Shown: piece by piece, positions 1-39,696 of the stretch
How the letters are laid out: each line of letters starts with the position of its first letter
How positions within the stretch are numbered: position 1 is the stretch's first letter
From: Bacteroidales bacterium
GTDB lineage: Bacteria > Bacteroidota > Bacteroidia > Bacteroidales > UBA932
Length of the DNA: 39,696 nt
Reading direction: 5' to 3'
NCBI GenBank assembly: GCA_017438975.1
Contig: JAFRUH010000001.1
Span: 1 to 39,696, forward strand
Notes under the pieces: generated by a model
Told to the model about the DNA's origin: nothing
Seen by the model: the letters and a program-made list of their open reading frames with translations, nothing else
The model's database searches: none
Position numbers and translations under genes: made by a program

Positions 1-434
1 TCTTCAAAGAGGGCTTCGGAGCCTGCTTCGTCCCCGCTCTCCGCCAGCGCCGTTGCCTTGTCGTTATAGCACATGAAATGATTCATTATCCATTGCTGGA
101 GTTCCTGGAGCTCTTCCGAAAGCGGACTGCCGCTTACGGTAGCAATCCCATCCTCGATCTTCACGGTGATTTCCTTGCTGTCGGGAATCAGGGGGACTGG
201 GTCGCCCTTTGGCACGGTGATGACGGAGATTCCGGACAGAGAGTTCCTTTCGCATGTCAGGGTGAATGAACCATCTTGAACAGCAGTGGCATCCAGACGT
301 TTTCCCGCGTTATCCACCAGATATACACTGTCCGGTTGCGGACTGACAGAACCTGTAATGGTGCATGTCCGGTTGGAGGAACATGCGACGGCTCCTATCA
401 GGAAGGATGCGGCCAGTAATGATTTGCGTAACAT
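1..434 (-). CDS. DUF4369-type lipoprotein, 3' part cut by window edge
   Basis: Reading leftward from the ATG at 432-434, the frame stays open for 144 codons to the window edge, so the C-terminal part is missing. The first 18 residues form a lipoprotein signal peptide ending in VACSS (lipobox cysteine at about residue 17), which predicts an envelope lipoprotein. The next part (TCTITGSVSPQPDSVYLVD, then a DGSFTL turn) resembles the DUF4369 beta-sandwich found at the N-terminus of Bacteroidota TlpA-like thiol-disulfide oxidoreductases. A thioredoxin domain would be expected beyond the edge but cannot be seen. The gene is divergent from a second DUF4369/thioredoxin protein at 677-1726, so the two are probably paralogues. 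Function as a redox protein is inferred only. Confidence 0.8.
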   Translation of the reverse strand, partial: MLRKSLLAASFLIGAVACSSNRTCTITGSVSPQPDSVYLVDNAGKRLDATAVQDGSFTLTCERNSLSGISVITVPKGDPVPLIPDSKEITVKIEDGIATVSGSPLSEELQELQQWIMNHFMCYNDKATALAESGDEAGSEALFE

Positions 435-482
435 ATTAATTGTCGAATGTTCTAACTATAATCACGTAAATTCATATCTCTT

Positions 483-497
483 GCGAATTAAATTCGC
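483..497. promoter_or_regulatory. 15-bp perfect palindrome at a predicted start site
   Basis: GCGAATTAAATTCGC is a perfect palindrome (7-bp arms around one base). It lies just downstream of the minus-strand -7 box at 500-507 and covers the predicted transcription start. This position suits a repressor operator; no regulator can be named from the sequence. Confidence 0.4.
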
Positions 498-499
498 TG

Positions 500-507
500 C
501 AAAGATA
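500..507 (-). promoter_or_regulatory. -7 promoter box TATCTTTG for the DUF4369 lipoprotein
   Basis: On the minus strand this is TATCTTTG, an exact match to the Bacteroidota -7 consensus TAnnTTTG. Transcription should start near 493, giving a leader of about 59 nt before the ATG at 434, longer than at most promoters here. No clear TTTG is seen at -33. Confidence 0.6.
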
Positions 508-555
508 GCAATTATTTTCATTAAAACCTTATCTGCAGACCTAAGCCTGCGGAGG

Positions 556-581
556 GGCTCTGCGAGCCGGACGGGGGGGGG
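556..581. other. Small hairpin and nine-G homopolymer
   Basis: GGCTC-TGC-GAGCC (556-568) forms a 5-bp hairpin, followed by nine consecutive G at 573-581. The G run lies about 45 bp upstream of the -7 box that drives the thioredoxin-like gene. G runs of this length are prone to slippage; whether it changes expression is unknown. Confidence 0.5.
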
Positions 582-625
582 AAAACAGACTCCTGTGTGC
601 CTACATGTAAATGGTAAAGTATTCT

Positions 626-633
626 TATATTTG
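626..633 (+). promoter_or_regulatory. -7 promoter box TATATTTG for the TlpA-like gene
   Basis: TATATTTG matches TAnnTTTG exactly. The predicted start near 640 gives a 37 nt leader to the ATG at 677. It also argues against the in-frame ATG at 611, which lies upstream of this promoter. No clear TTTG is seen at -33. Confidence 0.6.
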
Positions 634-676
634 CTCAATTTTAAAAAAGCCGTTGACAGTTAAAAAATTGTATAAC

Positions 677-1726
677 ATGAAGACCAGTATGTATCTCACG
701 GGCATCGCGTCCCTGTTTTTGATCGTCAATGCCTGCAAGCCTTCCGGCGACTGCGTCGTGAAAGGCACTGTCCAAGGCGTCCGGAACGGCGTCCGGGTCG
801 AACTGACGAACGCCTGGGACAACTTCAAGGTTGTCGGTACCGGGGTGGTCCGGGATGGCGCATTCGAGATTCACCCGCGTTTCTCCGGCCCCGCCCATGT
901 GTATCTGTATACGCATGGAAGCCAAGGCATTCAGTTGAAAGATTTTATCCTGGAGCCCGGGACCATTCTGGTAGAGGCCACGGCGGAGGATGAGAGTCTT
1001 CTCTCCACCGGAGCCGTCGGAACTCCTTACAACGACCTTCTGTACAGGTGTCGGGAGCTGCTGCATTCCGGACAGACCGGAGCCGCGATGACCATCCGGG
1101 ATTCCGTCATGGCGGAAGACCCGGCCGGTCCCATGGCCCTGTACTTCTCGGCGAATCACGAATCGGCCGCAAAGGCTCTGGCCACGCTGGACAGGCTGGC
1201 CCCGGAGCTTGCATCGATGCCCTTCGTGGCAAGCCTGAAGGAAGAATTAACCCGGCGCGCCAGGACGGAGCCCCGCGTCTCGGACAGTGAACCGGCCCAT
1301 CTTTTCGTGGACATGGAATTCCCGGACACGGACGGGAATCCCGTCAAATTGAGCGATGTCGTAGGCAATCCGGCCAACCGATATGTCATCCTGGACTTCT
1401 GGGCGACCTGGTGCAGCCCCTGCAGGGAGGCGCTTCCCAAACTGAAAGAGGTGTACGCCAAATATCACGGGAGAGGCGTCGAGATCTATTCCGTCTCCGA
1501 GGATGCCAACGAGAAGAATTGGAAGCAGTTCATACTGGACAACGGGATGGATTGGATCAATGTACGGGACACAAAGCCGGGACGGGGAAGCGGTACGATG
1601 TGGGAAACCTATGCCTTGAGCGGCATCCCTACCGTGTTGCTGATTGACGGGGAAACCGGGGAAATCCTCGCCCGGGACAACCATCTCGACCTGGACGCAA
1701 TCCTCTCCGGATTGCTGCCGTCCTAA
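677..1726 (+). CDS. TlpA-like thiol:disulfide oxidoreductase lipoprotein with DUF4369 domain
   Basis: A 349-residue protein. The start at 677 is chosen because it puts the lipoprotein signal peptide (lipobox cysteine 20, context VNACK) at the N-terminus and lies downstream of the promoter box. Residues about 24-110 form a DUF4369-like beta domain (VVKGTVQGVRNGVRVELT). Residues about 207-349 are a TlpA/ResA-type thioredoxin fold with the active-site motif WCSPC (C246 and C249), preceded by VILDFWAT and followed by a cis-Pro-type segment (SGIPTVLLID). Proteins of this family reduce or exchange disulfides in the periplasm, often for cytochrome maturation or stress protection; the substrate here is unknown. 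The gene is monocistronic and converges on the GH20-like gene with a 35 bp gap. Confidence 0.9.
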   Translation: MKTSMYLTGIASLFLIVNACKPSGDCVVKGTVQGVRNGVRVELTNAWDNFKVVGTGVVRDGAFEIHPRFSGPAHVYLYTHGSQGIQLKDFILEPGTILVEATAEDESLLSTGAVGTPYNDLLYRCRELLHSGQTGAAMTIRDSVMAEDPAGPMALYFSANHESAAKALATLDRLAPELASMPFVASLKEELTRRARTEPRVSDSEPAHLFVDMEFPDTDGNPVKLSDVVGNPANRYVILDFWATWCSPCREALPKLKEVYAKYHGRGVEIYSVSEDANEKNWKQFILDNGMDWINVRDTKPGRGSGTMWETYALSGIPTVLLIDGETGEILARDNHLDLDAILSGLLPS

Positions 1727-1761
1727 AGCAATCAGGATCAGGGCATCCGCTCAGGATTGCG

Positions 1762-2868
1762 CTACTCCTCCGGTTCGGAGGCGAGGGCTTCCTTGAAAAG
1801 TTCGATGCCGCGGAGCTGGAAATCCGTCCCTGTCGGCGTGCATGCGCTCCAGGGAGCCATCATAAAGCCGTACAGGTGGTCCTTGGAAATGACCTTCCGG
1901 CAGGTTTGGACGAGTTTCCCGATTACGTCCTCCGCATCGATCTTCAGCTCCCGGCGCTTGAAGCCCACCCAGTTCGTTCCGCAGGGTACCTGGTCGTAAC
2001 CGGCTTCCTCCAGTCTCCAGAAACCCATCAGGCGGTCATAATCCCTCGTCTTGTTGGTCTCGGGGTCGAATCCGCCGTAGGCTTCGTCATAATACCAGTT
2101 CTGCTGGATGACACTCTTGGGGCATCGTTCATAGAAATCAGGGTGATACCAGCCGTAATCGCTCCAGACCCAAGGCCTTGCGCCGTTTCGCTCCACCTCG
2201 CCGACGATGAAGAGGAAGTCGCGCCACCACGATTCGTCGACCCGCTGCACCCGGTAATTGAAGGTGTTCTGGTGGGCGGTGGTCTCTTCGTCGTAGCCGA
2301 TATGGAAGAAACGCGGATGGCCGAAGATTTCCATCGCATCGGCGATCACGTCGGAGCACATCTGATAATAGGGAGCGGACGAAACCATATGCCGGTAGTC
2401 CTTCATCCATCCGTTGTGCGTGCAGGAAAAGTTGAGTTTCGGGATGACCTCCATCCCGAGTCCGTTCAGACGGCGGATTTCGTCCCGCATCTTCTCCACG
2501 CTCCAACTTCCTTCCACGGCCAGTTCAGGATGGCTCGGGAACTGCAGCCCTTCTCCGAGGTCCACGACCAGCATATTGATCCCGTTCGCGGCGGCGTAAT
2601 CCGTCACTTTCCGCCACAGGGAATCCACGGTAGCGAGTTTAAGGTCGGGGCGTTTGCGCTCGGGAAGCAATTTGACGGCCTCTTCCAGGTCGGAACCCAT
2701 GGTCTGCGTGGGCCAGTCGCACCACATATTGTTACCCAGGCGGATATACAGTGCCCTGATGTCGCCGACAGGAGCCTGGAAACTTTGGGAGAAAGAGTCC
2801 TGCTTCTTGCAGGAACCGAAGGCGAGCATGATTGATGCCGCGAGAAAAAAGTACCGGAGCGATTTCAT
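1762..2868 (-). CDS. Lipoprotein with GH20-like glycoside hydrolase barrel
   Basis: A 368-residue protein starting at the ATG at 2866-2868; a further upstream start would use TTG. The signal peptide ends in FGSCKK (lipobox cysteine). The mature part looks like a single TIM barrel rich in Trp and Tyr. Residues about 190-200 read FFHIGYDEETT, close to the GH20 hexosaminidase signature H-x-G-x-D-E, in which the D-E pair positions and protonates the N-acetylated substrate. Other barrel-like strands are NMLVVDLGEG and EVIPKLNFS. The usual GH20 N-terminal accessory domain is absent, so it may be a distant or uncharacterised hydrolase family. It is divergent from a GH36 alpha-galactosidase, which suggests glycan breakdown. 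The substrate is unknown. Confidence 0.6.
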   Translation of the reverse strand: MKSLRYFFLAASIMLAFGSCKKQDSFSQSFQAPVGDIRALYIRLGNNMWCDWPTQTMGSDLEEAVKLLPERKRPDLKLATVDSLWRKVTDYAAANGINMLVVDLGEGLQFPSHPELAVEGSWSVEKMRDEIRRLNGLGMEVIPKLNFSCTHNGWMKDYRHMVSSAPYYQMCSDVIADAMEIFGHPRFFHIGYDEETTAHQNTFNYRVQRVDESWWRDFLFIVGEVERNGARPWVWSDYGWYHPDFYERCPKSVIQQNWYYDEAYGGFDPETNKTRDYDRLMGFWRLEEAGYDQVPCGTNWVGFKRRELKIDAEDVIGKLVQTCRKVISKDHLYGFMMAPWSACTPTGTDFQLRGIELFKEALASEPEE

Positions 2869-2891
2869 ATGAGACAAAGATTAGACTGATG

Positions 2892-2956
2892 TAAATATAG
2901 GCACTTTTTTTTAAAACGGCATTCATTTCATGTTATGATAATTGTCACTATCTTTG
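2892..2956. promoter_or_regulatory. Divergent promoter pair between GH20-like and GH36 genes
   Basis: The minus strand carries TATATTTA at 2892-2899 (seven of eight consensus positions) in front of the GH20-like gene. The plus strand carries TATCTTTG at 2949-2956 (exact consensus) in front of the GH36 gene. Predicted leaders are about 17 nt and 11 nt. Neither promoter has a clear TTTG at -33. Confidence 0.6.
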
Positions 2957-2973
2957 ATAAACCGCTTTATTCC

Positions 2974-5103
2974 ATGAGAAGATTGTCCGCCATCCTGGGA
3001 CTCTGCGCCACCGTGGCCTTTGCCTGCTCCCGTCCCGTCGAAATCATCCCTACCGACCGTCCTTGCGCCGATCCGGAAACCTCCGCAGCCCTGTTCGGCA
3101 GCTGGGTGGAGAACCCCGGAGACATCCCGTTTTCCTTTGTTTATGACGGCGTGGTCCATGAGGGCCCGGAAGGGCTTGAACTGCTTTCAAAGTCTTGCGG
3201 ACCAGTTCCTTCCGGAAAGAATCTGAAAGCAGTATTCCGTTTGGACAAGGATGTGGAACTGAGTGTCGACGCCCTTCTCAATCAGGAATTCGGAGAATTG
3301 GAATATACGGTCTGGATTGAGAACAAGGGAAGTTCGCCCAGCAAGGAAATCAAGGACTTCGCAAGTGCGGTGATTCCGTTCGAAGGAGAGGATCCGATGC
3401 TGAGGGGTTGTCTAGGAGACCACGGCAATCTCTACGCCGACTATCAGACCGAACTCAGGGACACCGTCGTCAGTTTCGTCTCTTCCAACGGGCGGGCAAC
3501 CCACATCGTCTTCCCTTATTTCGACCTTGTCCATGGGGACGGAGGAACGCTTCTGGCCATAGGCTGGGCAGGCACCTGGATGTCCGAATTCTGGAGCGAA
3601 GGATCGACGACAATCTGGAAGGCCGGGAATTGCAACCACTTCGACTCCGTGCTGATGCCGGGGGAGAAAATCCGTTCCGCCCTGGTCGTGATGCTCCCTT
3701 ACAAGGGACGGGACCGGGACGACGCGACGAATCTATGGAGGGAATGGTTCATCAAATACAACATGCCCGCTGCAGACGCCCGGGGCAATCGCATTCAGCC
3801 CTTCTCCACGACCTGTTTCGCCGCGGATACCGGACTCCCCAACTCGGACGGCTCGATCTCGGAGCGGTTTTACACCTGGAAAAGGACCCTGGAACGCCTC
3901 GTTTACGAAGATGTCGTCCCCGATTTCCGATGGTTCGACGCCGGATGGTATTTCGACCCGAGGGGTGAGACGGTCCCCTCGAATTGGTACGGAACCGTCG
4001 GGACCTGGGAACTGGATACGGTCAAGTGGCCGGGCAAGTCCTTCCTGGAGTCGAATGAAGCCTGCCACAAGGAAGGCATGAAGGTGCTGACCTGGTTCGA
4101 GCCCGAAAGCGTCTGCGACGTCGAAGACCTGGCGAGGAACTACGGCTACAACCCGGAATGGGCCGATTATAACCGCGGCAACCGGTACACCAGCAACCTC
4201 GGCAACCCGGATTGCCTGGAATGGACCCTGGGCAGGATTACCCGGATGATGGGAGAGAACGGAGTGGACTTGTTCCGGGAGGACAACAACTCCAATCCGG
4301 TGAAAGCCTGGAAAGGGTTCGACGCGAAGGAAATGGAGAAAACCGGGCTCCCGCGCACAGGAATCACTGAAAACAAGGCCATCCAGGGCCACTATGAACT
4401 ATGGGACAGGATCATCGATTTCTGCGCGGCGAACGGGAAATGCACCTTCATCGACAACTGCGCTTCCGGCGGAGGGCGCAACGACATCGAATCCCTTCGC
4501 CGCAGCCTCCCGTTCATGAGAAGCGACGCCGACCGTACCACTACGGCCCTCCGTCTCTCCATGACGACGTCCTTCAACCGATGGATCCCTTTCCACGGAG
4601 CGAATACCAAGGAATCGACCGGAGAACTGGATCCGGGCATCGAAGGAGGAAGCACATTCTACATCACCCGGGCCTCCTGGCTTCCGGTCTACAACATTTC
4701 CGAAGTATTCACCCACGACGTGAATCTGGACTACGACCGCCTGCGCGCCACCTTCGGTGAATGGAAGAAGTATAACCACCTGCTGGTCAAGGATATATAC
4801 CCGCTCACCCCCTGGCATCGCCATGATGACGACTCCCACTGGACCGCCATCGCATGGCATGACCGCGAAACGGACGAAGCCGTGCTCCAGGCTTTCCGCC
4901 AGGAGACCTGTCCCGATTCCGGATATGTTGCACGGTTGAAATTCCTGAAAGCAGACAAGAAATACAGGCTCACGAACGAAGACTCGGGAGAGACCCTGTC
5001 CATGACCGGCGCGGAACTGGCCTCGACCGGAATCAGAATCGTTCTTCCGGAGCCCAAATCATCCGCCGTATGGCACGCCGTCCGCGAAGAAGCCGGCAGA
5101 TGA
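2974..5103 (+). CDS. Alpha-galactosidase lipoprotein, family GH36
   Basis: A 709-residue protein. The start at 2974 is chosen because the promoter box ends at 2956 and the signal peptide then begins correctly (lipobox ATVAFACSR). The N-terminal part (to about residue 260) is the beta-sandwich typical of GH36. The barrel holds the family motifs: WFDAGWYFDPRG, LTWFEPESV, NLGNPDCLEW, the nucleophile segment LFREDNNSN (D437 is the likely nucleophile), CASGGGRNDIESLRRS, and MRSDADR (D518 is the likely acid/base). The enzyme should release terminal alpha-galactose from oligosaccharides or galactolipids outside the cytoplasm. Its last 71 bp overlap the convergent glycosyltransferase gene. Confidence 0.9.
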   Translation: MRRLSAILGLCATVAFACSRPVEIIPTDRPCADPETSAALFGSWVENPGDIPFSFVYDGVVHEGPEGLELLSKSCGPVPSGKNLKAVFRLDKDVELSVDALLNQEFGELEYTVWIENKGSSPSKEIKDFASAVIPFEGEDPMLRGCLGDHGNLYADYQTELRDTVVSFVSSNGRATHIVFPYFDLVHGDGGTLLAIGWAGTWMSEFWSEGSTTIWKAGNCNHFDSVLMPGEKIRSALVVMLPYKGRDRDDATNLWREWFIKYNMPAADARGNRIQPFSTTCFAADTGLPNSDGSISERFYTWKRTLERLVYEDVVPDFRWFDAGWYFDPRGETVPSNWYGTVGTWELDTVKWPGKSFLESNEACHKEGMKVLTWFEPESVCDVEDLARNYGYNPEWADYNRGNRYTSNLGNPDCLEWTLGRITRMMGENGVDLFREDNNSNPVKAWKGFDAKEMEKTGLPRTGITENKAIQGHYELWDRIIDFCAANGKCTFIDNCASGGGRNDIESLRRSLPFMRSDADRTTTALRLSMTTSFNRWIPFHGANTKESTGELDPGIEGGSTFYITRASWLPVYNISEVFTHDVNLDYDRLRATFGEWKKYNHLLVKDIYPLTPWHRHDDDSHWTAIAWHDRETDEAVLQAFRQETCPDSGYVARLKFLKADKKYRLTNEDSGETLSMTGAELASTGIRIVLPEPKSSAVWHAVREEAGR

Positions 5104-6022
5104 ACCGGGTATAGCGCTGCTTTCCGATAGGCACACGGCAACCGTGGATGAAGTTCATCTCGGACAGGACCTTGACAGCCTCGGGATGGGAGCGGAGCAA
5201 CTTGAAATCCAAAGTGCTGGCGCAGTACCAGCCCCCTCTCATCAGAATGTCGATGCCACAGGCTTCGAGGGCTACCCCGCCCTTCGGTAGGGCATCATAG
5301 AGCATCAGCATATTCTCCGCGGACTGCCGGTGACTGGAGACCAGTGATTTAGCGGTCAAGGCTCCTCTCCTCCGACGGCGATAGTGGTAGAGGGGTTCAT
5401 TCAGATGGACCACTTTTCCCGCCTTGCAGAGGACCTGGGTCTGGAAGACCAGGTCTTCGTGATAACCGTGCACCGGGACGAACATCGAAGGAAGGTCATA
5501 CAGCGAACGGCGCTCCAGCTTGTTCCACATGTATCCCCGTATGATGCTGTTGTGCATGGCCTTGACGGCCGCCGGACCCGTTCCGGGCGTAAAATCCCCC
5601 TCTTTCGCGACCTTGTTCCTTTTCGGATACTCCTTGAAAAAATCGCAATACACTACGTCCGCATCCTCCTCCAGGGCTTTTCCCAACAGATGGCTGATGT
5701 AGTCGGGCTCCACCCAGTCATCCGAATCGACATGGATGATATAGTCCCCTTTCGCGGCGGCAAGACCCTTCATCCGGGCCTTGGGAAGTCCGGAATTGGA
5801 CTGATGGATGATGGTCACGGAGGGAATCAGATGAGGGAAGTCTTCCGAAAGGATCTTTTCAACGATGTCGATGGAACGGTCGTCGGAGCCGTCGTCCACG
5901 AAAATGAACTCGCAGTTCTTCCACGTCTGGGAGAACAGGGAAACCGCACACTGCCCGATATACTGTTCAACTTCATATACGGGCACGATGACGGACACTT
6001 TCGGATATGTATTCTCGGCCAT
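5033..6022 (-). CDS. Family 2 glycosyltransferase
   Basis: A 329-residue cytoplasmic GT-A enzyme starting at the ATG at 6020-6022. Its N-terminal third holds the GT2 marks: VSVIVPVYEVEQYI, the nucleotide-binding FVDDGSDD, LPKARMKGLAAAKGDYI, and the metal-binding HVDSDDWVEP. The second half has EDLVFQTQ and a basic stretch (YHYRRRRRG) typical of glycosyltransferases acting on surface polysaccharides. No membrane segments are seen. It should transfer a sugar from a nucleotide sugar onto a glycan or lipid-linked acceptor; donor and acceptor cannot be told. It is downstream of the ABC exporter on the same strand but 149 bp away, so it may have its own promoter. Its 3' end overlaps the GH36 gene on the other strand by 71 bp. 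Confidence 0.88.
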   Translation of the reverse strand: MAENTYPKVSVIVPVYEVEQYIGQCAVSLFSQTWKNCEFIFVDDGSDDRSIDIVEKILSEDFPHLIPSVTIIHQSNSGLPKARMKGLAAAKGDYIIHVDSDDWVEPDYISHLLGKALEEDADVVYCDFFKEYPKRNKVAKEGDFTPGTGPAAVKAMHNSIIRGYMWNKLERRSLYDLPSMFVPVHGYHEDLVFQTQVLCKAGKVVHLNEPLYHYRRRRRGALTAKSLVSSHRQSAENMLMLYDALPKGGVALEACGIDILMRGGWYCASTLDFKLLRSHPEAVKVLSEMNFIHGCRVPIGKQRYTRFICRLLRGRRAIRRMIWAPEERF

Positions 6023-6171
6023 CTGTTGTATTAAATACCGTTTCCGCGAAAACCTTGCTTGCCAAAAAGCAAAAAGTAAGCCTTTCGCCTAAAAACAGGC
6101 CGCGAAGTTACATTATTTTACAAGAATAGCCAAAAAACCTTTCCTTTTCCGGGATTTGTAACATTTTTTTA
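6023..6171 (-). other. Intergenic stretch upstream of the glycosyltransferase
   Basis: This 149 bp, AT-rich gap separates two minus-strand genes. It holds a near-consensus promoter box on the minus strand (TACTTTTTG, one extra T, near 6069-6077). It also has a small GCCT-loop-AGGC hairpin near 6090-6103, which may end transcripts from the ABC gene. No small gene was recognised. Confidence 0.35.
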
Positions 6172-7974
6172 TCAATCGTTTTTGCCGAAATCGATGGTCT
6201 GGGCGAGTTTCTCGATATTGAGGCTCCGGGCGGAAGCGTCCATGATGTCCTTGTAGACCCCGCCCTTCTTATAGAGTTCGTCCGGGGTGCCGCTCTGCTC
6301 GAGATGCCCTTCCTTCAACGCATAAACCATCTCGCTGTCTATGATCTGGGAGATGGAATGAGAGATGATGATGACCGTCCGGTCCTTCTTGATGGCATCG
6401 ATCGCGGACTTGATCTGCTCGGTCGCAACCGCATCCAGCGAAGCAGTCGGCTCATCCAGGAAAATGATCGGGGGATTCTTGAGGAACATCCGGGCGAGGG
6501 CGACCCGCTGCTGCTGGCCGCCCGAAAGGTTCGTCGCAGCGGTTTTGAAACCGTTCGGCAGGGCCGCGATCTGGTCGTAAAGGCTGGCCTTCCGGGCCGC
6601 CTCGTAGACCTCCTCCGCCGTCGCTCCCGGCTTTCCGTAACGGATATTCTCCTCGACGCTGCCGTCGAAGATATGGTTCTTCTGAAGGACCAGGCCGATG
6701 TTCTCCCGGAGGAACCGGGTATCCCATTCCCGCAGGTCGACCCCGTCCAGGGTGATGCTTCCGCAGTCCGGCTCGTAGAATTTGTCCAGCAGGTTGACGA
6801 TCGTGGACTTTCCCGCCCCGCTGAGCCCGACAAGGGCCGTGATTTTTCCGCTGTCCACCTTCAGGGAGATGTCATGCAGGGCTTTCGTTCCGTTGGGATA
6901 GGTGAAATCGACCCCTTTCATCTCGAAGTTGCCCTCGACTTTTTCCGGCCTGTAGCCTCCCGTAGGCTCGACCTCGCTGTCGGCGTCCACGATGTCGAAA
7001 TAGCCTTCCGCATAGATTACGGCATCGTTGAGGTCGTCGAAAATGCGCTGCAGCTGGGTGATCGGGGCCGTCACGTTGGAAAAGAGCATGATATGGTACA
7101 TGATCTTGCCGATTGTCATCCCGGGATAACCCGTCAGCACCAGGTAGGAGGTCAGGATGATGATCAGCACCGTACCGGTCTGGCTTACGAAACTCTTCAG
7201 GGAATCGTAGCCGAAAGAGGCCTGGCGGACTTTCATCTGGTTGCCGTAGAAACCGGTCTGCAGCTCTGTCTGCTTGGCCATTTCGATCTCCTCGCGGTTG
7301 AATGACTTCACGACATTCATGCTTTCGAGGATGTTCATAATGCTGCCGCTGCGCTTTTCATTGAAACCCCGCATGTTCCGTCTGGAGCCCTTGAGCTTCT
7401 TCGCCTGGCGGGAGGTAATCCAGAAATAGACCGGAACAATCGCCAGCGCGGTGAGTCCGACATACAGGTTGGCGACGAAAATCAGCACCAGGGCCAGCAC
7501 GGAGCTGACGATCATCGGAAGCAGGTCGATGAAAAAGCTCTGGATGGTCCTGGAGATGCTGTTCGCTCCCTGGTCGATCCTGGCCTGGAGCATGCCCGGC
7601 GCATTCTCGCTGCGCGCGAAAAAAGCCATCCGGTAGGTAAGGATCCTCTTGACGACCCCGAGGGAAAGACTCTGGGAGATGTTGATCCTGAGCTTCTCGC
7701 CGAAATTCCGCTGGGCGAAGGAAATCCCGGCCCGAAGGATCTCCTTCCCGAGAAGGACGATGCTGACGATGGTCAGGATTCTCGCCGCCTTGCCCCAGGT
7801 GAATTCCGGGGAACCGACCAGGTCGTTGATCGAATCGACCGTCCAGTCCAGCACGACCGCGTTGACCTGGGCCAGCAAGGAACCTATCAGGGTCAGGAAC
7901 AGGGTGATCGCCACGAGGAAGCGGTATGGCTTCACATAGGGCAGGATCTTTCGGAAAAGGGTAACGAGGTTCAT
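6172..7974 (-). CDS. MsbA-like ABC transporter, fused membrane and ATPase domains
   Basis: A 600-residue half-transporter that should work as a homodimer in the inner membrane. Residues about 1-310 form a type I exporter membrane domain with roughly six hydrophobic segments. Residues about 345-590 form the nucleotide-binding domain: Walker A GLSGAGKST (383-391), a Q-loop in LVLQKNHIF, signature LSGGQQQR (483-490), Walker B IIFLDEPTASLD (503-514), and the H-loop in IIISHS. The family exports lipids, lipid-linked sugars, peptides or drugs. The downstream glycosyltransferase hints at an envelope-building role, but nothing fixes the substrate. The promoter at 7990-7997 leaves a leader of only about 9 nt. 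Confidence 0.92.
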   Translation of the reverse strand: MNLVTLFRKILPYVKPYRFLVAITLFLTLIGSLLAQVNAVVLDWTVDSINDLVGSPEFTWGKAARILTIVSIVLLGKEILRAGISFAQRNFGEKLRINISQSLSLGVVKRILTYRMAFFARSENAPGMLQARIDQGANSISRTIQSFFIDLLPMIVSSVLALVLIFVANLYVGLTALAIVPVYFWITSRQAKKLKGSRRNMRGFNEKRSGSIMNILESMNVVKSFNREEIEMAKQTELQTGFYGNQMKVRQASFGYDSLKSFVSQTGTVLIIILTSYLVLTGYPGMTIGKIMYHIMLFSNVTAPITQLQRIFDDLNDAVIYAEGYFDIVDADSEVEPTGGYRPEKVEGNFEMKGVDFTYPNGTKALHDISLKVDSGKITALVGLSGAGKSTIVNLLDKFYEPDCGSITLDGVDLREWDTRFLRENIGLVLQKNHIFDGSVEENIRYGKPGATAEEVYEAARKASLYDQIAALPNGFKTAATNLSGGQQQRVALARMFLKNPPIIFLDEPTASLDAVATEQIKSAIDAIKKDRTVIIISHSISQIIDSEMVYALKEGHLEQSGTPDELYKKGGVYKDIMDASARSLNIEKLAQTIDFGKND

Positions 7975-7983
7975 CAGAATTTC

Positions 7984-8020
7984 TTTCCGGAAAGATAGTG
8001 ATTATTCCTATCTTTGCAAA
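7984..8020. promoter_or_regulatory. Interlocked face-to-face promoters for ABC transporter and radical SAM genes
   Basis: Minus strand: TTTG at 8017-8020, 19 bp spacer, TATCTTTC at 7990-7997, then the ATG at 7974. Plus strand: TTTC at 7984-7987, 21 bp spacer, TATCTTTG at 8009-8016, then the ATG at 8026. The -33 element of each promoter lies next to the -7 element of the other, so two polymerases could hardly bind together. TTTCCGGAAA at 7984-7993 is a perfect 10-bp palindrome. Predicted leaders are about 9 nt (ABC) and 4 nt (radical SAM). Confidence 0.7.
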
Positions 8021-8025
8021 AGAGT

Positions 8026-8910
8026 ATGGAACGTATTCAGCGACTGGTCATTGACGCGGGGTTCACGTGCCCGAACCGGGACGGGACCCTCGGGCGGGGC
8101 GGCTGCACCTTCTGCGACAACGCCGCCTTCCATCCCGCATACAGCCATCCGGGGAAGTCCATCCGGGAACAGATCGACGACGGAATCGCCTTCCACCGCG
8201 CCCGGGGCCGGAAGGCGGACGGCTGCCTGGCCTATTTCCAGTCCTTTACGAATACCTATGGACCGGTTTCCAGACTCCGGGAACTCTACGGGGAAGCCCT
8301 CTCCCACCCCGCCGTCAGAGGTCTTGTCATCGGCACCCGCCCCGACTGCGTCGACGAGGAGAAACTGGACCTCATCGCGTCCCTGCCGGGGAAAGTCATT
8401 CTCGAATTCGGCATCGAATCCTGCTATGACCGGACCCTCGAGAGAGTCAACCGGGGCCATACTTTCGAGGACGCCCGGCGGGCGGTCCGGCTCAGCGCGG
8501 AACGGGAAATCGACACCCGGGCGCATTTCATCCTAGGCCTTCCCGGAGAAACGCGGGAGATGCTCCTCGGGGAATGCGGGATGATCAATGAACTTCCCCT
8601 GACCGGAATCAAGCTGCACCAGCTCCAGATCCTGAAAGGGACGCCCATGGCTCTGGAATATGAAAAACATCCGGAAGAATTCCTGCTCCCGGACCTTCCG
8701 GACTATATCGAACTCTTGGCGGATCTTCTCGAACGGCTTCGGCCAGACCTTCGGATCGACCGACTTGCGGCGGCGGTCCCGCCCCGTTTTCTCGCCGTCT
8801 CTCCCTGGTCAGGGGCCCGGCCAGACCGGATCCGGACGCTGCTGGACGCCTGTCTCGCCCGCCGGGGGTCCCGTCAAGGCAGACTCTTTGGAGCAGGGTA
8901 TCCCCTCTGA
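8026..8910 (+). CDS. TIGR01212 (YhcC/YtqA-like) radical SAM protein
   Basis: A 294-residue protein. The start at 8026 follows the promoter box at 8009-8016; an in-frame TTG at 8014 would lie inside that box. The radical SAM cysteines are C15, C27 and C30 in FTCPNRDGTLGRGGCTFCDN, the long-spaced cluster motif typical of TIGR01212 proteins. Other family marks are AYFQSFTNTY, IGTRPDCV, LEFGIESC and HFILGLPGE. The protein should bind a 4Fe-4S cluster and S-adenosylmethionine. Some family members are linked to tRNA modification, but the reaction is not settled to my knowledge. The final codons (from about 8885) lie inside the left arm of the inverted repeat at 8885-9002. Confidence 0.88.
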   Translation: MERIQRLVIDAGFTCPNRDGTLGRGGCTFCDNAAFHPAYSHPGKSIREQIDDGIAFHRARGRKADGCLAYFQSFTNTYGPVSRLRELYGEALSHPAVRGLVIGTRPDCVDEEKLDLIASLPGKVILEFGIESCYDRTLERVNRGHTFEDARRAVRLSAEREIDTRAHFILGLPGETREMLLGECGMINELPLTGIKLHQLQILKGTPMALEYEKHPEEFLLPDLPDYIELLADLLERLRPDLRIDRLAAAVPPRFLAVSPWSGARPDRIRTLLDACLARRGSRQGRLFGAGYPL

Positions 8911-9002
8911 AACCTATGCCACCCTCGGCACTATAAGAGGGAGGGGCCCTAAGGGAGGGGTCGCAAAGCGACGGTTTCAGAGGGGATACCCTGCTCCGAA
9001 GA
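8885..9002. repeat. Long inverted repeat spanning the 3' ends of two convergent genes
   Basis: Bases 8890-8914 and 8973-8997 are perfect reverse complements (25 bp). The match extends outward to 8885 and 9002, where the only break is T8889 against G8998, a G-U pair in RNA. This makes a 30-bp stem around a 58-nt GC-rich loop. The loop holds further purine-rich repeats (GAGGGAGGGG and AAGGGAGGGG). Both stop codons lie inside the element: TGA at 8908-8910 for the radical SAM gene and the stop at 8949-8951 for the phosphohexomutase. It may act as a two-way terminator, but its length and sequence look more like an inserted palindromic repeat. Confidence 0.85.
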
Positions 9003-10412
9003 AAGGAGCGCGGGGCCGGCCGAGAGCAGCCGCTGCACTTCGGCGTCATCCTGCCCTTCCGCATAATAGCGAACAATGCTCTCGGTCTCGGAAGCCCGGA
9101 TCAGCAGCCAGCGGCAGTCGCCCTCCAGGATATACTTGATCCCGTTGACAATGCCGCGGGAAGAGAGGAACGTCTGTTCCGAGACCACCGGAAATCCCGC
9201 CACGGAAGAAAGGGCTGCGGCATGGAGACGGGGCAGCAGGGCGGTCCTGTCCGGACGGTCGCAAACGACATCGGTGCGCGCGTAATGCGGTTTTCCCAGC
9301 ACCTTTTCCCGTTCTTCCACATAGGCCGACAGGGTGCTGAAACCGGACTCGGACAGCATCTCAAGGAACAGCAGGCCCGAGAAAATACCGTCCCGCTCCG
9401 GCAGATGGATCGCATAGCCGAATCCGCCGCTCTCCTCACCACCGAAGCAGACCGTCTCCCGCACCATAATATCGGTAATGTACTTGAACCCGACCTGGAC
9501 ATCGTAAACCGGCGTTTCCGGAGAAAGGAAATGCTTCCGCAGCAGACCGGTCACGGAGGAGGTATGCACGATGGCCCCGGGTAGGCGCCGGACCCGCTTG
9601 AGATAATCCACCAGCAGAAGGATGGTCGTCTGGGCAGAAAGGAAAGGTCCCGTTTCCAGGCAGACGCCCAGCCGGTCGGCGTCGCCGTCCGTAGCAAGGC
9701 CGATCGAATAGACCCCGGGAGCGGAGGCGAGCGCCTCTCCGAGGGGAGAGAGATTGGACGCTATCGGCTCCGGCAGCCGTCCAGAGAAATCCTCCGACGG
9801 AGAGCCGTAAACCGTATCGGCGGGGCAGCCGTTCTTTTCCAGGATCTCTTGTAGCAGCGTGCCGCCGGCCCCGCCCATCGAATCGACGAGGGGACGGACC
9901 CCCGCCTTGCGGATTGCGGCAAAATCGATTCGGGATTCCACGTGGGCGACATAGGCGGGAAGGAGATTAACCGTCTTGGGGGATTCCGGCGAAAGGACCG
10001 GTTCCGTACGGTACAGGAGCGCTTCCACCGCCTTCGTCTGGTCCAGGGAGAAAGGTCCTCCATACGCAGCCTTGAACTTGATGCCGTTGTAGCGGGGAGG
10101 GTTGTGCGAAGCCGTGACCATCACGCCGGCAAAGCAATGCCGGTCCGTCACCGTAAAGGACAGCACCGGCGTCGGCACGATCCGGTCCGAGAGCAGGACT
10201 TCGATCCCGTTCCCGGCGAGGACGCGGGCGAAGACGGCGGCAAACTCTCCCGAACAGCGGCGCGAATCATATCCGACCGCAACGGAGGGGGACTCTCCCC
10301 CTTCCTGCAGGACATATTCCGCAAAGGCCTGGGCGACAACCGCAACCGATGTGGTATTGATCTCCTTGTCCAGCAAGGCTCTCCAGCCATCCGTCCCGAA
10401 AAAGATGTTCAT
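8949..10412 (-). CDS. Phosphohexomutase (phosphoglucomutase/phosphomannomutase family)
   Basis: A 487-residue protein starting at the ATG at 10410-10412, which overlaps the nanE stop as ATGA. It has the alpha-D-phosphohexomutase motifs: N-terminal FFGTDGWRA, active serine loop MVTASHNPP (S102 carries the phosphate), metal loop DGDADR (242-247), and sugar-binding loop CFGGEESGGFGYA. The family interconverts hexose-1- and hexose-6-phosphates, or the amino-sugar forms; the exact sugar cannot be told. It is the last gene of a seven-gene operon and follows an antiporter and NanE, so it probably routes imported or salvaged sugar phosphates. About the last 18 residues (SSEQGIPSETVALRPLP) are encoded by the inverted repeat and probably are not part of the fold. 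Confidence 0.9.
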   Translation of the reverse strand: MNIFFGTDGWRALLDKEINTTSVAVVAQAFAEYVLQEGGESPSVAVGYDSRRCSGEFAAVFARVLAGNGIEVLLSDRIVPTPVLSFTVTDRHCFAGVMVTASHNPPRYNGIKFKAAYGGPFSLDQTKAVEALLYRTEPVLSPESPKTVNLLPAYVAHVESRIDFAAIRKAGVRPLVDSMGGAGGTLLQEILEKNGCPADTVYGSPSEDFSGRLPEPIASNLSPLGEALASAPGVYSIGLATDGDADRLGVCLETGPFLSAQTTILLLVDYLKRVRRLPGAIVHTSSVTGLLRKHFLSPETPVYDVQVGFKYITDIMVRETVCFGGEESGGFGYAIHLPERDGIFSGLLFLEMLSESGFSTLSAYVEEREKVLGKPHYARTDVVCDRPDRTALLPRLHAAALSSVAGFPVVSEQTFLSSRGIVNGIKYILEGDCRWLLIRASETESIVRYYAEGQDDAEVQRLLSAGPALLSSEQGIPSETVALRPLP

Positions 10413-11107
10413 TGCTCCAAGGCTTTTACAAACCAACTTGTGACAACCTGCGGCCGGGTGATGGCGGAACCGACCACCACGGCGTAAGCGCCGTTCCGAA
10501 CGGCCCCGGCAGCCTCGGCGGGCGTGTTGTACCGTCCTTCCGCGAAAACGGGGCAGTCCAGGGTCCGGACACATTCCCGAAGAAGTTCCAACGAAGGGCC
10601 CTCCGAGGCTTCGGAAAGGGTTTCGGGCGTATAACCAGCCAGCGTCGTGGAAACGCAGTCCGCTCCGGCGGCCCGGCAGAGGACCGCCTCCTCCAGCGTG
10701 GAAATGTCGGCCATCAGCAGCTGGTCCGGGTGCCGTTTCCGGATCCGGGCGATATACTCCGGACCCGTCAGGGCACCTTCCCGGAACCGGAGCGTCCCGT
10801 CCACCGCAACGACATGGACCCCCAGCGAGACCAGGGCGTCCACGTCGTCTATCGTACCTGTGATGCAGACCGTCCCGTCCGGGAAAGAGGATTTGGTCAG
10901 GGCGATGACGGGAAGATCCACGGCCGACAGGACGGCACGGGCCTTTTCAATCCCGCAGGTACGGATGCCCGCGGCCCCGCCCATCACGGCACAACGGGCG
11001 AAATCGGCCACCCGCTCGGGCGAATCGAAGGGAGAAGGGGGTTCGGCCTGGCAGGACACGACCAGGCGCCCTTTCAAAGACTGGAAAATGTTATCTGAAC
11101 GTGTCAT
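10409..11107 (-). CDS. nanE: N-acetylmannosamine-6-phosphate 2-epimerase
   Basis: A 232-residue single TIM barrel. It has the NanE pattern throughout: an N-terminal LVVSCQAEPPSP, GGAAGIRTCG, HVVAVDGTLRFREG, LLMADISTLEEA, GADCVSTTLAGYTPE and CPVFAEGRYNTPAEA near the C-terminus. It should convert ManNAc-6-P to GlcNAc-6-P in the cytoplasm, a late step of sialic acid and ManNAc use. Both ends overlap neighbours as ATGA (11104-11107 and 10409-10412), which suggests translational coupling. No sialic acid lyase or ManNAc kinase is seen nearby, so phosphorylated substrate may come from the antiporter upstream. Confidence 0.9.
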   Translation of the reverse strand: MTRSDNIFQSLKGRLVVSCQAEPPSPFDSPERVADFARCAVMGGAAGIRTCGIEKARAVLSAVDLPVIALTKSSFPDGTVCITGTIDDVDALVSLGVHVVAVDGTLRFREGALTGPEYIARIRKRHPDQLLMADISTLEEAVLCRAAGADCVSTTLAGYTPETLSEASEGPSLELLRECVRTLDCPVFAEGRYNTPAEAAGAVRNGAYAVVVGSAITRPQVVTSWFVKALEQ

Positions 11108-12375
11108 ATGGACCCGACGGTTTGTTTTTTACAGTAACTGCGAAACAGGATGACGAGCAGCAAGGCCAGGGAACAGCAGGCCGCCACGACCCAGAAAATC
11201 CGGATGGCGGAGAAATCATAGACCGCCGCCCCTTCCACCAGTTGCTTCTTCCCTTCGATGAAATAGCCGCTCAGCACATCCTGGATACCTGCGGCGGCAT
11301 AGCTGGCGATTCCGATGACCCCCGCGGCCGCGCCCACCGCCTCGGCAGGGGCCAGGTCCACAGCCATCAGGCCTCCCAGGAAACAGATCAGCACGCCGAT
11401 CGACAGGCCGAACAGGACCATCGCCGCGATATCCACCCAATAATTGCCCTTGGGGACAAAGAGGAACATCAGCAGGGAAACCAGGTTCATGGCCGAAGCG
11501 ATGACGGCCGGACGGTTCCGGTCCCCGTGGAACAACTTGTCGGAAATCAGGCCAGACAGGACCGTGCCGACGATACCGCAGACGGAACTGACGGCGATCA
11601 GGGACGATGCCTGTACGACGGTATACCCCTTCTCGGCCTCGAAATAGAAGATTCCCCAGCTGTTGACCGCATAACGCGCGACATACATGAAAGCAGACGC
11701 CAGTGCCAGCACCCAGATCATCGGCATCTTCAGCACCGTCAGCTGGTGGCGGCTGATATCTTTCTGCCTCTGGAGACCGGTCAGCTGCGGCTCGGCGCCC
11801 GGCGGATAGGGTTTCAAAAGGAGAACAATCAGCCCTACGCCCAGCAGGCCCAGGGCCGAGGCCGACAGGAAACCCGCCTGCCACCCGTACGCTCCGACCA
11901 TGACGGCCGTAAAGATGAACGTCACGGCCTCGCCGATGTTGTGGCTGGCGCTCCAGAAACCGTAGACCGTGCCCATTCCCCCGCCGCCGAACCAGCGTTT
12001 CAGCGCGATGACGCTGCTCGGAGCCCCGGCCGACTGGAACCAGCCGTTCAGGGCCCAAAGGCCCACGAAGAGCCAGAACGGGGCCTTGAGTCCCAAGGCG
12101 AAATTAACCAGCGCGCACACAAGCAGCGAACCTCCCATGAACCAGCGGATATTGACCCGGTCGGCGAGGAATCCATTGACGAACTTGCCGATGGCATAGG
12201 AAAAGAACAGGGCGGATCCAATGATCCCGAGCTGGGACTCCGTCAGAAAGCCGTCATCCACGATCGCCTTCTTGAGCACGTTGAGGCTCAGCCGGCAGAC
12301 ATAAAAGAGCCCGTATCCGAGGGTAACGGCCCAAAAAACACCGGCACGGGGCGATTTCGAGAATATTTCTTTCAT
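11104..12375 (-). CDS. MFS transporter of the organophosphate:phosphate antiporter type (GlpT/UhpT-like)
   Basis: A 423-residue inner-membrane protein with about twelve hydrophobic segments. The N-terminus (FWAVTLGYGLFYVCRLSLNV, then LTESQLGIIGSALFFSYAIGK) matches the OPA subfamily that includes GlpT and UhpT, which swap sugar phosphates or glycerol-3-phosphate for inorganic phosphate. The conserved first-half segment NGFLADRVNIRWFMGG and the FGGGGMGTVYGFWSASHNIG loop fit the same group. Its place directly before nanE and a phosphohexomutase suggests uptake of a hexose- or N-acetylhexosamine-phosphate. The stop overlaps the nanE start as ATGA. The upstream DUF2490 gene ends 6 bp away. Confidence 0.85.
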   Translation of the reverse strand: MKEIFSKSPRAGVFWAVTLGYGLFYVCRLSLNVLKKAIVDDGFLTESQLGIIGSALFFSYAIGKFVNGFLADRVNIRWFMGGSLLVCALVNFALGLKAPFWLFVGLWALNGWFQSAGAPSSVIALKRWFGGGGMGTVYGFWSASHNIGEAVTFIFTAVMVGAYGWQAGFLSASALGLLGVGLIVLLLKPYPPGAEPQLTGLQRQKDISRHQLTVLKMPMIWVLALASAFMYVARYAVNSWGIFYFEAEKGYTVVQASSLIAVSSVCGIVGTVLSGLISDKLFHGDRNRPAVIASAMNLVSLLMFLFVPKGNYWVDIAAMVLFGLSIGVLICFLGGLMAVDLAPAEAVGAAAGVIGIASYAAAGIQDVLSGYFIEGKKQLVEGAAVYDFSAIRIFWVVAACCSLALLLVILFRSYCKKQTVGSI

Positions 12376-12381
12376 TCCGTT

Positions 12382-13179
12382 CTAGAATGAGAACTTGTAA
12401 GTGACACCGATTGTCGTATTGAATCCTTTCTCCCAGGTCAGAGACTTGAGTTTCGTCCCTTCCTTGTTCGTATCGACCTCCTTCTCCTTACACCAGTCCC
12501 CGAAGAGGAAGAAGTCCAGGGTGTGCTGCAGGGAAAGGCTCCATTCCAGGCCGAGCGCGCTCCGGACCCGGTTCAGGTAGATGTCATTGTACCCCAGGAA
12601 CTGGTAGTCCGAATAGGTTTCCGTAGAAAGGGAATATGTAGCAGAGCAGCGGGGGTCGTTCAGGACGTTCCGGACCTCCACGAAAGCGTAGGGTTCGATT
12701 GCGCTGAAGCCACGGTAGGAGGCTTTCAGCCGGGAGCGCAGGGCAACCTGGTTCCGCACCGTCTGGTAGGGGTTCAGGGAACCGGTCTTGTTCGTGACCT
12801 GGACCCGTTCCCGAAGCGAGAACCGCCAGAATCCGGTCTTGAGGGAGCCCGTCAGGTCCATGTTCATCCGGTGGCGCGGGACCCATTCCCCGGTGCCGTT
12901 CACCTGGTTGAAGAAGGTATAGCTGACCCCGGTCTTGAGATACGAGTTGATCTTATAGCTCATTCCGAGCGAGCCGGAATAACGCTTGAAAGTCCCGAAA
13001 TTGTCATACGCACGGACTTCCCCTTCGGCGAAGACATGGAGTCCCTTGGCCAGTTTCCGGTCGATCTCGACGCTGAAACGGCCGCGGATGTCGTTCCCGA
13101 CGTCCACCGTCTCCTGCTGCGCTCTTGAAACCGAAGGGACGAGCATCAGCGCCGCGATAAGGATATGGATTCTTTTCAT
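12382..13179 (-). CDS. DUF2490-family outer-membrane beta-barrel-like protein
   Basis: A 265-residue protein. The ATG at 13177-13179 is chosen; the in-frame upstream start at 13194 is TTG. A cleavable signal peptide (ending SVSRAQQ) is followed by alternating beta strands such as SGSLGMSYKINSYLKTGVSY and a C-terminal strand ending in YKFSF, an aromatic ending typical of outer-membrane beta barrels. The pattern of amphipathic strands and turns fits DUF2490, a family of small predicted barrels with no known activity. It follows the DUF4956 gene by 4 bp and precedes the antiporter by 6 bp, so it might provide an outer-membrane part for this operon. Confidence 0.75.
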   Translation of the reverse strand: MKRIHILIAALMLVPSVSRAQQETVDVGNDIRGRFSVEIDRKLAKGLHVFAEGEVRAYDNFGTFKRYSGSLGMSYKINSYLKTGVSYTFFNQVNGTGEWVPRHRMNMDLTGSLKTGFWRFSLRERVQVTNKTGSLNPYQTVRNQVALRSRLKASYRGFSAIEPYAFVEVRNVLNDPRCSATYSLSTETYSDYQFLGYNDIYLNRVRSALGLEWSLSLQHTLDFFLFGDWCKEKEVDTNKEGTKLKSLTWEKGFNTTIGVTYKFSF

Positions 13180-13183
13180 AAAG

Positions 13184-14005
13184 CTACTGTTCAATGAATT
13201 CGTTGGCCTTGGTCAACTGGTCGATCGTCGCGTTCTCTCCTTTTTCCAGCGTATAATAGACCTTGATATAGGCAGCATCCCGAAGGAAGTCCACATGGCC
13301 GATCTCCAGGTTGTCGATCTGTACGCCGACCCGCTTTTCCAGGTCGGCTACCAATTCCGCCCGCCGTTCCGGAACGATCAGCTCGATCCGGTCATAGAGG
13401 ATGAGTTTCGCGGAAGTATGCTTGAGAAGACGCTCGTCTTCCAGGATCCAGATCAGGCAGACGACCAGCAGGTTGGACAGGACGAGGACTGCGATGTTTC
13501 CGGCCGGAAGGACATAGTGGGGGTTGTCCGTCACGCTGCCCGCAAGGCGGTAGACCGGAGCCAGGCCGTTCATCGCGGCGAGGGCGATGATCACGAACAA
13601 ATAAGTCATCTCCCGGATCGGCACCGTTTCCGTCCGGTAGCGGATGACCCCGAAAATCGCGAAAAGACCGAGGGTCAGACCCACTCCGATTTCGACGTTG
13701 CCCATGATGTACAGGAGCATCAGCATCGCGGTGGAAAAGACCATAAACGTGAAATAATAGTCCCGGCGGCGGCTCTTCCGGTAATAGAAGAACTGCACGA
13801 GGATCCAGCAGACCAGAAGGTTGATCCCGAAACGGATCGCCAGCTCCGTGATGCTCTGGGTCGTCGTCATGGCCGCTTCCGCGATCTCGCTGACATCGAT
13901 GACGGCTTCGTCATCGAGATCGTACTCGCCCAGCGAGGACAGGTCCGCCTGCAGCGGCTGGAACGCCAGAAGGCCGGAAAGGAAAAGGGTAAGGATCTTT
14001 ATCAT
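13184..14005 (-). CDS. DUF4956 membrane protein
   Basis: A 273-residue protein starting at the ATG at 14003-14005, overlapping the stop of the polyphosphate polymerase gene as ATGA. A signal-like segment (residues 1-20) is followed by a short acidic stretch. Four hydrophobic segments span about residues 57-175 (for example LAIRFGINLLVCWILVQFFY and VEIGVGLTLGLFAIFGVIRY). The C-terminal 90 residues form a soluble, ACT-like alpha/beta domain (LILYDRIELIVPERRAELVA). The mark of the family is the FGVIRYRTETVPIREMTYLF segment. DUF4956 genes are, from memory, repeatedly found beside VTC-type polyphosphate polymerases; its role is unknown and may be channel- or sensor-like. Confidence 0.82.
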   Translation of the reverse strand: MIKILTLFLSGLLAFQPLQADLSSLGEYDLDDEAVIDVSEIAEAAMTTTQSITELAIRFGINLLVCWILVQFFYYRKSRRRDYYFTFMVFSTAMLMLLYIMGNVEIGVGLTLGLFAIFGVIRYRTETVPIREMTYLFVIIALAAMNGLAPVYRLAGSVTDNPHYVLPAGNIAVLVLSNLLVVCLIWILEDERLLKHTSAKLILYDRIELIVPERRAELVADLEKRVGVQIDNLEIGHVDFLRDAAYIKVYYTLEKGENATIDQLTKANEFIEQ

Positions 14006-14796
14006 GATGTCGTGATTTTAGTATGGATGATTCTCCGGATCGCCCGGACCTTGACTTTGAAACGGTTGGATTTGGCATCGGGATCGGTCAGGGTCGTTCC
14101 GATGCAGTATTTGCTGATCCGGACCGGTTTGACCCGAAGGGACAGGAGGATGCGTTTCATATCGCTCTCCCCTCTGCCATCCTGCTTGAGTTCGATGATG
14201 ACCCCGTCCCCGAGATCCGCCGTCTTCCCCGTCCGGAGGTTCCGGAAGCGAAGGTTCATGTCGATGGTCAGGCGCTCGGTCAAGGCGGCGTTGACGAGGG
14301 TAATCCGGTCAAAAGTGGTTTCCAGGGCCGGGAAAATTCCCTCTGCTGTATAAGAGGAATGGCCCTCCAGATAGTCCACGGCCTCTTTTTCGCCCCGGAA
14401 ATCCCAAAAGAGTTCCGGAGCGATCCGGGTCCGTTTTTTCCGGGTGCGGCCTTTGTTGTTCTTCCGCTTGACCTCCAGGAAAGTCGCTCCCGATGAGAGG
14501 TAGACCCGGGTCCGGATCTTTTCCCGGACAAGTCGCCGGTTATGGTGGTCCAGGTACATTTTCAGGTCTGCGGTATCATAGTAGAGCGAGTTGTACGGCG
14601 AGAGTTTGACCCCGTCGGCCAGCAGGGCCCTGTAACCGCACCGGAAGGCATCGGAGAGAATCCGCGCGAGCGTTTTCTCCTCCGTCATGAACTTCGTATC
14701 GATCCGGTTCATCAGACGGATGGAGTCCATTTCCCCGAGCGAGATCGGAGGGAGGGCTTCCAGCCTTCCGGCTATGGGTCCGGGACACTCAGGCAT
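14002..14796 (-). CDS. VTC-domain polyphosphate polymerase
   Basis: A 264-residue protein from the ATG at 14794-14796; an in-frame TTG at 14814 would add six residues. The whole protein is one VTC domain (tunnel fold related to triphosphate tunnel enzymes). Basic and acidic tunnel residues appear in the expected order: MNRIDTKFM, YYDTADLKMY, REKIRTRVYL, ATFLEVKRKNNKGRTRKKR, LTIDMNLRFRN and GVIIELKQDG. In yeast Vtc4 such residues bind ATP and the growing polyphosphate chain. It lacks SPX and membrane domains, so the adjacent DUF4956 protein may tie it to the membrane. It overlaps the upstream gene by 8 bp and the downstream gene as ATGA. Confidence 0.88.
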   Translation of the reverse strand: MPECPGPIAGRLEALPPISLGEMDSIRLMNRIDTKFMTEEKTLARILSDAFRCGYRALLADGVKLSPYNSLYYDTADLKMYLDHHNRRLVREKIRTRVYLSSGATFLEVKRKNNKGRTRKKRTRIAPELFWDFRGEKEAVDYLEGHSSYTAEGIFPALETTFDRITLVNAALTERLTIDMNLRFRNLRTGKTADLGDGVIIELKQDGRGESDMKRILLSLRVKPVRISKYCIGTTLTDPDAKSNRFKVKVRAIRRIIHTKITTS

Positions 14797-15196
14797 CTTC
14801 GGTCTTATATTCAAATATCTTCACAGTCAGGAGCTTACCCTTCGGATTGTAGGTATACTGGGTCTTTTTGCGCCCGAATTCGTTGTACTCGAATTTTTTG
14901 TAGTTGACAAGCTTGTTATTCTCATCGTACAACATTTCCTTCGAGACTTTCCCGTTCGCCCCGTACTCGAAACGCTTGCGCCATTTCTGCTTCCTGGAGC
15001 CATATTCGATTTCTTCCAGTTTCTGTCCTTCCGAATTGAAGGTGGTCACATGGTCCAGAACCTTGGCGTTGGTCCTCACGTCCGTATTCCACTCCTTGAT
15101 CACCAGGTTCTTCTTGTCGATCTTCGGAGTCTCCTGGGCCCGCAAAGCGGGAACAAGGAGGAGCAATGACGCTGCAAATATCAGTATCCGTTTCAT
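14789..15196 (-). CDS. Small secreted repeat protein, first gene of the polyphosphate operon
   Basis: A 135-residue protein from the ATG at 15194-15196. It has a signal peptide ending in ALRAQE and a mature part of about four charged beta-hairpin repeats (patterns like KRFEYGANGKVSKE and KKFEYNEFGRKKTQ), similar to YD or MORN-type repeats. No catalytic motif is seen. Promoter elements at 15216-15247 give a leader of about 13 nt. It overlaps the VTC gene by 8 bp, so it belongs to that operon. A role in binding phosphate-rich polymer or wall material is only a guess. The fold family is not certain. Confidence 0.72.
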   Translation of the reverse strand: MKRILIFAASLLLLVPALRAQETPKIDKKNLVIKEWNTDVRTNAKVLDHVTTFNSEGQKLEEIEYGSRKQKWRKRFEYGANGKVSKEMLYDENNKLVNYKKFEYNEFGRKKTQYTYNPKGKLLTVKIFEYKTEDA

Positions 15197-15215
15197 TTGT
15201 TTCAAATCTAATGTG

Positions 15216-15247
15216 GAAAGATACGAATAATTCTGAATTCATCCAAA
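15216..15247 (-). promoter_or_regulatory. Promoter of the seven-gene polyphosphate/sugar-phosphate operon
   Basis: On the minus strand TTTG at 15244-15247 and TATCTTTC at 15216-15223 are separated by 20 bp, the standard Bacteroidota -33/-7 arrangement. The promoter lies in the 52-bp gap just past the stop (15249) of the surface lipoprotein. Transcription should start near 15209. It lets the operon be expressed apart from the lipoprotein gene, though readthrough is possible because no terminator is seen between them. Confidence 0.72.
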
Positions 15248-15248
15248 A

Positions 15249-18200
15249 TCACCATCTTCCGCCGGGACCTCCGCCACCGCTTCCGCCGCTGTAGGAGCTG
15301 AGGGAGACGGACGATCCGCCGGATATTCCCGAAGTCGCCCAGATTCCGTTGGCATATGTCGCGCTTCCCACGCTGACGCCCTTATAACCCTTGGAAAGGG
15401 ACGGGGCGGAAACCACGACACTGGACACCCCGGAAGGAGCCTTGAAAGCGGCGATGAAGGAACTGCCGGAAGAAAGCGCATTCCAGTTCCCGGCCGTACA
15501 ACTCATGCTGTAAACGGATTGGGAAGCGGAATAGCCTCTTTCCAGCCCGCCATAAGCCACGACGGTCGCGCCGCTGTTGATATAAAGCTTGTACCCGCTC
15601 TCCGTGTTGGCGTCCAGCGCGACCTCGGGGCTGCCTTTGGTCGTAACGGCAAAGACATAACCGCCGGAAAATTTCATATCGTGATTCGCGTCCATCGCAT
15701 CGTTTGCCGAGGAATAGGCATAGAGATAGCCGCCGCTGACATTCAGTTCCGCCTGGGCGTTGATGGCATCGTCCCCCGTCGAAGAAACATAGGTCTCCCC
15801 TCCCGTGAACACCATATTCCCCTTGGATTCAATTCCTTCGCTTTTCGAGCAACTGACGGTGATCTTCCCGCCGCTGATTTTCAGGTTCCCGGCGTATCCC
15901 GTGACCTTGGCCCGGTCGCCGCTGCCGCTTTTGGTTACCCAGCCGATCTTGATTCCCTTGGAAGAGACGTCGTTGGACTCCGAGCCTGTCGTCTTTATGG
16001 TCAGGGAACCCCCGGAAATATAACTGTCCGCGACCGCATGGGTCTGGCTGTCATAATCATAGCTGCCGGCGCTGATGCCCTTGCCGCCGTTGCCGGTATT
16101 CGTGATGGCCAGGACTCCTCCGGTCATGGCGAAATAATTGTCCGCCTTGATGCCTGCCGAACCCTTGTATTCCGCCTCCTCGCTGTCATAAGCGACGCCC
16201 CCGCTGACCGTGATGGTCGAGGTTCCGCCTTCGACGAGCACATAATCATCGGACCCGATGCCCTTTTTCATGGCCGCCTTGGTCGTGATGTCCAGGGTTC
16301 CGTTGCTGATTCGGACATATTCCTTGCCCCGGACCCCATGACCGGCACCGGTTCCCGCCACGACCCTGACGGTCGGACCGGACATGAACCGGACATAATC
16401 GTCCGAGACGATGCCGGACTTCGACTTGGCATTGTCGGCATTGACGGTCAGGGTGCCGTTTCCGCTGAAAAGGAGCTGTCCTTCGCTGAAAAAGACGCCC
16501 TTCATATCCGTGTCCCCGGTGGTCGAATAGGCGGCGGAGGAACTGTCTGACAGCGTGTTCGAACCCTCCACGAAGACGAATGTGCGCTTGCCGCTCTGGT
16601 TGTTGATGGCGGCGCCCGTCCTGCTGGTGATCGAAACCCCGCTCAGCCAGACCGCCTGCTTTTTCGAACTGCTTAGCGTAAAGGAGCCGTCCGCCGTCGT
16701 TCCCGTCAGTTTGTATACGATACATTCCGAACCGGAATTCGAAACGGTGACATGGTTCCCGCTGACCGAGACGGAAAGGTCGGAAGAGGCTCCCTTCACG
16801 GCCGCTTCCCCACCTGTGGAATAGGTCACCGTGACCATCCTCGTAAAGATCGTATTCGCGATGTCGTCTTCCGAAGACGGATCCCCCGCCGATGCGAAGG
16901 TATAGACCCCCGCCCCTTCATCCACCGCGTTGACGACTTTCAAGGTGTAGGACGCGGAGGCGGCCATATAGACGCCATTCCCTTCAAAGATCGCTGAAAT
17001 CGTTGTCGTTCCCGCTCCGGCGAGGGTGACGGCTCCGTTTGCGTCGATGGCGGCGACGGCCGGATCGGAAGAAGTATAGACCGGGACGACCGGTGCTCCT
17101 GCCGGATTGACCGTCAGGGTCGGGAACCGGTTCTCTTCGGAGCCGAGGGTCGCTGTACAGCCGCTTTCACTCCAAGTCAGTGAAACCGATGCCTTGCTGA
17201 CCGTCAAAGTATAGAAGGCGCTGCCTGCAGCATACGTATCCGTCGCTTCGGAGGAAACGGTAATGGTCGTCGTTCCGGCGCCCACGAGGGAGACGGTCCC
17301 GTCGGAGGCGACGGTCGCGACAGCCGGCGATGAAGAGGCATATGAAACGGCCAGGCCATACGGATTGGAAAGAACGGGGGACGGGAAGGGACTGCCCATC
17401 GTCGCACTGTATCCGGTCGCCGGCCAGGCCAGGTCGGCGCTCTTCAGGCTCACCCCTTTTTCATCGACCGTCAGCGTATAGGACACACTGGCAGAGACAT
17501 GGGTACTGCTCTCTTCGGAGGTCGCCGTGATAATCGTAGTCCCCGCCGACTTCAGAGTTACGACTCCGTCGGTTCCGATGGCGGCCACGCTTTCATTGCT
17601 GGACGAGAAGGAAACAGCCTGCTTTCCGGGATTGACGAGGGTCGGGAAGGTGTTGTCCGTTCCCCCGATCGTTGCCGAGCAACTGTCCATGGACCAGGAA
17701 ATGCCTTGATCGCTCTTCGAGACCGTCAGGGTATAGGATACGCTTTCCGCTTCGTATACAGCCGTTTCCTCGGTGGAGGCCGTAATGACGGCCGTCCCGT
17801 CGGATTTGACCGTAACGGTCCCCCGGGCATCAACAGACGCTACGCTTTCGTCGCTGGAAGAGTATGTAACCGCCAGATCGTGGGGGTTGCTGAGTGTCGG
17901 AAGGAGATAGTCTCCTCCTATGATAATCTCGGCGCTTGCGGCGGACCATGAGAGTCCGGACCCGCCTCTTGCGACGGTCAGCGCATAAGAGACGCTGGCG
18001 GCCTCATACGTATCCGTCCGGGCGGAAGAGGCCGTTACGACGGTCGTTCCCGCTCCGGCGAGGGTGACGGCTCCGTTTGCGTCGACGACGGCGACGGCGG
18101 GATCGGAAGAGGTGTAGGTTACCGTTACGCCAAATTGATTGGACAGGGTCGGAAAGGTGTTTTCCGACCCCAGGACGGCCTTGCAGACCGTTTCGCTCCA

Positions 18201-18326
18201 AGATAGTTTCGGATCGGCCAGGGACGTGGACGGCTCTCCGTCCGTCGGTATCTCAATGGGTTCAATCAAGTCTCCGGAGCAGCCCCAGAGCGCCAATGCG
18301 GCGATGGGAATCAGTATCTTATTCAT
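15249..18326 (-). CDS. Surface lipoprotein: five Ig-like (Big_2) repeats plus DUF4353 beta-helix
   Basis: A 1025-residue protein. The ATG at 18324-18326 is chosen: it follows a GGAGGT site and gives a lipoprotein signal peptide (lipobox LWGCSG). Five repeats of about 80 residues fill roughly residues 35-450; each has a Trp-containing start (LSWSE), a YTSSDPAVAVVD-type strand and an AGAGTTVVTASS strand, as in bacterial Ig-like Big_2 domains. The remainder is a right-handed beta-helix of the DUF4353/Cthe_2159 type, with repeats such as GIGSDDYVLVEGGTSTITVS and SGGYLYAYSSANDAMDAN. That family binds polysaccharides such as pectin or cellulose. The C-terminus is a GGSGGGGPGGRW tail. It should sit on the cell surface. 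It is divergent from a LytS/LytTR pair and just upstream of the VTC/DUF4956 operon. Confidence 0.85.
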   Translation of the reverse strand: MNKILIPIAALALWGCSGDLIEPIEIPTDGEPSTSLADPKLSWSETVCKAVLGSENTFPTLSNQFGVTVTYTSSDPAVAVVDANGAVTLAGAGTTVVTASSARTDTYEAASVSYALTVARGGSGLSWSAASAEIIIGGDYLLPTLSNPHDLAVTYSSSDESVASVDARGTVTVKSDGTAVITASTEETAVYEAESVSYTLTVSKSDQGISWSMDSCSATIGGTDNTFPTLVNPGKQAVSFSSSNESVAAIGTDGVVTLKSAGTTIITATSEESSTHVSASVSYTLTVDEKGVSLKSADLAWPATGYSATMGSPFPSPVLSNPYGLAVSYASSSPAVATVASDGTVSLVGAGTTTITVSSEATDTYAAGSAFYTLTVSKASVSLTWSESGCTATLGSEENRFPTLTVNPAGAPVVPVYTSSDPAVAAIDANGAVTLAGAGTTTISAIFEGNGVYMAASASYTLKVVNAVDEGAGVYTFASAGDPSSEDDIANTIFTRMVTVTYSTGGEAAVKGASSDLSVSVSGNHVTVSNSGSECIVYKLTGTTADGSFTLSSSKKQAVWLSGVSITSRTGAAINNQSGKRTFVFVEGSNTLSDSSSAAYSTTGDTDMKGVFFSEGQLLFSGNGTLTVNADNAKSKSGIVSDDYVRFMSGPTVRVVAGTGAGHGVRGKEYVRISNGTLDITTKAAMKKGIGSDDYVLVEGGTSTITVSGGVAYDSEEAEYKGSAGIKADNYFAMTGGVLAITNTGNGGKGISAGSYDYDSQTHAVADSYISGGSLTIKTTGSESNDVSSKGIKIGWVTKSGSGDRAKVTGYAGNLKISGGKITVSCSKSEGIESKGNMVFTGGETYVSSTGDDAINAQAELNVSGGYLYAYSSANDAMDANHDMKFSGGYVFAVTTKGSPEVALDANTESGYKLYINSGATVVAYGGLERGYSASQSVYSMSCTAGNWNALSSGSSFIAAFKAPSGVSSVVVSAPSLSKGYKGVSVGSATYANGIWATSGISGGSSVSLSSYSGGSGGGGPGGRW

Positions 18327-18330
18327 TTTT

Positions 18331-18336
18331 ACCTCC
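18331..18336 (-). promoter_or_regulatory. Strong Shine-Dalgarno site GGAGGT, rare in this window
   Basis: GGAGGT ends 4 nt before the ATG at 18326 of the surface lipoprotein. Most other genes here show no such site, so this start may be translated more strongly or in a different way. Confidence 0.7.
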
Positions 18337-18349
18337 CGTTCAGTTTCCT

Positions 18350-18357
18350 GAAAGATA
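18350..18357 (-). promoter_or_regulatory. -7 promoter box TATCTTTC of the surface lipoprotein
   Basis: TATCTTTC on the minus strand matches TAnnTTTG at seven of eight positions. Transcription should start near 18343, leaving a leader of about 17 nt that holds the GGAGGT site. No TTTG is visible at -33, which suits a promoter that needs an activator. Confidence 0.6.
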
Positions 18358-18386
18358 AGCAATTCGCCGGCCATCGGAGAAGTTAT

Positions 18387-18417
18387 TCAGCGAACGCGGC
18401 ATTTTTATCAGCGAACG
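18387..18417. promoter_or_regulatory. 21-bp-period direct repeat, probable LytTR operator
   Basis: TCAGCGAACG occurs at 18387-18396 and again at 18408-18417, separated by 11 bp (21 bp centre to centre). Read on the minus strand it is CGTTCGCTGA, containing the GTT core of known LytTR sites such as AgrA's, which also are direct repeats with a 21-bp period. The pair lies midway between the divergent -7 boxes at 18350-18357 and 18443-18450, at about -40 to -75 from both predicted starts. Confidence 0.6.
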
Positions 18418-18442
18418 GCGGGTTCCGTCCGGAAATCTTTCG

Positions 18443-18450
18443 TACTTTTG
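18443..18450 (+). promoter_or_regulatory. -7 promoter box TACTTTTG of the two-component operon
   Basis: TACTTTTG matches TAnnTTTG exactly. Transcription should start near 18457, about 11 nt before the ATG at 18468. No TTTG at -33 is seen; the direct repeat ends 25 bp upstream of this box. Confidence 0.6.
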
Positions 18451-18467
18451 TAGCCGGACCCGATACC

Positions 18468-19646
18468 ATGAAACACATGGAAAAAGAAACCCGGCAAGAA
18501 AACATCTTCTATCTGATCCTGTGGACACTTATCTTTGCAGCCGCTCCCGTCCGGCTGCTGTTCCGCTGGCTCTCAGGGCATTCCCTGACCTTCGGTGCCA
18601 AGGAGATGATATCGGCATGGCTCGCCATCCTTCCGTTCCTTGCCCTGTTCCTGATCCATAATTTCCTGATCGCACCCCAGCTGATCAAAAAGCGCCGGAC
18701 CGCCCTCTACCTCGCTCTTCTCTCCGTCCTCCTGGTCGCTTTCGGTTCCTTCATTTTCCTGAGCCACAACAATTTCTCCAGGCAGGGCCATCCCCTCCCG
18801 CCTCCGCAGAAGCATATCCACGCCGACGCCCCGGAAAGAAGACCCGTTCCGGAAAGAGGACCGGCTCCAGAAATGCGGCAGAGGCAGGGAGACCCCGGGA
18901 AGAGACCGGGAAGGCCCGGAGGAGAACCTCCCATGAGACCGGAAACGATGAAAATCATCATGGGAATCCTGCTGATCGGGGCGAACCTCGGAGCCAAATT
19001 CTTCTTCGAAGCCAGGCGCGGGGAACGGCGGATGGAACTTCTGAAAACGGAGCACCTCCACAACCGGCTGGAATCCCTCCGCTACCAGATCAACCCGCAC
19101 TTTTTCATGAACACCCTCAACAACATCCACGCCCTCGTGGACATCGATCCCGATAAGGCGAAGGAGAGCATCGAGGAGTTCTCGAAACTGATGCGGTTCG
19201 TCCTCTACGACGGAGACCGTCCGACCATCCCCCTCGCCCGGGAACTGGAATACCTCGACCATTATATCTCCCTGATGCGCATCCGCTATGCGGATTCGGT
19301 CCGGATTTCAGCGGCGTTCCCGGCAGAAACGGCCGATGAACAGATTCCACCCCTTCTGCTGGCCTCCTTCGTCGAGAATGCCTTCAAGCATGGGGTCAGC
19401 TATGAGCGGGAATCTTTCATCGAAGTCGGTGTCACCCTGGGTGACGGGATGATCCGCTTCTCCTGCGAGAACAGCCGGCAGGGCGCCGAACAGCAGCGGA
19501 AACATGGAATCGGACTTGCCAATGTCCGTCAGCGGCTGGACCTGCTGTATGGCGGAAACTACACCCTTGAAATACAGGAAAAACCTACAACCTACAGTAT
19601 TTGTCTGCAACTGCCGGCGGCTCCACCTGATCATCACGAACTATGA
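18468..19646 (+). CDS. LytS-type sensor histidine kinase (His_kinase family)
   Basis: A 392-residue inner-membrane kinase. Hydrophobic segments lie at about 13-32, 48-68, 79-98 and 161-180. Between the last two is a predicted periplasmic loop of about 60 residues, very rich in Pro, Arg and His (GHPLPPPQKHIHADAPE), the likely sensing part. The catalytic half has the LytS-type phospho-acceptor motif RYQINPHFFMNTLNNIHAL (H211), then LLLASFVENAFKHGV (ATP-binding N-box) and HGIGLANVRQRLDLLYG. The kinase should phosphorylate the LytTR regulator encoded next, with which it overlaps as ATGA. The signal sensed is unknown. Divergence from the large surface lipoprotein suggests an envelope or surface cue. 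Confidence 0.9.
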   Translation: MKHMEKETRQENIFYLILWTLIFAAAPVRLLFRWLSGHSLTFGAKEMISAWLAILPFLALFLIHNFLIAPQLIKKRRTALYLALLSVLLVAFGSFIFLSHNNFSRQGHPLPPPQKHIHADAPERRPVPERGPAPEMRQRQGDPGKRPGRPGGEPPMRPETMKIIMGILLIGANLGAKFFFEARRGERRMELLKTEHLHNRLESLRYQINPHFFMNTLNNIHALVDIDPDKAKESIEEFSKLMRFVLYDGDRPTIPLARELEYLDHYISLMRIRYADSVRISAAFPAETADEQIPPLLLASFVENAFKHGVSYERESFIEVGVTLGDGMIRFSCENSRQGAEQQRKHGIGLANVRQRLDLLYGGNYTLEIQEKPTTYSICLQLPAAPPDHHEL

Positions 19647-20332
19647 TACGCATTCTTCTCATAGATGATGAGCCGCTGGCTCTCAGGCAGTTGGAGATGT
19701 ATGTCTCGAAAGTGCCTTTCCTCGAGCGAGTCGCATCCTGCCATAGCGCGGCGGCAGCCGTCCCATTTCTGGACAAGACCGACGCAATGCTGGTGGACAT
19801 CAATATGCCGGACCTTTCCGGACTCGATTTCGTGCGGTCCCTGGAGCGGCCTCCCCTGTTCATCTTTACAACGGCTTATTCGGAATTCGCCCTGGAAGGA
19901 TTCCGGGTCAATGCCGTCGACTATCTCCTGAAGCCATTCAGCTTCAATGAATTCCTCACTTCCATGGAACGGCTGAAGGAGCGGTTTGAGATGATGCGTG
20001 CAACCTCGCCCGAGATGGAAATCCTGTCCTTCCGGACCGACCGTCGGACGGTTCTCGTCTCTCCGGACACGATCCGGTATGTCGAGAGCATGAGCGAGTA
20101 TATCAAGGTCCATCTGTCCGACACTCCGGAACCGCTCGTCGTCCTCTACAGCCTTCGCCGCCTCTCCGAGCAGCTCCCTTCCGACCGTTTCCTCCGGATC
20201 CACCGTTCCTACCTGGTCAACCTGTCCCGGATCCGTTCCGCCGGCACGGGCTCCGTCATTCTCGACGACGGCACCCAGCTCCCCGTCAGCGACCTCTACC
20301 GCCCCGCCCTCAAAGCCTTCCTTAAAGGTTGA
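19643..20332 (+). CDS. LytTR-family response regulator
   Basis: A 229-residue protein. Residues 1-120 form a receiver domain: acidic pair D9-D10-containing LIDDEP, phospho-acceptor D52 in MLVDINMPD, TT in FIFTTAYSE, and K97 in DYLLKPFS. Residues about 128-229 form a LytTR DNA-binding domain (DTIRYVESMSEYIKVHLSD, then FLRIHRSYLVNL and LPVSDLYRPALKAF). LytTR regulators bind direct repeats of about 9-10 bp with a 21-bp period, and such a repeat lies at 18387-18417 upstream of this operon. It is therefore likely to regulate itself and the divergent lipoprotein. Its stop at 20330-20332 is 6 bp before the 107-bp repeat at 20339. Confidence 0.92.
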   Translation: MIRILLIDDEPLALRQLEMYVSKVPFLERVASCHSAAAAVPFLDKTDAMLVDINMPDLSGLDFVRSLERPPLFIFTTAYSEFALEGFRVNAVDYLLKPFSFNEFLTSMERLKERFEMMRATSPEMEILSFRTDRRTVLVSPDTIRYVESMSEYIKVHLSDTPEPLVVLYSLRRLSEQLPSDRFLRIHRSYLVNLSRIRSAGTGSVILDDGTQLPVSDLYRPALKAFLKG

Positions 20333-20338
20333 TTCGCC

Positions 20339-20445
20339 GTGCTGCATAACTATCTGTCTTCCAGATAATAACTTCATTGAGGGGCCCTTCCTCCAAGGTC
20401 CCTACTATATGTGATTTTACTCATTATCAATACGTTACGAAGCAC
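20339..20445 (+). repeat. Left 107-bp structured repeat beside the RAYT gene
   Basis: It aligns without gaps to 21518-21624 (71 of 107 positions by hand count). Its ends, GTGCTGCATAAC and GTTACGAAGCAC, pair at 10 of 12 positions. Inside are a small hairpin (TATCTG-TCTTC-CAGATA, 20351-20367), a central hairpin with arms 20380-20386 and 20397-20403, then 12 nt and the invariant TTTACTCATTATCAA (20416-20430). It is in the same orientation as the transposase gene. Confidence 0.85.
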
Positions 20446-20544
20446 AGATTGTTGTTGCTAGGCGGGCGGGCGCGAAACAGCCGGGGAGGACTTGGAGATT
20501 TCCAAACTTTTATCGACCTTTGACGAAACTTGAAAAACTTCTTT
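20446..20544 (+). other. Leader region of the RAYT gene
   Basis: This 99-bp stretch holds a GGCGGGCGGGCGCG run (20461-20474) and the short palindrome TTGGA-GATT-TCCAA (about 20492-20505). GACCTTTG at 20515-20522 is a weak match to the -7 consensus. No gene was recognised. Confidence 0.35.
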
Positions 20545-21471
20545 ATGAGACCTGCACGAAATCTCTTCGAAGAGGAAGAACTGATTCACATTTACCAAAA
20601 TACCATAAACGGATCTCTTCTTTTCTATTCAATCAGTGATTATCTGGTTCTTTTATCTCTTATTTCCGTAGCAGCCCGCAGTTGCGGGATCTCTGTGATC
20701 TGCCTGTGTATCATGATCGATCACATCCACCTTCTCATCCATGTCGCTGACAGAAAAACACTGGAACGATTTGTCATGCTGTACACATCACCTTTTGTCC
20801 GCTTGTACAATACCTCGTCCGGGCGGGCGGGACCCTTGTTTCATTCTCCCTTCGGATGGTCAGTAAAAACCGGATTCAAAAAAATCAGAACAGCAATCGC
20901 ATACAATCTGAATAATCCGGTCGAAAAGAAACTTTGCAAAAAAGCGGAAGATTATCCCTGGAATTTCCTCGCTTATGGTTCCTCCTCACATCCTTTTTCT
21001 ATGCCTCTGGTAAAAAGCCACGCCTCACAGCCCCTCAGAAAGGCCTGCCGGATCATCGATGCATTCTACAACCGGGGAGAAGCCATCAACTATGCCCTCC
21101 TCCAAACAATCTCCACAAAACTGGACAATGAAGAAAAGAAACAGCTGACCGACTATGTCATCCGAAAATACAACCCCATTGATTACAAGAGTCTGATTGG
21201 ATATTATGGAAGTATCTCATCACTTCTGACGGCAGTCCATTCGAATACTGGCAGCGAATACGATATCCGTGAGGATACTCTGGGGGGAGATGATACCGTC
21301 TACCGGAGAATAACAACCTTTTTCCTCAAAGAAAGAATCCTTGATAATCTCAAATGTATTCCGGGACTTCCTGAAGGAGAAAGAAGGAAACTACTATCCC
21401 TCATTCTGACCCATGTTCCCGCCGTCAAGAAAAAACAAGCCGCAAAATATCTTCATCTGCCGTTCCCGTGA
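20545..21471 (+). CDS. RAYT-type (REP-associated tyrosine transposase, Y1/HUH) protein
   Basis: A 308-residue protein from the ATG at 20545; an in-frame TTG lies at 20530. The N-terminal half is a Y1-transposase-like domain. The metal-binding HUH motif appears as MIDHIHLLIHV, and the likely catalytic tyrosine is in IAYNLNNPVEK, matching the Y-x-x-NPV pattern of REP-associated transposases. The C-terminal half has a possible helix-turn-helix near the end (VPAVKKKQAAKYLHLPFP). Such enzymes cut single-stranded hairpin repeats; they are often single-copy and domesticated. Base use is clearly more AT-rich than in neighbouring genes, suggesting separate origin. It lies between two direct 107-bp repeats, which are its probable substrates. 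Confidence 0.85.
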   Translation: MRPARNLFEEEELIHIYQNTINGSLLFYSISDYLVLLSLISVAARSCGISVICLCIMIDHIHLLIHVADRKTLERFVMLYTSPFVRLYNTSSGRAGPLFHSPFGWSVKTGFKKIRTAIAYNLNNPVEKKLCKKAEDYPWNFLAYGSSSHPFSMPLVKSHASQPLRKACRIIDAFYNRGEAINYALLQTISTKLDNEEKKQLTDYVIRKYNPIDYKSLIGYYGSISSLLTAVHSNTGSEYDIREDTLGGDDTVYRRITTFFLKERILDNLKCIPGLPEGERRKLLSLILTHVPAVKKKQAAKYLHLPFP

Positions 21472-21517
21472 ACCCTTGTCAGCAAAGGCCTCCTGACCGG
21501 GACAAAGGGCACTCCCC

Positions 21518-21624
21518 GTGCCGCTTAACTGTCTATTATTCAAGGAATTGCTTCGCTAAAGGGCCTCTCTTTTCAGGGCCCTTTGATTAACGAATTTACT
21601 CATTATCAACAAGTTAGGCGGCAC
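21518..21624 (+). repeat. Right 107-bp structured repeat beside the RAYT gene
   Basis: This copy lies 46 bp after the transposase stop and ends 13 bp before the galE stop. Its ends, GTGCCGCTTAAC and GTTAGGCGGCAC, pair at all 12 positions with one G-U; the pairing extends by two more G-C pairs to 21516 and 21626. The central hairpin has arms at 21559-21565 and 21577-21582 (plus flanking A/T pairs). The invariant TTTACTCATTATCAA is at 21595-21609. Spacings from the left end (41 nt to the hairpin, 77 nt to the invariant box) equal those of the left copy. Confidence 0.85.
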
Positions 21625-21637
21625 GGCTCTGGCGGAG

Positions 21638-22672
21638 CTACAGGCCGAGGTCATGGAGGTGGCGTTCCCAGGCCCAGGCCGCGGCGAGGGTCTCCTCGAC
21701 GGTGCGCTCGGCTTTCCAGCCCATCTCCTCGTTCGCGAGGGTCGGATCGGCCCAGATCGCGGTCACGTCACCGGCGCGCCGAGGGGCGAACTTGTAATTG
21801 AGTTTCAGGCCATTGACCTTCTCGAAAGCATTGACCAGTTCCAGGACGGAGACAGGCCGGCCCGTGCCAATGTTGAAGACCTCGCAGTCCTCCTTCATCT
21901 TTCCGTCCAGCATCCGGGAAACCGCGGCGACATGGGCCTTGGCGAGGTCCACGATATCGATGTAGTCGCGGAGACAGGTCCCGTCCGGGGTCGGATAGTC
22001 GTTTCCAAAGATCGAGAGGCATTCGCGCTTTCCGATCGCCGTCTGGGTGATGAACGGGACGAGGTTGTTGGGAACTCCCCGCGGGAGCTCGCCGATGAGG
22101 GCGGAGGGATGGGCCCCGATCGGATTGAAATAGCGGAGCAGGATGCCCTTCAGCCTGCCTTCCGAGGCCCTGACGGCATCGCGGAGGATATCCTCGCACA
22201 TCTGTTTGGTATTCCCATAGGGGGACGTCGCGGGTTTGCGGGGCGTCTGCTCGGTAACGGGAACATGGTCCGGTTCCCCGTAGACGGTCGCCGAGGAGGA
22301 GAAGAGGACATTGCATCCACCGGCCTTCTCCGCAGCCTCGAGGACATTCAGGAAGCTCTGGAGGTTGTTCTTATAGTACATCAGGGGTTTCGCCACCGAC
22401 TCGCCGACCGCCTTGAAAGCGGCGAAATGGATCACGGCGTCGATCCGGTTCTCCGCGAAAAGACGCTCCGCAGCCTCGGCGTCGCAGAAGTCCATCTTCA
22501 CGAGCGGAAGGTCTTCCCGGCCCGTTATTTTCTTGACGCCTTCGAAGCAGGTCGTGTCACAGTTGGAGAAATTGTCGGCCACGATAACCTCGTAGCCCGC
22601 CTGGAGGAGTTCCACCGTTACGTGGCTGCCGATGAACCCGGCTCCGCCCGATACCAATACAGTCTTTTTCAT
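21638..22672 (-). CDS. galE: UDP-glucose 4-epimerase
   Basis: A 344-residue protein. The ATG at 22670-22672 is chosen because it puts the NAD-binding motif near the N-terminus (VLVSGGAGFIGSH). Short-chain dehydrogenase catalytic residues appear as SSSATVYG (serine/threonine) and SPYGNTKQ (tyrosine and lysine). Other GalE marks are VADNFSN, HFAAFKAVGESV, LRYFNPIGAHPS, GTCLRDYIDIVDLAKAH and NIGTGRPVSVLELV. It interconverts UDP-glucose and UDP-galactose in the cytoplasm, serving galactose use (compare the GH36 enzyme at 2974-5103) and surface glycan synthesis. Its length is normal for the family. The mRNA leader carries a strong hairpin. Confidence 0.95.
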   Translation of the reverse strand: MKKTVLVSGGAGFIGSHVTVELLQAGYEVIVADNFSNCDTTCFEGVKKITGREDLPLVKMDFCDAEAAERLFAENRIDAVIHFAAFKAVGESVAKPLMYYKNNLQSFLNVLEAAEKAGGCNVLFSSSATVYGEPDHVPVTEQTPRKPATSPYGNTKQMCEDILRDAVRASEGRLKGILLRYFNPIGAHPSALIGELPRGVPNNLVPFITQTAIGKRECLSIFGNDYPTPDGTCLRDYIDIVDLAKAHVAAVSRMLDGKMKEDCEVFNIGTGRPVSVLELVNAFEKVNGLKLNYKFAPRRAGDVTAIWADPTLANEEMGWKAERTVEETLAAAWAWERHLHDLGL

Positions 22673-22688
22673 ATTCGATTCTTTTAGG

Positions 22689-22717
22689 CGCAGGGAAGGG
22701 GGATACCCCTTCCCCTG
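22689..22717 (-). promoter_or_regulatory. Strong hairpin in the galE leader
   Basis: Read on the minus strand, GCAGGGGAAGGGG-TATC-CCCCTTCCCTGC (split here for clarity) forms 12 base pairs with one bulged G and a four-base loop. It lies between the predicted start (about 22725) and the ATG at 22672, ending about 16 nt before the start codon. It could protect the mRNA or limit ribosome entry. Being between divergent genes, it is not a terminator for either. Confidence 0.65.
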
Positions 22718-22731
22718 CACCGTTATTATCG

Positions 22732-22758
22732 CAAATTTACAAAATATCCGTATCTTTA
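22732..22758. promoter_or_regulatory. Divergent promoters of galE and dacB
   Basis: Minus strand: TAAATTTG at 22732-22739 (exact consensus) with TTTG at 22762-22765, 22 bp upstream, drives galE with a leader of about 53 nt. Plus strand: TATCTTTA at 22751-22758 (seven of eight) drives dacB with a leader of about 12 nt. The two promoters overlap. Confidence 0.6.
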
Positions 22759-22776
22759 CGGCAAAGAATCGGTTTT

Positions 22777-24282
22777 ATGAAAAGATTTGCCGCCCTCGTC
22801 CTGCTGCTCCTGACCCTTCAGGCAGCCGCCCAGAATCCCAAAGCCCAGGGATGTATCGACAGGCTCTGTACCATGGGCCCTCTCAAAAACGCATCCTGGG
22901 GCGTTCTCGCCATGGACGGGAACGGGAAGGTCCTCGCCAGCCTCAACCCGCAGCAGATGCTTACCCCCGCCTCCAACACGAAACTCATCACGACCGGATG
23001 CGCCCTGCATTCCCTCGGGAAAGACTTCCATTTCGGAACCTCGATCGCCTACAGCGGTGAAATCAAGGACGGGATCCTCGAAGGGGACATCTACATCATC
23101 GGCGGCGGCGACCCGACCCTCGCCTCGGCGGACAGCATCGCCCTTAAACCGGACGCTTTGTTCTGGAAATGGAAAAGCGCCATACGCGAAGCAGGGATAA
23201 ACGCGATCCACGGACGGATCATCGGTGACGGGCGCTTCTTCGAAGGAAACCTGGAAAACAGTTCCTGGGAGTACAACGACATGGGAACCGACTATGGGAC
23301 AGGCGGAAGCGGGCTGTCTTTCTATGAGAACGCCCAGGATTTCGATGTCAGCGCGGGATTGTCGGTCGGGAGTCCGGTCAACGTCAAGCAGAAATACCCC
23401 GAGACCCCTTGGATGCACTTCGCCTTCCGGGGAACGACCGGGCCGGAAGGATCCGGAAACACCCTCTACATGTACACGACGGATCTCGCCCCCTACGCGG
23501 AGATGCGGGGGACCTTCGGCATCGACCGCAAGCCCAAGACAGAGAACTGCTCCAACAAGTTCGGAGCGATGACCTGCGCCTATTATTTTTGGAAAAACCT
23601 CACTTCGACCGGCTGGGTCATCACCGGCGGCTATGCCGACATCGACCGGGGCGGCTATATCCGGGGAGCGGATTTCGTTCCGGCCGAGAAAGCGGCCGAC
23701 GAGATGAAGAATATCTGCACCACCTGGTCCCCGACCCTCGACCTGATCGCGAAGGAAACCAATCACCGCAGCGACAACTTCTACGCCGAGACCCTGCTGA
23801 GGACCATGGGCAAGAACGCGACGGGAACGGATCTTTACGACAGCTGCTATGTGGCTGAATTCGAGGTGCTTGAAGACCTGAAAGTCGATACGTCCTACGG
23901 GGTGAAGATCGAGGACGGGAGCGGCCTGTCCCGACACAACTTCATCACGCCGGACTTCTTCGTCCGCTATCTGACCGCGATGGAAGCCTCCCCCGCCTTC
24001 CCCGTCTTCCTGAAAACCCTGCCCCAGCCCGGCAGCAGCGGAACGCTCCGGAATGTCCTTGCGGGCAAACCGGAGACGCTCAAGAAACGGATCTGGATGA
24101 AGAGCGGGTCGATGGACGGGGTGCTCTGCTACAGCGGGTATATCATGCCGGCCGGCTATGTTCCCGGACAACCCGTTCCGAAAGAGGCCATCGTGTTTTC
24201 CATCCTCACCAACAACTGCGTCGCCCCCGTTTCCGAGGTGCGGAGCAGCATCATGGACATCATTACCTTCCTGGCGGAATAA
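22777..24282 (+). CDS. dacB: D-alanyl-D-alanine carboxypeptidase/endopeptidase (PBP4, peptidase family S13)
   Basis: A 501-residue periplasmic protein with a cleavable signal peptide (ending LQAAAQN). The three penicillin-binding motifs are present: SxxK as SNTK (S66-K69, the nucleophile), SxN as SDN in NHRSDNFYAE, and KTG-type KSGS in IWMKSGSMDG. The inserted region between the first two motifs (about 90-270) is typical of class C enzymes like PBP4. It should trim or cut peptidoglycan stem peptides during growth. It is monocistronic and meets the DUF5107 gene tail to tail with only 4 bp between the stop codons. Confidence 0.93.
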   Translation: MKRFAALVLLLLTLQAAAQNPKAQGCIDRLCTMGPLKNASWGVLAMDGNGKVLASLNPQQMLTPASNTKLITTGCALHSLGKDFHFGTSIAYSGEIKDGILEGDIYIIGGGDPTLASADSIALKPDALFWKWKSAIREAGINAIHGRIIGDGRFFEGNLENSSWEYNDMGTDYGTGGSGLSFYENAQDFDVSAGLSVGSPVNVKQKYPETPWMHFAFRGTTGPEGSGNTLYMYTTDLAPYAEMRGTFGIDRKPKTENCSNKFGAMTCAYYFWKNLTSTGWVITGGYADIDRGGYIRGADFVPAEKAADEMKNICTTWSPTLDLIAKETNHRSDNFYAETLLRTMGKNATGTDLYDSCYVAEFEVLEDLKVDTSYGVKIEDGSGLSRHNFITPDFFVRYLTAMEASPAFPVFLKTLPQPGSSGTLRNVLAGKPETLKKRIWMKSGSMDGVLCYSGYIMPAGYVPGQPVPKEAIVFSILTNNCVAPVSEVRSSIMDIITFLAE

Positions 24283-24286
24283 AAGA

Positions 24287-27121
24287 TTACAACGCGCGGA
24301 AGAGCGGATCCGACTTGACGGAGGCAAGGGAGCTCTTTCCGAGAGCTGCGTCCCTCAGCTTCTGATTGAGACGGGTGTCGATCTGGTCGTCATAGGGACG
24401 GCCGACTCCGATGTTGTGCGGCCACTGTAGATCCTCGTCCAGGAAACGCAGCGCCGCCTCCTTGTCTCCCCGTTCCAGGGCCTCGACAGCCCGGAAGATT
24501 TTCACCTTGTGGTACAGGTTCCGGATGTCGTTCTGCCCCTCGAAAGGCAGGAAAACGGTTTCAGTAAGGATCTTATCGGCTTTTTCCAACCGTCCGGAAG
24601 CGAGCATGGCGCGCACGGCGACGGCCGCGAAGGCGAAACAGTCCGGATGGGCCTCCAGGAACGGTCCGGCTTCGGCCGCGGCCTCTTCAGGGCGGCCTGC
24701 CTTGAGGAGCGCTTCGACCAGGGCCTTGCGATATCTCCATTCATCCGGAACGAGCTTCACCGCCTGTTCCGCATCCGCAATCCGTTCCGCGTCCGTAGCG
24801 GCATAACGGGCCCGGAAGGCATAGAAAGGAGCGTAATCCGGGGAAAGGCTTCCGAGAATCTCCTTCATCCGGTCCAGGTTCCCGCGGGATCCTTCCAGCA
24901 GGGCGAGCATCCACGAAGCCTTCCATCCGCCTCCCTGCCCGACTGCCCAGAGAAGGGCGGCGCGGCTTTCATCCCGGAACGGGAACGCGAAGTCCACGTC
25001 CGCATCCTGAAGCAAGGACAAGCTCTCCGGAGAATTTGTCAGGAAGGACTTCCAGACGCATACAAGCGCGTTCGGCTCCGCAATCAGGCCGAGAACCTTC
25101 GCCGCATCGGCGTCCATGCCGAGACCATGGAAAAGACAGGCGGTCTCAAGGATGTCCTGCCAGGGGAACTCCTCCCGGAATCCGGCCCTGATCTTCTCAG
25201 CTCCGGTCTTCCCGGCCAGATAGGAAAGGATCGCCGGGAAACGGGACAGGGGGTCGAGGTCCTCAATCCGGCGGGCGGCTTCCGCGGCCTCGCGACCGTC
25301 TCCGGCCGCATCGCTGGCAAGGGCAAGTATCTCGAGGGCAGTCATATCCGCCTCATTTCCTCCGATGGCCTTCAGGGCATAGTCCCGGGCGCAAGCCGCA
25401 TCGCCCCGCCGCATGGCCGATTTCGCCAGTTCCACCCAGGCTGCCTCCCGAAGTTCGGCTGTTTGGGCAGCCATTGTGAAACAGTCGGCGGCATTGATTT
25501 CATCGCCGAGGGCGGTATGCGCGATTCCGGCCTGGAAGTTCGCCATGGCGTCATACTGGTCGACCGCAATCGCGGAAGAACTGAATTCCAGGGCTTTGCG
25601 GTACTCGAAACGGAGGTTGCAGAGAAGGGCTTTCAGGCCGAGGGCCGGGATGAAACACGGATCCTTGGCAAGCGCACCGTCCGCATACGGCTCCGCTTCG
25701 GCATATCTCCGCATGCCGATGAGGTCCCTCGCCATCAGGGTCATCCCCTGCACGGAAGCGGGATCGAACGCTTCGGGAAGGGTGCTGGGCCGGGCGAGCG
25801 GCACCTCCGGAGAATAGAGTTCCGCTCCGTCCAGGACGACGCGGCCGATCTCCGCTGCATCGATCTCACGCACAAAGAGTTCTCCGGTCCCGAGGTTTAT
25901 CTCTTCCGCAAAAACGGCCTTTCCGGAGGGATCCAAAACTTGCAGCTTCCCCTTGCAAGGGACGGCGGGGTAGAAATGCAGGACGCAACCCGGTTCCTTC
26001 CGCTCGAGGCGGACGACACCGGCACCGGTCGCATCGGAAACGCCTCCCGTCCCGGAATAGGGATACCAGCTCTCGCACCACCGCTCCGTGGCGTAAGGCT
26101 CCAGGAGGTATTGCCGGAAAGGCGTGGTCGAGCTCGCTTTCATGTTCTGGTTGAACAGACGGCCGCTCTGGAGTTCGACATAATAGCCTTTGTCGTCGGT
26201 CAGGAGTTCCTCCCAGAGGTCTCCGGAATCATTGAGCGCCCAGGTAAAGAACTTGCGCCCGAGTTTCTCGTCGGGGGCGGAGTAATGGATGATTCCGAAA
26301 TCCGACACGGCCCACCAGGTGCCGAAATAGGTCTTGTTGACACCGGCCATATGGAACGACTTGCTCCCGCCGTAATCGAGGTTGCGCCAGATCCGCAGGT
26401 CGATATCCCCGTCCATCGGCCATGAACCCTTTTCCGCGCCGTGGCCGATCCAGTAAGTGGCCGGATAGACGAGATTCAGGTCATCCGTCGCCGTCACGCC
26501 TGCATTCACCCAATTGTAATAGGGCTGGTGCAGCGGGGATCCGTTGTGCCAGATGGAACGGGTGGTGAACTTTCCCGAGCCTGCGGCCAGGTTGATCTCG
26601 ATGGTCCACCGGCTCCGGGACAGCATGTCCAGCGTTCCGATGTAGCAGCTGACGCTCCCGTCCTCCTTGCGGACAGTCTTGTAACTGACCGGGAAGGAGC
26701 AGCTGGGGGCATGGCCCAGGATTCCGTAGTTGAACTCGATACCGCCGCTCGTCCACGGGCCGCGCATGGAAATGTCGCGGAACTTTACTACATCATTGTC
26801 ATAGAACATCTCCCCTCCGGTCCTTTTGTCCACGACGGACCATACCTTCCCTCCGATCTGCGGAAGAATCTTTATCTTAAGAAACTCATTCTCAAGGGTT
26901 ACGACCGTCCAGTCCTGCTGCGCGGCTTCGGACGTGAATCCATCGTACCGGTAATACGGCCACATGATGCCGACCGTAGGAACCGGATCCGGATCCGAAA
27001 AAGGATAGGTCCGAAAGGATTCCGCGGATTCGCTGATGCGCGTTCCGCCGCCGGTGCAGGAGAACAGACCCACGGCCAGGGCGAAGACCAGCGGCAGGGC
27101 AAGGAGGGAAGGATGTTTCAT
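24287..27121 (-). CDS. DUF5107/TPR lipoprotein
   Basis: A 944-residue lipoprotein (lipobox GLFSCTG). Residues about 65-370 match the DUF5107 beta-sandwich, which resembles aldose-epimerase-like sugar-binding folds (VTLENEFLKIKILPQIGGKV, GPWTSGGIEFNYGILGHAPS). Residues about 450-930 are helical repeats with a TPR pattern (AEPYADGALAKDPCFIPALG, ALEFSSSAIAVDQYDAMANF, ALVEALLKAGRPEEAAAEA). DUF5107 proteins commonly occur in carbohydrate-use loci of Bacteroidota; no activity can be assigned. It is the last gene of the eight-gene operon and follows manA by 3 bp. The join of a sugar-type domain to a nucleic-acid-type operon is unexplained. Confidence 0.8.
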   Translation of the reverse strand: MKHPSLLALPLVFALAVGLFSCTGGGTRISESAESFRTYPFSDPDPVPTVGIMWPYYRYDGFTSEAAQQDWTVVTLENEFLKIKILPQIGGKVWSVVDKRTGGEMFYDNDVVKFRDISMRGPWTSGGIEFNYGILGHAPSCSFPVSYKTVRKEDGSVSCYIGTLDMLSRSRWTIEINLAAGSGKFTTRSIWHNGSPLHQPYYNWVNAGVTATDDLNLVYPATYWIGHGAEKGSWPMDGDIDLRIWRNLDYGGSKSFHMAGVNKTYFGTWWAVSDFGIIHYSAPDEKLGRKFFTWALNDSGDLWEELLTDDKGYYVELQSGRLFNQNMKASSTTPFRQYLLEPYATERWCESWYPYSGTGGVSDATGAGVVRLERKEPGCVLHFYPAVPCKGKLQVLDPSGKAVFAEEINLGTGELFVREIDAAEIGRVVLDGAELYSPEVPLARPSTLPEAFDPASVQGMTLMARDLIGMRRYAEAEPYADGALAKDPCFIPALGLKALLCNLRFEYRKALEFSSSAIAVDQYDAMANFQAGIAHTALGDEINAADCFTMAAQTAELREAAWVELAKSAMRRGDAACARDYALKAIGGNEADMTALEILALASDAAGDGREAAEAARRIEDLDPLSRFPAILSYLAGKTGAEKIRAGFREEFPWQDILETACLFHGLGMDADAAKVLGLIAEPNALVCVWKSFLTNSPESLSLLQDADVDFAFPFRDESRAALLWAVGQGGGWKASWMLALLEGSRGNLDRMKEILGSLSPDYAPFYAFRARYAATDAERIADAEQAVKLVPDEWRYRKALVEALLKAGRPEEAAAEAGPFLEAHPDCFAFAAVAVRAMLASGRLEKADKILTETVFLPFEGQNDIRNLYHKVKIFRAVEALERGDKEAALRFLDEDLQWPHNIGVGRPYDDQIDTRLNQKLRDAALGKSSLASVKSDPLFRAL

Positions 27122-27124
27122 GGC

Positions 27125-28144
27125 TTATCGGATAAATGTCGTCAGGACCTTCATGCGGCCCGAGGGTTTGAACGTCAGGCCCTTGGAAGTGGCCGGGATG
27201 AGGACGGACATGCCGCGGCGGAGAGTCACGGCATGGCCCTTCGTCGGACCGGGGCGTCCTTTCTCGTCAAAAACGGGCTCGGAATCCAGGAGTTCGCCCT
27301 CTCCTTCCACGCAGATGACGACCACGAAAGAGTCGACCTCTTCCAGGGGAAGCCGGAACTTCTTTTCGAGGTCGAAAAGTTCCGTCGTGAAATACGGGCA
27401 GTCGACCAGCAGGGTTTCTCCGTCCGGAACCACCTCATAATCGGTCTTGTATGAAGAATGGACCGTATAGTCGACCGCTTCGGCGGCCTTGTCGAGGTGC
27501 AGTGCCCTCGGCTTTCCGTCGAGACCGGGGCGGTTGTAATCGAAGATCCGGTAGGTCAGGTCCGAGGTCTGCTGGATCTCGGCGAGAAGGACTCCGCCGC
27601 AGATGGCATGGATCCGGCCTGCCGGCAGGAAGAACACATCCCCGGGCGCCACGTCGTACCGGGCCAGGGCGTCCGTAATCCGTCCCTCGGCGACAAGGGT
27701 CCGGAACTCCTCCGGAGTAATTTCCCGGGAGAGGCCGCTGTACAAATGGCCGCCGGGAGCGGAGGCGACGACGTACCACATCTCCGTCTTTCCGCTCGGC
27801 TCGCCTTCGACCCTCCGGGCCATGGCGTCGTCCGGATGGACCTGGATCGAGAGGTCCGCGGCGGCATCGATGAACTTGATCAGCAGCGGGAAACGGTCTC
27901 CGTACCGGGCATAGACCTTTTCTCCGACGAGCCGCTCCTTGAACAGGGCGACGAGTTCATTGACCGTCTTTCCGGCCAGGGGGCCTTCCGCGACGGCGGT
28001 TTCATGGTCCGGATGGCCGGAGATTTCCCAACTCTCTCCGATCTTTTCAAGGTCGGTCTCAATCCCCTTGAACGGGGCGATACGATCCCCGCCCCAGATC
28101 ATGGGGCGGAGAAAAGGGGTGAATATCAAAGGATACATATTCAT
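27125..28144 (-). CDS. manA: Mannose-6-phosphate isomerase, class I
   Basis: A 339-residue cupin protein starting at 28144; a second in-frame ATG is at 28138. It has the phosphomannose isomerase N-terminus (LKPMIWGG-like FLRPMIWGGDRI), zinc ligands in LSIQVHPDD, KTEMWYVV and AGRIHAICGG, and YRIFDYNRPGLDGKPRALH. It converts fructose-6-phosphate and mannose-6-phosphate in the cytoplasm, feeding GDP-mannose synthesis or mannose use. It follows the M3 peptidase by 3 bp and precedes the DUF5107 gene by 3 bp, so all three share a transcript. A cytoplasmic sugar enzyme amid exported proteins is unusual. Confidence 0.92.
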   Translation of the reverse strand: MNMYPLIFTPFLRPMIWGGDRIAPFKGIETDLEKIGESWEISGHPDHETAVAEGPLAGKTVNELVALFKERLVGEKVYARYGDRFPLLIKFIDAAADLSIQVHPDDAMARRVEGEPSGKTEMWYVVASAPGGHLYSGLSREITPEEFRTLVAEGRITDALARYDVAPGDVFFLPAGRIHAICGGVLLAEIQQTSDLTYRIFDYNRPGLDGKPRALHLDKAAEAVDYTVHSSYKTDYEVVPDGETLLVDCPYFTTELFDLEKKFRLPLEEVDSFVVVICVEGEGELLDSEPVFDEKGRPGPTKGHAVTLRRGMSVLIPATSKGLTFKPSGRMKVLTTFIR

Positions 28145-28147
28145 ATT

Positions 28148-30151
28148 CTATTCAAGTCCACGGCCGCGGAGAAGGGCTGCCGGATCGGGATCCGCACCTC
28201 TCCAACTGCGGAAAAGGGTCATCGGTTCTTCGCTTCCGCCCCTCTCGAGGAAGGTCTTGCGGAAGGAGGAGGCGAGCTCCGGATTGAAGAGTCCCTCTGC
28301 CTCGAATTTCTCGAAGGCGTCCATATCGAGGACTTCGGCCCAGAGGTAGCTGTAGTAGCCGGCGCTGTAGCCGCTGTTGAAGATATGGTTGAAATAGGTC
28401 GTGCGGTAGCGAGGAATGATCTCGTCGATCAAGCCCATCTCCTTGCATACCTTTTCCTCAAATGCGCGGACGGCGTCGGCTCCCTGGATGGCATTCAGTT
28501 CATCGAGGGTCAGTTCGTGCCATTTCATATCGAGGATCGAGGCGGCGCAGAGTTCCCCGGTCATGAATCCCTGGTTGAAAGTCAGGGACTTCCGAATCTT
28601 GGCGACCAACTCTTCGGGAATCGTTTCGCCGGTCCGGCAATGGTGCGCATAGACATCGAGGATCTCCTTCTGGAAGGCCCAGTTCTCATTGAACTGCGAG
28701 AACATTTCGACGAAATCGCGGGCGACGGAAGTTCCGCTGACCTCCGGGTAGCGGCACTTCGTGAGGAAGCCGTGGAGGGCGTGGCCGAACTCGTGGAAGG
28801 CGGTCTGGACCTGGTCCACGGTCAGCATGGACGGCTCGGTTTCGGTAGCCGGAGGGAAGTTGCAGACGTTGACGATTACCGGGCGGACATCCTTTCCGTC
28901 CGCGTCGACGTACTGGTCCCGGAAATTGTTCATCCAGGCGCCGCCCCGCTTGGTGTCGCGGGAGTACCAGTCCGCATAGAAGATTCCGAGCAGGGAGCCG
29001 TCGGCATCCGTCAGCCTGAAGGCCTTGACGACCGGGTTGTAGACCTCTACGTCAGGCGCTTCCTCGATCTTGATGCCATAGAGTTTCTCCGCGGCATGGA
29101 AAACGCCCTTGCGGACGCTGTCGGCCTGGAAATAAGGTTTCGTCTCGGCCTCGTCAAGGTCGTATTTCTCCTTCCGGACCTTCTCCGCATAATAGAACCA
29201 GTCCCAAGGCTCGATCTTGAACCCGGCGACCCTTTCCATATCGGCGATCTCTTCCTTGGCTTTCCGCATGGATGCGTCCATGATCGGGGCCAGGAAGGCG
29301 TCCACGGTCTCCGGATTGCCGGCCATCTTGTTGTCGAGAAGATACTCGGCGGCGGTCTTGAAACCAAGGAGGTTGGCCTGTTCGGTACGGAGTTTCAGGA
29401 TCTCGAGGGCGATTTCGTTGTTGTCGTACTCATTGCCGTGGTTGCCCCGGGAGGAATAGGCCTTGAAGGCCTTCTCGCGGAGAGCGCGGTCCTCGCAGGT
29501 CGACATGAACGACGGATACTGGGAAACCGTCACACCGATCTCCTCCTTGAACGCATTGTTCTCGGCGAGGAGGTTGTTTCCGAACTTCTGGCGGAGGACG
29601 GCGAGGCGGCCGTTGAGTTCCTTGAAACGGGCCTGGCCGGCCTCGTCGAGGCCGATTCCGTTCCGCACGAAGCGGTCATAGATCTTCTTAGTGACCATCT
29701 GCTGCTCCCGGTCGAGAGCGTCCATATTCTCGTACACGGCCTTCACGCGGGCGAAAAGACCGGCGTCGAGGAAGATCTCGTTGTCGAAATCAGACAGGAT
29801 CGGGGTCAGTTCCTCATCGATCTTCTGGATCTCGGGGGTCGCATCGGACTCGGAAATGTTGGTGAACACGCCGAGGACCTTGGAAAGATCCTTCCCGGAG
29901 AGCTCATAGGCGGCAATCGTATTCTCGAAAGTCGGGGCGTCCGGACATTCGACGATGGCGCGGATCTCCGCCCGCTGCGCCTCGATCCCGGCCTTGACGG
30001 CAGGGATATAATCGGTTGTTTTGATCTGGCTGAACGGAGCGGTCCCGTACGGAGTGTTCCATTCTTTCAAAAAGACGTTTTTCTGTTGACAGCTTGTCAT
30101 GGCAATAAGGGCCGTGAGGCATACAGCCTCGAGGAAATACCTTGTTTTCAT
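28148..30151 (-). CDS. M3-family metallopeptidase lipoprotein (Dcp-like peptidyl dipeptidase)
   Basis: A 667-residue lipoprotein (lipobox AMTSCQQ), of normal length for the Dcp/thimet group. The zinc site is HEFGHALHG in VQTAFHEFGHALHGFLTK, with the third ligand expected in the following helix (SVARDFVEMFSQFNENW). The C-terminal FNSGYSAGYYSYLWAEVLD matches the conserved tyrosine-rich substrate loop of the family. Long helical stretches occupy the N-terminal half. It should cut dipeptides or short peptides outside the cytoplasm. E. coli Dcp is not a lipoprotein; the exported form is common in Bacteroidota. It follows the DUF5689 gene by 4 bp. Confidence 0.92.
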   Translation of the reverse strand: MKTRYFLEAVCLTALIAMTSCQQKNVFLKEWNTPYGTAPFSQIKTTDYIPAVKAGIEAQRAEIRAIVECPDAPTFENTIAAYELSGKDLSKVLGVFTNISESDATPEIQKIDEELTPILSDFDNEIFLDAGLFARVKAVYENMDALDREQQMVTKKIYDRFVRNGIGLDEAGQARFKELNGRLAVLRQKFGNNLLAENNAFKEEIGVTVSQYPSFMSTCEDRALREKAFKAYSSRGNHGNEYDNNEIALEILKLRTEQANLLGFKTAAEYLLDNKMAGNPETVDAFLAPIMDASMRKAKEEIADMERVAGFKIEPWDWFYYAEKVRKEKYDLDEAETKPYFQADSVRKGVFHAAEKLYGIKIEEAPDVEVYNPVVKAFRLTDADGSLLGIFYADWYSRDTKRGGAWMNNFRDQYVDADGKDVRPVIVNVCNFPPATETEPSMLTVDQVQTAFHEFGHALHGFLTKCRYPEVSGTSVARDFVEMFSQFNENWAFQKEILDVYAHHCRTGETIPEELVAKIRKSLTFNQGFMTGELCAASILDMKWHELTLDELNAIQGADAVRAFEEKVCKEMGLIDEIIPRYRTTYFNHIFNSGYSAGYYSYLWAEVLDMDAFEKFEAEGLFNPELASSFRKTFLERGGSEEPMTLFRSWRGADPDPAALLRGRGLE

Positions 30152-30155
30152 ATGG

Positions 30156-31334
30156 TTAATTCTTCTTTACGGAGAGGGACGGTTCATCCACGAGGGTGAA
30201 CTGGGCCGATCCGTCGTAAATGGTCAGGATTCCGGTGATGTCTACGGTCGCGGTCCCGGCAAGGACGGCCGGGTCCAGCTTCTCGTCGGCGAATTTGGCA
30301 TATCCGCTGGTCCGGACCTGGATATCCGTCGAACCCAGCTTGAAATAGTGAGAGACATAGTTGGCCGTAGCATATTTGACCAAGATCTCCTTGTAGGTCA
30401 TGTCGGCGTCCATGCCGAAGCTGTCCAGGGTCTTGCCCGCGGGGAGATACTTCCGCGGAGTGCCGGTGATCGGGCCGTAGCGGGTCGAACCGCTGCCGAC
30501 CTCGGCGGCGTCCAGCTTCCCGGACTGGAGGATCGAGATGAAACCGGCCTTGGAGAGGGCCCAGGTGTCGATGCCCCAGGTATAGTCCACGCCGGCGACG
30601 GGCCCGCTCTGCGGAGTCGACAGGAAGACACGGTTCTCGGGATTGGCGCTCTTGTGCGGCAGGTTGCTGTTCGGATAAAGCAGGGCGAAAATCTCATTCC
30701 CGTAGCGGAGACCCTTGATGGTCACGAGCTTGCCCCAGAGTTCATGCTGATAACCCCGGGTACAGGCAGCCTTGACCGCGGCCTCGTCGGCGACAACCGG
30801 AGCGAGCGGGGTCGCATAGGCTCCCTTGAAGACATGTTCGTTGATGATGGCCTGGACGTCGATGTAAGACGTCTCGTACTCGTTGGTCGAAGTCCGGTCC
30901 GGTTCCATGCCGAGCTGGGGCATTCCGTTGTAGGAGCCGAGGGTCAGGCCGCCGCAGCTGACATAGACCCACTGGCCGACCTTGTATTCGCTGTAGAGCG
31001 AGGACTTCCCGAGCTTGACGTCGATGCCGCCGGTCTCGTCCTGGATGTAGAGTTCCCGGTAGATATTGCCGGTGCGGTCGGAAGAGGTGACCTGTCCGCG
31101 GATCCAGATATTCCCCTTGATCTCGACCCCGGGCGATCTGTACAGGGCCTTGAGGTCTTTGATGGTTGTGAATGCCGTGAAACCATAGGAGGACATGAGC
31201 TGCTGTTCCGTCACGGGGACAAAAGCGGCGGGCTCGTTGTCGCCGAAGGTGAATACCGGCTGCCATTCTTCTTTCAGACTCTGGCAGGAAACGAGGGCGA
31301 GCGCTGCCGAGAGCGCGATCAATAACTTCTTCAT
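30156..31334 (-). CDS. DUF5689 OB-fold lipoprotein
   Basis: A 392-residue lipoprotein (lipobox LALVSCQS). Residues about 50-260 fit DUF5689, a family that looks like a pair of OB folds (IKGNIWIRGQVTSSDRTGNI, YIQDETGGIDVKL, GQWVYVSCGGLTLG). A second beta-rich domain fills the C-terminus, ending TVDITGILTIYDGSAQFTLV, also OB-like. OB folds often bind nucleic acid, oligosaccharide or nucleotide-like ligands. It lies immediately downstream of the TonB-dependent receptor (3 bp), the place a surface binding partner usually takes in Bacteroidota uptake systems. It may replace SusD here. The ligand is not shown by sequence. Confidence 0.82.
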   Translation of the reverse strand: MKKLLIALSAALALVSCQSLKEEWQPVFTFGDNEPAAFVPVTEQQLMSSYGFTAFTTIKDLKALYRSPGVEIKGNIWIRGQVTSSDRTGNIYRELYIQDETGGIDVKLGKSSLYSEYKVGQWVYVSCGGLTLGSYNGMPQLGMEPDRTSTNEYETSYIDVQAIINEHVFKGAYATPLAPVVADEAAVKAACTRGYQHELWGKLVTIKGLRYGNEIFALLYPNSNLPHKSANPENRVFLSTPQSGPVAGVDYTWGIDTWALSKAGFISILQSGKLDAAEVGSGSTRYGPITGTPRKYLPAGKTLDSFGMDADMTYKEILVKYATANYVSHYFKLGSTDIQVRTSGYAKFADEKLDPAVLAGTATVDITGILTIYDGSAQFTLVDEPSLSVKKN

Positions 31335-31337
31335 GGC

Positions 31338-34265
31338 TTAGAATCTGAAATAAATGTTCAACATGTAATTGGTTCCCGACATATAGAAATACTTCGGGTC
31401 GAACCGGTAGAAGCGCTCCTTGCCGACCGTGTTGTCGACGAGACGGGTCTGTTCGTAACCGCCGGTCTTGACGTCGCGGTTGTTCAGGAGGTTCTTCACG
31501 TTCAGCGAGAAACCGAGCTGATACTGGCGCTGGATGTACCAGGACTTGCCGATGCTGAAGTTGACCAGGAAGGCCGGGTCGAACTTCTCCTGGGAAGTCA
31601 TGTACTCAAGCTCGACGGGGGTGATGGTGTTGTCGAGGCCCGCGGTCGCATAGTCGGTCCGGTAGAGGGGGTTCATGTCCAGGTAGGATTCCGCGAAATA
31701 CTCGATGTCCCCGTCGATGAACCAGTAATTGTAGTTGTAGCTCAGGCCGAGGCTGGCAGCGAGCTGCGGGGTCGAAGGCACATAGTGCCGCTGCATCTTC
31801 TCGTATGCTCCCGGATCGGAAACCGTGATGTTTCCGGAGGCGTCCTTCGGATAGACGGGGCTGCTCTTCCAGTAAGGGACGAGAACGTTTTCCATCACGA
31901 CCTCGGCGCTGTTGTCGACCGTCTGGGTCATCCTCGGGTTGGAGATATATTCATACCGTCCGGCCGCCAGGACACCCTGGAGGAAGAGGTTCGAAACGAC
32001 ATAGGTCGGGACCTTGAAGCCCAGCTCGATACCGGCGTTCCGCTGGTCGATGCCATTGATCGCGAAGTTGGAGAAGGCGTTCTGCAGGTCGTCAAACGCG
32101 CTCATGACCTTGGACTGGTCGAGGATGAGGGTATAGAAGGCGGTGGCCCGGAAGTTCAGTCCGTTGTCGGTGTACTGCCAGTTCAGGTCGCCGGAGATGG
32201 TCTTGATCGTCTCCAGGTTGTCGACCAGAGAGTTCCGCGTGCGGGCGGAAAGGAAGGCCTGGTTGAACTTCGGGGCGTCGTTGAAATAGCCCATGTTCGC
32301 ATAGATCCGCTGGTTGCCCTTGAACATATAGGTCAGGCCGGCCTTGGCGGCATAGGTCAGGAAACCGCAGACATCGGATTTCCCGAAGGAGGTAACCGGC
32401 TTCCCCTTCGAATCGTAGGTAGTCAGGTTGACCCCGTCGACCACGATCTCGCGGCCGCTCTGGTCCAGTCCGGCGAAGAGGCCCTTCCGGACGAGACCTT
32501 CCCGCCAGAAGGATTCATAGCCGAGCCGGCCGCCGAGGGCCGCGCGGAAGTTCCCGAAAGCGAACTGGCCGTTCAGCCAGCCGCCCGCGCTCCGCATCTT
32601 GGCATAGTAGTCATAGCCGTACTTGCCGCCGACGCCGATCTTTTCCGCACTGCCGTGGGAAAGGTAGTAGTCCAGGTCATTCTGGATCTTCGCCTCGGAG
32701 GAGCCGAAATCCCGCTCCGCGAACGAGTCGACGTTCAGGAAGTACTCGCCGCCCAGCAGGTCCGCGAGGACCTTATAGTACTCGGTCCGGTTGACCCGGG
32801 CGTCGAGGCCGCCCGTGAGGGTCAGCCAGCGGTTCGGCCGGGACTTGAAGGTCGCTGCGAAATTCAGGTCCCGCTGGTCGGTCCGGCGCTCTTCCTGCGC
32901 ATACTTGGAGCGGCCTTCCTGCAGGCGGTTGACATTGTAGAGACGGTCCCAGTCGACATGGGTCAGTGCCGGGAAATCCTTGGAGTGGGTCCATACCTCG
33001 TTCGCCCAGGCGTACTTGACCATGTTGTTCCGGTTCATGTCCGGATTGGCGTCGAAGAAGTAGCTCGGCAGGTTGCGGTAGTAGTCCGGACGCGGATCCT
33101 GGGCATCGTACCAGTCGAGGGCCGTATAGCCGTTCTTGCCGAATCGGTACAGGACCGTCGCGGAGGCCTGGAAACGGTCGGACGGCTTGAATTCGTACCG
33201 GAGGAACGCGACCGGTTCGTGGGTCTTGCGGACGCGGGCGTTGCGGACCTTTCCGTTCTGGTAGCCCCAGTTGGAATTGTACATGTTGTCGCGCATCAGG
33301 TCATAGACCTCCTGGGTAGAGGCGTTCTGGGCACCGCGTTCTCCGGGAGTCCCGAAGATGGCGAAACTCAGCATGTTCGCGTCGTTGATCTTCTTGTCCG
33401 CGGCAAAATAATAGGCGAATGAACGGTAGTAGACACCGTCGATCCAGTCATTTCCGCCAAGCCGGGCCGATACGTTGACCGCCCAGGCCCATCCCTTGTC
33501 CGTCATGCCCGAAGCATAGGAACCCATCAGGCGGAGCCGGTATAGCGTGCTGTTGCTCAGGACGCTGCCCCTGAGGCCTTTCCGGACGTTCGAGGCGTTT
33601 CCGAAAATGTTCGTCAGACCATTGTAACCGCCGAAACCGAAGTCGGAGGTCTCGGTACCGTTGACGGTCTCCTTCGAACGCATGGCCTCGTTCAGGCCGC
33701 TCCACAGCGAGAACGGGGAATAGCCCGTGATCGCGTCGTTGAGCCGGACACCCGCCAGATACACGTCCTGGGACTCGGAGGCGTAGCCGCGGGCGCGGAA
33801 ACGGACCGAGCTGAAATTGTAGCCGGCGATGTTGTTGAAGACGTCGTTCGCCCCGAAGAGGATGGTCGGGTTGTCATTGTACCCGCTCCCCTCCATGTCA
33901 AAGGCGGAGAAAGTGTCGTCGTCCACTTCCGCGACCTTTTCCATCGAAGTCAGGGAGAGGTTGAACATATTCTTGACATAGCCGTCGTTGACCGTGACCT
34001 GGACATGGGACTCGAGGAAGTCGGGAGCGGTGATGACCAGAGTGTACATCCCGTTGGGGAGATCGAGGATCTGGAACGTTCCGTCTATCTCGGTCTGGGT
34101 GCTCGTAATCTCCGTCGCACCCTGCATGAGCACCAGGCGGGCGTTCTCGACGGGCTGCCTTCCATTCCTGTTGACCACGGTTCCCGTGACGCCTCCGGTA
34201 TACTCCTGGGCGAAGAGGACCGTGCTGCACAGGGCGGCGGCAAGGATCGTTATCAATCTTTTCAT
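31338..34265 (-). CDS. TonB-dependent outer-membrane receptor
   Basis: A 975-residue outer-membrane protein. It has a signal peptide (ending VLFAQEY), a carboxypeptidase-like regulatory domain at about 22-105 (GTVVNRNGRQPVENARLVLM, GTFQILDLPNGMYTLVIT), a plug (ILFGANDVFNNIAGYNFSSV, SVRFRARGYASESQDVYLAG), and a long beta barrel ending in YMLNIYFRF, the terminal aromatic typical of barrels. It imports a bound ligand with TonB energy. No SusD partner follows; instead an OB-fold lipoprotein does, and two nuclease-type enzymes precede it. Ligands may therefore be nucleic-acid fragments, nucleotides or phosphate compounds. It starts 1 bp after the EEP gene's stop. Confidence 0.92.
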   Translation of the reverse strand: MKRLITILAAALCSTVLFAQEYTGGVTGTVVNRNGRQPVENARLVLMQGATEITSTQTEIDGTFQILDLPNGMYTLVITAPDFLESHVQVTVNDGYVKNMFNLSLTSMEKVAEVDDDTFSAFDMEGSGYNDNPTILFGANDVFNNIAGYNFSSVRFRARGYASESQDVYLAGVRLNDAITGYSPFSLWSGLNEAMRSKETVNGTETSDFGFGGYNGLTNIFGNASNVRKGLRGSVLSNSTLYRLRLMGSYASGMTDKGWAWAVNVSARLGGNDWIDGVYYRSFAYYFAADKKINDANMLSFAIFGTPGERGAQNASTQEVYDLMRDNMYNSNWGYQNGKVRNARVRKTHEPVAFLRYEFKPSDRFQASATVLYRFGKNGYTALDWYDAQDPRPDYYRNLPSYFFDANPDMNRNNMVKYAWANEVWTHSKDFPALTHVDWDRLYNVNRLQEGRSKYAQEERRTDQRDLNFAATFKSRPNRWLTLTGGLDARVNRTEYYKVLADLLGGEYFLNVDSFAERDFGSSEAKIQNDLDYYLSHGSAEKIGVGGKYGYDYYAKMRSAGGWLNGQFAFGNFRAALGGRLGYESFWREGLVRKGLFAGLDQSGREIVVDGVNLTTYDSKGKPVTSFGKSDVCGFLTYAAKAGLTYMFKGNQRIYANMGYFNDAPKFNQAFLSARTRNSLVDNLETIKTISGDLNWQYTDNGLNFRATAFYTLILDQSKVMSAFDDLQNAFSNFAINGIDQRNAGIELGFKVPTYVVSNLFLQGVLAAGRYEYISNPRMTQTVDNSAEVVMENVLVPYWKSSPVYPKDASGNITVSDPGAYEKMQRHYVPSTPQLAASLGLSYNYNYWFIDGDIEYFAESYLDMNPLYRTDYATAGLDNTITPVELEYMTSQEKFDPAFLVNFSIGKSWYIQRQYQLGFSLNVKNLLNNRDVKTGGYEQTRLVDNTVGKERFYRFDPKYFYMSGTNYMLNIYFRF

Positions 34266-34266
34266 A

Positions 34267-35331
34267 TTATTTCCTGATTACGATATAGGTCGGATAATGG
34301 TCGGAATACCCTCCGACGAACGCTCCGTTGGAGAACGTCCGGAAAGGCGTATCCTTGTACTGGCCGGTCTGGTTCGTCATGAACGGCTTCTGGAAGATGC
34401 GGCCATAATATTTCTTTTTCGTGATAGGCACGATCTGGAAGGTTCCCTTCGGAGCATGGGCCAGGTTGTAGTTGACCATGATGATGTCGAAAATGCACCA
34501 CTCGCCCCGATATGCCAGGGAGCCGTAACCCGCCTTGAACATGGACAGGAAGGGGTTGAAATAATCGACCGGTTCCATCTCCTCGAGAGTCTGCTTCCCG
34601 TGGAGGTAGACGCACATCGAGGCGTCGTCCGGATTGTCGTTCATGTCCCCCATGACCACGCACTTGATCCCCGGATACTTCTGCATCATCATCAGCGAAT
34701 GCTGGTAGGCGATTTCGGCACCGCGGCCGCGCAGGTCCTGTCCCTTGTCGCCGAGACGGGACGGAAGATGGCAGACATAGAAGGCGAAATGTTCCCCGTC
34801 GATGATGCCGTGGACCATCAGGATGTCACGGGTCCGGAAATCCTCCTTCCCGGCTTCGTCCAGGTCGAAGACGATCGAGCTGTTGAAGTCGAAGGGGATG
34901 GATTCGCTTTCGACGACGGTCATCAGCTCCGGCTTGTACAGCAGGCCGACGTCGACGCCGCGCCGGTCGGGACCGTCATAATGGACGATCTGGTAGTTGG
35001 CTTCCGCGATCTCCGGCTCGATGACGAGGTCCTCGAGGACATGGCGGTTCTCGATTTCGGACACCCCGAGGACCGTATGCCAGACGCCGTTGTCCTTTTT
35101 CATCTCGGCGATGACATGGGCCATGTTCTGGAGTTTCTTCCGGTACTTGGCCTCGGTCCATTTGTTGGCCCCGTCGGGGAGATATTCGTAGTCGTTCTTC
35201 CCCTCGTCGTGATAGGTGTCGAAGAGGTTCTCGAGATTGTAGAAACCGATGACATGGCTTTTCGGTCCGGCCCATGCGGAAAGGGACGCACCGAGCAGCA
35301 GGATCATCGAAAGGGTAAGGAATCTTTTCAT
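34267..35331 (-). CDS. Secreted endonuclease/exonuclease/phosphatase (EEP) family protein
   Basis: A 354-residue protein with a cleavable signal peptide (ending SAWAGPK). It shows the EEP motifs in order: VIGFYNLENLFDT (Asn), LGVSEIENR (metal-binding Glu), HLPSRLGDKG, VVMGDMNDNP (Asp and Asn), and GGYSDHYPTY (catalytic Asp-His). The fold is that of DNase I, exonuclease III and inositol phosphatases, so it should cut phosphodiester or phosphomonoester bonds in the periplasm or outside. Its neighbours (NUC-type nuclease, OB-fold proteins) favour nucleic acid as substrate. It lies 22 bp after the nuclease and 1 bp before the receptor. Confidence 0.9.
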   Translation of the reverse strand: MKRFLTLSMILLLGASLSAWAGPKSHVIGFYNLENLFDTYHDEGKNDYEYLPDGANKWTEAKYRKKLQNMAHVIAEMKKDNGVWHTVLGVSEIENRHVLEDLVIEPEIAEANYQIVHYDGPDRRGVDVGLLYKPELMTVVESESIPFDFNSSIVFDLDEAGKEDFRTRDILMVHGIIDGEHFAFYVCHLPSRLGDKGQDLRGRGAEIAYQHSLMMMQKYPGIKCVVMGDMNDNPDDASMCVYLHGKQTLEEMEPVDYFNPFLSMFKAGYGSLAYRGEWCIFDIIMVNYNLAHAPKGTFQIVPITKKKYYGRIFQKPFMTNQTGQYKDTPFRTFSNGAFVGGYSDHYPTYIVIRK

Positions 35332-35353
35332 TATCTATTCGTTATTGTTTCAG

Positions 35354-36520
35354 TTATTTCCACCAGGATACCGGAGTTTCGGACTTGATCTTGTCCGCCG
35401 TAGCAGCTCCCACCTTTGCGGGGAGGTTGACGAAGAAGGTGAATCCGGTCTTCCTTTCAAGTTCTTCGACGGACAGGATGTAATCGGTACATTTCCCGTT
35501 CGCGATCGAAGCGGAATGGGGAAGGTAGAAGCCGCAGGCGAGATAGCCGCCGTACCCAACCGTCGAGCCCGGCATGTAGCGGAGCAGCGCCTTGAAGTAG
35601 GCGGACGGAATCCGGACCGGTTGGCCGGCCCTGTCCGTCAGGGTACCGGAGGCGGAATCGATGACACATCCCGTCACGACATAGAGGGTGTCCGACTGGG
35701 TTGCGTATCCCCGCACCCTCGTCTCCAGGTCCGCCCAGATCCCGCCGTTGAAATTGTAATCCTGCGGGGTCATGTTCGTGGCGAAGAAGGTCGAGACGTT
35801 TGCCGCATAGGTCAGACGGTCCGCGGAAGGGATCTGATGGCCCCGGCTGTGCCCCGTGCCGTAGGCTCCCGAGACGATGGACTGCTGCTGTTCAATGGGC
35901 AGAAGGGGATCGAAGCCCCAGGCGTTGGTCCGGCTTCCGCTTCCGATCAGGGCCTTGTTCAGCGGATAGGCGACCCAGCGGGAGAGACGGGAGGACGGGT
36001 CATACTCGAAGGACCAGTTCCTTCCGCCCTTCTGGGTGAAATAGTCGCCGCCCTGCATATCGTGGGCGAACCAGACCAGACCGTCCCCGGAGTTTGTCCG
36101 CGGAAGTTCCAGCCAGGCGACCGGAGCGATGTCGTAACCGCTTACGGAAGGAGAAGAATGCCCCTTCTGGACGAGGGTCAGGACAGATTCCCCTCCGGCG
36201 GAAGACAGGGTGATCGCAGCGGAACGGTCCTCTTTCCCTCCATTCTCATCGTAGGAGAAAATCACGCTGTTCCTGTCTCCGGAACCGGAAGAAGGCGAAA
36301 CGGAACCCCAGGCGGTCTCCCTGCCGAAATCGAGGCTGATGGTCCAGTCCCCGCCGGCCGAAACCGACAGGAAAATACTCCCTGCGGAAGCATCGAGGGA
36401 TGTGGATACAGCGGTGAGGACCGGGGCCTTTTCAGGCTCGGCCTTCTCTTCGCAGGAAACCCCCGCCGCAGCGAGAATCGCTACGACGAGAGCAAATCCG
36501 ATATGCCTCCGCGGGTCCAT
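35354..36520 (-). CDS. BACON domain plus DNA/RNA non-specific endonuclease (NUC family), lipoprotein
   Basis: A 388-residue protein from the ATG at 36518-36520; a GTG at 36526 is two codons upstream. It has a lipoprotein signal (lipobox GVSCEE). Residues about 30-120 are a BACON-like Ig domain (SAGGDWTISLDFG, SVLTLVQKG). Residues about 135-385 are the NUC fold with its signature GHSRGHQIPSADR (H228, the general base) and the metal-binding segment NMTPQDYNFNGGIWADLE (the Asn of the family). The enzyme should cut DNA and RNA without sequence preference at the cell surface. It begins 6 bp after the 971-residue OB-fold protein and precedes the EEP gene by 22 bp. Confidence 0.92.
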   Translation of the reverse strand: MDPRRHIGFALVVAILAAAGVSCEEKAEPEKAPVLTAVSTSLDASAGSIFLSVSAGGDWTISLDFGRETAWGSVSPSSGSGDRNSVIFSYDENGGKEDRSAAITLSSAGGESVLTLVQKGHSSPSVSGYDIAPVAWLELPRTNSGDGLVWFAHDMQGGDYFTQKGGRNWSFEYDPSSRLSRWVAYPLNKALIGSGSRTNAWGFDPLLPIEQQQSIVSGAYGTGHSRGHQIPSADRLTYAANVSTFFATNMTPQDYNFNGGIWADLETRVRGYATQSDTLYVVTGCVIDSASGTLTDRAGQPVRIPSAYFKALLRYMPGSTVGYGGYLACGFYLPHSASIANGKCTDYILSVEELERKTGFTFFVNLPAKVGAATADKIKSETPVSWWK

Positions 36521-36526
36521 GGACAC

Positions 36527-39442
36527 TTATTCAGCAACGTATTTGACCAGGACCTTGGCGATCCGTCGCTGGCCGGAAGTGCCTTCGATCTTGAAGGTGG
36601 CAGCGGCCGCAGGGCCATCCCAGTGCGAATCACGGAAGGTCCCCGGGGTCGCGGTAATCTCGTTCTTTCCGTCTCCGGAACCGAATTCCAGATCGATCGA
36701 AGCGATCTGCTTGCCGGAGGATGCGACGGTCATGGTGTTGCCGGAATAGAGACGGACGGCGGTTCCGGTATCATAATACTTCGGACCGTTCTTTTCATTG
36801 GATCCGTTGGAGAACGTCAGGGTCAGGTCCCCGACCTTGAGTTCGGAAACCGCCTGGGCGTTCGTATAACCCTGGGCCGTCAGGTCGACGGTCACGTCCG
36901 CGGTCTGAGGCTGGTCGCCGCCGCCTTCGCCGGAAGAGATCTTCTCGATGAAGTAGGCATATTCCATTTCGGCTTTGCCGTTGTACTCGCCGCGATAGCC
37001 GTTGATGACGATCTTGTCGCCGGACTTGAGGCCGAGGGAGGCGAACGAATTGTCATTCGTCGATCCGTAAGGCAGTTCCGTGGCGGTCAGGCCGTAGATA
37101 TAGACCGTGCCGGTCTCGTCCGTCAGGTCGAAGGTGCCGAGGTTCGTATTGACCTGGGAACCGATGGTTCCGGTCAGCTGGTAGCGCTGGTTCTTCGATT
37201 TCTCGGCGGCCAGGAACTCGGCGACCGTCACCTTCTTGATCTCCGGAAGCGGCTCGGCGCTCTGGTCTGAAGTGTCCAGTTCGACGCCCTTGGAGAAATC
37301 GAGGGTCGTACCGGCAGCGGAAGACGCCTGCAGGGAAATATCGTCGATCCGGTAGGAACTGGCCTTGTCGGCCGAGAAGTAGACGCAGACGGACGTCGTG
37401 CCGGACGGAACCGTGAAGGTCGAAGAGGCAAGCCCCCAGTCGGAAGTCGTCTGGTCCGGATTCTTGAACGTGTAGCTGAGTTCGACCCACTTCTTGTCAT
37501 CGACGCTCACATATGCGTGCAGGCCGTCCTTCGGGAACGGAATCGCACTTGCCTGATAGACATAGTAATTGGCTCCGAAGGAAAGAGTCATGCTCGTCGA
37601 GGTGACGGCGATGTTCTTGATGGCGACCCAGGCATCCGCGCCGAAGAAGAGGTTGTTGGAACCCGAAGCGTCATAGGTGCCGTTCGTCGAAGGAACGGTG
37701 GTACGAGCGGAAACGGCGTTGAACGTATACACGAGGTTGGAAATGCCGGTTCCCTTCTCATGCTTCCATCCGTCGAACTGGTCGAGATACGGATAGTTGC
37801 TGGCGGTCGCTCCATAGATCTTCTGGGCGGCTTCCTTGTCGAAATCGTTGTAGTAGAAGCACTTCGCAGGATCGATCTTGTCCGGGTCGACCGGGGCGCT
37901 CTCCAGGGAATAGAGATATGCCTCCTTGTCCGCCGTCTCCGGGGTGTTGCCCTTGTAGTTGACAAGCTTGCCGCAGAGGACGACCTTGTCACCGACCTGG
38001 ATCTGCGGATCGTTTTCGGTCCACTGCTTATTGTTCAGGTAGTAGATATGGTAGGCATAGAATTCCGTCCCGTTCCGGGTGCCGTCTTCCGTGATGTAGA
38101 AAGAGGCGTTGCCGTACTGGGCGCCGTACTTTTCCTTGATATGGGAAATGACACCCTTGATATAATATGTATCCGGGGTGTTCTGGTCCGCGGGAAGGGC
38201 GGACACGAAGGCGTGGGCTCCGGCGGGATTGAACGGATCCGCCTGCGTTCCGGTGCCCTTCGGGGTATCGGTGGAAGGCTGGTCGCCGCCCGCCGTCTTT
38301 CCGTTCAGGGAATAGATATGGCTGGCGCCCTTGCCGACCGTCTCGGGCGTATTGCCCTTGTAGTTGACGACCGGTCCATAGACGATCACCTCGTCACCTA
38401 CCTTAACGTCCGTATCGCCGGAGGTCCACTGGCGGTTGCCGAGATAATAGGTTTGGAAGACATAGAAGCTGCCGCTGCCGTCCTCGCTGTCGACGATCGT
38501 GAAATTCGCATTTCCATAGTTTCCGCTGGCCTGGAAGGTCGTCGAGACTTCGGAAATCTTACCTTTGATATAGACCTTGTTGGGGCTCTGGACATCCGAT
38601 CCCAGCGAGGTGGCATAGGCCGCCGCGCCTGCCGGATTGTACGGATCCTCGAGGGTTCCGCTTCCCTTCGCCGCACCGGGCTGGGTGGAGCCGCCGCCCT
38701 CGGACACGCCGTTCAGGGAATAGATATAGCTGGCGCCCTTGCCGACCGTCTCGGGCGTATTGCCCTTGTAGTTGACGACCTTGCCGCAAAGGACGACCTC
38801 GTCGCCGACCTTGATGTCCGTCTTGCCGGAGGTCCATTTCTTATTGCCCAGATAATAGGTCTGGAAGGCATAGAACTGGGTGCCGGAAGCCGAGCCGTCG
38901 TCGGAGATATAGAAATTCGCATTCCCGTAGGTTCCGCTCGCCTCGAAGGTCATGCTGACGTTCGAGATGACGCCCCTGACGTAGATCGGGCCGGATTCGG
39001 TATCGGCCGGGAGGGAGGAGACATACTCGAAGGCCGCCGAAGCGGTATACGGGTGCTCAAGGGTGCCGTCGCCCTTGTCAAGCTCGCCTTTCTCTCCTGC
39101 CTGGACGACATGGAGATACTGTTTGCTGAGACCGATCGTAAAGACCACATCCGTCTCGCGGTTGTTTCCGGCATTGGCGATGACGGTGACATTGACGGTC
39201 TGGGGCTGCGTGGAGGCCTTGCCGGAGGACGGATCCAAGGCAATCCAGTCCGGGACGTCCTGGGACGTCCAGTCTCGCGTCGCCGTCAGGGTCACGGACT
39301 GGCTGGAAACCGTTGAACCGAAACTGAGCGAGGTCGGATTCAGTTCGATCCTGGCGACGCCGAGATCCTCTTCCTGCTGGCAGGCGGCAAAACCCAAAGC
39401 CGCCACCACTGCGAAGAATAAATGCTTGATTTTCATATCCAT
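36527..39442 (-). CDS. BACON plus multiple OB-fold-like repeats, surface lipoprotein
   Basis: A 971-residue lipoprotein (lipobox FAACQQ), first gene of the operon. Residues about 30-115 form a BACON domain. Three OB-fold-like repeats of 136 residues start at about 123, 259 and 395 (YVRGVISNVSMTF, GNANFYISDDG, QTYYLGNKKWTSG, VGDEVVLCGKVVNYKGNTPE). Residues about 525-715 look like a jelly-roll binding domain (CFYYNDFDK to YRIDDISLQAS). A further OB fold lies at about 740-850 (YQLTGTIGSQVNTNLGTFDL, TGTVYIYGL). The C-terminus is another beta domain. Such repeats occur in proteins attached to secreted nucleases. It may bind nucleic acid for the nucleases encoded next. Repeats 1 and 2 are nearly identical in DNA for 72 bp. 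Confidence 0.82.
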   Translation of the reverse strand: MDMKIKHLFFAVVAALGFAACQQEEDLGVARIELNPTSLSFGSTVSSQSVTLTATRDWTSQDVPDWIALDPSSGKASTQPQTVNVTVIANAGNNRETDVVFTIGLSKQYLHVVQAGEKGELDKGDGTLEHPYTASAAFEYVSSLPADTESGPIYVRGVISNVSMTFEASGTYGNANFYISDDGSASGTQFYAFQTYYLGNKKWTSGKTDIKVGDEVVLCGKVVNYKGNTPETVGKGASYIYSLNGVSEGGGSTQPGAAKGSGTLEDPYNPAGAAAYATSLGSDVQSPNKVYIKGKISEVSTTFQASGNYGNANFTIVDSEDGSGSFYVFQTYYLGNRQWTSGDTDVKVGDEVIVYGPVVNYKGNTPETVGKGASHIYSLNGKTAGGDQPSTDTPKGTGTQADPFNPAGAHAFVSALPADQNTPDTYYIKGVISHIKEKYGAQYGNASFYITEDGTRNGTEFYAYHIYYLNNKQWTENDPQIQVGDKVVLCGKLVNYKGNTPETADKEAYLYSLESAPVDPDKIDPAKCFYYNDFDKEAAQKIYGATASNYPYLDQFDGWKHEKGTGISNLVYTFNAVSARTTVPSTNGTYDASGSNNLFFGADAWVAIKNIAVTSTSMTLSFGANYYVYQASAIPFPKDGLHAYVSVDDKKWVELSYTFKNPDQTTSDWGLASSTFTVPSGTTSVCVYFSADKASSYRIDDISLQASSAAGTTLDFSKGVELDTSDQSAEPLPEIKKVTVAEFLAAEKSKNQRYQLTGTIGSQVNTNLGTFDLTDETGTVYIYGLTATELPYGSTNDNSFASLGLKSGDKIVINGYRGEYNGKAEMEYAYFIEKISSGEGGGDQPQTADVTVDLTAQGYTNAQAVSELKVGDLTLTFSNGSNEKNGPKYYDTGTAVRLYSGNTMTVASSGKQIASIDLEFGSGDGKNEITATPGTFRDSHWDGPAAAATFKIEGTSGQRRIAKVLVKYVAE
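38301..38780 (-). repeat. Near-identical 72-bp direct repeats inside the OB-fold gene
   Basis: Bases 38301-38372 and 38709-38780 differ at one position in 72 (G against A), 408 bp (136 codons) apart and in frame. They encode the end of OB repeats 2 and 1. A diverged third copy lies near 37905-37975. Such a match suggests recent duplication or gene conversion. Confidence 0.85.
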
Positions 39443-39487
39443 TTGTTTTTATGTGATTAATCGGACAAGTTCTGCTCCTATAATCTA

Positions 39488-39495
39488 CAAATATA
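39488..39495 (-). promoter_or_regulatory. -7 promoter box TATATTTG of the eight-gene nuclease/receptor operon
   Basis: TATATTTG on the minus strand matches TAnnTTTG exactly. ATTG at 39514-39517, 18 bp upstream, may be a weak -33 element. Transcription should start near 39481, giving a leader of about 39 nt to the ATG at 39442. Confidence 0.65.
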
Positions 39496-39560
39496 ATGAG
39501 AACTTTCCGGATTTCAATCCGGAGCGGGCTTTTTGTTTCCGAAAGGAAATGAAAACAAAA

Positions 39561-39606
39561 GAGGGTGACTAAAAAGTCAGTTGACTGATTGGTCACCTTC
39601 TTTTTT
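39561..39606. terminator. Two-way rho-independent terminator
   Basis: GAGGGTGAC (39561-39569) pairs with GTCACCTTC (39592-39600), eight Watson-Crick pairs and one G-U, around a loop with its own nested hairpin (AGTCA-GT-TGACT). Six T follow on the plus strand (39601-39606); the minus strand has a TTTTGTTTTC tract on the other side. It isolates the nuclease operon promoter from the gene beyond the right edge. Confidence 0.8.
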
Positions 39607-39645
39607 GTACATAGTAGGAAAGGTGCCCCTACGGGGGTAATAAAT

Positions 39646-39692
39646 AATAGCTATTCTTTTGATAATCAAAGGAATAGCTATTGCTTTTCTGA
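39646..39692. terminator. Long hairpin, probable second terminator
   Basis: Bases 39646-39663 and 39665-39682 are reverse complements at 17 of 18 positions with one base between them. A T-rich stretch (TTGCTTTTCTG) follows on the plus strand. It probably ends transcription of a gene beyond the right edge. A small CCCC-TA-CGGGG hairpin lies just before it (about 39627-39637). Confidence 0.6.
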
Positions 39693-39696
39693 TAAA

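Follow-up and report, generated by a model that had tools for sequence, protein, structure and literature searches.

What is the relationship between a transposase gene in a gut Bacteroidales bacterium and the two folded 107-nt elements that bracket it? The gene is of the RAYT type, and the repeats for which RAYTs are named, REP sequences, are described as imperfect palindromes of 20–40 nt with a 5' GT[AG]G foot (PMC3733652, PMC6006769). The first-pass annotation proposed that the two elements, which are larger than a standard REP, are likely substrates of the RAYT. The copies, covariation and genomic positions reported below support this proposal, and from them we infer the action of the RAYT on the elements. 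The locus is most probably REPtron-like, that is, a RAYT gene between two cognate, non-autonomous REPIN-like units that are mobilised via single-stranded DNA.

The window, by which we mean the whole stretch of 39,696 nt that was analysed, is contig C3 of the host genome (2.8 Mb in 33 contigs). The gene for the RAYT-type HUH/Y1 transposase occupies positions 20545..21471 of the forward strand and encodes 308 aa from the ATG at 20545, in an open reading frame that opens at a TTG at 20530. The 5' element is a REPIN-like folded unit at 20339..20445 (forward strand), and the stop codon that precedes it by 6 nt belongs to a LytTR-type regulator gene. The 3' element has the same architecture and lies at 21518..21624 (forward strand); 13 nt separate its end from the stop codon of a galE-like gene in convergent orientation. 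The names LytTR, galE and sensor kinase come from our reading of the translations. Further upstream, a sensor-kinase-like gene and the LytTR regulator gene form a pair at 18468-20332, which adjoins a gene on the reverse strand (15249-18374) for an exported-looking protein of 1041 aa with repeated Ig-like segments.

Recomputation reproduced the values first given for the pair, namely two 107-nt copies in direct orientation with an ungapped identity of 71/107, the linker motif TTTACTCATTATCAA at offset 77 of both (20416..20430 and 21595..21609, forward strand), and a compensatory change at pair 5 of the outer stem, which is T-A in the left copy and C-G in the right. Both copies have complementary ends, as described. 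The outer stem of the right copy (GTGCCGCTTAAC / GTTAGGCGGCAC) is complete, with 12/12 positions paired as 11 Watson-Crick pairs and one G-T, and that of the left copy (GTGCTGCATAAC / GTTACGAAGCAC) has 10/12 Watson-Crick pairs and leaves positions 6 and 8 unpaired. The central hairpin starts at about offset 41 of the 5' element. After the right copy, the left copy is most similar, in ungapped comparison within the window, to both elements reversed (53/107 and 52/107), because the element is near-palindromic; the best match elsewhere is 46/107.

The assignment of the window gene to the RAYT type holds. Its product matches Pfam Y1_Tnp with an E-value of 4e-5 (24.1 bits, just above the cut-off of 23). 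For NF047646, the NCBIfam model of REP-associated tyrosine transposases, residues 6-136 give an E-value of 9.7e-9 with a score of 35.3 bits, which is below the cut-off of 80. In an alignment of 18 relatives, His57 and His59 of the HUH motif, Tyr117, Asn120 and Asn121 are invariant (18/18; residue numbers follow the frame at 20554-21468 of the window) and most proteins have NP. Y1_Tnp matches all 18 aligned proteins, which thus have the Y1/HUH domain and the Y---N(P) motif of class 2 Y1 transposases. They also share a C-terminal part of ~150 residues, for which a Pfam search found no family matching more than one member. A profile search gives a match to chains of the ISDra2 transposase with an E-value of 0.0017 over 44 residues. 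The structure predicted from four sequences was of low quality (mean pLDDT 62), and a fold search of the PDB returned nothing at an E-value of 0.001, the ISDra2 and IS608 transposases appearing at E-values of 1-3.

At an E-value of 1e-8, homologues were detected in 26 members of a set of 61 genomes; all 26 belong to the genus of the host, which itself carries four (on contigs that include C3, C7, C20 and C28); the other RAYTs of the host are at most ~42% identical to that of the window. A wider contig search added three loci in yak-gut Bacteroidales metagenome-assembled genomes and ten distant ones. In an order-wide sample of 247 genomes, six match the RAYT at an E-value of 1e-15, namely the host, one genome of a sister genus and four genomes of other families, and in the latter five the match covers the Y1 part only.

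We gathered elements beside RAYT genes by their outer inverted repeat and motif; 20 of them, from 13 loci, align almost without gaps, and from these a covariance model, R1, was built. The consensus is a unit of ~105-112 nt in which linkers of ~27 nt connect an outer stem of 12-13 bp to a central hairpin of ~10 bp or more. Searched against the whole host genome, R1, whose seed includes both window copies, scores the 5' element at 63 bits (E-value 9.5e-10) and the 3' element at 84.8 bits (E-value 1.6e-14).

The predicted consensus structure has 24 pairs, 21 of them with double changes. The first-pass annotation had made its reading depend on conservation of the pairing in homologous loci, and covariation is indeed retained there: with a fixed structure of 22 pairs, double changes occur in 19, a mild excess over shuffled alignments (16.7 on average, 26 of 500 shuffles as high). 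Other measures on the 22 pairs separate further from the shuffles, with none of 500 as high in any of them: paired cells amount to 89% where shuffles give 55.7%, cells with double changes number 144 versus 48, and the covariation score is 0.787 versus 0.190. When the partners are slid by 1-3 columns, this score does not exceed 0.234. The outer stem served as a collection criterion for the seed elements, so part of its pairing follows from the selection. The central hairpin, noticed already in the window, did not serve in this way; its 10 pairs are 85% paired and all ten have double changes (20 elements, 13 loci). The first three positions of the model are paired in 86%, 94% and 98% of 84 elements, and positions just outside in 42-46%; this drop means that the element has exact ends. 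Whole elements fold at a mean z of -4.4 relative to shuffles (first 60 of the 84, which had been selected for structure), and half-elements of 42 nt, taken from 60 elements, show no advantage in folding over shuffles (mean z -0.07).

Some features are constant across families: a T-A pair near the end of the outer stem (20/20), an A-T pair at its inner end (20/20) and the pair next to the latter (18/20). A weak, degenerate motif, YTGATTATNAG, occurs in both linkers throughout the genus. The inner-stem AAC/GTT of some copies resembles the attC consensus, as do the length and the logic of a folded single strand, so we considered whether the elements could be integron attC-like sites with the RAYT as a gene cassette. 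AA/TT is nearly constant in the 20 elements but the adjacent base varies; at the loci compared, the sites always enclose a gene of one RAYT family; and the host has no match to the integron integrase model TIGR02249 above its cut-off, the seven weaker matches being of a strength also seen in 14 of 14 control genomes. We therefore rejected the attC reading, which we regard as extremely improbable.

How far such elements are dispersed was then a matter of searching with R1. A plain DNA search of the host with the left copy retrieves, apart from short chance matches, just the two copies of the window. The covariance model finds elements at 31 places of the host genome at E-values up to 0.012, at three weaker places with E-values up to 1 and, in a local scan only, at one more place beside the C28 RAYT; contig C20, which makes up 11% of the assembly, carries 10 of the 31. 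Related genomes contain further copies as well: the model matches 39 of the 52 genus members searched and 1 of 26 genomes from outside the genus. In the first genome set, at an E-value of 0.01, these were 29 of 37 genus genomes, two of which (G002 and G013) have a single weak match each, versus 1 of 24 others; in a further set they were 10 of 15 genus genomes outside the seed, 14 of the 15 having been drawn from 24 newly met ones. A whole-genome scan at the same E-value gave no match to R1 in the two genomes of the sister genus. Because the element is near-palindromic, the model matches both strands, and copies in genomes were counted as strand-matches. In the first set a count of 63 stands for at least 63; in the further set the counts reach 148.

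The median number of strand-matches is 44.5 in 22 genomes with a RAYT of this clade (E < 1e-40) versus 1 in 15 without (p = 5e-5, ignoring kinship), and four of the 15 hold distant matches with E-values of 1e-9 to 1e-11. Two genomes count against a link between RAYT and element: G036 has a RAYT and no elements, and G030, a genome of the same genus that is 97% complete, has at least 63 strand-matches, yet no RAYT of the clade at an E-value of 1e-4. The elements of G030 are possibly orphan repeats or served by another enzyme.

For gene context, genes were called with a simple finder based on codon scores, for which 18 window genes served as the training set. By these calls, 16 of the 35 host matches fall between tandem genes, 11 between convergent and 4 between divergent ones; 3 lie at edges and 1 weak match is inside a frame. 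The median distance is 43 nt for the 40 adjoining 3' ends of genes and 79 nt for the 25 adjoining 5' ends. Thus the elements are mostly intergenic and lean to gene 3' ends, the position that the first-pass annotation had asked about. A conserved fold in such positions, with 11 convergent and 4 divergent sites among 35, is what might be expected of terminators, 3'-end stabilisers or regulators, whose association with RAYT genes would be a by-product. We consider such a role at the RNA level unlikely as the main explanation, since the sequence of a family tracks its RAYT locus, the elements are near-palindromic with model matches on both strands, presence is patchy between related genomes, and Rfam 15, searched over 20200-21800 on both strands, gave seven sub-threshold matches and none at the gathering score. 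A further effect at the RNA level is possible.

The linkage to RAYT genes was assessed at 44 loci, consisting of 41 of 52 homologue rows (11 fragments or distant relatives having been dropped) and 3 of the 13 loci from the wider search. An element lies within 500 nt of the gene at 40 of the 44, on both sides at 23, on the 5' side only at 9 and on the 3' side only at 8, the sides being set by the strand of the RAYT; L028, L173, L174 and L176 are the four loci without an adjacent element. In this count the better-strand match was taken for each place, and places with an E-value above 0.03 in one of the two underlying scans and one place of L164 (1049-1128) were excluded, so that the weakest element counted is that of L021 (E-value 0.028). 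At distant RAYT-like loci an element was found in 0 of 14. The host has six elements beside its four RAYT genes.

The two elements of a locus resemble each other more than they resemble elements elsewhere. When the comparison is restricted to a length of 95 nt or more (36 of the 40 loci and 21 of the 23 two-sided ones), the 5' element has its partner as best match at 19 of the 21 two-element loci and as second match at the other two (L009 and L169), a result reached in none of 10000 permutations, and mean identity is 0.695 between partners versus 0.551 between loci. Over all loci, likeness of the RAYTs and likeness of the elements are related weakly (r = 0.10, with 306 of 5000 permutations as high), which counts against the REPtron-like reading.

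Elements and genes are also joined physically. Nineteen of the 31 nearest 3' elements overlap the end of the RAYT frame, eight of them by exactly 12 nt. In each of these eight, the last three codons of the frame and its stop codon TAA lie in the outer stem, whose inner A-T pairs form the TAA; the tail of the frame inside the stem often starts with CGT (5/8). Two other host genes, at L098 and L116, end likewise, with CGT GAT CGG TAA and CGT GAT TTG TAA. Elements can thus supply the last codons of a gene together with its stop codon.

Such overlaps, often at the stop codon, and the presence of an element on both sides at 23 of 44 loci look as if gene and elements were one unit, and a rival reading is that of a single transposon, as in IS200/IS605, which has the two elements as its ends and moves with the RAYT gene inside; solo elements would then be its remnants or minimal derivatives. 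The relative orientation of the two flanking elements differs among loci, though, and 17 of the 44 loci are one-sided and 4 lack an element. Solo elements outnumber RAYT loci, and the divergence of the host RAYTs (at most ~42% identical) implies that no RAYT-bearing unit was copied recently in the host. The HUH/Y1 enzyme is shared with IS608 and ISDra2, whereas the motif is Y---N(P) (here Y--NN) rather than the Y---Q of class 1 (motif classes as in PMC6006769), solo elements are dispersed and RAYT copies in the host are ~40% identical; the locus is thus not an IS200/IS605 insertion sequence. The alternative raised in the first-pass annotation, that the elements are ends of a single-strand-transposing unit, is unneeded, because most host elements are solo (31 places, six elements beside the four RAYT genes), and we judge the single-transposon reading improbable.

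The data that bear on mobility are comparisons of presence and absence between species. At the LytTR-galE junction, compared in three species, the window has the RAYT with its element pair, G034 has a solo element at the LytTR stop codon and G081 has none, G081 having 78 strand-matches elsewhere. An exact empty site was looked for at this junction and at the host element L106, and none was found; no element lies near the homologous gene in the 17 loci retrieved for L106, and as gene order is not kept there, the comparison shows a difference at the level of species only. Between genes beside galE, L125 (G081) and L131 (G078) carry a different short repeat with a hairpin GATAAAGG..CCTTTATC, which lies at the galE end in both genomes and occurs twice in L131.

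Over 84 elements we found no target duplications of at least 5 nt (5-9 nt). Exact 4-nt repeats number 1, 1 and 0 for three placings of the boundary versus 0.3, 0.8 and 0.7 in shuffles. Some identity over short ranges does exceed that of shuffles. The identity of 3-nt flanks, with one terminal base counted as flank, is 0.413 versus 0.333 shuffled (sd 0.026), and 2-nt flanks, with two terminal bases counted, are identical in 48 cases versus 30.3; we take both excesses as due to palindromic CG/GC ends. At the model boundary, the identity of 8-nt flanks is 0.287 versus 0.247 shuffled (sd 0.016).

The elements fall into families. Thirty full-length elements among the 35 host matches, grouped at 66% identity, form sets of 15, 7, 2 and 2 and four singletons. 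The two elements beside the C20 RAYT gene, which lies at C20:151227-152102, fall in the set of 15. Members of the set of 7 share their arm, GGTGGAG, and their hairpin, CCTCTGGTG, with the element beside the C28 RAYT, which itself falls slightly under the threshold for this set; the element of the C7 RAYT is one of the singletons. The two window copies form a set of their own, whose nearest solo elements, L090, L115:4481 and L083, have similar arms and AGGGG-type hairpins at 60-63% identity. Their similarity suggests membership in the window family but no more, since it barely tops the background between loci (95th percentile 61%). With two copies and at most three weak relatives the family is tiny, and amplification has been slight at this locus.

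Within three families (two of the host and one of G005, with hand-chosen members numbering 9, 8 and 8), mean pairwise identity is 0.71-0.85 in the arms and central hairpin and 0.48-0.60 in the linkers. The earlier statement that the sequence between the ends is free to vary therefore applies to the linkers, which drift, but not to the central hairpin, which, like the arms, is conserved within a family. From this pattern of conservation, arms and central hairpin may be two recognition modules that are re-coded together in each lineage. One G005 family has two neighbouring members (L010, 2446 and 2714) with matching left halves; their central hairpins are exact reverse complements, which hints at template switching or at inversion of the hairpin. 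At L115 4279-4588 (host C20:124278-124587), a gap of ~1.5 kb with no called gene contains two elements from different families, separated by 94 nt.

Comparison with described systems places the locus near several of them. The flanking cognate, dispersed palindromes of a RAYT/TnpA-REP system are present here (40 of 44 loci, 31 host places, 19 of 21 best partners). The elements are not REP sequences: their termini are mostly CGTG, CTGG or GGTGG within the stem, GT[AG]G is not constant, and the halves do not fold alone. They resemble the Pseudomonas REPIN or REP doublet with its RAYT, as described by Bertels and Rainey 2011 (PMC3116915), in having inverted ends round a spacer, a long hairpin and compensatory changes, and in being extragenic and dispersed, a genome having several families that lie near their respective RAYTs. 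Inverted ends and a single hairpin are thus present, but the ends are not REPs; in contrast to REPINs the halves are unfolded alone, no fixed GT[AG]G foot exists, the strongest stem is central, the arms share almost no sequence across families and the element measures 105-112 nt. By analogy in size, symmetry and compensatory change, the element would work like a REPIN, although we do not class it as one.

TnpA-REP subclass 2.6 of the Bacteroidetes (equivalent to group 5 of Bertels) is described by Quentin et al. 2018 (PMC6006769) as having a median length of 179 aa and the motifs NH[LIV]H, WQ and YIH[QN]NP, and as flanked by 'atypical secondary structures' that lack GT[AG]G and have copies elsewhere in the genome. 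The latter is also true of our locus. The proteins studied here differ from this description, however, being ~300 aa long with mostly DHxH, no WQ, YxxNN and a conserved C-terminal part. The atypical structures may be related to the elements reported here.

The TIRtron study is reportedly the work of Di Nocera and co-workers. TIRtrons (or TIRYTs) are RAYT-like genes flanked by non-REP repeats, of which some are double-palindromic and some dispersed (PMC3733652), and the window locus is similar in this respect; TIRtrons have long terminal inverted repeats, with GGGGWSAS in many, whereas each flank here is a complete closed hairpin of an architecture found throughout the genus. In Chryseobacterium, RAYT genes have been reported beside a resistance gene, with no mention of palindromes in the available part of the text (PMC11194056). 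Our literature search, which mainly covered open-access journal papers, found no paper whose title or opening of the abstract describes these elements. RAYTs with dispersed palindromes are known already; the RAYT protein clade and the architecture of the element look new.

In the sister genus, G284 has three more distant RAYTs near palindromes with longer arms of 19-25 nt, some in doublets of ~110 nt. One of these regions (L219 1042-3102) has arms of 19-26 nt (GTGGCACTGATTTTTCTAA) in inverted doublets and extra singles that flank the RAYT in a BIME-like manner. A local scan with R1 at the G284 RAYTs gave two weak matches (E-values 7e-5 and 8e-4) and a third at 0.28. It is only suggestive that the architecture may predate the genus.

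As for mechanism, we infer a single-stranded substrate, recognition, cleavage and current mobility. On the preferred, REPtron-like reading, an element would become single-stranded, for example at a replication fork, and fold into one long imperfect hairpin in which the outer arms seal the ends and the central stem-loop forms. The cognate RAYT would read the folded strand through the family-specific sequence of the arm and central hairpin, and also through the genus-wide features, namely the inner A-T pair and YTGATTATNAG in the linkers. Its HUH/Tyr site would then nick and rejoin single strands, and copies of the unit would be placed elsewhere, mostly between genes, without target duplication. 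We propose tentatively, at somewhat less than even confidence, that the elements form a distinct non-REP class of RAYT-mobilised element, a sealed hairpin in which arms and central stem-loop are both read by the RAYT, perhaps via its C-terminal part.

Bench work on how RAYTs recognise, move and maintain REP-like repeats rests on few pairs, co-evolved recognition having been demonstrated for three TnpA-REP/REP pairs (PMC8266576). This genus supplies ~40 sets of RAYT and element with a single architecture and differing sequences, so that recognition becomes testable by exchange of partners. The covariance model also allows such repeats, which could otherwise be mistaken for ordinary intergenic hairpins, to be found and classified in uncultured gut Bacteroidales. 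If the elements do form a distinct class, the ~40 natural sets would constitute a ready-made specificity code for the recognition of hairpins in single-stranded DNA.
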